Shown piece by piece: positions 1 to 64,000 of a DNA stretch of 64,000 nt. A program made the position numbers and the translations under genes. A model generated the notes under the pieces. The model was not told where the DNA came from. It saw nothing but the letters and a program-made list of their open reading frames with translations, and searched no databases. This DNA comes from Pelagimonas phthalicica (GTDB lineage Bacteria > Pseudomonadota > Alphaproteobacteria > Rhodobacterales > Rhodobacteraceae). The stretch lies in NCBI RefSeq assembly GCF_004364805.1, contig NZ_SOAP01000001.1:620001-684000 (forward strand). Reading direction: 5' to 3'. The first letter of the stretch is position 1. Every line of letters begins with the position of its first letter.

Positions 1-1
1 G

Positions 2-1945
2 AGGCTGGGATGCCGCGACGGGTTTGAGCTTTGGGATCACCTGTTTGAAACCCGGATTGGTGATGGCGATTGGCGCCGGTTTCTGGGCGATGTCGGAACC
101 TATTGCGCTGCCCTGCGCGCCTCGACACCCGAGGATCAGATCCAACAGGGCGACGACCCGAAACGCGAAGCGCATATGGCGGCCTGCATACGTGATGCGC
201 TGGCCCAGGGCACCTCGGAAGGTCCGGTGATTTGCGTGATCGGCGGCTTTCACGCCTGGCCCCTATTGACGCCAGAGGCAACTGCCGGGGATGTTCAGGC
301 TGGTGGCCGCTCAGAGGCGTCCTCCTACCTGATCCGCTATGGATACAAGGACATGGACGCGCTGATGGGATATGGCGCGGGCCTGCCGCAGCCCGCCTAT
401 TACCAAGCGCTGTGGGACCATGTCGAGGCGCGCGAGACCGCGCCAAGCTGGCCAGAACTGGCACAGGATCTGGTGGCAGGATTTGCCGCCGAAATGCGCA
501 GAAACGGCCATGCTATTCCTGTCCCAGCGCAAGTCGAATTGCTGCGCAGCGCCGAGACTTTGGCGCAGTTGCGCGGCCGCCCCGGCGCCTTGCGCCATGA
601 TCTGTTTGACGGGCTGACCTCATCCCTGCTCAAGGGGGAGTCCAGCGGGTCCGATGTCTGGCGCGATCGCTTTGTCCAGTTTCTGCGTGGCACGGCGCTG
701 GGGGATGTCAGTGACGGTGCCGGGCAACCGCCCATTGTCGCCGATGCGCGGGCGCGGGCCGCACGTCTTCGGTTCACGGTCACCGATGGCCAAAGGCGCG
801 AGCGCAGTCTCGACCTGCGCCGCAAGCCGACCCATCTGGCCGCCTCTCGCTTTGCCCATGCCTTGGCCCTGCTAGACACCGGCTTTGCCACCCGCAATGG
901 CGGGCCGGATTTTGTGAACGGCCTTCAGACCGGTTTGCTTTTTGAGCATTGGGAGTACGCGTGGTCCCCGCATGTCGAAGGGCAGTTGATCGAGGCTGCC
1001 ATTCACGGCGACTCCCTGCCCAGCGCCTGTTTGGGCAAATTGCAAGCCGAGCGTGCCGCCCTGGCCGAAAATGGCCGGGCTGACGATCTGCCCAGCCTGA
1101 TCGCCCTGTTCAAAAAGGGCCTCTTGGCCGGGCTCAGTGACGAGTTGGACAGTTTTCTGGCCGAAATTGCCAGCGCCATCAATCGCTCTGCCGATTTTCC
1201 CGGCACGGCCCGTGCTATGATCGACTTGCATAGCATCGAAGCCTCGCGCGGGCCGCTGTCCTTGCCTAACGGCTTGGCGATCAAACCGGTGATGCAACAG
1301 GCCTTTTCGCGCGTGATTTACCTATGCGATGACCTGCCCAATATGCGTGATGAGGCAATTCCACCCTGTTTAACGGCGTTGCGCCTGATGTCTGAATTGT
1401 TGCGCAGCGACGCGGCGGCTGCGGTTGAAGCGGAGCGTTTCAAGGAGGCGCTGGACCGCGTCATCAAGGCCGACCCAGCCCCGGAATTGATCGGTGCAAT
1501 CACGGCCATTGGCGTGGAAAGCGGACGCAGGGCAGAGCATGAGTTGCCCGATCTTCTGACCGCGCAACTGCGCGGGAGCGCGCCGGATTTACCGACGCGT
1601 CTGGCCGGGCTGCGCGGCGTTCTCGCGGTGTCGCCCTCCTTGCTTTGGACCGTGGCGGGGGTGCTGGACGCCCTGGACGAGTTCCTCAACCACCTGTCAG
1701 ACACTGAGTTTCTCGAGGTCCTCCCGCATCTGCGGCTGGCCCTGTCGGCCCTCAACCCGCGCGAGGCCGATCAGGTTGCCGAGGCGCTGTCCCGCCGTCA
1801 CGGAGGTTCGGCGGGCGACTTCAGCGTGCATCACCATGACATTGCCCCCGATGAAGCCGCAGCAGGTGCTGCGATGGAGCTGGCCCTGCGCCAAAGCCTT
1901 GCCGCGGATAGGCTTGAGGATTGGATCACAGGAGGGCAGGCATGA
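2..1945 (+). CDS. DUF5682 family protein (YehM-like), 5' end outside window
   Basis: The reading frame is open from base 2, so the protein is truncated at its N-terminus and 647 residues are visible. The first visible residues include LWDHLFETR and FLGDVGTYC, which I recognise from DUF5682 proteins such as E. coli YehM. The biochemical role is unknown. The family is known from operons with a MoxR-type AAA ATPase, a VWA protein and a SWIM zinc-finger protein, and the two following genes are exactly those last two partners. The stop codon overlaps the next start as ATGA, so the genes are translationally coupled. The MoxR ATPase is inferred to lie just upstream of the window. I see no membrane segments. 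The family call is from memory of motifs and context, not a search. Confidence 0.72.
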   Translation, partial: RLGCRDGFELWDHLFETRIGDGDWRRFLGDVGTYCAALRASTPEDQIQQGDDPKREAHMAACIRDALAQGTSEGPVICVIGGFHAWPLLTPEATAGDVQAGGRSEASSYLIRYGYKDMDALMGYGAGLPQPAYYQALWDHVEARETAPSWPELAQDLVAGFAAEMRRNGHAIPVPAQVELLRSAETLAQLRGRPGALRHDLFDGLTSSLLKGESSGSDVWRDRFVQFLRGTALGDVSDGAGQPPIVADARARAARLRFTVTDGQRRERSLDLRRKPTHLAASRFAHALALLDTGFATRNGGPDFVNGLQTGLLFEHWEYAWSPHVEGQLIEAAIHGDSLPSACLGKLQAERAALAENGRADDLPSLIALFKKGLLAGLSDELDSFLAEIASAINRSADFPGTARAMIDLHSIEASRGPLSLPNGLAIKPVMQQAFSRVIYLCDDLPNMRDEAIPPCLTALRLMSELLRSDAAAAVEAERFKEALDRVIKADPAPELIGAITAIGVESGRRAEHELPDLLTAQLRGSAPDLPTRLAGLRGVLAVSPSLLWTVAGVLDALDEFLNHLSDTEFLEVLPHLRLALSALNPREADQVAEALSRRHGGSAGDFSVHHHDIAPDEAAAGAAMELALRQSLAADRLEDWITGGQA

Positions 1946-3069
1946 CCCAGTCCGATCCGAACCACGCGAAACGGCGCTGGCGTCTGGCCCTGGGGCGCTA
2001 TTCCGAACGCCAGCTTGGCGGGCTAAGCGGACAAGAGGCCCGTACAGATCGCGCCTTGGACTACCTTTATGGGCGCGAATATGATCGGCGCGGGCTGCAT
2101 CGCCCTTCGGGGCCCGGATCGCTGGACCCGACACAGATGAAGGCGCTGGATTGGCTGGGCGAGGCGCGCAAACTGTTCCCGCAATCAGTGTTCGAAGTGA
2201 TGCAGGATCACGCCCTGGACCGTTACGGGCTGACCGACCTGCTGACAGATCCCAAGACACTGGACAGTCTCGAACCCAATCAGGAGCTGTTGAAAACACT
2301 GCTCAGCTTTCATGGCCGCGCCAGCCCGGACATGAAGGAAAAGCTGCGCCAGGTGGCGGAGGCCGTGATCCAGGATGTCATGCGGCGGTTGCGCACGGAT
2401 ATTCAGCGCGCCTTTTCCGGTCGGCGTAACCCTTTCAAACGTTCTCATATAGCGTCGGCTGCGAATTTTGACTGGCGCGGCACCCTGCGCCGCAATCTCA
2501 AGAATTACAATCCCGAAACCGGACGTATCATTGCAGATGATTTGCGCTTTGTGTCGCGCGAACGTCGCCGTTTGCCCTGGTCGGTGATCCTCTGTGTCGA
2601 TCAATCCGGTTCGATGACCGATAGCATCATCCATTCCGCCGTCATGGCTGCCATCCTCTCTGGCTTGCCCGGGGTCAAAGTCTCGATGGTCCTGTTCGAC
2701 ACTTCAATCATTGATGTCACCGACAAACTCACCGATCCGCTTGAGACGCTGTTGTCTGTGCAATTGGGCGGCGGCACCAACATTGGCAGGGCGGTCGAAT
2801 ATTGCGAGCGCTTTGTCGATACGCCAGAGCGCACGGTCTTTGTGCTGATCTCGGATTTCGCCGAAGGGGCAAGCCCAAGACGGCTTTATCAATCCATTGC
2901 CCGCATGAACGAAGCCAAGGTCCGCCTGATCGGATTGTCGGCTCTGGACGATCTCGGCGATCCTTATCTGGATAAACAAATCGCCGGGCGGCTGGCGGGG
3001 CTGGGCATGCATGTCGGAGCGATGACGCCGGACAGGCTGGCCATTTGGCTGGCGGAGGTCATGCGATGA
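1942..3069 (+). CDS. VWA domain protein (YehP-like)
   Basis: This 375-residue protein carries a C-terminal von Willebrand A domain. The MIDAS motif DQSGSM begins at D220 (D-x-S-x-S at 220, 222, 224), and GGGTNIG around residues 269-275 supplies the downstream metal-site threonine. The N-terminal 200 residues are a basic, mostly helical region typical of the YehP group. I chose ATG 1942 over an in-frame TTG at 1921 because GGAGGG lies just upstream and the ATG overlaps the preceding stop as ATGA. VWA proteins of MoxR systems are thought to act as metal-dependent adaptors for the AAA ATPase on client proteins. Its position between DUF5682 and SWIM genes matches yehM-yehP-yehQ. Confidence 0.82.
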   Translation: MTQSDPNHAKRRWRLALGRYSERQLGGLSGQEARTDRALDYLYGREYDRRGLHRPSGPGSLDPTQMKALDWLGEARKLFPQSVFEVMQDHALDRYGLTDLLTDPKTLDSLEPNQELLKTLLSFHGRASPDMKEKLRQVAEAVIQDVMRRLRTDIQRAFSGRRNPFKRSHIASAANFDWRGTLRRNLKNYNPETGRIIADDLRFVSRERRRLPWSVILCVDQSGSMTDSIIHSAVMAAILSGLPGVKVSMVLFDTSIIDVTDKLTDPLETLLSVQLGGGTNIGRAVEYCERFVDTPERTVFVLISDFAEGASPRRLYQSIARMNEAKVRLIGLSALDDLGDPYLDKQIAGRLAGLGMHVGAMTPDRLAIWLAEVMR

Positions 3070-5030
3070 GCCTGTCCGCATTGGTGGCCTCCTTCGACGA
3101 CGAAGCCCTCGTTGCCTTGGCCAACAAAGGGTTGCTGCGCCGCGCCAAAAAGTCCGAAAGCGCCGCGCGGGTTCATGATTTCAACGATAAAAGCGCCACG
3201 GTGGAGGTCGACGGGTTTCAGGTGGACATCCCCGCCACTGGCCCGCAAAGCGCGACATGCACCTGCCCGGCACCGGGCATGTGCAGCCATATCCTGACGG
3301 CAATGCTGGCCTTGCGGGGCGCAAATCCCGAAGCCTCCCAGCCACAAAACGCAGCAGCGCTCAAAGAGGCCACTCCGGAACCGCCAACTGACACGGGTGC
3401 AATTGCCGGTCTGGTCGCCATGGATACTCAATTGCTGGAAAAATTCGCCGGGGCGGATTTTGCACCGGCATCAACGCTTGCCGCCACGGCCGAGATTGAG
3501 GATCGGGTAGAGGCTGCGCTTGTGCGGTTTGCCTCACCGGAATCTTCGGTGACATTTGTGGCCAATCAACCGCTCAGCGCCGCGCTATTCAAAGGGCCAA
3601 GCACCCGCAAACGCCTGGTGGTCGCCGCTGCCGCCCTTGCGATCCGGGATCGCGAAGGGGTCGTCCGAAGCCAAGCCACGCCGACAGCAACACCAACGCC
3701 CGCCAGTTTGGCCACAGACACGCTGCCCGATATCGCCCAAACACTAGAGGCTGCCATCACCCAGGTCTTTCTCGGTTCAGCTGCATTGACGCAGGAACGG
3801 CTCTTGGATCTCGCCATCTCGGCCAAGGTGCAATCGGCGCCGCGGCTGACCGGCCATCTGCATTCCCTCTCCACCCAAGCGGGCTGGGCCGAGGCGGGCG
3901 ATATCCGCTTTGATGGAGGGCAATTTTTGGCCGCGCTGGCGCAGGCCTATGCCCTGGTCAAGGCTCTGGGCCAAAGCCCGGACGACCCTGATTTGCTAGG
4001 GATCGCCCGGCGCAACTATGCCCCCAGCCCTGCTGTATCTCTCTGGGGGCTCGGGGCCAATGCCTGGGCCACCCCAAGCGGGGCGCGCGGGCTGACATTC
4101 TACCTGTTGAACCCCGAAACCGGCGCTTGGCACAGCGCCACAAGCGCGCGGGCGGCGGGCATGGATGCGACCTTTACCCCGGCACGGGCCTATGACAGCC
4201 CGATCTGGGGCGCTGGCTCTTTTTCAACGCTAAGCGGCACCGCCCTCTCGCTGGACGCGCCGCATATGGATAAGAGCGGGCAGTTGTCGATCTCGGCCAA
4301 AACCGTGGCGCAGGTGAACGGACCACTGCAGGCAAGGGCCTTTTGGGACAGTCCGTTGGTGCTTGACGATTGGGCCGCGTTAGTCGCCACGATGCAGGAG
4401 CGTATGGGGCATGGATTGCGCAGGGGGGCCGTGCCGCTGCCAAACCTGATCAAGCCGTCAGCCATTGACCCGCCGCAATTTGACGATATCAGCCAGCGCT
4501 ATCTTTGGCAGGCACATGATGCGGCGGGCCGTGCCCTGACCCTATCCGCGCACCCCAAGGATTTGGACCATCTGCAATCGCTGCCCAGCCATTTCCCCGG
4601 CGCGGCGCTTTTGATCCTGTCCTTCATGAGCGAAGACGCCCTGCATCACAAAGCCGTCACGCTGTTTGTGCCCAAGGGCGACGCCCTGAGCACAACCAAT
4701 CTGGATTTTCACCCAGCCCCCGAGGGCAATTTGCTGGCGCGGGCCAAGGGCGGGCTGCGCAAAGGCTTGCGTAAATGGCAAGGGCTCGATCAGTCCAACC
4801 CGCATCTTAGTTTTGCCGCGCAAACCCTGACGGCTTTGGCCGAACAATGCCGACATGCCCAGCCCGAGGCCCTGGCCCGCCTGGCCAATCAGGCAGAGGC
4901 GCGCCAGCTTTTGTTGCTGGCCGACCGTCTGCGCCTGTTGCAGGATCATCCCAGCCCCGCCAATGTGCTGGCCGCTGCATATCTGTGCCGGGAATTGACC
5001 GCGATAGAGGCTTTGAACGCGCTTGACTGA
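3066..5030 (+). CDS. SWIM zinc-finger protein (YehQ-like)
   Basis: This 654-residue protein has an N-terminal SWIM zinc finger with ligands C65, C67, C73 and H75 (CTCPAPGMCSH). SWIM fingers bind DNA or protein partners. The rest of the chain is long, Ala/Leu-rich and without another motif I recognise. ATG 3066 overlaps the VWA stop as ATGA, so this is the third gene of a tightly coupled operon. An in-frame upstream start at 3045 is less likely because the ATGA junction repeats the one before it. A GC-rich hairpin directly after the stop ends the operon. The homologous E. coli set has no settled function; proposed roles are in stress or biological conflict. Confidence 0.82.
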   Translation: MSLSALVASFDDEALVALANKGLLRRAKKSESAARVHDFNDKSATVEVDGFQVDIPATGPQSATCTCPAPGMCSHILTAMLALRGANPEASQPQNAAALKEATPEPPTDTGAIAGLVAMDTQLLEKFAGADFAPASTLAATAEIEDRVEAALVRFASPESSVTFVANQPLSAALFKGPSTRKRLVVAAAALAIRDREGVVRSQATPTATPTPASLATDTLPDIAQTLEAAITQVFLGSAALTQERLLDLAISAKVQSAPRLTGHLHSLSTQAGWAEAGDIRFDGGQFLAALAQAYALVKALGQSPDDPDLLGIARRNYAPSPAVSLWGLGANAWATPSGARGLTFYLLNPETGAWHSATSARAAGMDATFTPARAYDSPIWGAGSFSTLSGTALSLDAPHMDKSGQLSISAKTVAQVNGPLQARAFWDSPLVLDDWAALVATMQERMGHGLRRGAVPLPNLIKPSAIDPPQFDDISQRYLWQAHDAAGRALTLSAHPKDLDHLQSLPSHFPGAALLILSFMSEDALHHKAVTLFVPKGDALSTTNLDFHPAPEGNLLARAKGGLRKGLRKWQGLDQSNPHLSFAAQTLTALAEQCRHAQPEALARLANQAEARQLLLLADRLRLLQDHPSPANVLAAAYLCRELTAIEALNALD

Positions 5031-5048
5031 GGGGGCTTCGCCCCCTTT
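5031..5048. terminator. Hairpin terminator between convergent genes
   Basis: GGGGGC, loop TTC, GCCCCC is followed by TTTC on the plus strand. It begins right after the SWIM gene stop and touches the stop of the convergent monooxygenase gene, so it may serve both. Confidence 0.6.
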
Positions 5049-6934
5049 CAAACCTTCAGGAAAATACCTGCGAAAAAGCGGGCCAAGTCCTGATGCGCCT
5101 GCAATGGCAATATGGCCGCGACATGTTGATCCGGGCGCACCACCACCAGGCAACCTTGGTCACGGTCGATCTTGCGCAGGTCAAAAATGTCCTCACCCGG
5201 CAGGGTCGAGGCGCAAAAGACCTTTTCATAATCACACAGCCCATGGCGACCTTTCAAAGGGCGCAGCAAAGGGTGCATTTGCGTATGCTCCAAATCGCGA
5301 AAACCCTGTTGATAGATGGCGCGCAGGTCGATCAGAGTGTCGATATCCTCCTGCGGGCGGCGATGCACCTTTAGCGGCGACATCGGATCATCGGCCAGAA
5401 AATCGCACAGCTCGCGCAGCGGCGCATCCTCCTTTGGCGCAAAGGCAAAGAGGGTCCAACGCCGTCCGGCCTCAACCGTGTGACCCAGTTGCATGGGCTT
5501 GGCATCGGCCAGACGCACCACCGGGGCCGAATGGAACCGCGCCCCCAGCTCAAACCCCGCCGCACGCTCCTGCCACTGCGCCGTGCCGATTAACCGGGAT
5601 GGGGCATAGGTGACGGTCAATCCGGCGGTGAACAGCCCGCCCTCAATGAATTTACGCTGCACCGCAGGCATGTCACCCCCGGCATCCGACGGCGCACTGA
5701 CCGCGCGGGACCAGGCGTGGTCATAATCGATCAAGGCTTTGGCCGCGCCCCAACGCTCTTGCGAATAGCTGTGCAAAAGCGCCGGATCCGCGCGGCCCGT
5801 CAGCACCGAAATCAGCTTCCACCCCAGATTAAACGTGTCACCCATCGAAACATTCATCCCCTGCCCCGCCTTTGGGCTATGGGTGTGGCAGGCATCCCCG
5901 GCGGTGAACACGCGCGGCGTGCGGGTGGACGTTTCGGGGGCAGAGACATCGTCAAACCGGTCGGTCAAGCGATGCCCAATTTCATAGATCGACCACCACA
6001 CCACCTCTTTGACCTCAAAGGCAAAGGGGCTGAGAATTGCCTGCGCTTTGGCGATGATATCCTCAATGTCCAGGCCGCGATCTGCGACGCGCTCATCCTC
6101 GTTCAGCTTGTCCAGTTCAACGTACAGACGCAGCAAATAGCCGCCCTCACGTGGAAGCACCAGAATATTGCCCGCCTGTGACTGGATGATCGACTTCATG
6201 CGGATGTCAGGGAAATCCGTGACCGCCAGCACATCCATCACGCCCCAGGCCTGATGCGCGGCGTCCCCATGCAGGGTGCCACCAATGGCGCGGCGCACAT
6301 TGCTGCGCGCCCCGTCGCAACCCACGACATAGTTTGCACGCACCGTCTCGGTCTCGCCCGCGCGATCCGGGGCCGTATGTTCCAGCGTCACGGTCACCGG
6401 ATGATCCTGCCCATCAGCATCGACCTGCACATCCATGACGCGCAGCTGGTAATTCGGCTCCAGCCGTGATGGCGAATGGCGCATGATGTCGAGAAACATG
6501 TCATGCACCCGCGCCTGATTGATCAGCACATGCGGCATTTCAGAAATGCCATCCGCCACGTCCTGCACCCGCCCCGCCCGCATGATCTGCGAAGGATCGG
6601 CAGAGTCCGGCGTCCAAAAGGTGGTTTCATTGATCCAAAGGCTTTCGCGTTTGACCTTATCGGCAAAGCCAAAGGCCTGAAACATCTCCATCGAACGAAC
6701 GCTGATCCCATCAGCCTGGCCCTTTTCCATCGGGCCAGCTTTGGGTTCCACGATCAAAGTCGCGATTTCGGGAAACCGCGACAGTTGCGCCGCCAGACAC
6801 AGCCCAGCAGGACCACAGCCCGCAATCAGCACATCAACTTTCTGCGGCAGTTCAGGGGTTTTCCGGGCCCTGGCCGGATCGGCGGGCAGGATATCGGGGT
6901 CGCCGGGCGTGAAACCGTTCAGATGATATTGCAT
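5048..6934 (-). CDS. mobA: FAD-dependent aromatic hydroxylase, 3-hydroxybenzoate 4-monooxygenase-like
   Basis: This 628-residue flavoprotein belongs to the group A phenol hydroxylase/MobA family. It has an N-terminal FAD Rossmann motif (VLIAGCGPAGLCLAAQLS, about residues 34-51) and the second FAD motif GDACHTHSPKAGQGMNVSMG near residue 350. A C-terminal thioredoxin-like dimerisation domain ends in DRDQGCLVVVRPDQHVA. Length and motifs match 3-hydroxybenzoate 4-monooxygenase (about 640 residues), which converts 3-hydroxybenzoate to protocatechuate with NADPH and O2. Other phenolic substrates are possible. The start is supported by AAGGAGG about 8 nt upstream. It diverges from a MarR gene, and a perfect palindrome overlaps its inferred promoter. 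Confidence 0.75.
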   Translation of the reverse strand: MQYHLNGFTPGDPDILPADPARARKTPELPQKVDVLIAGCGPAGLCLAAQLSRFPEIATLIVEPKAGPMEKGQADGISVRSMEMFQAFGFADKVKRESLWINETTFWTPDSADPSQIMRAGRVQDVADGISEMPHVLINQARVHDMFLDIMRHSPSRLEPNYQLRVMDVQVDADGQDHPVTVTLEHTAPDRAGETETVRANYVVGCDGARSNVRRAIGGTLHGDAAHQAWGVMDVLAVTDFPDIRMKSIIQSQAGNILVLPREGGYLLRLYVELDKLNEDERVADRGLDIEDIIAKAQAILSPFAFEVKEVVWWSIYEIGHRLTDRFDDVSAPETSTRTPRVFTAGDACHTHSPKAGQGMNVSMGDTFNLGWKLISVLTGRADPALLHSYSQERWGAAKALIDYDHAWSRAVSAPSDAGGDMPAVQRKFIEGGLFTAGLTVTYAPSRLIGTAQWQERAAGFELGARFHSAPVVRLADAKPMQLGHTVEAGRRWTLFAFAPKEDAPLRELCDFLADDPMSPLKVHRRPQEDIDTLIDLRAIYQQGFRDLEHTQMHPLLRPLKGRHGLCDYEKVFCASTLPGEDIFDLRKIDRDQGCLVVVRPDQHVAAILPLQAHQDLARFFAGIFLKV

Positions 6935-6961
6935 GAGCTGTCCTCCTTGGGGTCACGCATT

Positions 6962-6979
6962 TAGTAACTATACTTACTA
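6962..6979. promoter_or_regulatory. Palindromic MarR-type operator between mobA-like gene and marR
   Basis: TAGTAA, CTATAC, TTACTA form a perfect inverted repeat of 6-bp arms in the 99-bp divergent region. On the minus strand a TTGACT box lies about 17 nt from TTACTA, so the palindrome overlaps the -10 of the monooxygenase promoter. MarR regulators bind such sites in divergent promoters. The regulator assignment is inferred from adjacency. Confidence 0.5.
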
Positions 6980-7033
6980 TATTGAGTCAACAAGTATGTG
7001 TACATCCTTTTTCCCAGCCGCTATTTTGCCCCC

Positions 7034-7513
7034 ATGTCATTGAAACACACGCATGTGCAGCACATGGCTGGTCACCTGATCCGCCGCCTGCATCAAAGCT
7101 CGACCCAGGTTTTTGCCGCCCGTATCAAGGCGGCGGGCCTTGACCTGACCCCGGTGCAATTCGCCGCTCTGGATGCCATTCACGCCAATCCCGGCGCGGA
7201 TCAGGCCGGGATCGCCGCCCTGATTGCCTATGACAAAGCCACCATTGGCGGGGTGATTGACCGTCTGGAGGCCAAGGATCTGGTCGCCCGAACTCCGTCA
7301 AAACGCGACCGCAGAGCCCGCGAAGTGCGCCTGACCGAGGCGGGTGAGTCCCTGCTGACCCAGGCCATGCCCGTGGTCAGCAAATTGCAAGATGACATCC
7401 TACCTGGGCTAAGCCTCGAAGAACGCGCGCAATTTCTCGATCTCGCCCGCAAGGCTCTAGGGCCTGCAGACAATCACCATAAATCATCAGCGCGAGACCC
7501 ATTTTGCCATTGA
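7034..7513 (+). CDS. MarR family transcriptional regulator
   Basis: This 159-residue winged-helix regulator carries the typical MarR wing region (ATIGGVIDRLEAKDLVART, then KRDRRAREVRLTEAG). It is divergent from the MobA-like hydroxylase, an arrangement in which MarR proteins usually repress the enzyme gene until an aromatic ligand binds. I chose ATG 7034; an in-frame GTG at 6998 would add an atypical N-terminus. The last codons, from about 7492, lie in the left arm of a 17-bp inverted repeat, so the natural C-terminus appears to have been replaced by element sequence. The DNA-binding core is intact. Confidence 0.8.
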   Translation: MSLKHTHVQHMAGHLIRRLHQSSTQVFAARIKAAGLDLTPVQFAALDAIHANPGADQAGIAALIAYDKATIGGVIDRLEAKDLVARTPSKRDRRAREVRLTEAGESLLTQAMPVVSKLQDDILPGLSLEERAQFLDLARKALGPADNHHKSSARDPFCH

Positions 7514-7588
7514 CGAGGCGATTTTCCCGCAGCGATCTGGTTGATCGGTAGGGGAAATCAACGAAGGCAGAGGCAAAATGGGTCTCGC
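7492..7588. repeat. 97-bp element bounded by perfect 17-bp inverted repeats
   Basis: GCGAGACCCATTTTGCC at 7492-7508 is the exact reverse complement of the sequence at 7572-7588. Shorter imperfect complementarity (GATTTTCCC and GGGGAAATC) lies inside. The left arm is within the 3' end of the marR coding sequence. The layout suits a miniature non-autonomous element or insertion-sequence remnant. No transposase is encoded. Confidence 0.6.
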
Positions 7589-7756
7589 AGCTTTGCTGTT
7601 TCGCCAAAATTGCTCATTTCGTCGTTATTTTCGCTCGCATTAGCCCGCTAGTGCTGCGCTCAAATGCCTAGAACTGAGCAATTTTGGACTGAAACTGATG
7701 GTCTATGGTAAGTGTCCACAGGCCCAAGCCACTGATTAACACGTAAAGTTTAATGA
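7514..7756. other. Gene-free interval with a second inverted repeat
   Basis: No coding sequence is convincing between the marR stop and the catabolic operon promoter. The interval holds the right half of the 97-bp element and a second perfect 13-bp inverted repeat, CCAAAATTGCTCA at 7604-7616 and its complement at 7675-7687. Together they suggest a degraded mobile element. The last 70 bases lead into the promoter of the short-chain dehydrogenase operon. Confidence 0.5.
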
Positions 7757-7795
7757 TTGACTCCGCCGCGCCAATTTAGTTATACATCATACCTA
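7757..7795 (+). promoter_or_regulatory. Promoter and operator of the phenylpropanoid-type operon
   Basis: TTGACT at 7757-7762 and TTATAC at 7780-7785 are separated by 17 nt. An imperfect palindrome, TAGTTAT, ACATC, ATACCTA (7777-7795), covers the -10. It resembles the site at 6962-6979, so a MarR protein, most simply the one encoded at 9364, may act here. Confidence 0.45.
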
Positions 7796-7825
7796 TTATG
7801 AACTGCACCCAATGGAGGAGCTCGG

Positions 7826-8584
7826 ATGCGGATCGAGGGAAGCGTGGCGATTGTCACCGGAGGAGCAAGCGGTCTGGGCGAAGCCACAGCGCGGCATCTG
7901 GCAGCCCAAGGGGCCCGTGTGGGCGTTCTGGATTTCAACATCGAACAGGCCACCCGCGTCGCGCAGGACATTGACGGTGTCGCCGCGCAGGTCGATGTCA
8001 GCGACGAAACCGCCGTGGACGCCGCCATCGCTCAGGTCGAAACCGCCCTGGGCGTGCCCCGGATCGCCGTGAATTGCGCAGGTATCGGAACGGCCGCCCG
8101 CATCGTCGGGCGCGAAGGCAAGACCAGCTTTGACACCTTCCGCCGCACGCTCGAGGTCAACCTGTTCGGCAGTTATGCCGTCATGACCCACGCCGCCCGG
8201 CGCATGATGGAGCTTGACCCGGAAGAGGGCGAACGCGGTGTCATCGTCAACACCGCCTCGGTCGCCTTTCAGGATGGCCAATTGGGGCAAGCGGCCTACG
8301 CGGCCTCAAAGGGCGGGATCGCGTCGATGAGCCTACCCGCCGCGCGCGAATTCGCCCGCGCTGGCATCCGGGTCATGACCATTGCCCCCGGCCTGTTCAA
8401 CACCCCGATGATGGAGTCGCTGCCCGACGAGGTCACCGCGCAGATCGTGTCGAATATTCCTCACCCTGCCCGCTTGGGCGCACCAGAGGAATATGCGCTG
8501 ATGGCCGCGCAGATCATTTCAAACCCCTACCTGAACGGAACAACCATCCGACTGGATGGCGCAACGCGCCTGCCGCCGCGCTAA
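7826..8584 (+). CDS. Short-chain dehydrogenase, 3-hydroxyacyl-CoA dehydrogenase type
   Basis: This 252-residue SDR has the NAD-binding motif TGGASGLG at residues 11-18, NCAG in the middle of the fold and a catalytic YAASK preceded by NTASVA. The sequence around the active site (GQLGQAAYAASKGGIASM) resembles the HSD10-type 3-hydroxyacyl-CoA dehydrogenases. The expected reaction is NAD-dependent oxidation of a 3-hydroxyacyl-CoA to the 3-oxoacyl-CoA. It is the first gene of an operon with a crotonase 10 nt downstream and a CoA ligase, which fits side-chain oxidation of an aromatic acyl-CoA. GGAGGAG lies just upstream of the ATG. Confidence 0.82.
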   Translation: MRIEGSVAIVTGGASGLGEATARHLAAQGARVGVLDFNIEQATRVAQDIDGVAAQVDVSDETAVDAAIAQVETALGVPRIAVNCAGIGTAARIVGREGKTSFDTFRRTLEVNLFGSYAVMTHAARRMMELDPEEGERGVIVNTASVAFQDGQLGQAAYAASKGGIASMSLPAAREFARAGIRVMTIAPGLFNTPMMESLPDEVTAQIVSNIPHPARLGAPEEYALMAAQIISNPYLNGTTIRLDGATRLPPR

Positions 8585-8594
8585 AGGAGCCCAA

Positions 8595-9359
8595 ATGTCC
8601 GACATTTTGAACATCCAGGTCGACGATCAAATCGCCACCCTGACCATGAACCGCCCTGGCAAGCGTAACGCCATGTGCGAAGAGCTGCTGCACGCACTGG
8701 AAGAGTTCTATTTCAACCCGCCCGAAGGTCTGCGCGTGGTCATTCTGACCGGTGTCGAGGGCCATTTCTGTTCCGGGCTTGATCTGGCTGAACATGTACA
8801 CCGCTCTGCTGAGGAAAACCTGTATCACTCGCGCAAGTGGCACAAATTGATGGATCAGATCCGCTTTGGCGGTCTGGCCACCGTATCCGCCATGTTTGGT
8901 GCGGTGATTGGCGGCGGTCTTGAACTGGCCTCGGCCACCCATGTGCGTATTGCCGAACCTTCAACGATTTTCCAATTGCCCGAGGGGCGTCGCGGCATCT
9001 TTGTCGGCGGTGGGGCAACGGCCCATGTTGGTCGCCTGCTGGGGCCGGATCGCATGACCGAGATGATGCTGACAGGCCGCAAATACGGCGCGGGTGAAGG
9101 TGTGTCGCTGGGGCTTGCGCATTATTCCGTTGGCGACGGCGAAGCTCTGGGCTTGGCTCAGCAACTGGCGGGGAAAATCTCGCGCAATGCGCCGCTGTCC
9201 AACTATCTGATGATCCAGGCCATTCCCCGGATCAATGACATGTCGAATTCGGACGGATTGTTCACCGAAAGCCTGGCCGCCGCCCTGTCACAGACAACGC
9301 CCGACGCTGAGGAAGGGCTCAAAGCCTTCCTTGAAAAACGCGCGCCCAAGTTCCGGTGA
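8595..9359 (+). CDS. Enoyl-CoA hydratase/isomerase (crotonase) family protein
   Basis: This 254-residue crotonase retains the oxyanion-hole segment CSGLDL and both glutamates expected for hydratase chemistry, in GGGLELA and LPEGRRG. It probably hydrates an enoyl-CoA. With the CoA ligase in the same operon it could instead be a feruloyl- or coumaroyl-CoA hydratase/lyase that releases the aromatic aldehyde, but I cannot see the discriminating residues with confidence. The neighbouring dehydrogenase and acyl-CoA dehydrogenase favour a beta-oxidative role. AAAGGAG precedes ATG 8595. Confidence 0.8.
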   Translation: MSDILNIQVDDQIATLTMNRPGKRNAMCEELLHALEEFYFNPPEGLRVVILTGVEGHFCSGLDLAEHVHRSAEENLYHSRKWHKLMDQIRFGGLATVSAMFGAVIGGGLELASATHVRIAEPSTIFQLPEGRRGIFVGGGATAHVGRLLGPDRMTEMMLTGRKYGAGEGVSLGLAHYSVGDGEALGLAQQLAGKISRNAPLSNYLMIQAIPRINDMSNSDGLFTESLAAALSQTTPDAEEGLKAFLEKRAPKFR

Positions 9360-9363
9360 CACT

Positions 9364-9825
9364 ATGCCAGCACCAGAACAAGACATCGAACAGCCCACCC
9401 GCGTGAGCGACGAGACCCTGCGCCGCTTTCTGGGCTATCATATGAAACGCGCCTTTAACGTGGTGCAGGCGGATCTGACCGCGACCCTGAAACCTTTTGA
9501 CCTGCGCATGTTGACCTATACGGCGCTGGTCCTGATCTGCGACAATCCCGGCCTCAGCCAAACGCAATTGGCCGCTGCCATGGATATCGAACGTCCCAAT
9601 CTCGTCGTGATCATCGACGAGCTGGAGCGCCGCGAGCTGATCAACCGCACCCGCGTTCCCACGGATCGCCGGGCCTATGCCCTGATCCCGACACTGGCGG
9701 GGAAACGGCTTTGTGAACAGGCCGTTGCCGCTGTCCAAGCGCATGAAGCAAAGCTGTTTGTCGGGCTTGATGACGATATGCGCGCCGCAATGATTGAAAC
9801 ACTTTCCAAGGTGAGGGGCACATGA
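9364..9825 (+). CDS. MarR family regulator within the catabolic operon
   Basis: This 153-residue MarR protein has a recognition region NLVVIIDELERRELINRTR followed by the wing DRRAYALIPTLAGK. It sits between the crotonase and the CoA ligase and overlaps the ligase start as ATGA. MarR proteins beside hydroxycinnamoyl-CoA ligases, such as CouR and FerR, are known to respond to the aromatic-CoA thioester, and I infer the same here. Its likely target is the palindrome at 7777-7795 ahead of the operon. The ribosome-binding site is weak, suggesting coupling to the crotonase gene ending 4 nt upstream. Confidence 0.8.
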   Translation: MPAPEQDIEQPTRVSDETLRRFLGYHMKRAFNVVQADLTATLKPFDLRMLTYTALVLICDNPGLSQTQLAAAMDIERPNLVVIIDELERRELINRTRVPTDRRAYALIPTLAGKRLCEQAVAAVQAHEAKLFVGLDDDMRAAMIETLSKVRGT

Positions 9826-11633
9826 AACGGACCTCGAATTTCAAACCCCATAACGTGACCCGCGAAGATCGCGCCGATGGGACGATTTTGCTGCGCTCAG
9901 CCGAACCGCTGAGCCCGGTGGCCAACACAACCGGCGAATGGTTGCATCGTTGGGCAGACGAAGCCCCCGACCGCACCTTTATTGCCGAACGCTATGGCGC
10001 GGGTTGGCGCGAAGAAAGCTATGCCGCGACGCTGGACAAGGTGCGCAATCTGGCCGCTGCCCTTCTGGCCCGTGGCATGGGACCGGATACGCCGATCTTG
10101 ATCATGTCTGGCAATGGCGTTGATCACGGCCTGCTGGCCCTGGCCGCGCAATATGTTGGCATCCCAACCGTCCCCGTGGCCGAGCAATATTCGCTGATCC
10201 ATGGCGCGCATGGTCGCCTGCGCCACGCGATCGAGTTGGTCCGCCCGCGCATGGCCTATGTGGTCGATGCCGCGCAATATGCCGAAGCATTGGCACTGGA
10301 CGCGCTGGAGGGGATCGAGATCATCGCCTCGCGCCCCGGCCCCGGCGCCACCCCATTTGACGAATTGCTCAAGGGGGACAACAGCGTCGATATCGACGCC
10401 GCCCATGCGCAGGTTGGCCCCGATAGCGTGGTCAAATTGCTGATGACCTCAGGCTCGACCTCAAGCCCCAAGGCGGTGATGACGACCCATCGCATGATGT
10501 GTGCAAACCAGGCGCAATTGGCCGATGCCATGCCCTTTTTGCGGGCACGCCCACCGCGCATTGTTGACTGGCTGCCCTGGAACCATGTCTTTGGCGGGTC
10601 GCATAATTTCAACATGATGCTGGCCAATGGCGGCACCTTTTATATCGACGAAGGCAAGCCGGTGAAGGGCGTCTTTGATCGCACCCTCGAAAACCTGTCA
10701 CTGGTCACCGGCACCCTGTGTTTCAACGTTCCTGTTGGCTTTGCCATGCTGCTAAGCGCACTGCGCGAGGACGCGCCCCTGCGCCAACGCTTTTTCGAAG
10801 ACCTGGATATGATTTTCTACGCCGGTGCCTCGCTGCCGCAAGATATCTGGCAGGGCTTTGAGCAGATGGCGATGGAGACCAAGGGCGAGATCCCGTTGAT
10901 TACCTCCTCTTGGGGGCTGACCGAAACCGCGCCAGCCATGATGCTGCAACATGAACCAACCGAAAATTCCGGTGTTGTTGGTGTGCCTCTGAATGGCGTG
11001 ACGGCCAAGCTGATCCCGGATGACGACATGCGCTGCGAAGTGCGTGTCAAAGGGCCCAACCTAATGCCGGGCTATTTCGAAGCACCGGAAAAGACCGCCG
11101 AAGCCTTTGACGAAGAAGGGTTCTTTATCACCGGCGATGCGATGAAATTCGTTGATCTGGATGATTTGAACAAGGGTATGAAATTCGACGGGCGCATCTC
11201 GGAGGATTTCAAGCTGCTGACCGGCACCTGGGTGCGCGCGGCGCAGCTGCGGATCGACATGCTGGCGCTCCTCTCTCCTCTGGCGGCGGATCTGGTGATC
11301 ACCGGGGCCGACAAAAACGAGATCGGCGTGATGATCTTTCCCAACACGTCCGAGCTGGAGGCCGAAGGTTTTGCCCTGCAAGACGACAATGGCGCGATCC
11401 TTTGCCCCTTGCTCTTGGGGGAAATCCACCGGCGCTTGGCGGCCCATGCCGCGACGGGTGCCAGCAGTTCGACACGTGTGGTACGGGCCATCGTCCTGTC
11501 AGAACCCGCCTCCATGCCCGACGGTGAAATGACAGCCAAGGGCAACCTGAACTTCCGCAAGGTCCTGACCCGCCGCGCCGACCTTTTGAACCGCCTTTAT
11601 GCTGACGCCGACCCGGCTGTCACCACGCTCTAG
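9822..11633 (+). CDS. Acyl-CoA synthetase, feruloyl-CoA synthase type
   Basis: This 603-residue ANL-superfamily ligase has the adenylation P-loop TSGSTSSPKAV, the SWGLTETAPA motif, the TGDAMKFVD hinge region and a C-terminal KGNLNFRK lysine segment. It should activate a carboxylic acid with ATP and CoA through an acyl-adenylate. The sequence and its close coupling to a MarR gene and crotonase resemble bacterial feruloyl-CoA synthases, so hydroxycinnamates are the best guess. Other aromatic acids cannot be excluded. The start overlaps the MarR stop and is preceded by AAGGTGAGGGG. Confidence 0.75.
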   Translation: MKRTSNFKPHNVTREDRADGTILLRSAEPLSPVANTTGEWLHRWADEAPDRTFIAERYGAGWREESYAATLDKVRNLAAALLARGMGPDTPILIMSGNGVDHGLLALAAQYVGIPTVPVAEQYSLIHGAHGRLRHAIELVRPRMAYVVDAAQYAEALALDALEGIEIIASRPGPGATPFDELLKGDNSVDIDAAHAQVGPDSVVKLLMTSGSTSSPKAVMTTHRMMCANQAQLADAMPFLRARPPRIVDWLPWNHVFGGSHNFNMMLANGGTFYIDEGKPVKGVFDRTLENLSLVTGTLCFNVPVGFAMLLSALREDAPLRQRFFEDLDMIFYAGASLPQDIWQGFEQMAMETKGEIPLITSSWGLTETAPAMMLQHEPTENSGVVGVPLNGVTAKLIPDDDMRCEVRVKGPNLMPGYFEAPEKTAEAFDEEGFFITGDAMKFVDLDDLNKGMKFDGRISEDFKLLTGTWVRAAQLRIDMLALLSPLAADLVITGADKNEIGVMIFPNTSELEAEGFALQDDNGAILCPLLLGEIHRRLAAHAATGASSSTRVVRAIVLSEPASMPDGEMTAKGNLNFRKVLTRRADLLNRLYADADPAVTTL

Positions 11634-11642
11634 GAGACTGAA

Positions 11643-12518
11643 ATGGTAGATCTGTCCAAAGTCCGGGCCATCGACATTCACACCCATGCCGAAGAACCCT
11701 GCGGCTGCCATGATGATGACGGCTATGATGACCTGCAATCCACCATGGCCAGCTATTTTGGCGCGCCCTGGGAACATCCGCCGACCATCCACCAGACCGC
11801 CGCGCATTACCGCGAACAAAACATCGCGGCGGTGATCTTTCCGGTCGATGCCGAACGCGAAACTGGCTATCGCCGCTATGACAATGACGAAGTGGCCGAA
11901 GCGGTTGCCGAAAACAGCGATGTTCTGATCCAATTCGGCAGTATCGACCCCTGGAAGGGCAAGATGGCCGTGCGCGAGGCCAAGCGTCTGATGCGGGATT
12001 ACGGCGTCAAAGGGTTCAAATTCCACCCGACGATGCAGGGCTTTTTCCCCAATGATCGCATGGCCTATCCCTTTTACGAGGCGATTGCCGAAGAGGGCGG
12101 CATTGCCCTGTTTCACACCGGCCAGACCGGTGTCGGATCGGGCATGCCCGGCGGCAATGGTATGCGGCTGAAATACTCCAACCCGATGTATATGGATGAT
12201 GTTGCGGTGGACTTCCCCGAGCTCAAGATCATCCTCGCCCACCCGTCTTTCCCCTGGCAGGAAGAGGCATTGGCCGTCGCGCAGCACAAACCCAATGTCT
12301 ATATCGACCTGTCCGGCTGGAGCCCGAAATACTTCCCGCCCATCCTGGTGCGTTATTGCAATTCGATCCTAAAGAAAAAGGTGCTGTTCGGCTCTGACTG
12401 GCCAATGATCACGCCGGAACGCTGGTTGTCCGATTTTGAGAAAATCGACATCAAGGATCACCTGCGCGAGGATATCATCAAGGGCAATGCCGCGCGCCTC
12501 TTGGGGATTGCAGACTGA
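11643..12518 (+). CDS. Amidohydrolase family protein (ACMSD/resorcylate-decarboxylase-like)
   Basis: This 291-residue TIM-barrel amidohydrolase has the metal motif HTH at H13 and H15, internal histidines in FKFHPTM, LFHTGQ and LAHPSFPW, and the late aspartate motif GSDWP. This pattern is typical of the amidohydrolase-2 group, which includes ACMSD and gamma-resorcylate decarboxylase, so a nonoxidative decarboxylation or hydrolysis of an aromatic acid is likely. The substrate is unknown. It follows the CoA ligase after 9 nt with a clear GGAG site, and its stop overlaps the next start. Confidence 0.75.
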   Translation: MVDLSKVRAIDIHTHAEEPCGCHDDDGYDDLQSTMASYFGAPWEHPPTIHQTAAHYREQNIAAVIFPVDAERETGYRRYDNDEVAEAVAENSDVLIQFGSIDPWKGKMAVREAKRLMRDYGVKGFKFHPTMQGFFPNDRMAYPFYEAIAEEGGIALFHTGQTGVGSGMPGGNGMRLKYSNPMYMDDVAVDFPELKIILAHPSFPWQEEALAVAQHKPNVYIDLSGWSPKYFPPILVRYCNSILKKKVLFGSDWPMITPERWLSDFEKIDIKDHLREDIIKGNAARLLGIAD

Positions 12519-12982
12519 TGCAGATCCCGGTTCCTGCCCTGTCTCATGCCTTTACTCTCCGCGTGGAATTGGCCGCTCCTATTGAGCTGGGACCGGGACG
12601 CGCAGGGCAGCGCCGCATCATCCCGATTGTGGGCGGCGCGGCGCTGGGGCCAGACATCACCGGCGAGGTGATGAACCTTGGGGCCGATTGGCAAACGATC
12701 TTTGCCGATGGTGCCGCGCATCTCGACACGCGCTATGCGGTGAAAACCGATGATGGCGCGGTGATCGAGATCGTCAATATCGGCACCCGCCACGGCCCGC
12801 CCGAGGTTCTGGCCCGCCTTGCCGCGGGCGAAGAGGTCGATCCCTCGACCTATTACATGCGCACGGCGGCGCGGCTCGAAACCGGGGATGCGCGCTATGA
12901 CTGGGTCAATCACACGCTGTTTGTCTGCGCCGGTATCCGCCGCGCCTCTGCGGTCGAGATTGCCTATTACAAAGTCGATTAA
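12518..12982 (+). CDS. DUF3237 family protein
   Basis: This 154-residue protein matches the DUF3237 pattern, including GGAALGPDITGEVMNLGADW and DWVNHTLFVCAG near the C-terminus. These are small beta-barrel proteins of unknown function that often sit in aromatic or steroid degradation clusters. The start overlaps the amidohydrolase stop (TGATG), so it is co-translated. A hydrolase or isomerase accessory role in the same pathway is only an inference from context. Confidence 0.72.
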   Translation: MQIPVPALSHAFTLRVELAAPIELGPGRAGQRRIIPIVGGAALGPDITGEVMNLGADWQTIFADGAAHLDTRYAVKTDDGAVIEIVNIGTRHGPPEVLARLAAGEEVDPSTYYMRTAARLETGDARYDWVNHTLFVCAGIRRASAVEIAYYKVD

Positions 12983-12996
12983 TCCAAGAGGTAAAC

Positions 12997-13860
12997 ATGA
13001 AAACCACATGTTGGATGACGGGCCTAGCCCTTGCAGTGGCAGGTCCGGTGATGGCGGACAGCCATCTCGATATTGCCTATGGCGAAGGTGCGCGGCAGCA
13101 GCTTGACCTCTATCTGCCAGAGAATGTGGACACCCCGCCGATTGTGGTCTTTGTGCATGGCGGGCGCTGGTTCCGCAACGACAAGAGCCAAATCGCGCTT
13201 TACGATCGCATCACTGCCCTGAACGACGCCGGCATCGCCATTGCCTCGATCAATTACACGTTCTCGGATCAGGCCATTTGGCCCGCGCAACGCGATGACC
13301 TGCGCGCGGCCCTGACCTTTGTGCGCGATCACGCGGATGAATACGGCTATGATAACGGCGATATGGCGGTCTGGGGGCAATCCTCGGGGGCGCATCTGGC
13401 GCTTTGGGCCGCTTTTGATCAGGCGGCAAGCGGCGACGTGGCGCTGGATGCGCTGATCTCCTGGTATGCGCCTTCCGATCTATATCAAATTATACCAGAC
13501 CGGGCCGCAGATGATGTCAAAGATCGCGGCGACCTGGCCAAGGAACCAACACCCGAAAGCCAATTGATAGGCGCACCTGTTCCTGAAAATCGCGCTCTTG
13601 CCGATGCGGCCAGCCCTTTGAAATTCCTCGAAACCCTGCCCGAGGGCACCGAGCTCCCCGCGACATTGCTTGTGCATGGTGATCAGGACTTTGTCATTTC
13701 GCCTTTGCAAACCGAACGGCTTTACGACGCCATGACACAACGCGCGGCATCCGGCCCGGTGGCGCTGCGCATTGTCGAGGGCGCAGGCCATGGCGGTGAT
13801 CTCTTCAATGCCGAGGTCGCGCCAGTGGTCGCGTTCCTGAAAGACGCGTTCAACGACTAA
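12997..13860 (+). CDS. Exported alpha/beta hydrolase (esterase)
   Basis: This 287-residue protein has a Sec signal peptide ending near VMA-DS (residue 20), so the enzyme acts in the periplasm. The oxyanion-hole motif HGGRW starts at H54, the nucleophile elbow is GQSSG with S129, and the aspartate and histidine are expected in HGDQDF and GAGHGG. The fold matches BD-FAE/carboxylesterase proteins. In an operon with a feruloyl-CoA-synthase-like ligase it may release hydroxycinnamates from sugar or phenolic esters before uptake. AAGAGG precedes the ATG. Confidence 0.75.
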   Translation: MKTTCWMTGLALAVAGPVMADSHLDIAYGEGARQQLDLYLPENVDTPPIVVFVHGGRWFRNDKSQIALYDRITALNDAGIAIASINYTFSDQAIWPAQRDDLRAALTFVRDHADEYGYDNGDMAVWGQSSGAHLALWAAFDQAASGDVALDALISWYAPSDLYQIIPDRAADDVKDRGDLAKEPTPESQLIGAPVPENRALADAASPLKFLETLPEGTELPATLLVHGDQDFVISPLQTERLYDAMTQRAASGPVALRIVEGAGHGGDLFNAEVAPVVAFLKDAFND

Positions 13861-13909
13861 GACAGCACCCGGGGCACCCCCTGCCACGCTGCCAAGAAAG
13901 GATAATCCG

Positions 13910-15451
13910 ATGAAACCGTTCCAAGCGCCGTTGGACGATATTCTCTTCTCGCTCAATCACGTGGCGGGGGCTGCTGATGTCCCTGAATACGACGCTGATT
14001 TTACCTCGGAAATCAGCGGTCATTTTGCGACATTTGCCGAGGGCGAAATCGCCCCGCTGGACGAACCTGGAGACATGCAGGGCTGCAGTCTGAAAGATGG
14101 CCGTGTTTCCATGCCGGACGGGTTTGCAGAAGTCTACCAGGCTTACGCCGAAGCCGGTTGGCCCAGCCTGACCCTGCCCGAGGAACATGGCGGTCAGGGC
14201 ATGGATGCGCTGACACTGGCCGTCACCTCCGAGATCTTTTCCGGGGCCAATCACGCCTTGCAGATGGTCACCGGTCTGGTGCCCGGCGCTGCGCGGGTCT
14301 TGACCCGCTTTGGGTCCCAGGATCAGCAAGCGCGCCACATGCCCGGCCTGGCCTCGGGCGAGGTGATCGCCACCATGTGCCTGACCGAACCCGGCGCTGG
14401 CTCGGACCTGTCGCGCATTCGCTGCCGCGCCGAACAAAGCGACAGCTGGACAATCACCGGCGAGAAAATCTTTATCTCTGGCGGCGATCAGAACCTGTCA
14501 GAACGTATCCTGCATCTGGTGCTGGCGCGCACATCGGATAACGGGGTCAAGGGCCTGTCGCTGTTCCTCTGCCCCTGCACCCGCGCCGATGGCAGCCGCA
14601 ACGCCGTGACTGTCACCCGGATCGAAGAGAAAATGGGCCTGCACGCCTCACCCACCTGCCAATTGGCCTTTGACGGGGCCGAGGCCGAGCTGATCGGTGA
14701 GGAAGGCAAGGGGCTGGCGGCCATGTTCACCATGATGAACCACGCCCGCCTTGATGTCTCGCTGCAGGGGGTGGCCCATGCGGCGCGCGCCCATGATATC
14801 GCCGCAACCTATGCGGCGGAACGGGTGCAGGGGCGCGGGGCGGATGGGCAGCCGGTCACGCTGGATCACCATGCCGATGTGCGCCGCATGCTGGACGAGG
14901 CCGATAGCCTTGCCATTGGCGGGCGCGCGATTGCCCATCTGGCGCTGGTGACGATGGAACGGGGCGATAATCCCGATCTGGTCGAGTTCCTGACCCCGCT
15001 GGCCAAGGTCTATTGCACCGAAGCGGGCATGCGCGCGGCCGAATTGGGCATGCAAGTTCTGGGCGGTTACGGTTACCTGCGCGAATACCGGGTCGAGCAA
15101 ACCTATCGCGACGCGCGGATCACCGCGATCTACGAAGGGGCCAACGGCATTCACGCACGCATGCTGGCCACCCGTTTGGCCGCCAGTGCCCCCGGCGATG
15201 CGTTTGAAGCATTCCTTTTGGCGCAGGCCGCGCACTTCCCCGACAGCGGCATCAAAGCCTTGGTCACCAACTGGCAGGCCAGCCGGGACGCGTTGAAAAC
15301 GGCCGAGGATCCGGCAAGCCTGGCGCAGGGCTTTCTTGAGGACAGCACCAAGGCGCTTTTGGCCTGTATCTGGTCCACCATTGCCGCGAATGCCGCGCTG
15401 CATCCCGATCCGGCGCGCCTCAACCGGCTTTGCACTGCAAACACCGTATAG
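13910..15451 (+). CDS. Acyl-CoA dehydrogenase
   Basis: This 513-residue flavoprotein has the standard ACAD layout. It includes the FAD/substrate segment CLTEPGAGSDLS, the middle beta-domain motif GEKIFISGGD and the catalytic-glutamate region ITAIYEGANGIHARMLA. The long N-terminal extension (FQAPLDDILFSLNHV) resembles the DmdC/AcdB-type group, though the C-terminus is shorter than DmdC (about 590 residues). It probably introduces the 2,3 double bond in an acyl-CoA; together with the crotonase and SDR it completes a beta-oxidation set. AAAGGA lies just upstream. It is the last gene of the operon; a structured region follows. Confidence 0.82.
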   Translation: MKPFQAPLDDILFSLNHVAGAADVPEYDADFTSEISGHFATFAEGEIAPLDEPGDMQGCSLKDGRVSMPDGFAEVYQAYAEAGWPSLTLPEEHGGQGMDALTLAVTSEIFSGANHALQMVTGLVPGAARVLTRFGSQDQQARHMPGLASGEVIATMCLTEPGAGSDLSRIRCRAEQSDSWTITGEKIFISGGDQNLSERILHLVLARTSDNGVKGLSLFLCPCTRADGSRNAVTVTRIEEKMGLHASPTCQLAFDGAEAELIGEEGKGLAAMFTMMNHARLDVSLQGVAHAARAHDIAATYAAERVQGRGADGQPVTLDHHADVRRMLDEADSLAIGGRAIAHLALVTMERGDNPDLVEFLTPLAKVYCTEAGMRAAELGMQVLGGYGYLREYRVEQTYRDARITAIYEGANGIHARMLATRLAASAPGDAFEAFLLAQAAHFPDSGIKALVTNWQASRDALKTAEDPASLAQGFLEDSTKALLACIWSTIAANAALHPDPARLNRLCTANTV

Positions 15452-15490
15452 GCCCAGAACCGAAATTCTTGTCATAGAATTGATGTCCCC

Positions 15491-15571
15491 GGATCGCCTG
15501 CGATCCGGTTCGCGCTCATGCCAGAGGCATGCTTTCAACATGACCCCGCCCCTTGGTGCCGGGCGCGAACC
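15491..15571. repeat. Structured convergent intergenic region with nested hairpins
   Basis: GGATCG-CCTG-CGATCC (15491-15506) and CATGCC-AGA-GGCATG (15517-15531) are perfect hairpins. A longer pair, GGTTCGCGC (15507-15515) and its complement (15563-15571), encloses the second. The region lies between convergent stops and may be a bidirectional terminator or REP-like repeat. No poly-T tract is obvious. Confidence 0.5.
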
Positions 15572-15622
15572 TGTGTGTTTGCCTTTTTCTATGTAGCGGG
15601 TTTCGGTTCCATGTGACTAGGA

Positions 15623-17299
15623 TCAGGCCCCGCCCCGCCCGACCGGTGTCAGGCTGGCAAAGGGTTTGCCGGTGACCGCCTCATATTCCTCTTCGTCCCA
15701 GAACCCGATCAGGATACCCCCCTCGGCGGCCTTGCTCTGACGCGCCAGCACCTCGGGCGTGGCGGTGATACGGGCGTGGTGGCGCATCGACCAAGCCAAA
15801 AGCGCCTCTTCCATGCGCGCCCGCACGGCGACATGTTCCTCGCTCTCAGAACCTCCGACATCCACCAACTCATCCGGATCAGTTTCCAGATCAAACAGGA
15901 CCGGGCGGAAGGTCTCGCAGCGGATGTATTTCCAACGCCCATCAAAAATCATAGTGGTATGGGCATCCTCTTGTGGCTGGTTCAGCTCGCGCGCCATGTC
16001 CGACCAGTGATAATCATGCTCACTTATCACATATTTGCGCGAGAACCCCTCGGTTCCATGCAGGATCGGCGTCAGATCGCGCCCCTCAACGATCCACGGC
16101 TTGGGGCGACAGCCCGCCGCCGCCATAAAGGTCGGGGCCAGGTCGATCTGTTCCACCAAAGCATCCGTCACCAGGCCGCGCGTGCCATCCGCCTCAGGGC
16201 GCGGGTCATAGATGATCAGGGGCACTTTGACCGATTGCTGGTGATAGAAATCCTTATCCCCCATCCAGTGATCGCCCATGTAATCCCCGTGATCCGAGGT
16301 AAAGGCAATGATGGTGTTCTTGGCGATTCCGGTTTCTTCCATCCAGGCAAAGAGCCGCCCCAGATGATCATCCAACTGCTTGATCAGCCCCATATAGGCC
16401 GGGATCACATGTTCACGCACATGATCGCGCGAAAAACTACGGCAGACGCGCGCGTTGAGATAGGCCCGCATCAAGGGGTGATCCGTCTCGCGTTCAGCCT
16501 CTGAGCGCACCGGATCGATCACGTGACGCTCGTCATACATATCGTGATAGGGGGCCGGCACGATATAGGGCCAATGGGGTTTGATGTAAGACAGATGGCA
16601 GACCCAGGGTTTGCCATCGGCCTCAGCGTCGCGCATGAAATCCATCGCGCGGTCAGTCATATAGGCGGTTTCCGAATGCTCTTCGGGCACATTGGCGGGC
16701 AGGCGCGAATTCTTGAGCAACCAGGCCGACAGGGTTTCGTGATCATCGCCAAGGCCGGAATTGGCGAAATCCCCCCATGGGTTGTCCGAGTCAAAGCCAT
16801 GCGAGACAAGGTAATCATCATAGGCAGACCATTTCTGACGCGCGCTGTCGGGGTGCAGCCCGTCATCGCGCTCATAAGGGTCAAAGCCGCATTCCGAGCG
16901 GCTGACGCCAATCTCGCTTTTGGGATCAATGCCAAGCCAGGCCATACCTTCGAGATCGGCGGTCATATGGGTCTTGCCCACCAAAACGGCGCGCGCTCCG
17001 GCCTCGCGCAGGTGATCGCCCATCGTGGGCTCCCCCACCCGCAAAGGCATACCATTCCAGGTCGAGCCATGGCTGCGCACATAACGCCCGGTATAGGACG
17101 ACATGCGCGACGGCCCGCAGACCGGCGATTGCACATAGGCATTTTCAAACCGCACCCCACGTGCCGCCAGCGCATCAATATGCGGCGTGTGCAGATGTGG
17201 GTGGCCATAGCAGCTCAGGTAATCGAAGCGCAGCTGATCTGCCATGATCCACAAGACATTGGGGCGCTCGGCCCCTTGTGGGGTGGTCGGGGTGGTCAT
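15623..17299 (-). CDS. Sulfatase family hydrolase
   Basis: This 558-residue member of the alkaline phosphatase/sulfatase superfamily carries the formylglycine signature C61-G-P-S-R65, the N-terminal metal residues D21 and Q22, and the downstream metal motif FTSDHGDYMGDH. It should hydrolyse a sulfate, or possibly phosphonate, ester after maturation of C61 by a formylglycine-generating enzyme not seen here. There is no signal peptide, so the enzyme looks cytoplasmic. The start overlaps the stop of the upstream MarR gene by 4 nt, making them one transcript. The substrate is not deducible, but a sulfated aromatic or osmolyte imported by the adjacent TRAP system would fit. Confidence 0.8.
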   Translation of the reverse strand: MTTPTTPQGAERPNVLWIMADQLRFDYLSCYGHPHLHTPHIDALAARGVRFENAYVQSPVCGPSRMSSYTGRYVRSHGSTWNGMPLRVGEPTMGDHLREAGARAVLVGKTHMTADLEGMAWLGIDPKSEIGVSRSECGFDPYERDDGLHPDSARQKWSAYDDYLVSHGFDSDNPWGDFANSGLGDDHETLSAWLLKNSRLPANVPEEHSETAYMTDRAMDFMRDAEADGKPWVCHLSYIKPHWPYIVPAPYHDMYDERHVIDPVRSEAERETDHPLMRAYLNARVCRSFSRDHVREHVIPAYMGLIKQLDDHLGRLFAWMEETGIAKNTIIAFTSDHGDYMGDHWMGDKDFYHQQSVKVPLIIYDPRPEADGTRGLVTDALVEQIDLAPTFMAAAGCRPKPWIVEGRDLTPILHGTEGFSRKYVISEHDYHWSDMARELNQPQEDAHTTMIFDGRWKYIRCETFRPVLFDLETDPDELVDVGGSESEEHVAVRARMEEALLAWSMRHHARITATPEVLARQSKAAEGGILIGFWDEEEYEAVTGKPFASLTPVGRGGA

Positions 17300-17817
17300 T
17301 CTGCGGACTCCTCGTTCAGAAAGTCATCAATGGGCTGGCTCAGAAAGTCGTCGAAACGATCCAGAAAGGACGCAAACAACGCCAGTTCATCGGGGGTGAA
17401 TTGCGCACGCATGGCCTCGCGTCGGCGCTTCATAAAGGGGGCCGCCTGATCAAAGGCCTCGCGCCCGGCGGTGGTCAGCTCGACGATGGTCTGCCGACCA
17501 TCCTCTTCGTCCCGGCGCATCTCGACCAGACCTTTGCGGCGCATATCCGGCAAGGCGCGCGACAGCAAAGAATGGTCGGTTCGCTGGATCAAAGCCAGTT
17601 CGCGAATCGTCAATGGTCCAACTTCGGCCAGGTCCCAAAGCGTGCGCCATTCCACGATGGAGAGCCCCGCCGCGCGCTTGAGAATCTGCTGCCCTTGCTT
17701 GCGCGAAGCCGCGTAAGTCGCGGGAAGACGTGCAAAAATATTCTGGGTCTCGCGCAAGCGCCTTGCCCGAATCCGATCATCTTTGCCGCTGACTTCTCTG
17801 AGGTCACTCTGCGCCAT
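17296..17817 (-). CDS. MarR family regulator coupled to the sulfatase
   Basis: This 173-residue winged-helix regulator has the helix HSLLSRALPDMRRKGLVEM and the wing RDEEDGRQTIVELTTAG. ATG 17817 gives better spacing to GGAGG than the adjacent ATG 17820. It is divergent from a TAXI transporter gene, and the shared intergenic space contains TGAC-AA-GTCA at about 17862-17871, a possible operator. It probably controls both the sulfatase and the transporter. Confidence 0.8.
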   Translation of the reverse strand: MAQSDLREVSGKDDRIRARRLRETQNIFARLPATYAASRKQGQQILKRAAGLSIVEWRTLWDLAEVGPLTIRELALIQRTDHSLLSRALPDMRRKGLVEMRRDEEDGRQTIVELTTAGREAFDQAAPFMKRRREAMRAQFTPDELALFASFLDRFDDFLSQPIDDFLNEESAE

Positions 17818-17954
17818 CATTCTCCTCCAATATCCTGAAACAAAGCAGAAAAAAAATTACGTGACAAGTCATATATTTTTTGCGTACCTTTAATTACACC
17901 CCGACCAGGGGCGCGCATTCGGAGGAGGGATGCGCGAGCAACAGGGAGGAAACC

Positions 17955-19010
17955 ATGCTCAAATCCGCCATATTGGGGGCAGCCGCAGCGATCATGCCAC
18001 TCACGGCTTTTGCGACAGAAACCTTGACCCTTGAAACAACAAGCGTCGGGTCCAGCCCGCATTACATCGACACAACCTTTGCCTCGATCCTGCAAAATGC
18101 CGGTATCGCTGATCTGCAGGTGACCGAAGGCGCGACCCTGACAAATTCGGTGCAGGCCGTGGCTGAGGGCCGCCTTGATATCGCCCCTGCCCCGTTGATC
18201 CTGCCCTTTTTGATGTCCAAGGGGATCGGCCCCTATTCGGGCCTGGGTCCGGAAAAAGGCGCTGAGCTGGCCAGCAATGTGCGGGCGATTTTCTTTATGG
18301 CACCCTCGGTCCAGATTTTCGCCTATTACAATTCGAACCCGATTGACGACATCACCAAACTGGATGGCAAGCGCATCTGGAACGGCCCGCCACGCGGGGC
18401 AGCGCTGACCTCGGGCCGCGCCACGGTACAGCTTTTGGCCGGTTTGAAAGAGGGCGAAGGCTATGAAGGCGTGCAGACCCCTTGGCCCGATGCCATTCCC
18501 ACCATCACCAGCGGCAAAGTAGATGCCTGGACCTCGCCCGATGGCCTGCCCTCGGCGCGCCAAATTCGCATCGCGGCAGCCGGTGGCATCACCATCCACG
18601 ATATCCCCTCCGAGATCTATAACAGCGAGCTGGGTCAGCAGATTGCCAACGCGCCGGGCCACGCACCGGTTTCGATTCCGATCGATGTTTATCGCAAAGC
18701 CTATGAGGGCAATGATGTGACCGTTGTGGTGGATGACGACACCTTTGACAGCTATGCCACGGCCTTTGCCGAGATCGTTCCGGCCAGCATGGACGAAGAA
18801 CTGGTCTTTAACATCGTCACCGCCTTCCTTGAAGGTCAGGAGCGTATGGAGACCAGCGCCCCCATCGGGCCGCATCTGAACATGACCTTTGCCGATATCG
18901 ACGGCAAGTCGCAGGGCGTCTGCGGTGCGGTTCAGATCAAGATGCACCCCGGTGCCATTCGCGCCTTTGAGGCCAAAGGGCACACCGTCGCGGATTGCCT
19001 GCGCCCTTAA
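17955..19010 (+). CDS. TAXI-family TRAP transporter solute-binding protein
   Basis: This 351-residue periplasmic binding protein has a signal peptide (LKSAILGAAAAIMPLTAFA, cleaved near residue 20). The mature part shows the TAXI pattern of TTSVGSSPHYI near its start and WTSPDGLPSARQI in the middle. It captures a solute for the fused permease encoded 73 nt downstream. GGGAGGA precedes ATG 17955; an in-frame start at 17880 would hide the signal peptide. The ligand is unknown; context suggests an organic acid or sulfated compound. Confidence 0.82.
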   Translation: MLKSAILGAAAAIMPLTAFATETLTLETTSVGSSPHYIDTTFASILQNAGIADLQVTEGATLTNSVQAVAEGRLDIAPAPLILPFLMSKGIGPYSGLGPEKGAELASNVRAIFFMAPSVQIFAYYNSNPIDDITKLDGKRIWNGPPRGAALTSGRATVQLLAGLKEGEGYEGVQTPWPDAIPTITSGKVDAWTSPDGLPSARQIRIAAAGGITIHDIPSEIYNSELGQQIANAPGHAPVSIPIDVYRKAYEGNDVTVVVDDDTFDSYATAFAEIVPASMDEELVFNIVTAFLEGQERMETSAPIGPHLNMTFADIDGKSQGVCGAVQIKMHPGAIRAFEAKGHTVADCLRP

Positions 19011-19083
19011 CCCCACTCACCCAAGTTGAAATCTGGCTGTCCGGTCCCATTGTGACCGGACAACCCATCGTCGCGAGCAAAAC

Positions 19084-21393
19084 ATGACAGATCCGATTAC
19101 CCCCCGCCCATTGGCCAAGACGGTCGTCATGGTGCTTGCCATCACCTTTGTGATTGTCGGCATGATCAACACCATGCCCGAAATCCCCGGCCTACAAGCC
19201 TTTATGCGTGACTTGACCGGGCAGCCTTTTCTACGCGTGTCCGGCTTTCCCCCGGAATACTTCTTTCCGCCGATTTTCCTGCTGATGATGGTGATCGTGG
19301 CCATCCATGGCAGTGCCTGGGCCGAGTGGTCGCATCGACAGCTGCCCTGGCGTCCCGGTTGGCTGGGCCTGGTGCTGGATATCGGCCTTGTCACGGCCGC
19401 CGCCCTTGGTGCCCTGGGCTACCTTGTTGAAAACGATGCGGTTTGCCTGTTCGATCAAATCACCGGCGAACGGGCGCGCCTGATCGAAGAGGCCAATCAA
19501 CGCGCCGCCGGTGTTATCCCGGGGATGAGCTTTGACGCCGAGGTTCCGGCCTGTCAGGCCCGGTTTGGCATCTGGATCTTGCCGCTCTTGTTCACCATTA
19601 TCGGCCTGTTCTTCCTCTATAATATCCGCATGTGGGGCGCGCCGCTTGTGATCGTGGCCACCGTAGTTGTCGCCTATACCGTGGCCACGGCGCTGGTCTG
19701 GATGTTCGATCTCTCCTCGAACAATTTCTTTCTGACCAAGCTCGGCGCAGATGGCGGCGATGCCCACGCCGCTGCGATCCAAAAGGCGACCAATGTCTTT
19801 ATCACCCCGGACGGGTTTATGGGGCGGTTCATGAATATCGTCGTGAACCAGGTCTTTCCCTATGTGATCCTTGGCGCGCTGTTTGGCACCTCAGCCGGGG
19901 GGACATCGCTGATCAAACTGGCCGTGCGCCTGACACGTCGCCTGCGTGGCGGCCCGGCCCATGCCGCCATTGTGTCTTCGGCGCTGTTTGGCACCATCAC
20001 CGGCGGCCCGGTGACCAATGTGCTGTCCACCGGGCGGCTGACCATCCCCATGATGATCCGCAACGGGTTTAACGCCCGCTTTGCAGGCGGGGTCGAGGCC
20101 GCAGCCTCCTCGGGCGGGCAGATCATGCCGCCTGTGATGGGGGTCGCCGCCTTTGTGCTCGTGGCACTGACCGCGGTCCCCTATACCAAGGTCATCGTGG
20201 CGGCCTTCCTGCCTGCCATGGCCTTCTTTATCTCGATCTTTCTGACGGTCATGTTCCAGGCCCGGCGCGAAAACGTGGCCGCCATGGAGGAGGTGCCCGA
20301 AGATCTCAAGATGTTCCGCCAGGATTGGCTGAATGTGATCATGATCTTTGTGCCCATTCTGGTGATCCTCTTCCTGCTGCTGGGCAACAAAGACGCCGTG
20401 GCCAACGGGCCCCTGTCCCTCGTGCTGCCCGGTTTTGTGGTGCAACTGATCGTCAACGCGACGGGTGACGCGATTTCGGCTGGTTGGTGGGCGGTTGTCG
20501 TGCTGATCCCGCTCTTGTTCCTGGATCCCGAAACCCGCGCCAAACCATCCAAGATCCTGCATTCTCTGGCGGATGGCGGCATCCTGCTGTCGCGCCTGTT
20601 CCTGCTGCTCTTTGCGGTGTCGATCATCTCGGCCTTTCTTAATGAAAGCGGCCTGACCGGAGAATTGACCCGCGCCGTCACCGCCTGGTTGGAAAACGCG
20701 CAATCCGTGACGATCTTTGGCTTCACCATCCCGATCACCGGCGGTGTCTATCTGATGGTCGCCCTGGTCAGCGCCATGTTCTGCGCGATCCTGCTCGGCA
20801 TGGGCATGCCAACTGTGCCTGCCTATGTGAACGTGGCGCTGCTGCTCGGCCCGCTTTTGGCCAATCTCGGCGTCAGCTTTTTCACCGCGCATATGTTTGT
20901 GTTCTACTTCGCCGTGGCCTCGGCCATCACACCGCCTGTGGCCATCGCCGCCTTTGCCGCAGCCTCCATCGCGAAAACCGAACCGATGCGCACCGGGTTT
21001 GCCGCTGTGCGGGTTGGTATCGTGATGTTCACCATCCCGTTCGTCTTTGCCTGGTATCCCGAACTGTTGCTGATCGAAGAGGCCGTGACCATTCTTGACG
21101 AGAGTGGCCGCCAGCAATTGATCGAAGGTTACACCGGCACCACCGACTGGCTGGCTTTGGGCGGTCTGGCGCTGCGCCTGGCTTTGGCGCTCTACCTGCT
21201 GGCCTCTGCACTGGCCCGCTTTGATCGTGGTGCGATGACACGGCTTGAAATGGCCACCCGCCTTTTGGTCGCCGTGCTGGTGCTTTGGAAAACCGCGCTG
21301 GTGATGTGGGTGGGCATTGGGGCCGCTGTTGTGATCCTTGCGGCGCACCACTTGTTCTTGCACGGCTCATCCACCATGCGAATCCGCGCCTGA
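19084..21393 (+). CDS. TRAP transporter fused permease (DctQM-type, TAXI system)
   Basis: This 769-residue integral membrane protein has many hydrophobic segments. An N-terminal four-helix DctQ-like part is followed by the large DctM-like core with characteristic motifs GTSAGGTSLIKLA, GGPVTNVLSTGR and AAASSGGQIMPPVMG. Such fused permeases work with TAXI binding proteins as ion-driven secondary importers, and the binding protein gene lies immediately upstream. An antisense 490-codon frame over this gene is a composition artefact. Confidence 0.88.
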   Translation: MTDPITPRPLAKTVVMVLAITFVIVGMINTMPEIPGLQAFMRDLTGQPFLRVSGFPPEYFFPPIFLLMMVIVAIHGSAWAEWSHRQLPWRPGWLGLVLDIGLVTAAALGALGYLVENDAVCLFDQITGERARLIEEANQRAAGVIPGMSFDAEVPACQARFGIWILPLLFTIIGLFFLYNIRMWGAPLVIVATVVVAYTVATALVWMFDLSSNNFFLTKLGADGGDAHAAAIQKATNVFITPDGFMGRFMNIVVNQVFPYVILGALFGTSAGGTSLIKLAVRLTRRLRGGPAHAAIVSSALFGTITGGPVTNVLSTGRLTIPMMIRNGFNARFAGGVEAAASSGGQIMPPVMGVAAFVLVALTAVPYTKVIVAAFLPAMAFFISIFLTVMFQARRENVAAMEEVPEDLKMFRQDWLNVIMIFVPILVILFLLLGNKDAVANGPLSLVLPGFVVQLIVNATGDAISAGWWAVVVLIPLLFLDPETRAKPSKILHSLADGGILLSRLFLLLFAVSIISAFLNESGLTGELTRAVTAWLENAQSVTIFGFTIPITGGVYLMVALVSAMFCAILLGMGMPTVPAYVNVALLLGPLLANLGVSFFTAHMFVFYFAVASAITPPVAIAAFAAASIAKTEPMRTGFAAVRVGIVMFTIPFVFAWYPELLLIEEAVTILDESGRQQLIEGYTGTTDWLALGGLALRLALALYLLASALARFDRGAMTRLEMATRLLVAVLVLWKTALVMWVGIGAAVVILAAHHLFLHGSSTMRIRA

Positions 21394-21418
21394 TTGACGT
21401 TTTCAGGCACGGATAACC

Positions 21419-21447
21419 GCCCCGATCCGACTTCCCCGGGTCGGGGC
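21419..21447 (+). terminator. Candidate terminator after TRAP permease
   Basis: GCCCCGA at 21419-21425 pairs with TCGGGGC at 21441-21447, 26 nt after the permease stop. No strong T-run follows, so factor dependence is possible. Confidence 0.4.
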
Positions 21448-21541
21448 AATCCACCCTAAACTCCGGGCGTTTTGTACAGATTGCCCTGTTGCGGTTAGAC
21501 CGGGCGGCCCGTTACCACCACCGCTCGCCGTCTTAACGTAG

Positions 21542-21560
21542 GGTGGGGTTTCACCCCACC
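21542..21560. repeat. GGTGGGGT-TTC-ACCCCACC hairpin
   Basis: A perfect 8-bp stem with a 3-nt loop lies between the TRAP permease and the convergent cytochrome gene. Sequences of this type are common dispersed intergenic palindromes in proteobacteria. It may end the cytochrome transcript. Confidence 0.5.
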
Positions 21561-21587
21561 ACTCCGCGCGCAAATCCGACGCAAACC

Positions 21588-21998
21588 TTACCGCTTCTCT
21601 TGGATGCTCTCGATATATTCCAGCAAAGCCAACAACTTACGCGGTGTTGGCGTTTCGATCCCGTCGCCGCTGTCATAGGGGATCAGGTCCCCCTCAAGCA
21701 GCGCGCCAAATTCCGGCATTCCCGGCCCGGCAATATCTGAGCGCGCATAGCCGTCAATGGTGGATAACACCTTGGATTTAGGGAATTTATCGCCATGACG
21801 CACTTGGATCAACGTCAGGTCCTTGGGCGTTTTTTCCATCGCCCGCGCCATAGGCCCCTCACCCTTGCCATTCGCCCCGTGGCAACTCGCGCAGTTTTCC
21901 ATGAAAAGCGCTTTGCCATCAGAGGCTTGCGGCATTTCCGCCTCAACACAGGCCAGCAAGGCCAAACAAGCGGTCAAGCCACTGAAAACCCTTATCAT
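21588..21998 (-). CDS. c-type cytochrome lipoprotein
   Basis: This 136-residue protein starts with a lipoprotein signal whose lipobox LLAC gives lipidated C17. One haem site is present (C36-x-x-C39-H40, CASCH), and MPEFG supplies a plausible axial methionine. It should carry one haem c on the periplasmic face of a membrane and transfer electrons. It follows a paralogue of identical length on the same strand. GGAG precedes ATG 21998; a longer frame to 22034 would destroy the signal. Confidence 0.8.
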   Translation of the reverse strand: MIRVFSGLTACLALLACVEAEMPQASDGKALFMENCASCHGANGKGEGPMARAMEKTPKDLTLIQVRHGDKFPKSKVLSTIDGYARSDIAGPGMPEFGALLEGDLIPYDSGDGIETPTPRKLLALLEYIESIQEKR

Positions 21999-21999
21999 T

Positions 22000-22410
22000 T
22001 TACGTCTCCTGCAAGGTTTTGACATAGGCGACAATATCCAACAATGCCCGGGGCGTTAAGGTCTTTTCGCCACTGGGCGACACCCATTCCACCTGTTCCC
22101 CTTCGAGCAAGGGGCCAAATTCCGGCATCAGGCCTTGGTGAAATTTCCCCGGATATCCAAAGACTTGCACCATGACGCGCTCGGTCGGGAACACGCCATC
22201 ATTGCTGGCGCTGAGTTGTGACAGGTCGGCAGGAGCGACTGGTAAACTTTGTGCTAACGGCCCATCCGCAACACCCCTAACCCCATGACAAGAAACGCAA
22301 AAACTTGTGTAAAGGTCTTTTCCGCGCCGCTCGGACTCCGTCTCCATTTCGCCGCAGGCCACCACGCCAACCAGCGCCGCGACCCCAAAAATCCCCAATA
22401 ATATCCGCAT
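22000..22410 (-). CDS. c-type cytochrome lipoprotein (paralogue)
   Basis: This 136-residue protein has a signal with lipobox VVAC (lipidated C19), one haem motif C38-x-x-C41-H42 (CVSCH) and a MPEFG segment, the same layout as the gene 1 nt downstream. The two probably arose by tandem duplication and act as a pair of membrane-tethered electron carriers. No oxidase or dehydrogenase partner gene is adjacent, so the redox partner is unknown. AAGGGGG lies upstream of ATG 22410. Confidence 0.8.
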   Translation of the reverse strand: MRILLGIFGVAALVGVVACGEMETESERRGKDLYTSFCVSCHGVRGVADGPLAQSLPVAPADLSQLSASNDGVFPTERVMVQVFGYPGKFHQGLMPEFGPLLEGEQVEWVSPSGEKTLTPRALLDIVAYVKTLQET

Positions 22411-22544
22411 CTTAGCTCGCCCCCTTTGTCCTTGTCCTAGCTGTATTCTACTCTGCCCCACACTGGACAGACTTGATCTACATCAGCCCCCTCGACAACC
22501 GCCCAAATCCATGCTCAAGTCCATGAAAACCAACAGGATTTTCG

Positions 22545-22979
22545 ATGACTCATTACGCGTTAACCATGCTCGCCGCCGGGATAGGCATCCCGGTCTTAGC
22601 CGCCCTGAACGCCGCGCTTGGTGTGCGGCTGGGATCGCCCGTCTCCGCCGCTATGATCTTGTTTTTCATAGCCATTCTCAGCACAACCTTGGTCTGGTTC
22701 ACCCTCGGCCGCCCCAGCCTGACCGAGGCCGTAGCTGCCCCCAAACACCTCTTCCTCGCCGGCGTCCTGATCGCCTTCTACGTGCTCTCCATCACCTTCG
22801 TCGCCCCAAAATTCGGCGTCGGCAACGCGGTGTTTTTTGTCCTGCTCGGCCAGTTGATCAGCACGGCCGCGATCGACCATTTCGGGTTGTTCGGAGCCAA
22901 GGTCACCCCGCTCAACCTGATGCGTGCAGCGGGAATTTCTGTTATGGTTCTAGGGGTTTGGATCACACAACGCGCCTGA
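22545..22979 (+). CDS. DMT-superfamily small transporter (YdcZ/DUF606-like)
   Basis: This 144-residue protein has about five hydrophobic segments and the family signatures LNAALGVRLGSPVSA near the start and APKFGVGNAVFFVLLGQL in the second half. DUF606 proteins are half-size members of the drug/metabolite transporter superfamily that act as dimers. The substrate is unknown. It stands alone, convergent with lolD across 3 nt. Confidence 0.75.
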   Translation: MTHYALTMLAAGIGIPVLAALNAALGVRLGSPVSAAMILFFIAILSTTLVWFTLGRPSLTEAVAAPKHLFLAGVLIAFYVLSITFVAPKFGVGNAVFFVLLGQLISTAAIDHFGLFGAKVTPLNLMRAAGISVMVLGVWITQRA

Positions 22980-22982
22980 GCT

Positions 22983-23666
22983 TCAACCTTCGCGCAGCAG
23001 CCCGGCCTCAAGATGTACACAACGATCCATACGCGCGGCAAGCTCCAGGTTATGGGTCGCGATCAAGGCGGACAGACCCGTCTCGCGCACAAGCGCCATG
23101 AGGGCCGCAAAAACCCGATCCGAGGTTTCAGGGTCAAGGTTCCCGGTCGGTTCATCCGCCAAAAGCAGTTTAGGCGCATTGGCCATGGCCCGGCAAAAGG
23201 CCACACGCTGTTGTTCCCCACCCGACAAGGCACCGGGCCGATGCTCAGCCCGGTCTTTAACCCCGACACTGTCCAACAAATCAAGGCTGCGCGCCTGCGC
23301 GGCACCGCGCCCGACGCCATTGGCCAATTGCGGCAGAACCACGTTCTCAAGGGCTGTGAACTCGGGCAGAAGATGGTGAAATTGATAGACAAACCCAACC
23401 TCAGAGCGACGCGTCGCCGTGCGCTTGCGGTCAGAGCGCCCCTGCATCGCCTCGCCTGAGATTTCCACACTTCCAGCCGTAGGCGTGTCCAACAGACCCG
23501 CGATATGCAGCAGCGTCGACTTCCCGGCACCAGAAGGCGCAACCAGAGCCACAACCTCGCCTCGACCGAGCTCCAGATCGGCACCGCGCAAAACCTGGAC
23601 CTCGCCCGCTTCGCCCCGGTTATAGGTCTTTTCAATTCCTTTCAGGCGCAACACGAGATCAGACAT
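22983..23666 (-). CDS. lolD: Lipoprotein-releasing system ATP-binding protein LolD
   Basis: This 227-residue ABC ATPase has Walker A APSGAGKS (residues 43-50), signature LSGGEQQR and Walker [13 protein letters not shown]. The ADEPTGNLD context and the adjacent LolC/E permease identify it as the ATPase that powers extraction of lipoproteins from the inner membrane. AAGGAGG precedes ATG 23666. It lies 98 nt downstream of the permease gene on the same strand, and that spacer contains an unusual double palindrome. Confidence 0.88.
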
Positions 23667-23690
23667 GATCAGCCTCCTTAACGAGGGACC

Positions 23691-23744
23691 GCATCCAAAT
23701 TCCGTCGACGGAATTTGCAAAACTTTTGCAAAAGTTTTGGGCGC
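23691..23744. repeat. Double-palindrome repeat, copy 1
   Basis: Two perfect 22-bp palindromes stand directly side by side. The first is at 23696-23717 (half-site CAAATTCCGTC) and the second at 23718-23739 (half-site CAAAACTTTTG). A closely related copy in inverted orientation is at 26805-26853. This copy lies in the spacer between the lolC/E and lolD genes. Confidence 0.75.
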
Positions 23745-23764
23745 TTACCGCCCGGACAGCATTT

Positions 23765-25090
23765 TTATTCATAGCGCAGCGCCTCGACGGGGTTCATCCG
23801 CGCCGCGCGGCGGGCCGGGAAGATTGTCACGATAAAGGAGAGGCCCAAGGACAGGCCAACTGCCGACAGGACATCGCCCAGTTGTAGTTTGGCTGGCAGC
23901 GCATAGATGCCGCGAATGGATGGATCCCAAACACCGCCCCCGGCGACGTAGTTCACAAAGGCAAAGATCGGGTCGATATAAATCGCAAACAGGCAGCCCA
24001 AGATCACCCCGGCCAACGTCCCCAGTATCCCGGTAAAGGCCCCGCAGATAAAGAAGACCCGCATGACGGAGCCTTCGGTCAGCCCCATGGTGCGCAATAT
24101 CCCAATATCGCGGCCTTTGTTTTTCACCAACATGATCAGCCCCGACACGATGTTCATCGTGGCGATCAACACAAGCACCGAGAGGATCACAAACATCACG
24201 TTATCTTCGATCTCAAGCGCGCGCAGGAACCCGCCCGAGGCATCCTGCCAGGTCCAGATCAGCGCCCCGGCCCCAGCGGCCTGGGCCACGGGTGTGGACA
24301 GGGTTTCAACCGCTTCGGGATCGGTGACAATGACCTCAAGCTCATCCGCGACACCTTCGCGATTGAAATAGAGCTGCGCCTCGGCAAAAGGCATATAGAC
24401 TCGTGTCTTATCAATGTCATAGCGCCCAGCGGTGAAAATATAGACCACCTCATAGGCTTTGATCCGAGGCGAGGTGCCAAAGGCGGTTTTCACCCCGTTT
24501 GGCGAAATCAGTTTGATTGTGTCGCCCACGCCGACCCCCAGCGTCAGAGCGACGCCAGAGCCAATGGCGATCCCGTCGTCAAAGCGAGCTAAGTCACCGC
24601 GCCCGGTTTCGGGATCAGCGATGCGGCGGATCTTGGTAATGTCTTCTGCCTTGATCCCGAACACCTCGACCCCGGCATTGGCCCCCGTGACATTGGCCAT
24701 GACCTGCCCTTTGACCAAAGGTGCGACGCGGGTCACGCCGGGCACCTGGCGCACCGCCTCGGCCATGCCCGCATAGTCTGGCAGGGTGCGCGTGGGACGG
24801 TCATATTCGTCAAGGCGCTGCATGTGATACACGGTCAGATGCGCGTTGCTGCCCAGGATCGTATCAACAAACTCTGCACGAAATCCCGAACGAACCGCCA
24901 GGGTCGCTATCAAGGCAAACACCGCCAAGGTGATGCCAATCAGGCTGATCCAGGTCATGACGCTGACGCCACCCTCGGCACGTTTGGCGCGCAAATAGCG
25001 CCAGGCAATCATCCATTCATAAGGCGCGAAGGGCGCGGGTTGTCTGGTTTTGACACTGCTGGTTCTGGGGCTATCGGACCCGTTGGGCAT
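23765..25090 (-). CDS. lolC: Lipoprotein-releasing ABC transporter permease (LolC/LolE family)
   Basis: This 441-residue permease has one N-terminal membrane segment (MTWISLIGITLAVFALIATL), a large periplasmic domain and three C-terminal segments, ending in the conserved FPARRAARMNPVEALRYE tail of LolC/E proteins. Alphaproteobacteria commonly have a single LolC/E-type (LolF) protein that replaces both. It works with LolD encoded downstream. I chose ATG 25090, preceded by AAGAGG, over a longer frame that lacks conserved sequence. Confidence 0.85.
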   Translation of the reverse strand: MPNGSDSPRTSSVKTRQPAPFAPYEWMIAWRYLRAKRAEGGVSVMTWISLIGITLAVFALIATLAVRSGFRAEFVDTILGSNAHLTVYHMQRLDEYDRPTRTLPDYAGMAEAVRQVPGVTRVAPLVKGQVMANVTGANAGVEVFGIKAEDITKIRRIADPETGRGDLARFDDGIAIGSGVALTLGVGVGDTIKLISPNGVKTAFGTSPRIKAYEVVYIFTAGRYDIDKTRVYMPFAEAQLYFNREGVADELEVIVTDPEAVETLSTPVAQAAGAGALIWTWQDASGGFLRALEIEDNVMFVILSVLVLIATMNIVSGLIMLVKNKGRDIGILRTMGLTEGSVMRVFFICGAFTGILGTLAGVILGCLFAIYIDPIFAFVNYVAGGGVWDPSIRGIYALPAKLQLGDVLSAVGLSLGLSFIVTIFPARRAARMNPVEALRYE

Positions 25091-25271
25091 CTTGGCCTCT
25101 TTTCGCTGCTCCCTTTCGCTTGACCAGTTTGCACGCACAGGGTCAAGCGCGCATCTGATCGCGGCGTGGTTTCTGGCAAAGATGTGCTGGTTTTCCCGCA
25201 ATCCGCTGCGCAAACCCGTCGCTCATGGCTTCCCCCTTGCCCAAGCGCCTGTCTTGGCCAATAACCCGGGC

Positions 25272-26384
25272 ATGACCGGACCTCGCTACCCCTCGCTGAT
25301 CGCCTCGCTTCCTGAAACCGTGCCGTTTGTCGGCCCCGAAGTGCAGGAACGCGCCCGTGGCGCGGCGTTTGATGCGCGATTGGGAGCAAATGAAAACATG
25401 TTCGGCCCCTCGCCCAAGGCGGTTGATGCCTTGCAGAGAGCGGCGGGAGAAATCTGGAAATATGGTGATTCAAGTAGCTTTGATCTGCGCCATGCGCTGG
25501 CGGATCATATTGGCTGCGCCCCGGACAACCTGATTGTTGGCGAAGGCATTGATGGTCTGCTGGGCTATCTCGTGCGTTTGCTGGTCGAACAGGGCGACGC
25601 GGTTGTGACCTCGGATGGGGCCTATCCGACGTTCAACTATCATGTGGCCGGGTTTGGTGGGCAGTTGCACAAGGTGCCTTATTGCGATGATCGCGAAGAC
25701 TTGCCCGCGCTTCTGGCCAAAGCCGCTGAGGTCGATGCCAAGCTGGTCTATTTCGCCAATCCCGACAATCCCATGGGCAGTTGGGTCAACGGGGCCGAGA
25801 TCGAAGCGGCGCTGGATCAGATCCCCGCGGGCTGCCTGTTGATCCTTGACGAAGCCTATATTGAGTTCGCGCCAGAGGGCGTTGCCCCCAAGATCGCCTG
25901 TGACGATCCGCGCGTGATCCGCTTTCGCACCTTTTCCAAGGCCTATGGCATGGCCGGGGCGCGGGTTGGCTATGGCATCGGACATCCGGCGCTGATCACT
26001 GCTTTTGACAAGATCCGCAATCATTTTGGCATGAACCGGGCCGCTCAGGTCGGGGCGCTTGCTGCGCTCAAGGATCAGACCGGGTTGCAGGATGTCCTGG
26101 CTCAGGTTGCGAAATCCAAGGCCGAAATCACCCGGATTTCTGAGGAAAACGGTTTGGAGCCCCTTCCCTCGGCCAGCAATTTCGTGACGATTGATTGCGG
26201 GGCGGATGGTGACTTTGCCCGGGCGGTGCTGGCCAATCTGGTGGCGGATGGGGTCTTTGTGCGCATGCCTTTTGTCGCGCCTCAGGATCGTTGCATCCGG
26301 GTCAGCGCCGGTCGCCCCGAGGATATGGCCGCCTTTGCCCGCGCCCTGCCAAAAGCCTTGGCCAAAGCGCGCGACACCGGCTGA
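25272..26384 (+). CDS. PLP-dependent aminotransferase, HisC-like
   Basis: This 370-residue class I/II aminotransferase has the PLP lysine in RTFSKAYGMAGARVGYG, the ILDEAYIEF segment and FANPDNPMGSW. It resembles the histidinol-phosphate/aromatic aminotransferase branch. Because it is not near other histidine genes it may be a second HisC-type enzyme acting on aromatic or other amino acids. The start at ATG 25272 follows ACCCGGGC, a weak ribosome site. It is divergent from the lolC-type gene. Confidence 0.78.
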   Translation: MTGPRYPSLIASLPETVPFVGPEVQERARGAAFDARLGANENMFGPSPKAVDALQRAAGEIWKYGDSSSFDLRHALADHIGCAPDNLIVGEGIDGLLGYLVRLLVEQGDAVVTSDGAYPTFNYHVAGFGGQLHKVPYCDDREDLPALLAKAAEVDAKLVYFANPDNPMGSWVNGAEIEAALDQIPAGCLLILDEAYIEFAPEGVAPKIACDDPRVIRFRTFSKAYGMAGARVGYGIGHPALITAFDKIRNHFGMNRAAQVGALAALKDQTGLQDVLAQVAKSKAEITRISEENGLEPLPSASNFVTIDCGADGDFARAVLANLVADGVFVRMPFVAPQDRCIRVSAGRPEDMAAFARALPKALAKARDTG

Positions 26385-26509
26385 GGCTCGGGCTTAACCA
26401 AAAATTGACACCTGACGGGCAATCTAAGGGGCACACGCTGCCAACGCCATATGTCTGCCCGCAGCCCATTCGGACCGCGAGCCTTTGGCCCATCACAGGA
26501 GCCGGTCCC

Positions 26510-26767
26510 ATGCATGATGCTGACCCTCGCCCATCTGGCCCGCAGGTAAACGGGTCAAACTCCGTTGCAAATCTGATCTTGATCTTTGCCAATATGATTT
26601 GGATTTTTCTGGTGATCTGGTCAACCTGGGGGATTGGGGCGGTGATGATCCTTGGTGCGGCCTTGAACCATCTGATCACCCGCTACGAATTTGGCCTGCG
26701 ACGAGAGGCGGCTGGCATCAACGCGCAAGACGACAGCGATGATGACCCACGGCAACCCCAGACCTGA
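26510..26767 (+). CDS. Small membrane protein of unknown function
   Basis: This 85-residue protein has a polar N-terminus, two adjacent hydrophobic stretches (ILIFANMIWIFLVIW and IGAVMILGAALNHLI) and an acidic, polar tail. AGGAG precedes ATG 26510. It follows the HisC-like gene by 126 nt on the same strand and may be cotranscribed. I do not recognise the family. Confidence 0.6.
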   Translation: MHDADPRPSGPQVNGSNSVANLILIFANMIWIFLVIWSTWGIGAVMILGAALNHLITRYEFGLRREAAGINAQDDSDDDPRQPQT

Positions 26768-26804
26768 CATCCATACCTGGCTTTGCGTGCGCGGTAGGCG
26801 CTGA

Positions 26805-26853
26805 CAAAAGTTTTACAAAACTTTTGCAAATTCCGTGCACGGAATTTGGATGC
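26805..26853. repeat. Double-palindrome repeat, copy 2 (inverted)
   Basis: A near-perfect palindrome at 26805-26826 (half-site CAAAAGTTTTA) abuts a perfect 22-bp palindrome at 26827-26848 (half-site CAAATTCCGTG), followed by GATGC. Read on the other strand it has the same order as the copy at 23691-23744. It lies between convergent genes and could act as a terminator or protein-binding site. Confidence 0.75.
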
Positions 26854-26874
26854 GCGGGCCTGCCGGGCCTCCTT

Positions 26875-28074
26875 CTAAACTGATGAGGCTGTGCTGATCA
26901 CCTGCGCCGCAGCCGCAACCCCACCCGGGTTGTGCGCGATACCCAAGGCATCAAGCCCAGCCTCGACACTGCCCAACATGCCCAGAACCATCGTGGCATT
27001 TAGATGCCCCATATGGCCAAATCGGAACACACCGGCTCCGGTCGGGTCAGCCTCGGTTCCCATGCCCAGGCCAATCCCCAAGGTGACACCGGCATTGGTG
27101 CTGCACCACTCCCGTAGCCTGTCGCCATCCGGCGCACCAATCTTGACCGTTGTCACCGCATGAGAGCGCTGCTCGGGGTCAGCGACGTTCAACGCCATGG
27201 GGCTGTCCCAATACTCAACCGCCGCCCAGATCGCTTGGGCCAGTGCCTGGTGCCGTGCCCAGACAGCTTCGATCCCTTCGGCTTTGATCATGCCCAGCGC
27301 AACCTCCAACGCATAAAGGTGATGCGTGGGCGCGGTGCCGCCAAAATACTGATAAAAGATCTCGGGCTCGACCCGAGGTTGCCAATCCCAATAGCCAGAC
27401 ACCCGGGCCAACGCCTGACGCGCCGCCATGGCGCGGTCATTGAACCAGACAAAACCCAGCCCCGGAGGCACCATCAGCCCCTTTTGACTGGCCGAGATCA
27501 GAACATCGACGCCCCACTTATCCATGTGCATTTCATCGCAACCCAAGGACGCCACACAATCCGCCATCAGCAGCGCCGGATGGCCAACCTCATCCAGAAC
27601 CTGACGCAAAGCTTTGATATCACTGCGCAAAGAAGTTGAAGTATCGGTATGCACCGCCAGAACGGCTTTGATCTGTTGCCCCTTATCGGCCAAGAGCGCC
27701 GCGCGCACCTGTTCGGGATCAATGGGCGTCTGACGCCCGTGATCGATCAGCTCGACCTCAACCCCAAGATTTTGCGCCATTTCCGCCCAGCCAAAGCCGA
27801 ACACCCCCATGACCGGGGCCAGAACCTTGTCACCGGGTTGCACCACATTGCTCAGCGAGGCCTCCCAAACGCCATGGCCATTGGCTATGTAGATCGCCAC
27901 CTGGTGCTGCGTCTGAGCGACATATTTCAGATCCCGCACCAGCCCCTCGGTCAGCACCCGCAACTCATCCGAATAGATATCGGGCGCAGGCCGCATCATC
28001 GCCTGCAAAACCGCATCCGGCATAACAGAAGGCCCCGGCAGGGCCATGTGAAGGCGCCCATTGGCAAGTGACAT
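26875..28074 (-). CDS. Class V aminotransferase (alanine/serine-glyoxylate type)
   Basis: This 399-residue PLP enzyme has the N-terminal PGPSVMPDAV signature, NGHGVWEASLSNV and the PLP lysine in SASQKGLMVPPG. These match the alanine-glyoxylate/serine-glyoxylate aminotransferase group, which converts glyoxylate to glycine using alanine or serine. I cannot separate the two specificities. AAGGAT precedes ATG 28074; the longer frame to 28293 is not conserved-looking. It is divergent from the phosphatase gene. Confidence 0.8.
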   Translation of the reverse strand: MSLANGRLHMALPGPSVMPDAVLQAMMRPAPDIYSDELRVLTEGLVRDLKYVAQTQHQVAIYIANGHGVWEASLSNVVQPGDKVLAPVMGVFGFGWAEMAQNLGVEVELIDHGRQTPIDPEQVRAALLADKGQQIKAVLAVHTDTSTSLRSDIKALRQVLDEVGHPALLMADCVASLGCDEMHMDKWGVDVLISASQKGLMVPPGLGFVWFNDRAMAARQALARVSGYWDWQPRVEPEIFYQYFGGTAPTHHLYALEVALGMIKAEGIEAVWARHQALAQAIWAAVEYWDSPMALNVADPEQRSHAVTTVKIGAPDGDRLREWCSTNAGVTLGIGLGMGTEADPTGAGVFRFGHMGHLNATMVLGMLGSVEAGLDALGIAHNPGGVAAAAQVISTASSV

Positions 28075-28225
28075 TGGCAAATCCTTTGAAACAGCGACCA
28101 TTCCCGACAAGTCGGCCCTGGCAACTTTGGGGCAGAGTACCGCTGCGTTAGGGATCGTCAATAGCGCGAATGCTTGCCAGTTGCGCGCGCAAGGCTTAAA
28201 CCGCGCATCTGAAGCTAAGGGACGT

Positions 28226-28957
28226 ATGATGCTGGCGAAACTCTGGACGAAACTCGACGATGCCGAGCGCCGCCTGCGCCGCTCCTTTGGCAAGGATATT
28301 TCGACCCCGTCGGCCCGACGCTGGGCAAAGCTGCACTATCACCTGTTCGATCATGCGTTTCTGCGCGTCTTTTGGACCAATTTTTACCAAGTTGCCCCAA
28401 ATGTGTGGCGCTCGAACCAACCCACCCATGCGCGGTTTGAAAAATATGCCCAGATGGGCATCAAAACCGTCATCAACCTGCGCGGCGAAGACAAATTTTC
28501 TTATTACCTCTTTGAAAAAGAGAGCTGCGAACAGTTGGGTCTGGCCCTGGTCAATGCCAAACTCTGGGCGCGCAACGCGGCCTCGGCGAGAAAGATCATC
28601 CCGGTGATCGACGCCCTGCGCGAAGCCGAACGTCCGATGATGTTTCACTGCAAATCCGGGGCTGATCGCGCCGGATTTGTTGCGGCGATGTATTTGATGA
28701 TTTTCGAAGGGGCCAGCGTTCAGGAAGCCAAGAAGCAGCTTAGCCTGAAATACATCCATCTCGACTTTACCAAAACCGGGGTGCAAGACTATATCCTGTG
28801 TGTCTACGAAGCGCGGTTGCAACTGGGTGACATCGGGTTCGAAGATTGGATCCGCACCGAATATGCCGCAACGTCCATTCAGGAAGGCTGGGACAACAAG
28901 GTGCCGGAACTTGAGATTGCCAAAAATCTGATGACCCTTGAGCAGACCAATGCCTGA
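28226..28957 (+). CDS. Dual-specificity/tyrosine phosphatase-like protein
   Basis: This 243-residue protein carries the CX5R phosphatase loop HCKSGADRAG (C142 to R148) after an N-terminal region with NVWRSNQPT and GIKTVINLRGED, typical of the bacterial DSP-like family. It probably dephosphorylates a phospholipid, sugar phosphate or protein. The next gene, an ABC exporter, overlaps its end by 8 nt, so the two may share a cell-envelope role. Start at ATG 28226, or ATG 28229; AAGGGA lies just before. Confidence 0.78.
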   Translation: MMLAKLWTKLDDAERRLRRSFGKDISTPSARRWAKLHYHLFDHAFLRVFWTNFYQVAPNVWRSNQPTHARFEKYAQMGIKTVINLRGEDKFSYYLFEKESCEQLGLALVNAKLWARNAASARKIIPVIDALREAERPMMFHCKSGADRAGFVAAMYLMIFEGASVQEAKKQLSLKYIHLDFTKTGVQDYILCVYEARLQLGDIGFEDWIRTEYAATSIQEGWDNKVPELEIAKNLMTLEQTNA

Positions 28958-30713
28958 CACGCCGTCCGAGCCAAACGTAGAGGCCGCCAGCTGGCCCTTG
29001 TTTCGGTGGCTTTGGACCCGTTACCTGAAACGCTATGTCTGGCTTTTGTTGCTGGCTGGCGGGTTGATGGCGCTTGAGGGCGGGCTGACCGCCAGTTTCG
29101 CCTTGATGATGCGGCCCTTGTTTGACGATGTCTTTCTTGGCGCGGATCAAAACGCTCTGATCTGGGTGGGTCTGGCCGTTTTTGCGATTTTTGTGGGCCG
29201 TGGCCTAGTTAGCATGGCGCATAAGGTGATCCTGAATGCGATCTCACAGCGGTCCATGGCGGATATCCGACAGGACATGTTGACCCATCTGATGCGACTC
29301 GACGTGGATTTCCACGCCGCCCATGGGCCGGGCCATTTGATCCAACGGGTGGATGGCGACGTGTCGGGCATCGCCAAAGTCTGGCGGACCTTGGTGACGG
29401 GTGCGGGCCGCGATGCCGTGACCTTTGTTGCTTTGCTGGCCGTTGCCTTGTGGACCGATTGGGTCTGGACCCTGGTCGCCCTGATCGGCCTTCCGCTGAT
29501 GATCGGCCCCACGGCGTTCCTGCAACGCTATGTCAGACGCAATTCGCGCCATGCCCGCGAGGTCGCCGCCGACCAATCCACGCGGCTGAATGAGGTTTTT
29601 CACGGAATCCTGCCGGTTAAGCTCAACCAACTCGAAACCTATCAATCCAAGAGCTATGCCAAGCTGCAAAAACGCCGGGTTCGGACCGAAGTGCGTGCCT
29701 CGGCTGGGCAAGCCTCTTTGCCGACGCTGATCGATATCATGTCCGGGCTTGGCTTTTTCGGCATTCTTTACCTGGCCGGTGGCGAGATCCTGAGTGGTGA
29801 AAAGACCGTTGGCGAGTTCATGACCTTTTTCACTGCCATCGGTCAGATGTTTGAGCCGCTGCGCCGGCTGGGCGCGGTCAGCGGAGCCTGGCAAATGGCG
29901 GCGGCGGCGATTGAGCGGATCAAGCTGTTGCTCGAAACTCCATCACAGTTGCGCGACCCCGATCGACCAGTGAGCGCCCCGCAGGGCGTGCCTGGCATAC
30001 GGTTAAAGGATGTTACCCTGGATTACGGTGATGCACAGATCCTGAACGGGTTGAGCTTTACCGCTGAGGCGGGCAAGACCACCGCCTTGGTCGGTGCCTC
30101 CGGGGCCGGGAAATCCACCGTTCTCAACCTGTTGACCCGTTTGGTCGATCCCAAGGATGGTCGGGTCGAAATTGCAGGCATCGCCCCATCAGAAATGAGC
30201 TTGCACGATTTGCGTGGCATGATCTCGGTCGTCAGCCAAGAGGCGCTGCTGTTTGACGAAACCCTGCGCGAAAACATCGTGTTGGACCGCAATGTCAGCG
30301 AAGAGCAGTTGCAAAATGCGCTTGAGGCCGCCTCGATCACCGACTTTTTGCCGCGTTTAGAAACCGGGCTCGACAGCAGGGTTGGGCCGCGTGGGTCCAA
30401 CCTGTCCGGCGGGCAGCGCCAGCGGGTGGCCATCGCCCGCGCCTTGCTGCGCGACACCCCGATCCTCTTGCTGGATGAGGCGACCAGTGCGCTTGACGCC
30501 CAATCTGAGGCCAAAGTGCAAGCCGCACTGGATCACCTCGCCATCGGTCGGACAACGCTGGTCATCGCCCATCGCCTCGCCACCATTCGCAATGCTGATA
30601 AGATTGTGGTCATGGATCATGGCCGCGCCATCGAAGAAGGCACGCATGAAGAGTTGCTGGCCAAAGGTGGGGCTTATGCAGAGCTGTGCAGGCTCCAGTT
30701 TGATCAAGGCTAA
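28950..30713 (+). CDS. ABC transporter, MsbA-like fused permease/ATPase
   Basis: This 587-residue half-transporter has six membrane segments in the first 310 residues. The ATPase domain has Walker A GASGAGKST, signature LSGGQRQR and Walker B ILLLDEATSALD. It belongs to the MsbA/lipid and multidrug exporter group and would act as a homodimer in the inner membrane. The ATG at 28950 overlaps the phosphatase gene by 8 nt. The substrate is not evident; lipid A precursors are the usual MsbA cargo, but the pairing with a phosphatase suggests a more specific lipid or polysaccharide. Confidence 0.82.
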   Translation: MPDTPSEPNVEAASWPLFRWLWTRYLKRYVWLLLLAGGLMALEGGLTASFALMMRPLFDDVFLGADQNALIWVGLAVFAIFVGRGLVSMAHKVILNAISQRSMADIRQDMLTHLMRLDVDFHAAHGPGHLIQRVDGDVSGIAKVWRTLVTGAGRDAVTFVALLAVALWTDWVWTLVALIGLPLMIGPTAFLQRYVRRNSRHAREVAADQSTRLNEVFHGILPVKLNQLETYQSKSYAKLQKRRVRTEVRASAGQASLPTLIDIMSGLGFFGILYLAGGEILSGEKTVGEFMTFFTAIGQMFEPLRRLGAVSGAWQMAAAAIERIKLLLETPSQLRDPDRPVSAPQGVPGIRLKDVTLDYGDAQILNGLSFTAEAGKTTALVGASGAGKSTVLNLLTRLVDPKDGRVEIAGIAPSEMSLHDLRGMISVVSQEALLFDETLRENIVLDRNVSEEQLQNALEAASITDFLPRLETGLDSRVGPRGSNLSGGQRQRVAIARALLRDTPILLLDEATSALDAQSEAKVQAALDHLAIGRTTLVIAHRLATIRNADKIVVMDHGRAIEEGTHEELLAKGGAYAELCRLQFDQG

Positions 30714-30715
30714 GA

Positions 30716-31393
30716 TCACTTTCGATAAGCGCGCGCCAGATCCTCGGGCTTGGCCCCGGTCAGGAATCGGGCCAGCGTCCACAGATTGCGCCCTCCGCGC
30801 TTGAGCCAGCCCTGACGTTGATACTTCTCCGCCGAAGTCACCGCACGGAAGTCCAAGCCCTTCAAGCCCCCTTTGAGCGCACGGGCCATCACCACATCCT
30901 CCATCAAAGGAATATCAGCAAACCCGCCGACACGCGCATAGGTTTGACGGTCAATCAGCAGCGCTTGGTCACCATAAGGCAGGCCAAAGGCGAGAGACCG
31001 CAGATTGGCCCAGCCCGCCACCAATTGCGGCGCCAACCCAGCAGCATCAAAGCGCAAACACCCGTAATAAGCCCCGTTCTGCGCCAAAGCTGCCGAGATA
31101 TGCGACGTCCAGCCTTCGGACAGCACCGTATCCGCATGCAAAAACAGCAACCACGCCCCTTCTGCCGCCCCTGCCCCGCGCCGCAACTGCCCGCCGCGCG
31201 ATGCTTCTCCGGTGACGATGGTGGCCCCGGCGGCCTCGGCAATCCTCAAACTGCCATCCGTTGAGCCCCCGTCAGAGATCACCAATTCCCGGATCAATCC
31301 CTCCGCAAGGCCTTCGCCCAACGCCGCCAGACAAAGCGGCAACCGATCAGCGGCATTCAAGGTCGGGATGATAACGGAGATTGGGGCGCGCAT
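30716..31393 (-). CDS. Family 2 glycosyltransferase (TIGR04283-like)
   Basis: This 225-residue GT-A glycosyltransferase has the nucleotide-sugar motif VIIPTLNAADRLPLCL, ISDGGSTDGS, the metal motif LFLHADT and a C-terminal MEDVVMARALK. The pattern fits the TIGR04283 group (rSAM/selenodomain-associated or arsenosugar-type transferases). The specific acceptor is unknown. It is convergent with the ABC exporter, with stops 2 nt apart, and divergent from ygfZ. Confidence 0.72.
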   Translation of the reverse strand: MRAPISVIIPTLNAADRLPLCLAALGEGLAEGLIRELVISDGGSTDGSLRIAEAAGATIVTGEASRGGQLRRGAGAAEGAWLLFLHADTVLSEGWTSHISAALAQNGAYYGCLRFDAAGLAPQLVAGWANLRSLAFGLPYGDQALLIDRQTYARVGGFADIPLMEDVVMARALKGGLKGLDFRAVTSAEKYQRQGWLKRGGRNLWTLARFLTGAKPEDLARAYRK

Positions 31394-31454
31394 GGGGTCT
31401 GTTCGTTTGGGCTTTACCGGCCTATATGGCAATCACGGACAGAAGGAAACGATC

Positions 31455-32192
31455 ATGAGCGACACCACACGCAAAGTGCTGCGCCTCAGCGGCAAGGATG
31501 TGACGGCTTTTCTACAGGGGCTCGTCACCAATGATGTGGAAAAGCTGACAGAGGGCTTGGTCTACACCGCCCTTCTGACCCCCCAAGGCAAGTACCGCGC
31601 CGATTTCTTTCTGGTGCCCGATACTGACGCGGTTCTGCTCGACGTTGCGACCGATCTCGCACCGGGGCTGATCCAGGCGCTGAGCATGTATAAACTGCGC
31701 TCAGACGTGACGATTGAGGAAACGGATCTTGCAGTCACGCGCGGGTTGGGCGACGCGCCAGAGGGCGCTTTTGCCGATCCGCGCCACCCAACTTTGGGCT
31801 GGCGCGCCTATGATGGGCAACCCGGCCAAGACGTTGACTGGGACGCCCTACGCGTCTCCGCCTGCATTCCACAAAGCGGCATCGAGCTGACCCCTGATAC
31901 CTTTATCCTCGAAGCCGGCTTCGAACAGCTGAACGGGGTCGATTTCAAGAAAGGCTGCTATGTCGGCCAAGAGGTCACCGCGCGCATGAAACACAAGACC
32001 GAGCTGCGCAAAGGTCTGGCCGTGGTGGAAATTGAGGGCGACGCCCCCGCCGGAACCGAGATTTTGGCCGGCAAAAAACCGGCGGGCACCCTGTTCACAC
32101 AATCGGGCAACCGCGCCATCGCCTATCTGCGCTTTGATCGCGCCAAGGGCGACATGCAGGCGGGCAGCGCCAAGCTTCGTTACACAAGGTGA
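31455..32192 (+). CDS. ygfZ: Folate-binding protein YgfZ
   Basis: This 245-residue protein has the YgfZ/GcvT-like fold and the diagnostic motif KKGCYVGQEVTARM. YgfZ uses tetrahydrofolate and its conserved cysteine in the assembly or repair of iron-sulfur clusters. The length is slightly short of the E. coli protein, as is normal for alphaproteobacteria. AAGGAAACGATC precedes ATG 31455. Confidence 0.87.
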   Translation: MSDTTRKVLRLSGKDVTAFLQGLVTNDVEKLTEGLVYTALLTPQGKYRADFFLVPDTDAVLLDVATDLAPGLIQALSMYKLRSDVTIEETDLAVTRGLGDAPEGAFADPRHPTLGWRAYDGQPGQDVDWDALRVSACIPQSGIELTPDTFILEAGFEQLNGVDFKKGCYVGQEVTARMKHKTELRKGLAVVEIEGDAPAGTEILAGKKPAGTLFTQSGNRAIAYLRFDRAKGDMQAGSAKLRYTR

Positions 32193-32267
32193 CCCCAGGG
32201 TTTCTTTGGGCCAAAAATATCCCGGTGAGTCCCGAGCCTGCTCTGGATGAGGCAGCGCCCCTGCCCC

Positions 32268-32726
32268 CTACAGGTATTTCTCCAACATCAAAGCCCGGTC
32301 CACCGCCCCGACCGAGCGATAGAAATCCGTCGCAGGCAAGTTGGTCGCGTCCTGGGACACGACCCAACGGCTGATCCCCTGATCACGCATATCCTGTTCC
32401 ATCCGCGCCACCAGTTGGTGCCCCAGACCCAAGCCTCGATGGGTCGGAGCGATATAGAGATGGTCGATCTTGATCCGACGACCGCCACGGCGCAGGCCAT
32501 TCTGCGTTCGGTCCTCTTGCAAAGCGAGCAAGTAAGCCACCAATCCCCACCCCGCGTCGACCGCATAGATTCTGCCCCCTTCTGACAAGGCTGAGCGCAA
32601 GATATCCAGGTAGGCCTCATCCGCCCCTTCGGCATGGTAAATATGCGGTGACAGACACACGTGGAAATTGTGCAGCGCGCGGAACAGCGGCAGCACCTCA
32701 TCTAGGGTCGGATTGATCACAATCAT
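32268..32726 (-). CDS. GNAT family N-acetyltransferase
   Basis: This 152-residue protein has the GNAT acetyl-CoA-binding motif around IAPTHRGLGLGHQLV, followed by the late strand segment NLPATDFYRSVGA. The acceptor is unknown. Its ATG at 32726 follows directly on the T-run of the efp terminator, so it has no room for its own leader after that terminator. It may rely on efp read-through or be poorly expressed. Confidence 0.78.
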   Translation of the reverse strand: MIVINPTLDEVLPLFRALHNFHVCLSPHIYHAEGADEAYLDILRSALSEGGRIYAVDAGWGLVAYLLALQEDRTQNGLRRGGRRIKIDHLYIAPTHRGLGLGHQLVARMEQDMRDQGISRWVVSQDATNLPATDFYRSVGAVDRALMLEKYL

Positions 32727-32729
32727 CAA

Positions 32730-32760
32730 AAAAGCCTCCGGGCCAAGTGCCGGAGGCTTT
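32730..32760 (-). terminator. Intrinsic terminator of efp
   Basis: On the minus strand AAAGCCTCCGG, loop, CCGGAGGC is followed by six T residues and then the ATG of the GNAT gene. It lies 57 nt after the efp stop. Confidence 0.8.
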
Positions 32761-32816
32761 GTTCTTTCAATCCCACTCCCCCAGCTTTTCGGGGGATATG
32801 CGCGCGGTCCCCGAGG

Positions 32817-33380
32817 TCAGGCGCGCTCGGAATACGACATGGTTTCGGTGTTCACCACGATGGATTCACCCTGCGCGATGAATGGCGGCACCGAGATGCG
32901 CACACCATTGTCCAGCACAGCCGGTTTAAAGCTGTTCGCTGCGGTCTGACCTTTAACCACTGGCTCGGTCTCTTCGACCACACAGGTGACCTTTTGCGGC
33001 ACGGTGGCGTTCAGCGCTTCGGCCTCGTGGAACTCCACAACGATGGTCATGCCGTCCTGCAGAAACGGGCGGCGGTCGCCCAGGATTTCGGACGCGATCT
33101 GAACCTGATCATAGGTTTCGGTATCCATAAAGATCAGCTGACCAGCATCCTCATAAAGGAACTGCATGTCCTTTTGTTCCAGGCGCACGCGCTCGACCTT
33201 GTCGGCGCTGCGGAAACGTTCGTTCAGCTTGGAACCGTTGCGCAGATTGCGCAGCTCGACCTGTGCAAAAGCACCGCCTTTTCCGGGCTTCACATGGTCG
33301 ACTTTGACAGCGGCCCACAAGCCGCCGTTATGTTCAAGTACATTTCCGGGCCGGATTTCATTTCCGTTGATCTTTGGCAT
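32817..33380 (-). CDS. efp: Elongation factor P
   Basis: This 187-residue protein has the full three-domain EF-P length. Domain I carries the loop PGKGGAF with K34, the site of lysine modification in EpmA-type bacteria, and the C-terminal domain ends in [24 protein letters not shown] relieves ribosome stalling at polyproline. It is transcribed leftward and ends at a strong intrinsic terminator. The modification enzymes are not nearby. Confidence 0.95.
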
Positions 33381-33594
33381 AGCAAAACCTTGTCAAAAGG
33401 TTGATGAAACTTTGACGCATCCTATATCTGGCAGGTTCCGCCAAAGCAAGGCAACGATATGTCGTGGTCGCCTTTTCGAAGCTATGCGTTAACGGAATGG
33501 GTGCTATGCAACTATGGGGTACCCGAATCGGTATGAATAGGTCATACACGCCCTCACGCCGAAAAAGACAAGAGCAATAATCAAAGGTCGAGAT

Positions 33595-33915
33595 ATGAGA
33601 GATTTCGTTGACGGCACCGCTTTTAATGCAGAGCAAGGTAATCGCGCTCGCAAGCTGTTCGCAGCAGTGGTGTTGGCTGCCCTAGACGACGCAATCGCTG
33701 ACGACAAGAAATACGGCAACGGTCCGGAACAGATCGCCCGTTGGGCACGCTCGCGCGATGGTCGCGAAGTGTTGTCCTGCGCGGGTATTGATCCGAACGA
33801 ACGTGTTGTTTCTGGTTTGATGGAGTTTGTGTCCAAAGGTGTCCGCACCTCTGTCGCGCTTTCGCGTGAAGAGAGCGAGCGCCGCAATGCAGCACAACAG
33901 GCAGAAGCCGCCTGA
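33595..33915 (+). CDS. DUF6280-like small conserved protein
   Basis: This 106-residue soluble, helical protein begins MRDFVDGTAFNAEQGNRARKL. I recall such a protein as DUF6280 in Rhodobacteraceae, where it is widespread and uncharacterised. AAAGG lies upstream of the ATG and a strong intrinsic terminator follows, so it is a single-gene transcript with clear expression signals. It is divergent from efp across 214 nt, which holds both promoters. Confidence 0.65.
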   Translation: MRDFVDGTAFNAEQGNRARKLFAAVVLAALDDAIADDKKYGNGPEQIARWARSRDGREVLSCAGIDPNERVVSGLMEFVSKGVRTSVALSREESERRNAAQQAEAA

Positions 33916-33937
33916 TTTTCCAGGGTTTTCCTGTATC

Positions 33938-33968
33938 AAAAAACGCGCCCCATTTTGGGCGCGTTTTT
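33938..33968 (+). terminator. Intrinsic terminator
   Basis: AAAAAACGCGCCC and GGGCGCGTTTTTT flank a CATTTT loop, 23 nt after the preceding stop. The A and T runs make it bidirectional. Confidence 0.85.
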
Positions 33969-34038
33969 TATTTCATCTTTTCTTGTCAGCGGGTCTTGGT
34001 TTTCACCGATACTGCGTGGAATAGATCCGCGCTCAGGT

Positions 34039-35211
34039 TTAATCGAAATCCTGGCTCATCAGCACACGATTGATTTCGCGGCGCACAAGTTTGCGGACAT
34101 TTCGAGTGATCCGCTCCCCCAGCGCGCCTTGCAATTCCTGACGCACAATTTCTGACACCATGCTGCGCAAAACGGTTTCGTCAATTGTCAGGTTATCGGC
34201 ATTTGCTACAGGTTCTGCGGACGCCATGTCAGCCCCCTCACCCCCAGGCAACTGTTCTACCTTTGCGCGAGCGGCCTGCACATCGTCGTGAACATCATCC
34301 TGGGCGACACCTTGATCTGCGTCCGCTGCGTCTTGCCAATCCAAAACTTCGGATGAACGCTGAAAAATCGGGGCCTCGGCATCGCTAGCGGGGTCCTCTG
34401 GTTCCCAATCCTGGGCGTGATCCCGACCGACCAAGGCCTCAAGCGCGGCGATCTTATCCTCAAGGCTGTCATCAGTCGCAGAAACCGGCGGCTCGACCTC
34501 CTCTTCCTGACCAACCACATCCTCAGCCTCTCCGCCCAGGACGTCGTTCAGAGCTTCGTGCAGGTTTTCAATCTGCGCGGCCTGCGTATAGCTGTCCGGT
34601 TGGCTTACCTCCTCAGCCGCATCTAGGTCTTCGGCCTCCACGTCATCTGGAGCGACCATTTCGGCAAGGGCTTCGCCAACCTCTTGCTCAACGATTTGCA
34701 GCAAGGCCCCGTCGTCGATCAGATCTTCATCGGCGGTTTCAGCCTCGTCCTCCAACCCGGCCTTCAGCTCATCCACTGCCGAAGCCGCCGCCTCGTCAGC
34801 GTCTTCGTCAATCTCAGGCTCTGCAGGCTCATCCGGTTCGACGTCTAAATGAGCCTCGTCACTCTCAGGGTCTACATCTTGCTCTTCGATGACATCATCA
34901 AGAGCAACGCCCTCTGGCGCGGCCTCTTCGACAAGGGGGGCCAGATCCGTCAACAGGATCGGCGTATCATCATCTTGCGATTCGGCTGTGTCGGCCTCGG
35001 ATTTCGGCGCATCATCTGAGACATCCCTGTCTTCGGGTGAGACAGGTGCCAGATCATCATCGCTCACCCGCAAAGCCGGGGTCAGAACCAGTTTTTCAGG
35101 TTGTTTCACAGGATTCTGCACAGGTTTCATAACCCGCGCATCATCCGATACCAGCCGTCGGATAGAGGACAGAACATCCTCAATTTCTACATTCGTAACA
35201 GGGTCGGTCAT
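34039..35211 (-). CDS. Acidic PopZ-like (DUF2497-type) protein
   Basis: This protein of about 390 residues has a short conserved N-terminal helix (VEIEDVLSSIRRLVSDDAR), a long Asp/Glu/Ala-rich disordered middle and a C-terminal helical bundle (LRSMVSEIVRQELQGALGE then KLVRREINRVL). This tripartite layout is that of PopZ and related DUF2497 proteins, which form polar condensates that anchor chromosome origins and signalling proteins. The sequence outside the ends is low-complexity. ATG 35211 is chosen because MTDPVTNVEIED leads straight into the conserved helix; ATG 35238 is possible. A TolC-family gene lies upstream on the same strand. Confidence 0.55.
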   Translation of the reverse strand: MTDPVTNVEIEDVLSSIRRLVSDDARVMKPVQNPVKQPEKLVLTPALRVSDDDLAPVSPEDRDVSDDAPKSEADTAESQDDDTPILLTDLAPLVEEAAPEGVALDDVIEEQDVDPESDEAHLDVEPDEPAEPEIDEDADEAAASAVDELKAGLEDEAETADEDLIDDGALLQIVEQEVGEALAEMVAPDDVEAEDLDAAEEVSQPDSYTQAAQIENLHEALNDVLGGEAEDVVGQEEEVEPPVSATDDSLEDKIAALEALVGRDHAQDWEPEDPASDAEAPIFQRSSEVLDWQDAADADQGVAQDDVHDDVQAARAKVEQLPGGEGADMASAEPVANADNLTIDETVLRSMVSEIVRQELQGALGERITRNVRKLVRREINRVLMSQDFD

Positions 35212-35283
35212 TCTTTGTACCACGCTCGCCTCGGGCATAACTGTACCCGGTGAGCCTGATTCAGACAACAGATGCTGAAAAAG

Positions 35284-36744
35284 TTACTCTTTTCCCATCG
35301 CGCGAAGCACGCGATCCAGCTCTCGACCCTGCTTTGAAGTCGCAGATGGCGCAGATTTGACCAAGTTATAATACTCAGCCGCATCATATTGTGGCACGTC
35401 CAAGTGCAACGCCTCAGCGGTCAACTGACCCAGTGATGCAAGAATGGCATAGGAGGCCACAACTTCATCCACTTGCGCAGAAATCAGGTTGGTGCGTGCA
35501 TCGATCAGATCCTGCTCTGCATCCAGAACATCCAGAGTCGTACGCGCGCCCAGCTTGGCCTCTTCGCGCACACCGCGGAACGCAACCTGAGCCGCGCGAA
35601 CCTGCGCCTCAAACGCCTCGCGGCTGGCGCGGGCCACGTCCAATTGGACATAGGAATTGCCGACATTCTGGATCACAGCATGGCGCACCACATGCAGCCC
35701 GCCGCGTGCACGGTCACGATTGGCACGTGCCTCGCGGATCGCCGAACGGATCTTGCCCCCGGAATAGATTGTCCCGGTGGCGTTCAACCCGATTGTACCC
35801 GAGCGCGTATAGCGATTGGTGTCGTCATCATCTGTCGTCACACCGTAGCTGCCATCCAGCGTCACGCGCGGCTTGAGCGAAGCTTCGGCGATATTGATGG
35901 CCAATTCCGCGCCAGCCACCTGATGTTGAACCGAAATCATGTCAGGATGAGACCGAACCGCCTGTTTCTTGGCCGCATCAACGGACCGCGGCAAGCGCGG
36001 TGCGCCTTTGGGCGTTTGCAGATTGCCCGGTTTGCGTCCGACTGCCGCCCGGAATTCCTCTTGTGCAATCACAAGCTGCCCTTTGGCGGCAGCCAAGGCC
36101 GATTCCCCCTGCGCCAAACGCGCCTGGGCCAAAGCCACATCTGTCCGCGTGACCTCGCCAACTTCAAAACGGTCTTTGGCCGCCCGCACCTCTTGTTGGA
36201 TGACCCGCACGCCATTTTGACGCAAGGCAACGGTGTCATAGGCGCGCCGCATCTCCATAAATGCACCAACCGCGCGGAACAAAACCTGCTGCTCAATGGC
36301 CAACAAATCCGCTCGCGTCGCCAGTACGGTTTCCTTGGCGGCTTCAACCCTCAGCCGGTTGCTACCACCGGCATAGAGTGTCAGAGACGCAAGCAACCGC
36401 AATGTCGCCTCATGAGAGGCGAAACCCGTCGTGCGATAATCACGAATGGGCGTGAAGGGAAAATCGGGCAGGGTCGCTACTTGCTGGTAATTCCTCGCTT
36501 TGCCAAACGTCCTTTGCACGCCGGCAGACCAGGACAAAACAGGGCGCAAATCCGCCATGGCCTGAGCAACGCCTTCATCAGCGGCGCGCAAGACCGCCCG
36601 GTTCTGTTCAATCAGACCGGAATGCTTGTAGGCCGCAACCAGCGTATCTGCGAGGTTTTCGGCCCAACTGGCCGAGGCAGAGGAGACCAAAACAGACACG
36701 GCTATCGCGCCGCTTACACAAAACCGTTTATACCCAAAGGTCAT
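35284..36744 (-). CDS. TolC family outer membrane channel protein
   Basis: This 486-residue protein has a signal peptide ending near ASASWA-EN and two internally repeated helical hairpin/beta segments typical of TolC, for example LDVLDAEQDLIDARTNLISA near the C-terminus. It should form a trimeric outer-membrane tunnel for type I secretion or drug efflux. No inner-membrane partner is adjacent. Start at ATG 36744 follows GGGGGCAG. The pcm gene lies 22 nt upstream, so they may be cotranscribed. Confidence 0.85.
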   Translation of the reverse strand: MTFGYKRFCVSGAIAVSVLVSSASASWAENLADTLVAAYKHSGLIEQNRAVLRAADEGVAQAMADLRPVLSWSAGVQRTFGKARNYQQVATLPDFPFTPIRDYRTTGFASHEATLRLLASLTLYAGGSNRLRVEAAKETVLATRADLLAIEQQVLFRAVGAFMEMRRAYDTVALRQNGVRVIQQEVRAAKDRFEVGEVTRTDVALAQARLAQGESALAAAKGQLVIAQEEFRAAVGRKPGNLQTPKGAPRLPRSVDAAKKQAVRSHPDMISVQHQVAGAELAINIAEASLKPRVTLDGSYGVTTDDDDTNRYTRSGTIGLNATGTIYSGGKIRSAIREARANRDRARGGLHVVRHAVIQNVGNSYVQLDVARASREAFEAQVRAAQVAFRGVREEAKLGARTTLDVLDAEQDLIDARTNLISAQVDEVVASYAILASLGQLTAEALHLDVPQYDAAEYYNLVKSAPSATSKQGRELDRVLRAMGKE

Positions 36745-36766
36745 TCTGCCCCCTGTTCCCCTGATG

Positions 36767-37420
36767 TTACAGGGCGAATTCTGTTGCCTTTTCAAATCCC
36801 TTGAGCACCGGAGCCGTTCCGTTGAACGCGTGACGCCAAGCGATTTCGCCTTCTAACTTATGTCCGACCCGCACGGTTCCAAGGGCATTCTCAATAAAGA
36901 TGCAGGCAATTCTGCCACCTTCCTTGAGTTGATCGGCAATCGCCGCTGGAACAACCTCTACACCGCCCTGGATGATGATGACATCATAAGGGCCATGCTC
37001 GGCTGCGCCATCGGCCAGCGAACCGGTGTGAAAAACAACATTGTCTGAGTGATTTTCGCTCAAAAGGCTCTGAGCTTCGGCAACCTGCGCCTCATCGTCT
37101 TCGACAGCAATGACCGCTTCGGCAATGCGGGCGATGACGGCTGAGGAATAGCCAAGACCCGCCCCGATATCGAGCACCAGGTCGTCATTGGTCAGGTCCA
37201 AAACCTCCAACATTTTGGCAAACAGGCGCGCATCCAAAAGATGACGTCCAGACCAAAGCTCAACATGGTCACCGGAATAGGCGGCTTCGACCTTTTCCAC
37301 GGGAACAAATTTCTCACGCGGAACGGTGAGCATGGATTCAATGATCGGAAACTCGGTCACGTCCGAAGGACGAACCTGTGTGTCAACCATCATGCGGCGG
37401 CGGGTGGCAAAGTCTGTCAT
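36767..37420 (-). CDS. pcm: Protein-L-isoaspartate O-methyltransferase
   Basis: This 217-residue SAM-dependent methyltransferase has motif I VLDIGAGLGYSSAV and the family segment VPREKFVP near the N-terminus. It methylates isoaspartyl residues of damaged proteins. In alphaproteobacteria this short PCMT-like protein is commonly next to tolC, as here. It is the last clearly chromosomal gene before the tRNA fragment and prophage. Confidence 0.83.
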   Translation of the reverse strand: MTDFATRRRMMVDTQVRPSDVTEFPIIESMLTVPREKFVPVEKVEAAYSGDHVELWSGRHLLDARLFAKMLEVLDLTNDDLVLDIGAGLGYSSAVIARIAEAVIAVEDDEAQVAEAQSLLSENHSDNVVFHTGSLADGAAEHGPYDVIIIQGGVEVVPAAIADQLKEGGRIACIFIENALGTVRVGHKLEGEIAWRHAFNGTAPVLKGFEKATEFAL

Positions 37421-37564
37421 GCACTAAACTCTTTCGTTCAGATACTTGCGGATGGTTGTGCCACATTTGCATCCTCGCGGCAATGACCGAGCGCGTTCAA
37501 TCTTAGCTTATGCGGCAGCGTGACCTTATTTTTCATCATCAGTCGTTTTTGCCAAGATATCCGC

Positions 37565-37593
37565 TTGACCTCACCGCCGCATCCGCCTAATCA
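37565..37593 (+). promoter_or_regulatory. Promoter of the truncated tRNA-Cys gene
   Basis: TTGACC (37565-37570) and TAATCA (37588-37593) are separated by exactly 17 nt and lie 20 nt ahead of the tRNA 5' end. The promoter looks intact even though the tRNA body is not. Confidence 0.55.
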
Positions 37594-37613
37594 GGCCTCC
37601 ACTCTGGCGAGTT

Positions 37614-37648
37614 GGCGGAGTGGTGACGCAGCGGATTGCAAATTCGCG
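37614..37648 (+). pseudogene. tRNA-Cys 5' half (truncated)
   Basis: GGCGGAGTGGTGACGCAGC matches the acceptor strand and D-arm of alphaproteobacterial tRNA-Cys. The anticodon arm follows: GCGGA, loop TTGCAAA with anticodon GCA, then TTCGC, still pairable through one G-U. After 37648 there is no variable loop, T-arm or 3' acceptor strand, and no TTCGANTC appears downstream. Phage-type DNA begins here, so this looks like a prophage integration scar. The missing half or an intact copy should lie elsewhere. Confidence 0.7.
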
Positions 37649-38126
37649 AATTTCCCCAACATTTTCAAGCGCTCGGTGTGTGACAGCCCCATGGAACGTA
37701 CCGAATACAAATCGTGAAAGTGCGGTGGCCCCCTTTTGCCCAAAACTCAAACTTTGCGATACAAACCACACGCGTATAAACTGGTCGTTAACCATCTCGT
37801 CTGATCATCATAGCATGTTTGTTTACATTGCGATTGACCGACCAGATTCGTCCCTGCCAGATCGCAGGCAAGGATATATAAGAGCTGAAACCGAAGAAGC
37901 TGCCCAAAAGAAGGCTGGAAAAAACGTTCTTTTGGTTCTCACGCCTAATAAGGTTTGGCCAGGGCCTCCGAAATCCGACATTTGCTGGTTGTGATAGCGC
38001 TGATCACCATTCGGATCGCCTTGCATCAGCATAGCTGCGCATGATCCTTAGCCGTCTGATTTGAAACTCCATGTGCGCATGCACAGCTTCCACATAGTCC
38101 AACTCACAGTAGCAAATCAGGCTTAA
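37649..38126. other. Border interval between tRNA fragment and first cargo gene
   Basis: This stretch is more AT-rich than the chromosome to its left. Apart from a weak 59-codon frame at 37815 I see no gene, no integrase and no second tRNA piece. It probably contains the phage half of the attachment site. No direct repeat of the tRNA fragment is present within the window. Confidence 0.4.
37815..37994 (+). CDS. Possible small protein, unknown
   Basis: This 59-codon frame starts MFVYIAIDRPD and contains RRQGYIRAETEEAAQKKAGKN, which looks protein-like rather than random. There is no good ribosome site, and it sits alone between the tRNA fragment and the convergent ATPase gene. It could be a short phage gene or a remnant. 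Confidence 0.25.
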   Translation: MFVYIAIDRPDSSLPDRRQGYIRAETEEAAQKKAGKNVLLVLTPNKVWPGPPKSDICWL

Positions 38127-40805
38127 TCAACTAATAACAAGGCACCAATCAGGCTTTGAAAGCGACGGAATTCGAGTGTCAAATAGAGCCTCTTGAGCCA
38201 CAGTCAATTCAGGATCTCGCCCCATTTTATTTTTCATCATGTCTATCAACGGAAACAAAACACTAGACTGCGAACGCATCTCGGGTATCGCGATGCTACC
38301 CCCATTGCTCTTATGAAGTTTTCTGGAAACTTCCCTAGGCACGACGTAATCAACTTTGGGCCCAAAAACTACTAGCTCTTCTACCGTTTCAACTTCAAAA
38401 TACTCAGGAGACAACTGATTATAACCTAATATCCCAAATTGAGACGTGATGCTAAATGAAGCGGGCACAATAACTCTATCGCTTCTTTTTACAAGCTCCT
38501 CCAAAAACCTTGCCGACCTTTCCACTCCTCGATGAAGAACAAGCGGAATTTCAAGCTTTTTTCCTAACGTACTATAAACGGCTGAACCCAAGAGCAATTG
38601 TTCATGCCTGGTCATTAGACCGAGATCGACCATATTAAGTTGCCCCTCTAGCCAGCGATCTATTGCCTTCTCTGGCGCATTGGGGTGAGCATATTCTCTA
38701 GACGCCCTCACAGTTGAGCATTCTACTACACCAATAAATGGGATTGGGGCGCCTGTGGAAGTCGTCATCGGGATTCCTAATTGACCGGTGACAATACCAC
38801 CAACAGCCGCACAACCAAAGGAACCTGAATTACCTGAGTTACCTCTCGTTAGTTCCTCAACGTCCAGAGCGGCTCTACCATGAACTGTACCGCTGGCATC
38901 GGTTATGGAACTAAGCATGCTTTGTGGTTTGTGTCGTTCAAATTGCTCCGTAAAGCCAGTAAAATAAAGTTCGTCTAGGAACTTAGTCGAAGCGCTCCCA
39001 TAGATGTCTGGGAGATGTCGAAACTGCTCGCCAGTTCTTAGGTCTTTGAATTGGACCTCTACATCCAAGAAAGACACCATTGATAACAACCTCTGTGTAA
39101 AACCTAAACTTTTAGTGTTCTCCGCCCTCCTTTCAGCCTCTAATTTGCGCAACAACCCCCTAGCGGTTCGCTTGTCTTTTTTTGGGGGAGCTTCTGCCTC
39201 GATAAGTTCAGCTTTCTTTAGTGACATTGTAACCCGTGTCGAGGTGTCATTTGGCAATCTGTCACTTGCATTTGTTCTCAACAAAGGGCGCGCTGCCAAT
39301 CCCGAAAACTCAAGGGCATTGGCTTCTCGCTTGCCAAGATCATATCGCCTCGAAGTAACTGAAACTTTGTCCGTGAAGTCAAAAATGGAAAAAAATCCAA
39401 TTCCAAATTTACCTATTCTCTGGAAACCTGATGACCTTAACCCAGGAAATTCTTCGCGAAGAGCACTCGAATCCCAAAAGGTCTTCCCAAAGTCCACCAG
39501 AGTTGTTGTTAAAACCCTCGAACTCATTCCCAATCCATCGTCATCTACATGAACCAAACAAAGAGTGTCATCGCTTGGGTGGGCTTCTATGGTAACGTTT
39601 ATTCTCCCAAATTCTTGGCCCCGTTGTTCATGGGCGCGCCTCGCGCGAATAGCGTCAGCAGCGTTTTGTATAAGCTCCCTAAACGGGACAAGTATGTTTC
39701 GACCGTAGAGATTTTCTCCACCCAGTTTTTTTGCAAGAGAAACCGGATCTGTGACTCGGATACTGGCATCAATAGGGTGCCAATCGGTTGTTTTTACCAG
39801 ATTGGCGAACGAACGTGACGATTTAGCACCGGCAACACGCTGAACAACGAAAGGAGGCTGCCCAATTTCAGTTAGCAACGCGTTTGAAGAGTTGATTTCT
39901 TTATCCAAAATCTGGGCAAGATCATACGCAACCCACCACGCTTCCGAATCCTTAGAAGAAAAAACAGAAGAGGAAGTAAATTGAATAGAATCGCCGCAAA
40001 CAGTCGGACGGTTCAGTTTACTTTGAGCTAGCCAGTGAGCCTTCGAAAAGCCGGTCGGGTTTACCGCCGCTTGGAGAAGGAGCGGAGCTCGGGTCCGGTC
40101 AACTTGGGCTGCATCCGCGCATCGCAAAATGCATGCTAACTTTTGCTCATTGATATCCCAACCGGCAGGTAGACTTGGACTACCACCAATTTGAGACGAC
40201 AACTCTTCAGCCACACGGTTGATCGACCAGTGATGGCTGTGGGCGATACGCCCAATACACTCTCCAAACGCTTCTCGAAGCTCACTGTTCTCTAGGAGGT
40301 AAACATTGTTGCCAGGCTTCAATACCCAGGCCTGCGTGCACAGGCTTCCCGCTCGTTCTGCATGGAGTTCACGCAAAACCGCGAAGAGTACCGAAGCTTC
40401 TTGCTCAGCGGTAATTTCGCTGCCTCCTGTCTTTTGCAATTCGTCGGCAACTAGGTCGTCCCAGAGATCAAGTTTCTTAAGCCCTGCGCGCCCCTCTGGA
40501 TAGGCAATGGATGTAAGCCCGGCGTCATGTGTTAAAATCGCCGCCCCCAATACAAAGGTCTCCGAAGGGTTCAGTTCCCACTCGCTTCCACACAAGAGAT
40601 CCGCTGATGTCCACAAAGCATCCACATGGGAAATGTCGTGAACCGTTAAGTTTTTACAATCGGCGGGGATGTGGGTTACCAGCTCTTTCACCTGATCGCG
40701 CATAGAAAGCAACGCTGTCCGAAGAAGTGATCTTGCCTCTTCATGTTGATCATCTTCTCTCGGCTCAAAAGCCTGTCGCCACAAATCTGTTGTCTGAAAA
40801 TCCAT
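38127..40805 (-). CDS. HD domain plus HSP90-like ATPase fusion (candidate defence protein)
   Basis: This 892-residue protein combines two domains. The N-terminal 240 residues look like an HD-fold domain with HD at 56-57 (VHDISH), HD at 93-94 (LTHDAG) and later RIAHSHHW and CADAAQVDR, similar to HD-CE domains of conflict systems. Residues from about 350 hold a GHKL/HSP90-type ATPase: ELIQNAADAI (E377, N381), VDDDGLGMS (421-428) and KFGIGFFSIF (466-475). The roughly 300 C-terminal residues are unassigned. HSP90-like ATPases fused to effector domains occur in prophage-borne defence genes, so an abortive-infection role is inferred. The gene is visibly more AT-rich than the tail genes and sits between tailspike and attachment site. 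GAGGG precedes the ATG. Confidence 0.72.
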   Translation of the reverse strand: MDFQTTDLWRQAFEPREDDQHEEARSLLRTALLSMRDQVKELVTHIPADCKNLTVHDISHVDALWTSADLLCGSEWELNPSETFVLGAAILTHDAGLTSIAYPEGRAGLKKLDLWDDLVADELQKTGGSEITAEQEASVLFAVLRELHAERAGSLCTQAWVLKPGNNVYLLENSELREAFGECIGRIAHSHHWSINRVAEELSSQIGGSPSLPAGWDINEQKLACILRCADAAQVDRTRAPLLLQAAVNPTGFSKAHWLAQSKLNRPTVCGDSIQFTSSSVFSSKDSEAWWVAYDLAQILDKEINSSNALLTEIGQPPFVVQRVAGAKSSRSFANLVKTTDWHPIDASIRVTDPVSLAKKLGGENLYGRNILVPFRELIQNAADAIRARRAHEQRGQEFGRINVTIEAHPSDDTLCLVHVDDDGLGMSSRVLTTTLVDFGKTFWDSSALREEFPGLRSSGFQRIGKFGIGFFSIFDFTDKVSVTSRRYDLGKREANALEFSGLAARPLLRTNASDRLPNDTSTRVTMSLKKAELIEAEAPPKKDKRTARGLLRKLEAERRAENTKSLGFTQRLLSMVSFLDVEVQFKDLRTGEQFRHLPDIYGSASTKFLDELYFTGFTEQFERHKPQSMLSSITDASGTVHGRAALDVEELTRGNSGNSGSFGCAAVGGIVTGQLGIPMTTSTGAPIPFIGVVECSTVRASREYAHPNAPEKAIDRWLEGQLNMVDLGLMTRHEQLLLGSAVYSTLGKKLEIPLVLHRGVERSARFLEELVKRSDRVIVPASFSITSQFGILGYNQLSPEYFEVETVEELVVFGPKVDYVVPREVSRKLHKSNGGSIAIPEMRSQSSVLFPLIDMMKNKMGRDPELTVAQEALFDTRIPSLSKPDWCLVIS

Positions 40806-40971
40806 GCTACCCTCGAAACCTCTGATTAATCCATATTGTTTTAGGCTTTTGGTTGCAATGATTACAGGAAGTTGTGCAGTGACTTAGATAGGCACCACAT
40901 TGCGCTTGTTCCTTCATTGGGTTCACCGAGAATATTGAGTCAGCTCTAAATGGAACGCGTTTACACCGTTT

Positions 40972-42441
40972 TCAATGGCTCCATCCCGGTGCAGAAAGGA
41001 CCAAACCGTCCACTCCGACAATCGTTGTGTCGCGGCTGATATAGTGTGGAACGCCCGCAGCCGTCAAAGCGGCCTCCAACTCCGGACCGGTTCGGTTGCC
41101 GAAGCCAAAGGTGCAGCCCGCCTCTACTGTGATCGATGCCGGGAAGTTGGTTCGACCCGCCTGGTCGGCCAAGTCCTTTAGGACCGTGCCGCCCTTCAAA
41201 ACGAGATGAGATTGCTCGACAGTGACGTCAGAGGGCCAACGCACCCAGAGGAACCGTTTGTCATTGTCGCTTTCATCGCGAACATTATCCAAAACCAGAG
41301 TGGGCGCGTTGAAAACTGAGCCGGTTGAGCGCACGCAAAGCTGGTTTTTGTAGCTTAGGCTGTTGGCCGCGCCACCGGCGATTACGGTATCTTTCAACGT
41401 CAGGTGGCTGTTTGCCCCGGCGAATGTGACCAAGTTGGTTGTGTTCGTGACCGGATTGGCTGTGGTGTCGATCCGCCCGCCGCCGAGAAACTCCCAAACG
41501 CCGGCACATTTGAACATGTTGTCGATCGCAGTGACGCGAAGCTCTGCATCGCTCAAAATCCCAGCGCTGTAGACGGGCAGCAGCCCAGCGCCTACCGCGT
41601 CTTCATCAAAACCGCTCCGGCAATTGTCGATGGTGACAAGGCCACTCACAAAGACCTTGCGATAGCATTGGTTGCCGCTGCCATGGGCGTAGACCGCCTT
41701 GGCAAAGTTCTTTGCGGTCAGGCCATCAATGGTCAAACCCATGTCGGAGTTGAATTGCGGCGAGTAGAAATTGACCGCTGCCCCTGACGCGCGGCCATGA
41801 GCTGCGTCAAACATTCCCGAGCGCGGTTCCCCAATGGCCGCATGCCGCGTTAGAAGGGCCGGGCCAACCCAGGCGTGCCCCCCGGCCCCAATGACTTCGC
41901 AATCCACAAAGGTGGCAGGGTCGCCGTAATCGGAAACGCCCAAGGAATCCTTACTGAAAGCACCGATCATCCGAGCCTTGCGAACAGTCTGGCCATTAAA
42001 GAAGCCATGAGACGCCTTGTCAGAACAAAAGAGAGCTTGTCCCGTTGGATCACCTCCGCCAGGTAGCTTTACAAAGAGGTCAAAGGGGCCGGTGGTTGAC
42101 GCATCAGATCTTATGTCCTGTTCGGTGGAGCCGGAAACATTGACCGCAAATCCCGCCTCTTCAGCGGCTAGGGTTGATAGGTTGGCCGCAATGTCTGCAC
42201 CACCCACAATCCAATCCAGGAACTCGCTTCCGTGCCAGACACCAAAATAGGTCGTGTTGCTTCCGGTTCCGCCGGGTGTGTGTGGGTCTGCAAGGTTGAT
42301 CTGGGTGGAAAACACCCCATTGCCCTCGTTGACCCATGTCGCCGAAGCGAGAGATTGACGTGCATCCAGCAGCGCCAGACCTAGGCGGCGCGGGAACGGG
42401 CTGAGCGAGCCCAGAGGCGACGGAAAAGGGCGACTAGGCAT
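40972..42441 (-). CDS. Phage tailspike-like beta-helix protein
   Basis: This 489-residue protein is rich in Gly, Asn, Thr and Val with repeated short strand patterns such as SHLTLKDTVIAGGA and SHLVLKGGTVLKDL, as in right-handed parallel beta-helix tailspikes and pectate-lyase folds. It would recognise or degrade a surface polysaccharide. The ATG at 42441 overlaps the preceding gene by 8 nt. It lies outside the main late operon, which ends at the terminator near 43900, so it is expressed separately. Confidence 0.6.
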   Translation of the reverse strand: MPSRPFPSPLGSLSPFPRRLGLALLDARQSLASATWVNEGNGVFSTQINLADPHTPGGTGSNTTYFGVWHGSEFLDWIVGGADIAANLSTLAAEEAGFAVNVSGSTEQDIRSDASTTGPFDLFVKLPGGGDPTGQALFCSDKASHGFFNGQTVRKARMIGAFSKDSLGVSDYGDPATFVDCEVIGAGGHAWVGPALLTRHAAIGEPRSGMFDAAHGRASGAAVNFYSPQFNSDMGLTIDGLTAKNFAKAVYAHGSGNQCYRKVFVSGLVTIDNCRSGFDEDAVGAGLLPVYSAGILSDAELRVTAIDNMFKCAGVWEFLGGGRIDTTANPVTNTTNLVTFAGANSHLTLKDTVIAGGAANSLSYKNQLCVRSTGSVFNAPTLVLDNVRDESDNDKRFLWVRWPSDVTVEQSHLVLKGGTVLKDLADQAGRTNFPASITVEAGCTFGFGNRTGPELEAALTAAGVPHYISRDTTIVGVDGLVLSAPGWSH

Positions 42442-42712
42442 GTCGGACCGACACCAGCCCGCCAAATGGCGCATACACCCACAGATGATCCGCATCGGGG
42501 GCGTCAAGGAATATCTCGGCCAAAGTGCCGCGCTCACCTTTGCCGGGCGGGCATTCCAGCGCACCGCTTGTGTCTGCCGGTTGGACATTGCCAACGGACG
42601 GTTGAAACTTCAGATCCAGGCCGCGTTTCGTCTGGAACACGATTCCGCCCGTCGCCGGTGCCTGTGTTAGCAGGTTCCACCCGCGGACCAATTCGATGTC
42701 ACCTTTTGCCAT
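42434..42712 (-). CDS. Small phage protein upstream of tailspike
   Basis: This 92-residue soluble protein starts MAKGDIELVRGWNLLTQAP and has no recognised domain. It overlaps the tailspike gene by 8 nt, so it is probably a structural or assembly partner of it, such as a tailspike adaptor. GGGGAACC precedes the start. Confidence 0.6.
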   Translation of the reverse strand: MAKGDIELVRGWNLLTQAPATGGIVFQTKRGLDLKFQPSVGNVQPADTSGALECPPGKGERGTLAEIFLDAPDADHLWVYAPFGGLVSVRHA

Positions 42713-42725
42713 GCTGGTTCCCCAC

Positions 42726-42989
42726 TTAGTTGCCCTGCCGCTGGAGCAGCGTTTTGATGTCGGTTTGGATTTCCCTTAGGGTTTGGCCAGTCGAGTTTTC
42801 ATGGCGGCTGATCCGGGAATGCAGGTCGGTCACATTGTCTTTACGTGCCTCGGCCTCGCGCTCGACATCTTTTTCAATCGCGCGATTGCGCTGCCTGTTG
42901 AGGGCTTGCCCAACTTCCAACCGGATACCGAACCCGACCAGAATCGCAACCACAGGCCAAAGGGCTTTAAACCATTCCATAATTGACAC
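42726..42989 (-). CDS. Small membrane protein, possible holin-like
   Basis: This protein of about 87 residues has one N-terminal hydrophobic segment (ALWPVVAILVGFGIRL) followed by a charged coiled-coil-like tail. GTG 42989 is favoured because AAGGGGA lies at proper spacing; ATG 42980 is the alternative. Small single-span proteins in this part of a phage can be holins or spanin-like, but no endolysin gene is adjacent, so the role is open. Confidence 0.55.
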   Translation of the reverse strand: MSIMEWFKALWPVVAILVGFGIRLEVGQALNRQRNRAIEKDVEREAEARKDNVTDLHSRISRHENSTGQTLREIQTDIKTLLQRQGN

Positions 42990-43044
42990 GCCGTTCCCCT
43001 TAGACTCCTCGTTTGAAGCGAACATGGGGAAAACGGGAGATGGT

Positions 43045-43061
43045 TTCCTCTGGCGGTTTCC
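43045..43061 (-). repeat. Dispersed prophage motif, copy A
   Basis: Plus-strand TTCCTCTGGCGGTTTCC lies 56-72 nt upstream of the small membrane protein start at 42989. It matches 17 bases of the motif found at five other sites in the same orientation. Confidence 0.65.
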
Positions 43062-43093
43062 TATTGTTTGGAATATTTTTCTCGTGCCGTCGG

Positions 43094-43828
43094 CTACTCA
43101 GGCGCGTTAAGAATTGCCTGATCACAAGTCTGCGTGAGGATAGATAAAGCTCGCTCGATGGAAGCCCTTCTGTCATTCCTTAAAGTTGGGAACAGCCCCT
43201 CTAACTTATCGCTAAACGCATAGTTTTCCTTGCCGAAGAAATTTAGCTGACTGTCGATCAAAAGCCACTGCAAATTCTGACTAAGAGTCTTGGCTTCTTC
43301 ACGCTCATCTTCGTCGAAAAATATTGTGATTCCAGAGACTGAATTTATAAGTTCTTCAATTGCTTGGCTGTCCCTCTCGACTTGCATCGAAAACACATAA
43401 CCAGATTTGGAAGCTGTTAACCAATCTACGAAGTCGAGGTCTTTGGACAATGGAGCGACAAAACCGTTTAAATCTAAGGTGTCGTCTGGAAACAATTCTT
43501 TCACGTTCATGCCTCCGGACCAAGTCAAGGTAGACTGAACTCTTCTAGTCGCCACAAGAAACTCTTCGCAAACTTGGATCCGGCGCAACTGAAGGTTGGC
43601 TTTGTATGGAGTATCGATCGTTTCGATCAATATCCTCGTTTGCCAGAGCGAGACCCCCGCAGCTATCGATGCTACAACCAAGGCCAACACTTCGACCCAA
43701 TTACCAAAGGTCATCTTTCGCGAGTTTTCGGAAGGCAGGTTTGGTGCAATCTCGACAGAGGGCGCTTCTGGTTCCGTCTTCGGTTTACGCACCTTTGTGA
43801 AGCGTCCATCGACCTTTCTGACAGCCAT
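43094..43828 (-). CDS. Membrane-anchored protein of unknown function (cargo)
   Basis: This 244-residue protein has a basic N-terminus, one membrane segment (VEVLALVVASIAAGVSLW, about residues 46-63) and a soluble acidic C-terminal domain of about 175 residues. I recognise no family. GAGGTGAGC precedes the ATG. It is separated from the late operon by an intrinsic terminator and from the next gene by motif copy A, so it is an independently transcribed insert. The AT-rich composition resembles the HD/HSP90 gene. A lysogenic-conversion or superinfection-exclusion role is inferred only from location and anchoring. Confidence 0.6.
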   Translation of the reverse strand: MAVRKVDGRFTKVRKPKTEPEAPSVEIAPNLPSENSRKMTFGNWVEVLALVVASIAAGVSLWQTRILIETIDTPYKANLQLRRIQVCEEFLVATRRVQSTLTWSGGMNVKELFPDDTLDLNGFVAPLSKDLDFVDWLTASKSGYVFSMQVERDSQAIEELINSVSGITIFFDEDEREEAKTLSQNLQWLLIDSQLNFFGKENYAFSDKLEGLFPTLRNDRRASIERALSILTQTCDQAILNAPE

Positions 43829-43898
43829 AATTGCTCACCTCGAAACACTGATCTCAAAAGACTGCGTTCAAAATGCTTTGGCGACAAGATGTGTCAAA

Positions 43899-43924
43899 GA
43901 AAAAGAGGGCCGAAGCCCTCTCTT
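43899..43924 (-). terminator. Intrinsic terminator of the late operon
   Basis: On the minus strand AGAGGGC, TTCG, GCCCTCT is followed by TTTTC. It begins about 11 nt after the ribbon-helix-helix gene stop and separates the tail operon from the leftmost genes. Confidence 0.8.
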
Positions 43925-43934
43925 AAGTTTCGTG

Positions 43935-44153
43935 TCACCTCAAGATGATGACTTCTGTCTCTTTGCCTTCCGGCGTTCGCAAGACGATCGTGTCGCCGTT
44001 ACTCTGCCGGTCGCTCAGTATCTCGAGCAGCTCCACTGATCGGCGGATCACTTCCGAGAGTGAGTCGCTGTCCAGGCGTTCCTTCAACGCTTCGATCTTT
44101 GACCGCGTGCGTTCCGACATCGCCAGGTTCATTGGCTTTTTTCGTTCTCCCAT
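43935..44153 (-). CDS. Ribbon-helix-helix DNA-binding protein
   Basis: This 72-residue protein has the RHH pattern: a strand segment KPMNLAMSERTRSKIEALKE, then helix SLSEVIRRSVELLEILSD. The C-terminal TIVLRTPEGKETEVIILR is a short beta extension. Such proteins bind operators as dimers. It is the last gene before the late-operon terminator and overlaps the upstream membrane-protein frame by 155 nt. It may regulate its own pair through the palindrome at 44426-44443. A GGAG site lies close to the ATG. Confidence 0.7.
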   Translation of the reverse strand: MGERKKPMNLAMSERTRSKIEALKERLDSDSLSEVIRRSVELLEILSDRQSNGDTIVLRTPEGKETEVIILR

Positions 44154-44415
44154 CGGAGCTCCGTTTCCAAGTCGATGAGACCGTTATCACCACAGCGCTC
44201 AACAGAGCGGTGATTTGTACGGACATGGGCGCGTTTGCCCCCAGCCATACAATGGCGATGATTGTAGCAAGGCCAGCAATCCAAGGGTTGGACGGAACGA
44301 CATGTTTCAAGAAATCCCACACACCTTTGACTGGTGTTTCTGGCATGTCAGTTACGTTCAAGTCCTCAAAATCGGACCCATCGATATAAAGTCTACCGTT
44401 CTCTTTGCGCGCCAT
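43999..44415 (-). CDS. Small membrane protein overlapping the RHH gene
   Basis: This 138-codon frame has a polar N-terminus (MARKENGRLYIDGSDFEDLN) and two hydrophobic stretches (WIAGLATIIAIVWLG and VQITALLSAVVITVS). The first 88 residues look genuine. The last 50 residues are the alternative frame of the RHH gene and are low-quality protein sequence, so either the overlap is real or the gene has lost its original stop by a frameshift. It follows gene D in the tail operon. A small phage membrane protein such as a holin is possible. Confidence 0.5.
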   Translation of the reverse strand: MARKENGRLYIDGSDFEDLNVTDMPETPVKGVWDFLKHVVPSNPWIAGLATIIAIVWLGANAPMSVQITALLSAVVITVSSTWKRSSDGRTKKANEPGDVGTHAVKDRSVEGTPGQRLTLGSDPPISGAARDTERPAE

Positions 44416-44776
44416 CTGGCCTGTTCTCCGTATAGCTACGGAGGTGAGGCCAGAATGAGCGCTCGAGATGCAGTGCAGATGATTGGTTCATCAGCCTACC
44501 TCCTCAAACAACTCAAACTGGAGCACGCCTCGCCTCACAAATTCTTGTGCGTGTGTGGAGCGCGCTAGTTTTCGTTGGGTTGAAATCAAAAACTTAGAGG
44601 TCTTAGCAATGGCCTCGCTGGACATGAAAGGAAACAAAATTGCAGACACACGACGGCGAAAAGACATCTCCCTCTCGAAAATCCCATGGCCCCGACCCGG
44701 GGCGCAGGATTCTCTATTCATGGGAGACCTAACCTATACCTGCGCACAACATGCGCACAAAGTCAACACTTGATGG
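44416..44776. other. Gene-poor interval after gene D, with an 18-bp palindrome
   Basis: CTCCGTA-TAGC-TACGGAG at 44426-44443 lies 11 nt upstream of the membrane-protein start and could be the RHH operator. Short frames on both strands exist, for example a 37-codon plus-strand frame at 44455 with GGAGG upstream, but none is convincing. The rest shows nothing I can assign. Confidence 0.4.
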
Positions 44777-45784
44777 CTAAGCGATGCGCTTCGCTTGCGC
44801 CGTGGTGCTGTATCCGGCCTCAGACAGTTCGTGCGATGCAGTTTCCACCACCCATTGGCCAGACGCCGCCGCGCTGAAGTCGAGCGGTATGATTTTGCTC
44901 TCTGCAACCAAACTGGGGTTTCCCGGCATCTCGATAGACAGGGTTTCCATGGAGCGCCCAGCGCGTCGGGCTTCGACCTGGGCAACGGCCTGCGCCTCGG
45001 CCTGAGAACCAAATCGGTGGCGTAATCGGCGCACAGGTTCCCCCTCGCCCACTTTGACCTCGATATCCTTGCCTTGATCCAGATCCCGATAGGTGGCGAT
45101 GACGGTGCCGGTTGCCTCGCCAAGGCTGCGCCCCATCCCCCAGCGTGTGACATCCGCTTCTCTGAGAGAGAGTACAGGCATAGGCTCACCAGATGCTTTG
45201 ATTGCATCCCCCTTCCGCCCGACAAAAAGCACCCCACCGGTGGGCTTCGCAACCAAGTCATATGCCGCCGCGATACGGGTTAGGACTGACATGTCGCTCT
45301 CATCGATCTGGTCGATATGCCCGGGCTTCAGTTTGGCCGCGGCCTCGGTAACTCCGGGCTCCAAACCATTTTCTCCGGCGATTGTGGTCACGATATCATT
45401 CAGGGTTAAGCTTTCGTCCCAAGAGCAGGATTTTTGCTGGTGAATTGGTGCCTTGCCGCTCTTTGTTTCCCCCTGGGCCTTGGCACGGCAGACAACCCGG
45501 ATGGATCGAGGCGGACCACCCTCGAAGACATCATCGACAACATAAAGCCCCATTGATTTGAAGTTTCCCAGATAGCCTAGGGCGATTTCGATCTCTGCAC
45601 CCGGCTCCGGCATTGCAAAAGGACCAATGGGGGATGCGTTGGCAAAGACGATTTCAGCCGTATCAGAGACAAAGCCCGCAACATCTGTCACCCTGATCGA
45701 TGTCAGATGCGAAAACGCAAAGCTTGATAGGGGCACACCATCGATCGTGACGCGCGCAAAGGGGCGAAAATCACTCAGCCCCAT
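44777..45784 (-). CDS. Phage late control / baseplate hub protein D
   Basis: This 335-residue protein matches the P2 gpD family: an N-terminal domain with FAFSHLTSIRVTDVAG, a central DESDMSVLTRIAAAYDLVAKPTGG and a C-terminal region ending in a tail-hub fold. gpD is the baseplate hub protein in contractile tails. It overlaps gene X by 10 nt and is the last canonical P2-type tail gene. Confidence 0.87.
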   Translation of the reverse strand: MGLSDFRPFARVTIDGVPLSSFAFSHLTSIRVTDVAGFVSDTAEIVFANASPIGPFAMPEPGAEIEIALGYLGNFKSMGLYVVDDVFEGGPPRSIRVVCRAKAQGETKSGKAPIHQQKSCSWDESLTLNDIVTTIAGENGLEPGVTEAAAKLKPGHIDQIDESDMSVLTRIAAAYDLVAKPTGGVLFVGRKGDAIKASGEPMPVLSLREADVTRWGMGRSLGEATGTVIATYRDLDQGKDIEVKVGEGEPVRRLRHRFGSQAEAQAVAQVEARRAGRSMETLSIEMPGNPSLVAESKIIPLDFSAAASGQWVVETASHELSEAGYSTTAQAKRIA

Positions 45785-45999
45785 AGCTGAGCCGTTTCAA
45801 CAGGGGTTTGATTGCCCCTCTCCGGCAAGGCAATACGCAGCCCGGCGCGAAGCACGGCCCCCTCGGCGGCAAGCCCAGAGTTGGCACGTAGAACCGCCTC
45901 GACCTTGCCGCCCAGCGCATCACCATAGTGAGCGGAGACAACCTGGTCTAAGACATCCCCGTCAGAGGTAACGTAGTAAAGATCTGAGGCCACCGTCAT
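45775..45999 (-). CDS. Phage tail protein X
   Basis: This 74-residue LysM-like protein has the P2 gpX pattern: YYVTSDGDVLDQVVSAHYG near the start and GLRIALPE near the end. It overlaps gene U upstream (ending 45962) and gene D downstream. ATG 45999 is selected because it starts the conserved region directly. It acts in tail-tube/baseplate assembly. Confidence 0.85.
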   Translation of the reverse strand: MTVASDLYYVTSDGDVLDQVVSAHYGDALGGKVEAVLRANSGLAAEGAVLRAGLRIALPERGNQTPVETAQLWG

Positions 46000-46375
46000 A
46001 CCTCGCCATTGCCAAAGTGAATTCTTGTTTGTGGGGCACGCCCTGAGACGCAAACAGCTCTTGCCCTTCAGTGATGCTTTCCACCACCCAGAGGCCCAGC
46101 ACCCGCCCCAGACCGGATACAAGGGGCATGGGCAGGCCTAAACCGGCTTGGGTGCGCATCTTGTCCACCTGTTTCAAACCGCCTCGGAAATGCGGATAAA
46201 TCACGCCCTCTAGCTCGATGTTCTCCGGGCCATATCCCGTGAATTGCAGGGCGTCGTTTGAGCCAATGCGCGACTGGCGTGCCCAGCGGTATTCCGTCGA
46301 TCGGCTAAGGCGCTGATAGGTAGCATTGTTGATCGAGAATTGCAGAAACCCGAGCTGCAGCATGACTTCAGACAT
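45962..46375 (-). CDS. Phage tail protein U
   Basis: This 137-residue protein matches P2 gpU: MLQLGFLQFSINNATYQRL, then WARQSRIGSNDALQF and GQELFASQGVPHKQEF. gpU is a tail-tip/tail-completion protein. It starts 2 nt after the tape measure stop and overlaps gene X by 38 nt. Confidence 0.87.
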   Translation of the reverse strand: MSEVMLQLGFLQFSINNATYQRLSRSTEYRWARQSRIGSNDALQFTGYGPENIELEGVIYPHFRGGLKQVDKMRTQAGLGLPMPLVSGLGRVLGLWVVESITEGQELFASQGVPHKQEFTLAMARYDGGLRSLLRYL

Positions 46376-46377
46376 TC

Positions 46378-48933
46378 CTACCTCCCGTGCAACCCGGTTG
46401 CCGGTACGCGGTCAAACAAGCCGTTATGATGATCGCGCTTGTCTTCTTGCTTCAGGAGGCGCACCACCTCATATGCATCCGCGTTTGCGGCGTGGATGGT
46501 GTAGTTTTTCGTGACGTGCTGAGTGACCGCTTGGGCCGCCGCTGATTGGGCCATGGTCGCGGCTTTCGAGAACAGAGCGTTGACCCGCTCAGAAAGGCCA
46601 CTGGGGGCCGTAAGCCGTTTTGAGCGCCCGCCTATCACAGATCCCACTTTGCCAGCGTAATCAGCGAGCTGGCGCATGGCACGATTGTCCGCGACATACC
46701 CCGCTCGGTTCTCAAATTTCAGTTCTGGGCCCAGCTCACCAGTCAAAGTCCAACCGGGATTGAAGGGGCCGCCCAGCGCCCGCTTGGTTACTGCTGAGCC
46801 GGGTTGCATCGACGGAGGAATGTTGCCGCGCAACCGATCCATGCCACTTGGCTGGCCCGGTTTCTTGTTCCCTCCGGGGTTGCTGTCCAGAACACTTGAC
46901 TTTCGCCCCATCCCGACCGCTTCGGAAATGGCAGAACCAGCCTTTTTGGCATTGTCCATTGTCCAGGTCAGCGCCTCAATCACCGGCTTGATAAAGGCCA
47001 TGACGCTATCGAACTTTTGACCAATCCAAGTCAAAACCGGATCGAGCGCAGCTTTGGCTGCTTCCCAGGCCCCGGCAATTCCGCCCGTCGCCTTCAGACC
47101 ATCGATCACCGGCTTGATGAATGCCGTCCAAGTCGCATCAAAACTAATCCCTATTCCGCTTATGGTGGGGTTGAGATTGGCCTTCAATCCATCCCACGCC
47201 AGGCGGATGCTTTCCGTGTCAACAAGCCCCGCGATGACGGGTTTGATTTTAGCGGTCCAGGTCGATTGAAAATTGTCGCCAACGCCCGAAAGAACAGCCC
47301 CGTGGGCCGTCTTGAACATCTTCCATTGGTTTTCGATCGGCTCGGTCAAGCCCAGCTTGTCAGTGACGGGCTTGATGACGTTTTCATAATTCCATGCAAA
47401 GGCATCGCCAATGGTGGCGAGGGTACGATCAAACGCGCCCTCTAAGCCCGTCCACATGGTTTCTAATCCATGGGCGGCCCGATCCATGTCGCCCGTGAAC
47501 ACACCGCCCACGAAATTGCTGAACCCGTTGAACGTTTTTTTGACATCCCCCCACATGCCTTTGAACCACGGGGCGAGCTTGTCCCAATTTGCATAGATCA
47601 CCGCTCCGGCCGCGGCGATACCTGCGACGGCCAAGCCGATCGGGTTCATCATCATGGCGACACCGATCGCACGGAGTCCACCGGCCACCAGAGGCAACAC
47701 CCCCTGCAACCCAATGAGCGCTTTGCCGAAGCTGAATACCGCCGCGCCGAACTTGACAACACGGGTCACGGTTCGGGCTGCAAGAACAGCACCAATGACA
47801 ACACCAAAGTTTTCCCACCCGCCAACCATCTCGGCGGTGCCTTCAACCACGCCCCATACAATGGAGCTGACACGGCTGATTCCGGCAAAGACTTCACCGA
47901 CCAGCGGCAAGACACGCTCAACCCCGCTCGCGAAATCCTCTGACCATTTGATGATGCCTTCACGGTTGTCGATCAGGGCGTCCCCTACCCGCTTCATAGC
48001 CTTGGTCACAACAGGCATGAGTGCCGCGCCTACCGTATTTTTCAGCCCCTTTAAGGCAAGTTCGGTGTCCAGGAGCGTATCTTGGAAAACCTCCGCGTCG
48101 CGGGCCGCTTGTTCCGTCAGGACATAGCCGGTGCGGCGCGCATCTTCGCGAAGTTGTTCCAGGCCCTCAGAACCACCACGCAGCATGTTCAACATGCTGA
48201 TGCCCGACCGGCCCAATAGGTCGCTGGCCAGGGCCGCCTTTTCGGCATTGCTATCGATGCCCTGCAAACTGTCTGCGATCGCTGCAAGAGCCGCTTCGGG
48301 TGACATTGCGGCGAGATTTTCGGCAGACAGGCCCAAGGCATCAAGCGCGTCTTTTTGCGCGCCCGTTCCCTCAAGAGCCAGACCAATGTTCTTGGTCATC
48401 TTTTCTAGCGCGCCGTCAAAGGTGGCGGTTGCCACCCCGGAACGCTCAGCCGCATAGCGCAGCTCTTGCAAGGTCTCGATACCGATACCCAGTTTGTCGG
48501 CAGTCTTAGCTACATTGTCGCCCAGCTCGGCAGTCGAGGATGCGACCCCGAAGATCGCGCCACCGGCCAAACCAGCTCCCACCGCAATGCGGCGCGCGTT
48601 TCGCCCGATATCCGAGGCCATGGAATTGAATGTGGCACCAACGCGGCGTGACGCTTTGGCTGCCCGGTTCCACCGCTCTTGTGCGCGCCGCAAATCGTTT
48701 AAGGTGCGCTCAAGGTCCTGATATTCGCGATCGAGCTCTTCGACCGATTTGCCTTGCTTCTTGAGAACGGCGCGTTGGCGGTCCAATTCCTTTTGGCGGC
48801 GCTCAACCTTTTTGATCGAGTCACCGACCTGTTCAAGGCCGCTTTTGAGGAAACCGATATTGCGCTTTACCGACCCTTCCAGGGCCGCGCCAACCGTGAT
48901 CGTTGCATTCAGGCGCTGGTTCTTACTGCTCAT
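46378..48933 (-). CDS. Phage tail tape measure protein
   Basis: This 851-residue protein has an N-terminal coiled coil (residues about 35-95, KKVERRQKELDRQ onward), then AELGDNVAKTADKLGIGIETLQELR, a hydrophobic central block and a C-terminal domain. Between about 520 and 690 a unit with the core IKPVI or VIKPV recurs four times at roughly 45-50-residue spacing. It sets tail length and is assembled by the E/E' chaperones encoded immediately upstream. Its first codons overlap the E' stop. Confidence 0.9.
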   Translation of the reverse strand: MSSKNQRLNATITVGAALEGSVKRNIGFLKSGLEQVGDSIKKVERRQKELDRQRAVLKKQGKSVEELDREYQDLERTLNDLRRAQERWNRAAKASRRVGATFNSMASDIGRNARRIAVGAGLAGGAIFGVASSTAELGDNVAKTADKLGIGIETLQELRYAAERSGVATATFDGALEKMTKNIGLALEGTGAQKDALDALGLSAENLAAMSPEAALAAIADSLQGIDSNAEKAALASDLLGRSGISMLNMLRGGSEGLEQLREDARRTGYVLTEQAARDAEVFQDTLLDTELALKGLKNTVGAALMPVVTKAMKRVGDALIDNREGIIKWSEDFASGVERVLPLVGEVFAGISRVSSIVWGVVEGTAEMVGGWENFGVVIGAVLAARTVTRVVKFGAAVFSFGKALIGLQGVLPLVAGGLRAIGVAMMMNPIGLAVAGIAAAGAVIYANWDKLAPWFKGMWGDVKKTFNGFSNFVGGVFTGDMDRAAHGLETMWTGLEGAFDRTLATIGDAFAWNYENVIKPVTDKLGLTEPIENQWKMFKTAHGAVLSGVGDNFQSTWTAKIKPVIAGLVDTESIRLAWDGLKANLNPTISGIGISFDATWTAFIKPVIDGLKATGGIAGAWEAAKAALDPVLTWIGQKFDSVMAFIKPVIEALTWTMDNAKKAGSAISEAVGMGRKSSVLDSNPGGNKKPGQPSGMDRLRGNIPPSMQPGSAVTKRALGGPFNPGWTLTGELGPELKFENRAGYVADNRAMRQLADYAGKVGSVIGGRSKRLTAPSGLSERVNALFSKAATMAQSAAAQAVTQHVTKNYTIHAANADAYEVVRLLKQEDKRDHHNGLFDRVPATGLHGR

Positions 48934-49063
48934 GCTTTTGCAGACCTTCTAGCCACCAAAGGAAACGACTTGTTGGCATCGCCAGAATTTCGGTTTCTGA
49001 CCAGCCGGTGTGATGGGCCAGACGCAATGTCCCGACCCTCACTTGGTCGCTGGTCAGCTGGTA
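48923..49063 (-). CDS. Tail chaperone E' extension, read by -1 frameshift from gene E
   Basis: In the -1 frame relative to gene E, 46 residues are open after a TTTTT run at 49067-49063. They include LAHHTGWSETEILAMPTS, the hallmark of GpE/E' family proteins, and end just inside the tape measure start. There is no good start codon or ribosome site for separate translation. As in P2, a -1 shift on the U-run would make the long E+E' chaperone. Confidence 0.7.
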   Translation of the reverse strand, partial: YQLTSDQVRVGTLRLAHHTGWSETEILAMPTSRFLWWLEGLQKHEQ

Positions 49064-49344
49064 AAAAGCTCGTATGCGGCCTGAAGGCGCGAATAGGCGC
49101 GGATTTTCAGAGCCCCGATCGCTTCAGGCGATTGTTCTGTCAGGTTCGCAAACAGGCTGATTTCCTTGTCACCCGCATGACCCGCGCTCTTGTCAGCGGT
49201 CACCTGATCTTGCGCAGTTGGCTCGCGCATGGTCAGGACCTTGACTTTGGTGCCGTCGATTTCCGGCGCGCTTTTCAGGTCGTCAAATTTGATGGTGATA
49301 GAACCGTCATCGCCTTCAACCAACCACTTAGGATTCTCGCTCAT
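49054..49344 (-). CDS. Phage tail assembly chaperone E
   Basis: This 96-residue protein matches the P2 gpE-type assembly protein: acidic N-terminus, then VKVLTMREPTAQDQV and a helical C-terminus AIGALKIRAYSRLQAAYELF. Its last codons CTT TTT overlap the U-run used for frameshifting into E'. It chaperones the tape measure during tail assembly. It follows the tube gene by 9 nt. Confidence 0.82.
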   Translation of the reverse strand: MSENPKWLVEGDDGSITIKFDDLKSAPEIDGTKVKVLTMREPTAQDQVTADKSAGHAGDKEISLFANLTEQSPEAIGALKIRAYSRLQAAYELFTS

Positions 49345-49353
49345 GTGCCCTCC

Positions 49354-49860
49354 TTACAGGCCAATATTGGCGCGATGCTCTGCGAGCTGATCAACGCCAT
49401 TGATGATCCGCACCATGTTCACCGCATCGATTTCGCTGATGGTGCGTTGCCCATGGGTTTCACGATAGTAATTGAGGCTGAGCGTGATGGTCAGAGAAGG
49501 CCGCGCGCCAGATCCCCAGGTGCCACGGGCAACAGAGGTCAGCTTGCCCCGCATGAAGTGCGCAACCGGCGTTTTCGTACCGTCTGGGCTCTCCAAAGAC
49601 CCTTTGGCCGTCATGCGCACAGTAGACCCGTCTTTGACGCCCCATAGGGCCAAAACATCCGCGTCATAAGATGTCAGGACAAAGGAACATGTGAGCTTTT
49701 CCATGCCCATGTCGATGTCGATCGGGATATCCATGCCGCCGCCCCGAAATTCTTCGGTGGAGACGGTCAAATCTGGCGGGCTGTACTCGTCGATTTTGCC
49801 CGCATAGCCGCGACCATCGACAATAAGGTTCAGATATTTGAGGATGTCTTCAGCGGCCAT
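49354..49860 (-). CDS. Major tail tube protein FII
   Basis: This 168-residue protein matches P2 gpFII: LNLIVDGRGYAGKIDEYSPP near the start and LTITLSLNYYRE before the C-terminus. It polymerises as the inner tube of the contractile tail. The ATG overlaps the sheath gene stop (TGATG). Confidence 0.9.
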   Translation of the reverse strand: MAAEDILKYLNLIVDGRGYAGKIDEYSPPDLTVSTEEFRGGGMDIPIDIDMGMEKLTCSFVLTSYDADVLALWGVKDGSTVRMTAKGSLESPDGTKTPVAHFMRGKLTSVARGTWGSGARPSLTITLSLNYYRETHGQRTISEIDAVNMVRIINGVDQLAEHRANIGL

Positions 49861-51041
49861 CAGTTAAAAACCTCTTCGATGTAATCGTTCACCAGATGGG
49901 AACGGAAAGTGACGTGTTCAGCGGGGTAAACCGCGGTGAAATCGAAGTTGAAGAACACCTTGCCAAGCTGCACATTCGCGGGCGTGTTCAGATCCGGGTC
50001 GGCCCAGCATTTGCCGCCGAGAATGGCCCCCATGGCGACAAGGCCGCTCAGGTAGTCGTTCACCCCTTCTTCAACATCCTCGATATAGGTGCGGGTGATA
50101 CCGCGATCGACGGCCCACAGATGCGCGCGCAAGAGCGAGTCATTGATGATGTCGGCAGTGCGACGCACACAAAGGAAGTGCCACTTGCTATCCGCTGTGA
50201 GGCTGCGATTGCCCCAGGTGCGATAGCCGTTTTGCTGAATGGTGGTGCCGATCTTGCTTTCATTCAGCAAGTTCGCCCGACAATTGGCATCACCCAGCTT
50301 GAAATCAACAGGTCGGGTGGTGCCCATGATCCCATTGATAAGTTGGTTTGACAGCGAAGCCCAAAAGCCGATTTCATTGTCAACACGGGCCTGAATACCG
50401 GCAAGACGCGCCGAGGGTGGAACGTCGATAATGTCGGACCCACTCAACACCTTGTGCCAAGGGTCACTCACATAAACCCGGCTGGAGCCGAAATCACTGG
50501 CGAATTGCAACGCGTCCGCATCGTTTGTGTTCGGACCATCGGCAAAATGCACCGCGCGCAAGCGGTCACAGATACCCAGAAGCTCAGCAACAACAGGGTT
50601 TGCAAGGTTGCTGGGCCGCTGATGGGTAAAGCCTGGCGCGATGATGATGCGAGGTGACGCCCCAACGATGCTTTCGGCCCCCAAAAGCGCATGCACCCCT
50701 TCATAATTCCCGGTTCCGGCATGCGCACCGCCGATCACATTGGCAAGCTGGGTGGTAGTGTCGTTGTCTTCTGCAACGCGAACAACCACGACCGCAGCCC
50801 CGGCCTGATCGAAAATGCCACCCATCGCCGCGGGCAGTGTGCCCTTACGGTCGCCCGTGGTGTCGAGCTTCGCGGCCTTGGCGCGAGATCCGGCCACCAT
50901 AACCGGGGTATTGAGCGGGAAGATATCGGCGTCTGCGTCCGGCGCAGTACCAACAACACCAATCACAGACGATTTGACTGTCTGAATTGGGCGGGGGCCT
51001 GCATCGATTTCAATGACCTCGACGCCGTGAAGAAATGCCAT
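49860..51041 (-). CDS. Contractile tail sheath protein FI
   Basis: This 393-residue protein matches P2 gpFI: N-terminal MAFLHGVEVIEIDAGPRPIQ, SSVIGVVGTAP and the C-terminal sheath domain with NGYRTWGNRSL. It forms the contracting outer sheath. GAGG precedes ATG 51041. A copy of the dispersed motif lies 59-79 nt upstream, between it and an unrelated cargo gene. Confidence 0.92.
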   Translation of the reverse strand: MAFLHGVEVIEIDAGPRPIQTVKSSVIGVVGTAPDADADIFPLNTPVMVAGSRAKAAKLDTTGDRKGTLPAAMGGIFDQAGAAVVVVRVAEDNDTTTQLANVIGGAHAGTGNYEGVHALLGAESIVGASPRIIIAPGFTHQRPSNLANPVVAELLGICDRLRAVHFADGPNTNDADALQFASDFGSSRVYVSDPWHKVLSGSDIIDVPPSARLAGIQARVDNEIGFWASLSNQLINGIMGTTRPVDFKLGDANCRANLLNESKIGTTIQQNGYRTWGNRSLTADSKWHFLCVRRTADIINDSLLRAHLWAVDRGITRTYIEDVEEGVNDYLSGLVAMGAILGGKCWADPDLNTPANVQLGKVFFNFDFTAVYPAEHVTFRSHLVNDYIEEVFN

Positions 51042-51099
51042 GTGAGCCTCGCTTGCGGATGATGTTCTTTGACGCATCATTCCACTTGCCTTTGGCCTA

Positions 51100-51120
51100 T
51101 TCCTCTGGCGGTTCCCCCAC
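51100..51120 (-). repeat. Dispersed prophage motif, copy B
   Basis: Plus-strand TTCCTCTGGCGGTTCC then CCCAC lies upstream of the sheath start and just beyond the stop of the cargo gene at 51152. It differs from copies A and C only in the T/C stretch. Confidence 0.7.
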
Positions 51121-51151
51121 GGGCAGGTCTGTTAGATCATCTCTGGTCAAT

Positions 51152-51877
51152 TCACGGTTTCAAATCGAAACTTGATATATCGAGCCCACCTGCTTCTTTA
51201 AACTCAAGGCGAGATATCTTTGGCTGGCCGGTACTCTCTTCGTTCAAGCCAACCAACATGCAAACTTTATTTTCCTCTAGAACTATTAAATGTTCCTGCA
51301 ATAAATTTGTCATTAACCTAGTCCAGTAAAAGACGTCAGAAAAGTCCTGTGGATTTGCTACCGGCCCTTTAAAGATATTTTTGACGGATCCTCGATGCAG
51401 AATGCTACCAGCGAGGTTCCACAACTCGTAAATTTGGGCCTGAGTAATACAATCTTCATTATTTATCTGAATTTTAAACCGCCCATTTGGACGGTGCACC
51501 CTTACTGCCTGAGGAAAAAACGAGCCTCTGAGTTCTTTTAGTTTCTCCAAGATAAACCTGGGTTTATATGATTTTTCGACCTTTGCTCCATACTCAATAT
51601 CACCATGAGCGACTAAGCATCCTAGAGATATCAGTTCGCAAAGCATCCGCAATTGGAGAAAGCAGTTCTCACGCACAATCGCAGGGGGCAACTCGGACTT
51701 AGCTGCATACGAAAGGTTGATTGCATGCAACCGAAACCTAGCCTCAGACATCAAAGCTAGGTAACCTTTTGCCTGGCCTTCTTCCGTTTTAAAATCATCC
51801 TTTCCCAGCATTCCCAGCTCCCAACCCACGACTGAGAGTAACGAATAGCACAGGGGCTGGGGAAAAACACTGTTCAT
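51152..51877 (-). CDS. Unknown cargo protein at the Z/fun-equivalent site
   Basis: This 241-residue soluble protein starts MNSVFPQPLCYSLLSVVGWE, has a helical N-terminal half (EARFRLHAINLSYAAKS, LRMLCELISLGCLVAHGD) and a mixed C-terminal half. I recognise no family. It is much more AT-rich than its neighbours and separates the tail-fibre genes from the sheath gene, the position where P2 carries Z/fun and where P2-like phages are known to swap defence genes. ATG 51877 follows GGTGAAACG; GTG 51889 is possible. A defence function is inference from location. Confidence 0.6.
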   Translation of the reverse strand: MNSVFPQPLCYSLLSVVGWELGMLGKDDFKTEEGQAKGYLALMSEARFRLHAINLSYAAKSELPPAIVRENCFLQLRMLCELISLGCLVAHGDIEYGAKVEKSYKPRFILEKLKELRGSFFPQAVRVHRPNGRFKIQINNEDCITQAQIYELWNLAGSILHRGSVKNIFKGPVANPQDFSDVFYWTRLMTNLLQEHLIVLEENKVCMLVGLNEESTGQPKISRLEFKEAGGLDISSFDLKP

Positions 51878-52034
51878 CGTTTCACCCACATCGAACAGGT
51901 GCCGTGGTGAATTAGACTCACGATTTCAAAAGGCTTCAAATCGCTGAACGCAAATCGAGCGACGCAAACTATCATGCAATTATCAATGCGGCCCGCGCCC
52001 TAAGAGAACGCGAGCGCTCACATTTCGGTTCTTC

Positions 52035-52400
52035 CTACGCCTCTTGCAAAGCGCTGGACACGGCGGTCGCGCGCTGCTCGATTTCGGCCAATACGGCGTC
52101 GGTCCCTTTGACTTCAAAGGGCAATACCACCTCGCCGCTTGCCACTTTGGCAAGAAAGTCGGCTGATAGCGTGGCGAAAGGCTCGGTGGCGGCCCGCACC
52201 TCTGCCAGACTGTTTGCCGTTGATAGCTGCGCTGCCATTTGCGCCAACCCGAAAAAGGTGAGCGCCACGGCGTCTGATGTTGTCCCAAGCAAGCTTGCAA
52301 CGTCGCCAGCATCGCGGGCAATGGATTGGCGAATTTGCGAGCGCTTCGCTTCGGCCTCTAGGGCCGCGTGCTGCTCTAAGGTGATTTGGGCTTCTGACAT
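52035..52400 (-). CDS. Phage protein downstream of tail fibre
   Basis: This 121-residue Ala-rich helical protein starts MSEAQITLEQHAALEAEAKR. It occupies the slot of a tail-fibre assembly chaperone in P2-type operons, but I see no family motif. AAGGAGC precedes the start, and the gene begins 12 nt after the preceding stop. Confidence 0.6.
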   Translation of the reverse strand: MSEAQITLEQHAALEAEAKRSQIRQSIARDAGDVASLLGTTSDAVALTFFGLAQMAAQLSTANSLAEVRAATEPFATLSADFLAKVASGEVVLPFEVKGTDAVLAEIEQRATAVSSALQEA

Positions 52401-52412
52401 GTTACAGGCTCC

Positions 52413-53084
52413 TTAAACGTTGTAGACCGACACGCCATTCACGGCGATTTGTGCATTACCGCCATGGGTCAGGACCGGCTGGGGCGCACCGGTGCCGGAA
52501 TGTGTGGTATTCTCGAAGCGGATGAATAACCGCTTGTTCCACCCCCCATCGACGCCATCAACGATCGGCACTTCAACCGCCGCGACTGTTGAGCCCCATG
52601 AGCCGAACAGATCCGGCACCAAGGCCAATTCTGCGAGGCGATTGTCAATGTCAGAGCTTGTGGTCCCGGCAGTTGCGAGAACCGCGCGGAACCATGTTCG
52701 GGACCAGTTGGTAGAATAAGGCGGCTCTTCAAACCCGCCATCACTGAAGGAGTATTGGCGCGACAAGTGCAAGATCGCAGTAGCGCTTTCCTGCGCGCTG
52801 ATGACTGCATCACTATGCAGCGGATCGATTTCGATCCACTCTGTACGCAAGTTGTTTGCTGGATCCGCCGCGGCTGCCAAGCTGACCTTGGTATGAATGA
52901 CGGACGGGTCATGGTGAAGCGTCGCGGCCTTGATGATGCCGTCGCGCGCGCCCGAGATAAACGCGTTAACCTCGGCTTCCTTAGCGGAGATACGTGCATC
53001 GGCATCGTCCCAAAACCCCCCGGCACGTTGCGCCACCAGGTTGAGGGCATCCGCCGCGTTGTTCAAATTCTGCATCGGGTCCAT
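52413..53084 (-). CDS. Probable tail fibre distal protein
   Basis: This 223-residue protein has an N-terminal helical part (NNAADALNLVAQRAGGFWDD) and a beta-rich C-terminal part with repeated Gly/Thr stretches. Its place right after the fibre N-terminal gene suggests a receptor-contacting fibre piece. GGAGG lies upstream of the ATG. No enzymatic motif is seen. Confidence 0.55.
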   Translation of the reverse strand: MDPMQNLNNAADALNLVAQRAGGFWDDADARISAKEAEVNAFISGARDGIIKAATLHHDPSVIHTKVSLAAAADPANNLRTEWIEIDPLHSDAVISAQESATAILHLSRQYSFSDGGFEEPPYSTNWSRTWFRAVLATAGTTSSDIDNRLAELALVPDLFGSWGSTVAAVEVPIVDGVDGGWNKRLFIRFENTTHSGTGAPQPVLTHGGNAQIAVNGVSVYNV

Positions 53085-53099
53085 GTTGGATATCCTCCG

Positions 53100-53624
53100 T
53101 TAAGCCGCGACTTCGATATCGCGAAATTTCTTGGCTTGCTTAAGCAACAGCTCCGTTTGGATTGCGTCCGTTGTCAGCTTCAGCACGGCATGATCGATGT
53201 AGTCATCAAGCGGCGCATCAATCATGATCAGGCCGCTTTCGACGGCCCGAAAATCTAGCGCGTGCTGAATGAGGTATTCATGGGGGCCAGTGCCGCGCCC
53301 ATTGCCCACATCCGTACCGGCCCATAACGCGATGAGGTCGCCATCTTCGTCAAAAAAACCCATCTCGCGCACTGTGATTTCGGTGGAGCCAGACGGAAAA
53401 ACAGCCTTCACATACCAAGCGTTATCACCGACCGGGTAGTGGCGTTCGATTTCGGTGCGAAGGCGCTCTCGACGCAAGCCTGTTTGGGTGGCTTCTGGGG
53501 CATAGGGCACGCCTGCCGCATCACCCAAAGCAATAAATTTGATCTTCACCTTATTGGCGGTGCCCGCCGCGTCGCGGATCTTGCGAAGGCCCAGATTGGT
53601 ATAGATATCGACCCCATCAGTCAT
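53100..53624 (-). CDS. Phage tail fibre protein, N-terminal type (gpH-like)
   Basis: This 174-residue protein has the tail-fibre attachment domain pattern: KVKIKFIALGDAAGVPY near the start and STEITVREMGFFDEDGDLIA, as in the P2 gpH N-terminus. The long distal part of gpH is absent, so the fibre is split across this and the next gene. It overlaps gene I by 4 nt. Confidence 0.75.
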   Translation of the reverse strand: MTDGVDIYTNLGLRKIRDAAGTANKVKIKFIALGDAAGVPYAPEATQTGLRRERLRTEIERHYPVGDNAWYVKAVFPSGSTEITVREMGFFDEDGDLIALWAGTDVGNGRGTGPHEYLIQHALDFRAVESGLIMIDAPLDDYIDHAVLKLTTDAIQTELLLKQAKKFRDIEVAA

Positions 53625-54274
53625 GCGGCATCTCCCAGAGAAAATGTATGGTTTTGACGGCTGATCGCCCGTTGCACACTGTTCGCGCGCACATTGATCG
53701 TCGTTTGGTGAACGTCACTTGGCACCGCAGGCGTTGCGACCCTGCAATTCTTCACCCGCTGGCAAGACGCCACACCCGTTTCGATGGTGCCGCCCTTCTT
53801 TTCACCGATCCGCAACGTGAAATGCGAGCGTTCCGGCTTCACATTGACCAGAATAAGGGTCACCAGATGAAACAGCTCGGGATTGATACCAAAGCCCGCC
53901 TCGAAAACATCATCACCAAAGGCGTCAATTCGGAAAGTGTGAGGCTCTCCCCCGGTTTCAAACCATTCGGTAAGATCCGTGCGAAACCCGATACCGGCCA
54001 GCGCTTTACGTACCGCCCCAACCGTTCCCTTGCGGCGGTGAATTTTGATCGCATCAATCACAACTTGGCGGCGCTGCTGTTCAGACCAGGACGCATCCCA
54101 GACCTCAACCGAAAACGCCCAGGCGAGATAGGGTAGCAAATGAACAGGGCAAATCTCTGCATCCCAAAGCGCGGCCACCGGATCGGCCATGCCTTGCAAG
54201 CGGCTGGAAAGCTGTTCTAGGTCATATTCCACCTTTCGCGCATTTGGCGGCAACAATGTGGGCAAGTCAGACAT
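53621..54274 (-). CDS. Phage tail protein I (baseplate wedge)
   Basis: This 217-residue protein matches P2 gpI: LPTLLPPNARKVEYDLEQ, then AEICPVHLLPYLAWAFSVEVWD and SEQQRRQVVIDAIKIHRRKG. It is a baseplate component. ATG 54274 overlaps the gene J stop. The C-terminal part (TGVASCQRVKNCRVATPA) is poorly conserved. Confidence 0.87.
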   Translation of the reverse strand: MSDLPTLLPPNARKVEYDLEQLSSRLQGMADPVAALWDAEICPVHLLPYLAWAFSVEVWDASWSEQQRRQVVIDAIKIHRRKGTVGAVRKALAGIGFRTDLTEWFETGGEPHTFRIDAFGDDVFEAGFGINPELFHLVTLILVNVKPERSHFTLRIGEKKGGTIETGVASCQRVKNCRVATPAVPSDVHQTTINVRANSVQRAISRQNHTFSLGDAA

Positions 54275-55169
54275 CGCGCCCCCCAACTTCTACGGTGGGT
54301 GGTTCACAAAAGGCGGCTTCGGACGTTGCCACCACGATATCCGCAATCGGGCTGGTGAGCGTGACTTTTTGGACGCCAGGTTGATGCAAGGCCGCGTGCA
54401 GCCCGGATATCGTGATGTCGTGGCCTAGGCGGTGATGCTCTGACACATAGGCGGTAACAGCAGCCAAGGCGGCTTGCCGCACAACCTCAGCATCCGGCCC
54501 CTCGTATAAGGTGAGCAAGGCCGACACCTCGTAAGGAATAATCGTTGCGGCCTGAACAGTGACTTGATCGGTCAGCGGGCGCACATCTTCATCGTTGAGC
54601 TGCGCGGTGACTGCATCAAGAACGTCGGAGGTGGGCAATCCATCGCCCTCACTCCCCAGAACTGTCACAAGCACTTGCCCCGGCGCTGGGGATTCCACCC
54701 CGATATCTTTAACCAGTGCCGACGCTGAAAGCCCCCAAAACACATAGGAACCGCGCGGGCCCGCCGTGGTGAACCCCTCAAGGGCGAGTTGAACGCGCAA
54801 ACGCAAGCGCGCGTCATTTTCTGTCAGCTCGGGTACGGGCGGAATGACTGAGTTGTCGGCCTGCTGGACGATTTGGCGAGTGACGCCATAAAACGCCGCC
54901 AGGTGATCAAGCTGCGCACCTGTGGCGAAGGCCAGCATATTGCCGCGCGCCGCGTCATCAAATTCAACGCGCAATAGCATTTCCCGATAGGCCCAAGCCT
55001 CAAGAATTTTGGTAATCGGTTCGCTTTCGAGCGAAAGAATAGGCTCAAGCCCGGGTTCCCGACCGATCAACCATGCTTTGAGCTCGGCCAGAATGCCTTC
55101 AAAATCCTTGCGCTCGATCACTTCCGGCGCTGGCAGTTTTTCAAGATTAATCGCAGTAAAAGCGCTCAT
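54267..55169 (-). CDS. Baseplate assembly protein J
   Basis: This 300-residue protein matches the gpJ/gp47 family: AWAYREMLLRVEFDDAARGNML and GATTRQ-like FYGVTRQIV, then GPRGSYVFWGLSA. It forms the baseplate wedge with W. Overlaps with W (4 nt) and I (8 nt) mark one translational unit. Confidence 0.9.
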   Translation of the reverse strand: MSAFTAINLEKLPAPEVIERKDFEGILAELKAWLIGREPGLEPILSLESEPITKILEAWAYREMLLRVEFDDAARGNMLAFATGAQLDHLAAFYGVTRQIVQQADNSVIPPVPELTENDARLRLRVQLALEGFTTAGPRGSYVFWGLSASALVKDIGVESPAPGQVLVTVLGSEGDGLPTSDVLDAVTAQLNDEDVRPLTDQVTVQAATIIPYEVSALLTLYEGPDAEVVRQAALAAVTAYVSEHHRLGHDITISGLHAALHQPGVQKVTLTSPIADIVVATSEAAFCEPPTVEVGGRDV

Positions 55170-55504
55170 GTGATCTCAACCCCGTCGAGGTTGATTTCCC
55201 TGCCATCTGGCAAGTACCGCCCAATCAAGTCAATGACCACATGACCAGGCTCATAGGAAACGAGGTTGATTTGCTCCACATAAATGCGCGGCTCCCAAAT
55301 CATCAAAGCTTCGGCGGTCGCGGCAATGATCGCGAGGCGCGTCGCTGATGTGTAAGGGGCGTCGATCAACTCGAAAAGTCGCGACCCGTAGTCACGACGC
55401 ATCACCCGCGACCCGATCGGGGTCGTCAGAATATCGCGGATAGATTGGCGGAGATGGTCAAGCCCGCCCAGCTTCCGGCCTGTAGATGCGTCAATGCCAT
55501 ACAT
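55166..55504 (-). CDS. Baseplate assembly protein W (gp25-like)
   Basis: This 112-residue protein matches GPW/gp25: GGLDHLRQSIRDILTTPIGS, RRDYGSRLFELID and INLDGVEIT. ATG 55504 starts close to the conserved region. A longer frame to 55582 would encode the dispersed motif as GKPPEEA and is less likely. It is the lysozyme-like baseplate wedge protein. Confidence 0.85.
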   Translation of the reverse strand: MYGIDASTGRKLGGLDHLRQSIRDILTTPIGSRVMRRDYGSRLFELIDAPYTSATRLAIIAATAEALMIWEPRIYVEQINLVSYEPGHVVIDLIGRYLPDGREINLDGVEIT

Positions 55505-55534
55505 GTCGCCAGAGTGGCGCAGGTGGCCTTCGGC

Positions 55535-55554
55535 TTCCTCTGGCGGTTTCCCAC
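55535..55554 (-). repeat. Dispersed prophage motif, copy C
   Basis: Plus-strand TTCCTCTGGCGGTTTCCCAC lies between the stop of gene V and the start of gene W, 31-50 nt upstream of W. Confidence 0.7.
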
Positions 55555-55961
55555 TACTTCGGCTTCCCGGTATCACTTGCACCAGGCGTTACATCCTTGT
55601 GGACGTGTTCAACCAAGCTGATATCGCTGGCAACAACATCACCCTGCCCCTGAACCGTGCCCTGAAACGTAAAATCGCCATGAAAGTTCTGCCCCGGAGC
55701 CCCACCAATAAACGGGCCGGGATAGACAATTCCTTGCGTTGTGTCGCCGCCTGGGGAAAGCACCAAAACCTGATCACCTTCATTTTGCGGTATCCAGAAT
55801 TTTTGTTCGTTAGACCCCAACTGTGCCAGCTTTAGCCAAGCGCTTTCCGCGCCGTCTGCCCACATAACTTTGACCCGATCACCTTGGCGGCGCGAAACGG
55901 TGGCAACACGCACCATGCGCTCGATCGCCTGCATGATTTGAGAAAGTGCGAACTCAGACAT
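55554..55961 (-). CDS. Baseplate spike protein V
   Basis: This 135-residue protein matches P2 gpV: an N-terminal OB-like domain with VATVSRRQGDRVKVMWADG and LVLSPGGDTTQGIVYPG, and a short C-terminal spike. The histidines in VEHVHKD are a candidate iron-binding H-x-H of the spike tip. ATG 55961 overlaps the preceding gene by 8 nt. Confidence 0.87.
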   Translation of the reverse strand: MSEFALSQIMQAIERMVRVATVSRRQGDRVKVMWADGAESAWLKLAQLGSNEQKFWIPQNEGDQVLVLSPGGDTTQGIVYPGPFIGGAPGQNFHGDFTFQGTVQGQGDVVASDISLVEHVHKDVTPGASDTGKPK

Positions 55962-56481
55962 GTTGCGCCTCGTAATCGGCCTCATGATCCACGCCTATTT
56001 GCGGAGTCCAAGAGGTCAAAACCTGGGTCGGCGTCACCCCGTCATCGACGAAATAGCTTTCCCCGATATCGGCAGAATGCACCCATTCAACCATCCAGAC
56101 TTCATAGCTGTTAGCGACGGGCGAAAATTCATCCGGCTCAACAGCTAGGATCTGCGCCGCGCCCCATCCAACCCCCAATCGCGCGCTATGAATAAAGGCT
56201 GAAAGAGCACCCGCCGCCCTAACGACTTCGCGCCGAACTTGGGGGGTGCGATGCCCCATCACAATACGCGCCTCAAGGTGGATAAGGCATGGAAATTGTC
56301 CGGTATGAGCATCGCTATCAAGATCCGGTTCCAACTCAGTCATCTGAACAATTATAGCCGGAATTTGCAGCTCTTTGCGGTCCTGATCCTCGGCAGCCAC
56401 CGTTTTGAAGGTTGGAAACTGGGCTTTCAACGTTTCAACCACTGTGTTGAGGGCCTCGCCCAGGTCAATTTCTTCAGGCAT
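55954..56481 (-). CDS. Phage tail terminator/completion protein
   Basis: This 175-residue protein starts MPEEIDLGEALNTVVETLKA. It lies in the slot of a tail-terminator or minor tail protein between the gpS-like and V genes, and its central LIHLEARIVMGHR plus the C-terminal GVTPTQVLTSWTPQIG suit that family. No specific domain is certain. It overlaps both neighbours. Confidence 0.6.
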   Translation of the reverse strand: MPEEIDLGEALNTVVETLKAQFPTFKTVAAEDQDRKELQIPAIIVQMTELEPDLDSDAHTGQFPCLIHLEARIVMGHRTPQVRREVVRAAGALSAFIHSARLGVGWGAAQILAVEPDEFSPVANSYEVWMVEWVHSADIGESYFVDDGVTPTQVLTSWTPQIGVDHEADYEAQHV

Positions 56482-57013
56482 TGCCAACCCCCAGAATTGT
56501 TCTGGCCCGAATTTCGGACACGAAATGCTTCATGAAGATGGAATCGACATCCACGAAAACATTGTCTTCGAGATAGATCATCATGCGATCTGAAACGGGC
56601 ATCAAAGCCTCGCCAATTTGCCACCGCTTGGAGCCGTGACGCACCATGACCCGGCGCTTGCCACCCATCTTGGCGAAAAACGCCCCGTGGATCATCGTTT
56701 CCCCGTATTTCACCCCACCTGCCACCTCTTGCGGGCGGCCTTTGAACGCGGAAACTGGCAAGTCATTGGCCCCATACCAGAGCTTGATCGAGTTGCTACC
56801 TTTGCCGACGCGGTACTCTTTGATCCTGCGCCGCAACGCCGAGGCGTTTCGCAAACCTAGCTCGGTTTTGAGCCCTGCTGATGATAAGCGCCGCAATGTG
56901 CCGGCGGTGCGCTTAAGTGAGCGCCCCCGCGCCAGGTCAACTTGCTTGGGTGTGGCCGAAAATTCATCCGCCACTTGTTCAAGTTCTCGGTCATCAAAAT
57001 CAAAGGCCAGCAT
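56474..57013 (-). CDS. Phage tail completion/morphogenesis protein (gpS or HK97 gp10-like)
   Basis: This 179-residue basic protein has ARGRSLKRTAGTLRRLSSAG near the N-terminus and KLWYGANDLPVSAFKGRP in the middle, typical of minor tail or virion-morphogenesis proteins of tailed phages. It overlaps both neighbours, consistent with the tight head-tail gene packing. Confidence 0.65.
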   Translation of the reverse strand: MLAFDFDDRELEQVADEFSATPKQVDLARGRSLKRTAGTLRRLSSAGLKTELGLRNASALRRRIKEYRVGKGSNSIKLWYGANDLPVSAFKGRPQEVAGGVKYGETMIHGAFFAKMGGKRRVMVRHGSKRWQIGEALMPVSDRMMIYLEDNVFVDVDSIFMKHFVSEIRARTILGVGNA

Positions 57014-57335
57014 CGTGGATCACATTCGGCGTCGCGAGGTGCAGAACGGCCAGCCCCGTTCCGTCCAGCTCTGGCGCGCGCATTAAATCAAAGGCCTTGC
57101 CCTCGATCGTGACGACATCCTTGGCGTGAACCAAGGACACTTCCACCTCGGCACAAACAAAACGAGGGTTCGGATGCTCCAATTCGAACTCGCCAAGGCT
57201 GGCAACGTCAGTTGGATCGTCAAAAATGCCAAAGACCTCTGCGACAGCTTCAGCTCCACGAGTGATAATTGCCTTAGTCGCAAACTCATCTGGATCAAAG
57301 AAGTCGGAGAGGTCTTCCCAATCAGGGTGGGGCAT
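57000..57335 (-). CDS. Phage head-tail joining protein
   Basis: This 111-residue acidic protein starts MPHPDWEDLSDFFDPDEFA and ends in a short beta domain. Position after the capsid-linked genes and length match head-tail joining proteins. It overlaps the next gene by 14 nt. Confidence 0.65.
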   Translation of the reverse strand: MPHPDWEDLSDFFDPDEFATKAIITRGAEAVAEVFGIFDDPTDVASLGEFELEHPNPRFVCAEVEVSLVHAKDVVTIEGKAFDLMRAPELDGTGLAVLHLATPNVIHDAGL

Positions 57336-57340
57336 GGGCC

Positions 57341-57628
57341 TTACTCGGCTTCGGCCTTCTCGATCGCTTCGACCAATTGCGCCTTGGTCAAGTTATCCGA
57401 GACATCAAGATTCCAATACTCTGCCTCTTCGAGAAGCTCGGCCTTGGTCATCTTGGAAAGAGGCTTGTCGTCATCATCCGCAGCATTCAGCTTGGCGCGT
57501 TCGCGGCGAAGCAAATCCTTTGCGACCGCCTCATCCACCGCAACAGTTTCACCCGGAGTGATGATTTGCCCATCAACAACTACAGCGGCAGTAATTGTGA
57601 TGCTGATTGTTTTTGACTTATCGACCAT
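57341..57628 (-). CDS. Small phage protein with HeH/LEM-like C-terminus
   Basis: This 95-residue protein has an N-terminal beta-rich half (ISITITAAVVVDGQIITPGE) and a C-terminal helix-extended-helix motif (KMTKAELLEEAEYWNLDVS, LTKAQLVEAIEKAEAE), as in Rho-N/HeH/LEM domains. It sits between the major capsid and the head-tail joining gene and may be a connector or DNA-binding structural protein. GGAG precedes the ATG. Confidence 0.65.
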   Translation of the reverse strand: MVDKSKTISITITAAVVVDGQIITPGETVAVDEAVAKDLLRRERAKLNAADDDDKPLSKMTKAELLEEAEYWNLDVSDNLTKAQLVEAIEKAEAE

Positions 57629-57684
57629 GTTCTTTCTCCGAAAAAAGGGAAGGAAGGGGCTGCCCCGCCCCTATTCTTGTCGCG

Positions 57685-59691
57685 TTACACAGAACGTCCC
57701 AGGCAGAAGCTTTCTTTGCGGCGCAGAGCGACATCAAAATCCTGATGTAGAACGATGCGGCGGGTGCCTGAGAGTGATTTGGTATAGGGATCAACCAGGA
57801 TATCCAGCGCGCCCCACAGGCCGATCAGCACGTCCTTGAGGTTGCCAAAAAGAACATCACCATTTGCAAACTGGTTGGTAATTTCGGTTTTGGAACCGTT
57901 CACGGTATTGCCGTTTTCCCAGACAGGTTGCCCATTGGACCCAGCAAACTTTTCAGTCGATTTGCAGTGACCGCGGAACTTGGCGTTGCCGACGTAACGC
58001 ACCGAGCTGGTCAATGCGTTGTCCAGCGCCACTTCGGTTTCCATTTCAATAATTTCACCATAGGTCGGTTGCTGGCCCGCGAATGGGACGGCATTGATTC
58101 CTGTTGTGTTCAGCACACCCAACGGATTGTTACCCACGCCGTCGCCATAGAAACCATAGTGATCAACACCCAGTGCAAGATCTGTGGCCAGGCTGGACCG
58201 GAATTGCAATTCAACATCCATAGACGATTGCTGCAACATGCGGCGCGTAACGCTACCAAAAACACCAATGGTGGTCGGCGACATTTTGATAAGCCCAGTG
58301 TCCATGCTGCCTTCGCCAACATCTTCATCTTCGCCAACGATAAAGACGTTGCCACTGCCGGTTTGCCCCGGCATGTCGAGATTGCCAACGAGCCCGCCCA
58401 TAGGGGTGCCCAAGGAAAGCAACGTCGCACGATTGCGCAACATCTCGATAAAGGATTGAGAGGCAAGCGTTGTATCCACCAAGAATCCGCCAGTGTCACC
58501 AGGGTTTGCGCCAGATGTCGATGTGTTCAAGGCACGGGTGAGCACGTCAACGGGTACGGTGATCCCGTCAGAAGAGCGCCCCATTGACTGCTGCGCAGCT
58601 TCCGACGCCTCGCGCTCAAAAGCTGCTTCTTCCTGTGCAGAGCGGCTTTCCGGGTGCAAGAGCGCACGGGCCGCACGAATAAAACTGAAACGGCGCACCT
58701 CGGACTCGGTCATCCCGATTTCACCGGCATTATCGTCTAGGGGCTCGTTTCCACCCCCATCGCCACCATTGACGTGATCCAGCAATGTGCGGGTGAACTC
58801 ATCAACGCTGGTGCCGTTGCGGATCGCCTCGGCGGCCAATTGCTGTGCAGAATACTGCTCGCCCATTTCCAGCAAGCTTGCGGTGCGTTGTTGTTCGGCC
58901 TGTGTGCCGCGTGTAACCAAAGCTTGTGTATCCGCCGCGCGCTCAAGAACTTCGACAACTTCCACAATGTTCCCGTCGTCATCAACCTTGGCCCGGACAA
59001 GGTCGCCGTTTGCATTGCGGAGAATTTTGGTGTGCATTTCGCCCGGTCCTTCTGGTTCGGTGGCAGTTGTTTGCAGGTCATTATTGGGGGTTAGGGAACC
59101 GGGTTCCTCTGGCGGTTCCCCCACCGCTCGCCCCACCCCTACGGTCGGATCGGCAGGAACACTCACCAACGAGATTTCATAGGGCTCCCATTCAGTTACG
59201 GTCACCTTGTCGCGCTGGCCTTCCCGCTCTTCGGTTTTGATCGCGCGAACAAAGTAACCAACGGACACATGTCGAATGATACCCGCCGCAACATCGAGCC
59301 AAATTTCTTCAGCCTTTGCAGATCGCCCAAACCGCAGAACCGCGCGCCCTACCCGGTCAGGATCGATGGTCGCAGAATCCACCACACCGATATGGATATC
59401 AGCGTCATGGTTCCAAAGAACAGCCGCGCCATTTTGCAGCCGCGTCTGAACCATTGCCCCGGGCGAATGATCGAGAATTTCGTCACCAAACCAGCGCGAT
59501 ACAGGCTCTTCAGAACTGAAAGCAACCTCAACCGTGCGCGCTTCTTCGTCCACATTGCGCACCGCAGCATGACGCTGCAATGGCGATGCGCCGCGATTGG
59601 CATTGATTTGCTCGACGGTTAGCGCGCGGGTCAGACCAAAGCCGACCCAAGACGCGGCAAGGCTATTCTTCTTCAGGATCATCTTTGTCAT
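57685..59691 (-). CDS. Prohead protease fused to major capsid protein (HK97 type)
   Basis: This 668-residue protein has an N-terminal HK97-type maturation protease with AAVLWNHD, HVSVGYF and EWEPYEISLVSVPADPTVG in the first 190 residues. A linker and scaffolding-like helical region follow, and an HK97-fold major capsid protein occupies the C-terminal half (GDTGGFLVDTTLASQSFIEM, GVFGSVTRRMLQQSS, FYGDGVGNNPLGVLN). Fused protease-capsid genes occur in several phages. An internal ATG at 59037 with GAAGGA upstream could also give a free capsid of about 450 residues. The dispersed motif is read in frame at 59104-59124 as VGEPPEE in the linker. Confidence 0.87.
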   Translation of the reverse strand: MTKMILKKNSLAASWVGFGLTRALTVEQINANRGASPLQRHAAVRNVDEEARTVEVAFSSEEPVSRWFGDEILDHSPGAMVQTRLQNGAAVLWNHDADIHIGVVDSATIDPDRVGRAVLRFGRSAKAEEIWLDVAAGIIRHVSVGYFVRAIKTEEREGQRDKVTVTEWEPYEISLVSVPADPTVGVGRAVGEPPEEPGSLTPNNDLQTTATEPEGPGEMHTKILRNANGDLVRAKVDDDGNIVEVVEVLERAADTQALVTRGTQAEQQRTASLLEMGEQYSAQQLAAEAIRNGTSVDEFTRTLLDHVNGGDGGGNEPLDDNAGEIGMTESEVRRFSFIRAARALLHPESRSAQEEAAFEREASEAAQQSMGRSSDGITVPVDVLTRALNTSTSGANPGDTGGFLVDTTLASQSFIEMLRNRATLLSLGTPMGGLVGNLDMPGQTGSGNVFIVGEDEDVGEGSMDTGLIKMSPTTIGVFGSVTRRMLQQSSMDVELQFRSSLATDLALGVDHYGFYGDGVGNNPLGVLNTTGINAVPFAGQQPTYGEIIEMETEVALDNALTSSVRYVGNAKFRGHCKSTEKFAGSNGQPVWENGNTVNGSKTEITNQFANGDVLFGNLKDVLIGLWGALDILVDPYTKSLSGTRRIVLHQDFDVALRRKESFCLGRSV
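59104..59124 (-). repeat. Dispersed prophage motif, copy D (in frame)
   Basis: Plus-strand TTCCTCTGGCGGTTCC then CCCAC is identical to copy B. It lies inside the protease-capsid gene, in the linker, 67-87 nt before the internal ATG at 59037. Confidence 0.7.
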
Positions 59692-61285
59692 TGTCGCTCT
59701 CCTCAGATTGGTCTTTTTCGGGTTTGGGTTGCGCAGGCGCTGAAGGCTGCACGCCTAAAACGGCGGCCATAATGAAAGCTTCGGGCATCCCGGCGGCTTG
59801 CATTGCTTTGATGTCGGCTGCGTATGTGCGCCAGGTCGTGTCTGGATCATCGCCTTTTCGACGGATGATCTCGGACGGCGATGTCAGGAGGTTGTTTTTG
59901 GCGTCAATTTCGGCCCGAATATCCTTGCTCGGATCTACCCAGGCCCATCGACGCCCCTGCCAATAGACATTGCGATAACGCTCAATACGCTCCGGGCGTA
60001 GCCGAATGCCACCATGCGCGATGAGCCCCATCAAAAGCGCAGGAGCCAAGGCCGATTGGTAGCAACGATCGATCAATGTTTCGATCAACCATTCCTGCAA
60101 ATCCATCCAATGGTCGCGCTCATCCAAAACACCTTGCCGGATTGAGCTGAAATTCACACCTTCCAGATCGTTTGCAAAGCTGACATAGGCGACGCCCATG
60201 CCCGCACCCGCACCGCGCAACATGGCCTTGTGAAACGGCCCAAACTCACCAGCCGGGTAATGCGAGTTGAATTCCTTGACCTGGGCACCGGCGGGCAACT
60301 CTTGGAACACGCCCCCTTCAGGCTCGATATAGAGCTCTTCATCTTCAAGCTCTTCATCCGCTTCGGGGCCTTCTCCGTCTTTCCATTCGATGAACCCGCC
60401 AACGGCAGCGCCCGCCCGAGCACTGGTCAACGCAGCCTTTTCAAAGCCGCCCAACATATGCAGTCGCCAAAGCGATGTCGCAGCCCATGGGATACCCCGG
60501 CGCTGACCCTCGATCTCATCCAAGAAACCATGAATGATTTCAGCGGCAGGCACACGCTTAAGGCTGGAACCATTGAAGGTATAACCCGAATGCGCCGGAT
60601 CGCCGGTCATGAAATAGAAAGCCAGAGGGCGGCCTTCGCGGCTGTATTCAATCCCCTGCCGAACAAAGCGACCATTCGGCATGCGATCTATGTTGTAATC
60701 GACAGGGCAACGTTGCGGGTCCAAAGTTTGCAGCGCATACCCCATCGGCCCCGCCTTCGCACCTTTGATTTCGCGGAACATGAATTCACCGTCTTTTGCG
60801 GCGGTGCGAACAGCGCTCTTGCACATCCGGCGGAAACTGCGTCGCCCGGTGATGTCGCAGTTTTCGGCGCGCTGCCACTTCTTCCACCATGCTTCCAGCG
60901 CTTCATTGGCAGGCCGGTCAAGGCTCCCGTCGCTCAATCGGGTTTGTGCCTGAAGCGAAAACCCACGGTGCCCCACCATGTTTTGTTCACACAGGCGCAG
61001 ATAGCTTTTCATGTAGTCATTCTTGAGCGCCTCTTCGCGAGACCGCGCCACAAGAACACGTTGATTGCGATCGATCACCTGATCGGCGCTTAAGGGTGTT
61101 GTTGACCAATTCGCGGTTAGACGGTCAGAGATTGCCGCATCAAAGGAACGCTGACCGACCACGCCGCTTTGCCGGTTGCCGCGTCGGCGGATTTTTGGGA
61201 TGGGGCTTTCGCGCTCTTCGACCTCTACAACGGGTTCGACACGCTGGGCCGGTTCCGACTGATTGCGTTTTCCAAGGCCAAACAT
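59663..61285 (-). CDS. Phage portal protein, lambda family
   Basis: This 540-residue protein matches lambda gpB-type portals: SREEALKNDYMKSYLRLCEQNMVG, AAKDGEFMFRE, LDPQRCP and FSSIRQGVLDERDHW. It forms the dodecameric portal vertex for DNA entry. It overlaps the connector gene upstream by 1 nt and the capsid gene downstream by 29 nt. The acidic C-terminus (DNDKDDPEEE) is encoded in the overlap. Confidence 0.9.
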   Translation of the reverse strand: MFGLGKRNQSEPAQRVEPVVEVEERESPIPKIRRRGNRQSGVVGQRSFDAAISDRLTANWSTTPLSADQVIDRNQRVLVARSREEALKNDYMKSYLRLCEQNMVGHRGFSLQAQTRLSDGSLDRPANEALEAWWKKWQRAENCDITGRRSFRRMCKSAVRTAAKDGEFMFREIKGAKAGPMGYALQTLDPQRCPVDYNIDRMPNGRFVRQGIEYSREGRPLAFYFMTGDPAHSGYTFNGSSLKRVPAAEIIHGFLDEIEGQRRGIPWAATSLWRLHMLGGFEKAALTSARAGAAVGGFIEWKDGEGPEADEELEDEELYIEPEGGVFQELPAGAQVKEFNSHYPAGEFGPFHKAMLRGAGAGMGVAYVSFANDLEGVNFSSIRQGVLDERDHWMDLQEWLIETLIDRCYQSALAPALLMGLIAHGGIRLRPERIERYRNVYWQGRRWAWVDPSKDIRAEIDAKNNLLTSPSEIIRRKGDDPDTTWRTYAADIKAMQAAGMPEAFIMAAVLGVQPSAPAQPKPEKDQSEESDNDKDDPEEE

Positions 61286-61833
61286 TAGCGACTAAACCCC
61301 ACTTTGACTTTGCGCCGCAGGAGTTTGCCAGGTCCGCCCGCCTTTTGACGTGCAAACTCTTTCTTGTACCGGTCCCGCAGCAAAAGCAGATCCGCAATGG
61401 CGGTACGGACCAAGGCGCGCCCGTTGATCGTGTAGCTTTGCTGATCTTTGCTCGCCCGCCCTTCAATCACAGCCTCAATAGCGTCCAGGACTTTTTGCGC
61501 ATGGCCGCGCGCATCGTGACCAGGCTCCAAGCCCACCAAGTCGGGTGTAATCTTCACCTGCCCGGCTTCAACCTCATGGACATCGCCCCCGGAAACCGCC
61601 CGAATTGAGGCGGCATAATCTCCTGCGTTCCAGCCCTGGGTGTCACTTGCCGAAACTGCGAACTGGTGAGCCGTTCCGATTGCAATTGAAACCAAATCAA
61701 TCGCAGAAGGCCCCCGCAAAATGGCGTGCAATTCCCATTCCGGCGCGAGAAATTCGTGTGAAATCACCTCACATTTCAGGTTAAGACCTGCTGTGATCGA
61801 CGTCGGAAAAAAGTTCAACACGACTTGCCTCAT
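61285..61833 (-). CDS. Phage head-tail connector with gpW-like C-terminus
   Basis: This protein of about 182 residues has an N-terminal beta-rich part and a C-terminal helical part (ARGHAQKVLDAIEAVIEGRA, SYTINGRALVRTAIADLLLLRDRYKKEF) matching lambda gpW-like head-completion proteins found between terminase and portal genes. ATG 61833 is chosen; an in-frame TTG at 61851 is possible. Motif copy E lies 40-58 nt upstream. Confidence 0.72.
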   Translation of the reverse strand: MRQVVLNFFPTSITAGLNLKCEVISHEFLAPEWELHAILRGPSAIDLVSIAIGTAHQFAVSASDTQGWNAGDYAASIRAVSGGDVHEVEAGQVKITPDLVGLEPGHDARGHAQKVLDAIEAVIEGRASKDQQSYTINGRALVRTAIADLLLLRDRYKKEFARQKAGGPGKLLRRKVKVGFSR

Positions 61834-61872
61834 TATTGCGCACTTAGACAATGAGGCATCGAAAGTGGTCAG

Positions 61873-61891
61873 TCCTCCGGCGGTTTCCCAC
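61873..61891 (-). repeat. Dispersed prophage motif, copy E
   Basis: Plus-strand TCCTCCGGCGGTTTCCCAC differs from copy C by one base. It lies between the connector start and the HINT gene. Confidence 0.65.
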
Positions 61892-61963
61892 CGCCAGATT
61901 GATTTGACTCGCTTAAAAGGCGGTGTCCGTCTAAGCTGAAACTATTAAATAAAGGGTGTGGAA

Positions 61964-62617
61964 ATGGACGATTTTCAGAAGAAACAATACGAGCAACGCA
62001 AAATTGATGAGCGGTTGGCCGATAGCGGCATGACGAACGGAAGCAACCAATCGTTAATTACTCAAAAACAAGAAGAACATAGAAGAAAACAAGAAGAACT
62101 AAATGGCGGAGGGTGTTTTGCAGTCGGCACTAAGATTTCTACTCTTGATGGCTTTGTTCCAATCGAAGAAGTCTCCGAGAGTAGTTCGGTCCTCAGTCTT
62201 TCGAAATCTGGAGAAACAAATATTAGCAGAGTTTTCGAGGTTCGACGTTACAGACCAGCTCGAATTTGGAAAATTTGCCTGACAGGGCATTCCCAAGAGC
62301 TGAGAGCAACTTGGGGTCACCCATTCTTAACATCTAGAGGAGTTGTACGCACGCGTTTTCTAAGACGCGGAGACCACCTTTTTAAATTAAATGAATCCAA
62401 CCAAATAGTTAGGACTTGCGTTGCATCTGTAGAGGCTACGAAGGAACGAGAGGTCGTTTACAATCTTATTGTTGACGACGATCTCTCCTACTTTGCAGGC
62501 GGCGTCGCAGTCAATTCCTTTAGTTTTGCAGGCAAGCTTCGCTTAGCATGCTTAAAGTTTCGTCGATACAGAGGCTTAGCTACACCGACACTACCGCGCT
62601 TTGATGTTCGACCCTAA
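61964..62617 (+). CDS. Stand-alone HINT (Hedgehog/intein) domain protein
   Basis: This 217-residue protein has a charged helical N-terminal segment (1-50), a HINT domain (about 51-184) and a basic tail (185-217). HINT hallmarks are C51 in GGGCFAVGTKI, T116-x-x-H119 in ATWGHPF and a C-terminal YNLIVDDDLSYFAGGVAVNS with N184 then S185. The usual penultimate His is replaced by Val. Self-cleavage or splicing chemistry is therefore plausible, though weakened. It is read against the late operon between terminase and the connector gene, is AT-rich, and overlaps the terminase 3' end by 27 nt. AAAGGG precedes ATG 61964. The role is unknown; HINT domains occur in polymorphic toxins and inteins. Confidence 0.75.
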   Translation: MDDFQKKQYEQRKIDERLADSGMTNGSNQSLITQKQEEHRRKQEELNGGGCFAVGTKISTLDGFVPIEEVSESSSVLSLSKSGETNISRVFEVRRYRPARIWKICLTGHSQELRATWGHPFLTSRGVVRTRFLRRGDHLFKLNESNQIVRTCVASVEATKEREVVYNLIVDDDLSYFAGGVAVNSFSFAGKLRLACLKFRRYRGLATPTLPRFDVRP

Positions 62618-64000
62618 GCCGCGGCCACGGGGGCGGCGAGCCCTTCGCCGCCTAGTCTTGCTAGGCTTTTTCGAAACTTCCATTGTCGGTTCCCCCACCT
62701 TTTCAGACGCGTCGCGAGTTTCAGGGGCCGGTTTCAACCGTCTCATGCGTAGCGGGATATTGGGGTCGAGGATTTTGAGCGCCGCATAAGCATAGACACG
62801 GCAGTCGAGCGCTTCGTTTCGATCTCTGGTTTTCTTCCATTCCCGAACCGGAAAGCCTTTCACGAAACGGGTAACCAGTCGCTCGGCGGTAAGTTGCTGG
62901 AACCATTCAGGATCGCGCTCGATGTCTACATGGCAATAGCCTGGGCCGGGTTTCTCCTGAAGGAAGCGACGCAACACAACAAGCTTGGCGTCATTGACAC
63001 CAAGGGTGAATAGAGTAACCGGACGCCCTCTCTTGCCGCTTCGCGATTTAGACGGAGCCGAGGCAATCGGTTTATCCCAACCTTTCCCACCTTTGATCGC
63101 AAAGATATTGCGCCGCTGCTTACCGCGTAACTGCTCATATGCGGCCTGGGTCAAACCACCTGAACCACCGGTATCAACGCAGGTCGCGGCGATGCGCATC
63201 TTCGCACCGGTTTCATGTTCGAAAGTTTGATCGAGGTACTCGAACAGTTGCGCCCAGACTTCCGGTTTGAGAGGATCACCCCAAAATACTTGCGTATCCA
63301 GACTCCAACTTTCTTCACCCAGCCCCCAGCCGACCCGTTCAAGTTCGAGCCGGTCTTCCTGCATATCAACGCCGCAAGTCTGCAAGGCGACGCCCGCGGG
63401 GATCTTCGCCGGCATGGGCTTAGCCCTCGCCATCAACGCATCAGCTTCGACCTTCTCGGCTTCTTCCTCCCAGGCTTCGGCCAGCGTGACGTTCACAAAT
63501 GTCTGAATGTCATTGGCCGCCTTCTTGTCCAGGAATGATCGGACAATTTTTTGAAGCTCAACAAAGCAGGAGTAGAGCCCGCTAAGATGAAAACTGGCAT
63601 GACCTCGAAACGGCTTCTTTGCTTTCCATCCATGGCCCAGTCGCTCCGCATTTCGAATGGCATAATACCGATCGGTATCAGACCAAACGCAGCCATCCGT
63701 TCGACACTCATAGTAAGCAGTTTCGGGCAGGTGGTTTCCGTCGGCATCCTTGTCCCATTTGACGTTTGACCATTCGAGCGTTTGTACGCCACCGCAATGG
63801 GGACATGCGACGTGGAATTGCCTCTGATCGCCTTGCTCATAGGCATGATCGATCCAAGATATCTTCTTTACAGTTGGCGTTGAAATCTCAATCAGCTTGC
63901 GCTGATCGCCAAATGTGTTTGCCCGCTCCCAAAGAAGGCCGACTGGGTGACCCTCGGCGGTTCGGTCATAGCCATCTGTTTCGTCACAGACGATAAACGG
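62591..64000 (-). CDS. Terminase large subunit (lambda gpA family), 5' end outside window
   Basis: The frame is open to base 64000, giving 469 visible C-terminal residues. The N-terminal Walker ATPase lies outside. Visible parts include VCDETDGYD, a CPHC...C...C zinc-ribbon-like insert and the gpA nuclease motifs GVDMQEDRLELE, CVDTGG and NEALDCRVYAYAALK. It cuts and packages phage DNA. The Arg-rich C-terminus (TRRRRARRPRGRG) overlaps the HINT gene on the other strand. Motif copy F is read in frame as VGEPTME near the end. Confidence 0.9.
   Translation of the reverse strand, partial: PFIVCDETDGYDRTAEGHPVGLLWERANTFGDQRKLIEISTPTVKKISWIDHAYEQGDQRQFHVACPHCGGVQTLEWSNVKWDKDADGNHLPETAYYECRTDGCVWSDTDRYYAIRNAERLGHGWKAKKPFRGHASFHLSGLYSCFVELQKIVRSFLDKKAANDIQTFVNVTLAEAWEEEAEKVEADALMARAKPMPAKIPAGVALQTCGVDMQEDRLELERVGWGLGEESWSLDTQVFWGDPLKPEVWAQLFEYLDQTFEHETGAKMRIAATCVDTGGSGGLTQAAYEQLRGKQRRNIFAIKGGKGWDKPIASAPSKSRSGKRGRPVTLFTLGVNDAKLVVLRRFLQEKPGPGYCHVDIERDPEWFQQLTAERLVTRFVKGFPVREWKKTRDRNEALDCRVYAYAALKILDPNIPLRMRRLKPAPETRDASEKVGEPTMEVSKKPSKTRRRRARRPRGRGLGSNIKAR
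62678..62698 (-). repeat. Dispersed prophage motif, copy F (diverged)
   Basis: Plus-strand TTCCATTGTCGGTTCC then CCCAC matches copy B at 18 of 21 positions. It lies within the terminase gene close to the HINT gene end. Confidence 0.5.

Follow-up and report, generated by a model that had tools for sequence, protein, structure and literature searches.

HSP90 is known best as a chaperone; what, then, is the role of an HSP90-like ATPase that is joined to an HD domain in a single protein and carried near the end of a bacterial prophage? The question is raised by a locus in the stretch of Pelagimonas phthalicica DNA analysed here (64,000 nucleotides at its full length, referred to as the window), which a preliminary description had proposed as a candidate new defence gene. 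Judged from the sequence of the gene and the surroundings of its relatives, we suggest that it is probably an immune (phage-defence) gene, because some of those relatives sit where other prophages keep anti-virus genes.

A gene within an integrated prophage

The gene lies inside an integrated prophage, as is evident from a 38-bp attachment repeat, an integrase and, in congeners, an unbroken joint between the left flank and the tRNA gene. The elements of the locus are the following.

36767..37420, minus strand: host gene beside the left attachment site, conserved in two congeners; its product is presumably protein-L-isoaspartate methyltransferase-like
37606..37643, plus strand: attL, 38 bp that match the 5' half of tRNA-Cys(GCA) perfectly
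38127..40805, minus strand: the HD-HSP90 fusion gene, an open reading frame with an ATG start, 892 aa, without internal stop
40972..42594, minus strand: last late-strand ORF ahead of the cargo gene; only its position suggests a tail fibre, and it matches no family
44777..45784, minus strand: gpD-like tail protein of the prophage (phrog_52, E 9e-78)
59663..61285, minus strand: portal protein of the prophage (phrog_21, E 6e-95)

The second 38-bp copy, within tRNA-Cys, falls at window coordinates 75328-75365 (L146:11328-11365), 37.7 kb away and adjoining the integrase; in both congeners (2/2) the left flank is continuous with tRNA-Cys. Apart from the source genome, the 2 congeners searched gave no DNA match to the gene. 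In the locus that carries the second 38-bp copy, an ORF (L146:6578-6889) was labelled repressor-like by eye and gave 0 PHROGs matches.

The preliminary description had placed the gene between a tailspike and the attachment site of a P2-like prophage. The location at the attachment-site end is correct, with the ORF at 40972..42594 on one side and attL on the other; that ORF is indeed present, but as it matches no PHROGs or Pfam family the name tailspike stays conjectural. The term P2-like is appropriate for the gpD-like tail protein, and the portal and major head proteins match phrog_21 and phrog_617. The gene had also been called AT-rich, which agrees with its GC content of 0.476 versus 0.566 across the 20-kb flank; by its low GC the gene stands out as added cargo. 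The further suggestion that it is independently transcribed found no support: it lies on the late-gene strand, 166 bp after the preceding ORF, with no promoter or terminator site found upstream (a scan gave 2 promoter-like sites in the region versus 3.6 by chance, and 0 terminators versus 3.9).

Domain signatures of the protein

Three segments can be distinguished in the protein.

39891..40652, minus strand: HD-CE domain, aa 52-305 (Pfam PF24391, E 1.7e-53; alignment columns)
39216..39716, minus strand: HSP90-type GHKL ATPase domain, about aa 364-530 (Pfam, profile and alignment columns)
38130..39215, minus strand: C-terminal region, aa 531-892, possibly an HSP90-like middle domain (Foldseek of the full model and the R703 motif)

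The HD domain and the GHKL/HSP90-type ATPase proposed at the outset were both recovered. The first is the Pfam domain HD-CE (PF24391), matched at 182.5 bits, far over the cut-off of 27; the library gives no function for it. In an alignment of 12 sequences (the window protein and 11 relatives that are 24-38% identical to it) HD-CE is matched at E 0.01 or better in all 12, and H56, H60, H93-D94, H148, H191, R228 and D231 are invariant in the HD-CE region. The metal-ligand pattern of the HD superfamily, H...HD...D, is retained there as H56, H60, H93-D94 and D231. The ATPase is matched by HATPase_c_3 (aa 377-488) barely above its Pfam cut-off (25.5 versus 25 bits); a firmer relation is given by the hhalign comparison of aa 350-892 of the family with 12 HSP90-like proteins (E 6.5e-24, 158 columns), which were called HtpG by length and motifs, not by family search (alignment A5). 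In the ATPase domain the window protein and its 11 aligned relatives share E377, N381, D422xGxGM, G465, G468 and G470-F471, and the HSP90 N-domain signatures, namely the E/N of the GHKL N-box and the glycine motifs DxGxGM and GxxGxGF, are present both in the alignment and by hhalign. The four residues previously singled out for mutation (H93, D94, E377 and N381) are all among the positions invariant in 12/12. As read from the aligned sequences, the HD metal-site signature and the HSP90-type ATPase signature are both intact within one predicted polypeptide.

The window protein nonetheless differs from HSP90/HtpG in its N-terminal HD domain, in a C-terminal part unrecognisable by sequence and in giving no match to Pfam HSP90 (PF00183). 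Its score against the NCBIfam HtpG equivalog, 50.9 bits, lies below the cut-off of 371, and on this score and the fused HD domain an identity with the host HtpG was rejected.

Pfam profiles matched HD-CE and HATPase and gave no match for the C-terminal part; hhalign of aa 505-892 against the HSP90-like proteins likewise gave none. This C-terminus had been described as large and uncharacterised. Large it is, but the second adjective may be revised, on the structural model only and without sequence support, to a possible HSP90-like middle domain, since the full model matches HSP90 past the ATPase domain. Among the 50 PDB matches listed by Foldseek, fold alignments extend over 398-490 columns, gaps included, with query-normalised TM-scores of 0.26-0.30. 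In the model the HSP90-like part would come next after the ATPase domain and include the motif of R703, a candidate catalytic Arg that is invariant in 12/12 aligned proteins; the SR of this motif is kept in 7/12. Membrane segments were labelled by inspection, not by family search.

Relatives and their surroundings

Relatives are sporadic, being found in 4 of 390, 6 of 398 and 4 of 385 genomes (1.0-1.5%) in overlapping samples that include the source genome. Single-sequence scans of genome and viral contigs gave no relatives. With the alignment as query, 520 of 595 candidate stretches were confirmed in genome contigs, a figure that is no measure of rarity; among the best 80 of the 520, which were used, the HD region was covered in L037-L039 only and the other 77 matched in the ATPase region only. 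In viral contigs the alignment query found 24 loci, 9 of them with the HD part, and an HD-only query found 11, of which two (L141 and L142) were new. The relatives on 11 distinct viral contigs are ORFs of 844-900 aa; since L117 and L118 are identical in sequence, 10 of these contigs are non-redundant. Against 50,697 phage records the window protein had no match and the relative on L122 had 6, all in the ATPase region only. The latter gave nothing against E. coli genomes at megablast sensitivity and 105 records against plasmids (mostly HtpG among the 20 listed); the relative on L039, used as a plasmid query, returned the same three plasmid records.

The relatives occupy various places in different phages, one plasmid setting and chromosomal surroundings, and their GC is under that of the flanks in 23 of 24 loci. 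In 7 of the 11 viral contigs a CI-type repressor (phrog_4) lies upstream on the same strand; the gene follows it directly, with gaps of 33-76 bp, in L117, L118, L121, L122, L123 and L142, and after one intervening ORF in L120. Such a placement behind the repressor points to a gene that is expressed in the lysogen and not in the early phase of an infection. Antiviral hotspot positions that have been published are occupied in 3 of the 11 (PMC9122126): the relative lies between gpA (phrog_91) and gpQ (phrog_68) in L125, between cI and the integrase in L142, and between cI and an integrase fragment in L120. According to that source, gpA-gpQ is an antiviral hotspot of P2-related phages, with protective genes among those cloned from it; 4 of 9 cloned systems did so (old-tin and 3 of 8 others), as did the AC1 system, tested separately, and the same interval also holds partition systems and a toxin. 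The cI-int interval of K139-like phages is presented there as a further hotspot with known defence systems present; the word HATPase is absent from the main text of that source. The window copy differs from these three relatives in lying at the tail-attL end, outside the published positions, and suggests that prophage cargo outside the studied hotspots may be recognisable via relatives inside them.

The neighbourhood survey found homologues in mobile as well as chromosomal settings; they are thus not confined to core chromosomal genes, the distribution that the preliminary description had named as telling against defence. The proposal of a defence gene gains from the relatives at antiviral hotspots and from those behind a repressor, but loses by four cellular copies (G417, G608, G966 and one from Roseburia) without visible mobile context in the 20-32 kb inspected by eye. 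Among ORFs of at least 70 aa within 6 kb, the most widespread neighbour family reaches no more than 4 of the 23 loci, which leaves no evident partner gene; the recurrent neighbour clusters are mostly phage genes or transposase-like, and L141 and L142 have in common a small protein adjoining the gene. The Zymomonas copy lies about 1 kb from a TIR-NLR gene. Insertion-sequence genes in G285, phage structural genes in L154 and CRISPR-like repeats in L039 were labelled by inspection, not by family search.

A putative immune function and its alternatives

That the gene matches no named defence system, as the preliminary description had stated, agrees with PADLOC 2.0, which gave no confident model match: the window protein matched TmtA models only, at 13.4 bits or less (E 0.0034 at best, within aa 368-519), and the relatives matched TmtA weakly (E 7.9e-6 at best). 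Within the reach of our literature search, no paper was found that names the HD-HSP90 architecture as defence. HATPase and HD genes of Orientia (PMC10732058) were discounted as fragments of SpoT and of kinases.

The reading that we favour, with a probability of roughly 0.55, is that of a putative single-gene, lysogen-borne anti-phage protein that acts by superinfection exclusion or abortive infection. The HSP90-like half would be an ATP-dependent clamp that is idle in the lysogen. A product of an infecting phage, possibly a phage protein that the clamp takes for a client, would alter the ATP-driven dimer cycle of the clamp, and the altered cycle would release or align the HD domain; this domain would then hydrolyse a phosphoester (of a nucleotide, a signalling nucleotide or a nucleic acid) and the infection would be stopped. 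Should an HD enzyme indeed be under the control of an HSP90-like ATPase in a mobile protein, the HSP90 cycle would be acting as an immune switch, the orphan HD-CE domain would gain a role and a single-gene system, simple to test, would be added to those known.

The HD domain could instead serve counter-defence, as a phosphodiesterase that would degrade the signalling nucleotides of the host (the messengers of CBASS, Thoeris and type III CRISPR) and thereby help the phage to establish lysogeny. The gene is phage-borne, HxxxHxD at 56-62 resembles the HNxxHAxD motif of phosphodiesterases, and with a model of the HD domain alone (mean pLDDT 85.5) the recognisable HD-superfamily matches are mostly cyclic-nucleotide phosphodiesterases (PDE2, PDE10 and TcrPDEC1; best E 0.16), with GppA beside them. 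These matches, however, are not significant: the model has 0 PDB matches at E 0.001, and they rank under a prenyltransferase (E 0.088). Nor did the HD alignment, run as a profile against the PDB, give any match. An enzyme directed against signalling would not usually carry a large HSP90 half, the place behind the repressor argues against early expression, some copies lack a visible mobile context, and we consider this explanation unlikely.

Just as unlikely, in our estimation, is lysogenic conversion for the stress fitness of the host, for example by supplying an HSP90-like chaperone to a host without HtpG. PF00183 matches nothing in the host genome (0/1; the same search matches 5 of 14 control genomes), so that an ATPase clearly HSP90-like by hhalign would be housed in a cell in which no HtpG is recognised. 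But the fusion to HD-CE is kept in 12/12 aligned proteins with the metal signature intact, the C-terminal part of a chaperone goes undetected by sequence profiles, and relatives also occur in Enterobacteriaceae, Lachnospiraceae and Sphingobacteriaceae, which normally have HtpG.

A role in prophage housekeeping, as a regulator of lysogeny or lysis timing, would recall the RIIA proteins of T4-like phages, in which an HSP90-like ATPase fold is also found; 17 of the 50 viral fold matches listed carry the name RIIA or protector from prophage-induced early lysis, and the gene is co-directional with CI in the seven viral contigs noted above. RIIA proteins, however, are proteins of lytic phages and are not known to have an HD domain; the places of the gene differ between phages and extend to plasmid and chromosomal surroundings, its low GC is that of added cargo, and the housekeeping role appears quite improbable. 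A selfish or addictive toxin-like gene without immune role would be mobile and low in GC and might be costly, as if reflected in the G343 copy split by insertion-sequence-like genes (so labelled by eye) and the G001 copy with its reading frame broken, but no antitoxin-like partner recurs among the neighbours in 23 loci, relatives stand at hotspot positions, and this is the explanation to which we give the least credence.

Within the favoured reading of an anti-phage protein, we advance only tentatively, and as less likely than not, that HD-HSP90 proteins form a class of immune receptors, as yet unnamed and derived from chaperones, in which the HSP90-like clamp would sense a phage product as its client and switch on an HD phosphohydrolase, HD-CE being an exchangeable effector for different ATPase sensors. 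HD-CE is fused here to an HSP90-like module, whereas elsewhere it stands alone before an ORC-CDC6-like ATPase: in G782, HD-CE without HSP90 twice overlaps such an ATPase gene, once beside a C5 methylase gene, an arrangement in keeping with a switch role for the ATPase and an effector role for HD-CE. A defence protein in which a GHKL ATPase is fused to an effector enzyme is VcSduA, a Shedu protein described in PMC12137116; its ATPase is N-terminal and its effector a C-terminal PD-(D/E)xK nuclease, whereas the window protein carries its HD domain at the N terminus.

The prophage and its attachment site

The element that carries the HD-HSP90 gene is a prophage of ~37.7 kb. A 38-bp perfect repeat is found at window 37606-37643 and, on the same contig to the right of the window (L146), at L146:11328-11365 (window coordinate 75328). 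The right copy belongs to a complete tRNA-Cys(GCA) gene, of which it forms the 5' half, and this tRNA lies 110 bp past the end of an integrase gene. Within the prophage, PHROGs identify the portal, the major head protein, the tape measure and a gpD-like tail protein. The gene under study is the following:

38127-40805, (-), HD-HSP90 gene, ORF of 892 aa

Its end lies 484 bp inward of attL, with the integrase at the opposite end of the prophage, and the preliminary description had rightly put it at the attachment-site end. In both other genomes of the genus examined, G912 and G1304, the same left flank continues into tRNA-Cys, so that the joint is uninterrupted there; past the tRNA, neither has DNA similar to the right flank, the next gene of which is found on other contigs (C8, C10). 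At the DNA level the HD-HSP90 gene is matched in neither congener, leaving its own genome as the only one of three in the genus. The tRNA-Cys matches of G1304 (C3:559-624 and C3:34443-34534, one of them partial) lie ~34 kb apart on one contig and, because of this partial second copy, another element may occupy the same tRNA-Cys on the right-flank side.

Domains and conserved residues

The coupling of an HD domain to a GHKL/HSP90-type ATPase, as originally described, is borne out by Pfam, which places HD-CE (PF24391) at aa 52-305 (182.5 bits, cut-off 27) and HATPase_c_3 at aa 377-488 (25.5 bits, cut-off 25). HSP90 proteins are matched over aa 364-504 (phmmer against PDB, best E 1.9e-8), HtpG-like similarity falls far under the NCBIfam equivalog cut-offs, and Pfam HSP90 (PF00183) has no match in the gene. 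The host genome likewise has no Pfam HSP90 match, so that the protein might supply it with a chaperone, a reading made less likely by the fusion to an HD domain. PADLOC 2.0 of 2023 returned weak TmtA matches only, and the earlier lack of a match to a named defence system holds against that release; the claim that the gene is independently transcribed is unsupported.

In an alignment of the window protein with 11 relatives, the HD residues H56, H60, H93, D94, H148, H191 and D231 and the ATPase residues E377, N381, D422, G424, G426, G468 and G470 are invariant in all 12. When aa 350-892 were compared with 12 HSP90-like proteins by hhalign, the ATPase domain was matched (E 6.5e-24, 158 columns); the region from aa 505 onward, compared separately, gave no match. 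All 50 PDB matches listed for the whole-protein model (mean pLDDT 77, pTM 0.69) are HSP90 chains, with 398-490 columns including gaps, rmsd 7-10 A, and TM-scores of 0.34-0.60 when normalised to the target and 0.26-0.30 when normalised to the query. Since the ATPase domain is ~165 aa long, alignments of this length extend past it; presumably they continue into the region that follows, the output being without aligned ranges. There, R703 is invariant (12/12), with a glycine 10 residues before it in eight proteins and 11 or 12 before it in four, and the motif reads SR in seven of the 12. It resembles GVVDSxDLSLNVSRE of the HSP90-like alignment, and we take R703 to be a candidate equivalent of the HSP90 catalytic arginine. 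The HD-only model (pLDDT 85.5) had no PDB match below E 1e-3; the best was a prenyltransferase (E 0.088), and the weak matches include phosphodiesterases and GppA.

Relatives and a possible role

The search of the order (390 genomes, E <= 1e-20) found relatives in 4, that of the phylum (398 genomes, E <= 1e-15) in 6 and that of the class with an HD profile (385 genomes, E <= 1e-20) in 4, in overlapping samples that each take in the window's own genome. Within the family (295 genomes), three genomes have HD-CE at its cut-off or above, and 12 more have weaker matches; plasmid records gave four matches, one of them nearly full-length, on a Zymomonas plasmid. Two viral scans yielded 11 distinct contigs (L117-L125, L141, L142; ORFs of 844-900 aa), among which L117 equals L118 in that region and the proteins of L122 and L123 share 89% identity. 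In a 22-row tree (7 of 19 inner branches well supported) the window protein pairs with a copy in another prophage, in genome G343 (support 100/100). Another group (100/99) joins four viral copies to one from Lachnospiraceae; three of the four viral copies have P2-type cI and cII as neighbours.

A CI-type repressor (phrog_4) lies upstream on the same strand in 7 of the 11 viral contigs, either directly (L117, L118, L121, L122, L123 and L142, gaps 33-76 bp) or with one ORF between (L120); on the far side of the relative from CI stands an integrase in L142 and an integrase fragment in L120. The L125 relative is flanked by gpA, with a 76-aa ORF between, and gpQ. One study reports that in P2-like phages of E. 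coli anti-phage systems concentrate at a gpA-gpQ hotspot, where old-tin and 3/8 further systems were protective as clones, and that the K139-like P2-related phages of Vibrionaceae have a hotspot at cI-int, in which known defence systems occur (PMC9122126). Elsewhere the relative adjoins a terminase gene (L124), has a weakly matched tape-measure gene nearby (L119), or adjoins a Rha-like regulator gene with a terminase gene ~5.6 kb off (L141). In two different phages the HD-HSP90 gene has beside it, on the opposite strand, a small protein that probably contains membrane segments (by eye); the two are related to each other (L141:9173-9658 and L142:12739-13254).

Fourteen cellular or plasmid copies were located, and surroundings were read for 13, the unannotated Nonomuraea being left out. 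Phage genes or an integrase lie near five: G000, G343 (endolysin, weak tail-fibre match), G001 (integrase ~5.6 kb off, tRNA-Phe nearby), G634 (integrase adjoining) and Edaphovirga (portal fragments adjoining, Csy4 gene near). The Zymomonas copy has a TIR-NLR gene near it on a plasmid of 31.7 kb, in Sphingobacterium a single ORF separates the copy from an AAA_15/AbiEii-like ATPase gene upstream of it, that of G285 has insertion-sequence-like genes within ~4 kb, and that of G464 is at a contig end. Around those of G417, G608, G966 and Roseburia nothing mobile was seen in 20-32 kb by eye, without family searches. Such counts are not rates, because family scans covered chosen neighbours only. In Edaphovirga cremea, CRISPR-like repeats read as ORFs (by eye) accompany the Csy4 gene (PF09618; L039:6753-8194). 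At 23 of the 24 loci measured the gene is poorer in GC than the DNA on either side, the difference reaching 0.21, with Zymomonas (+0.003) as the exception; here L117 and L118 count separately, G343 is represented by the N-terminal half of its gene, G464 by a piece cut by the contig end, and G966 is not included. Among the neighbours compared in 23 loci, no partner gene occurs in more than four.

Both domains are intact in their signatures, the gene lies in a prophage and some relatives sit at hotspots; the HD-HSP90 architecture is apparently new, and the positional evidence is good. In genome G782 a stand-alone HD-CE gene twice overlaps a gene for an ORC-CDC6-like ATPase (PF24389; L012:1366-3527, L025:71-3349), once behind a C5 cytosine methylase gene; PADLOC matched neither pair, and the combination is a candidate two-gene conflict system. 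HD-CE is also joined to HATPase_c_3 over cut-off in a Priestia plasmid protein, and to a HATPase below cut-off in one from Aliarcobacter. Because it is found with either kind of ATPase, HD-CE seems to be a module that is paired with different ATPases, and we infer from this that the HD domain would be the effector and the HSP90 half an ATP-driven switch gating it. The protein would be expressed in the lysogen, would sense an infecting phage, would act on a substrate and would protect against phage.

Other prophage genes

ORF 43094-43828 (-), one of the last on the late strand, is 244 aa long and lies in a low-GC stretch (0.47); its product probably has a membrane segment (by eye), and it has no match in PHROGs, Pfam or PADLOC. 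ORF 51152-51889 (-), in a low-GC stretch (0.46) between tail genes, matches only phrog_13799, of unknown function, and nothing in Pfam or PADLOC; it is possible further cargo. A HINT-domain ORF at 61958-62617 (+) (PT-HINT, 37.7 bits, cut-off 27.7) opposes the late-gene strand, with a terminase-like ORF (by eye) on one side of it and the portal gene towards the other. Just past the window, between a repressor-like ORF (by eye) and the integrase, a LuxR-type autoinducer-binding protein (PF03472, L146:7098-7721) and a LuxI-type autoinducer synthase (PF00765, L146:7758-8372) form a quorum-sensing pair carried as prophage cargo (window coordinates 71098-72372).
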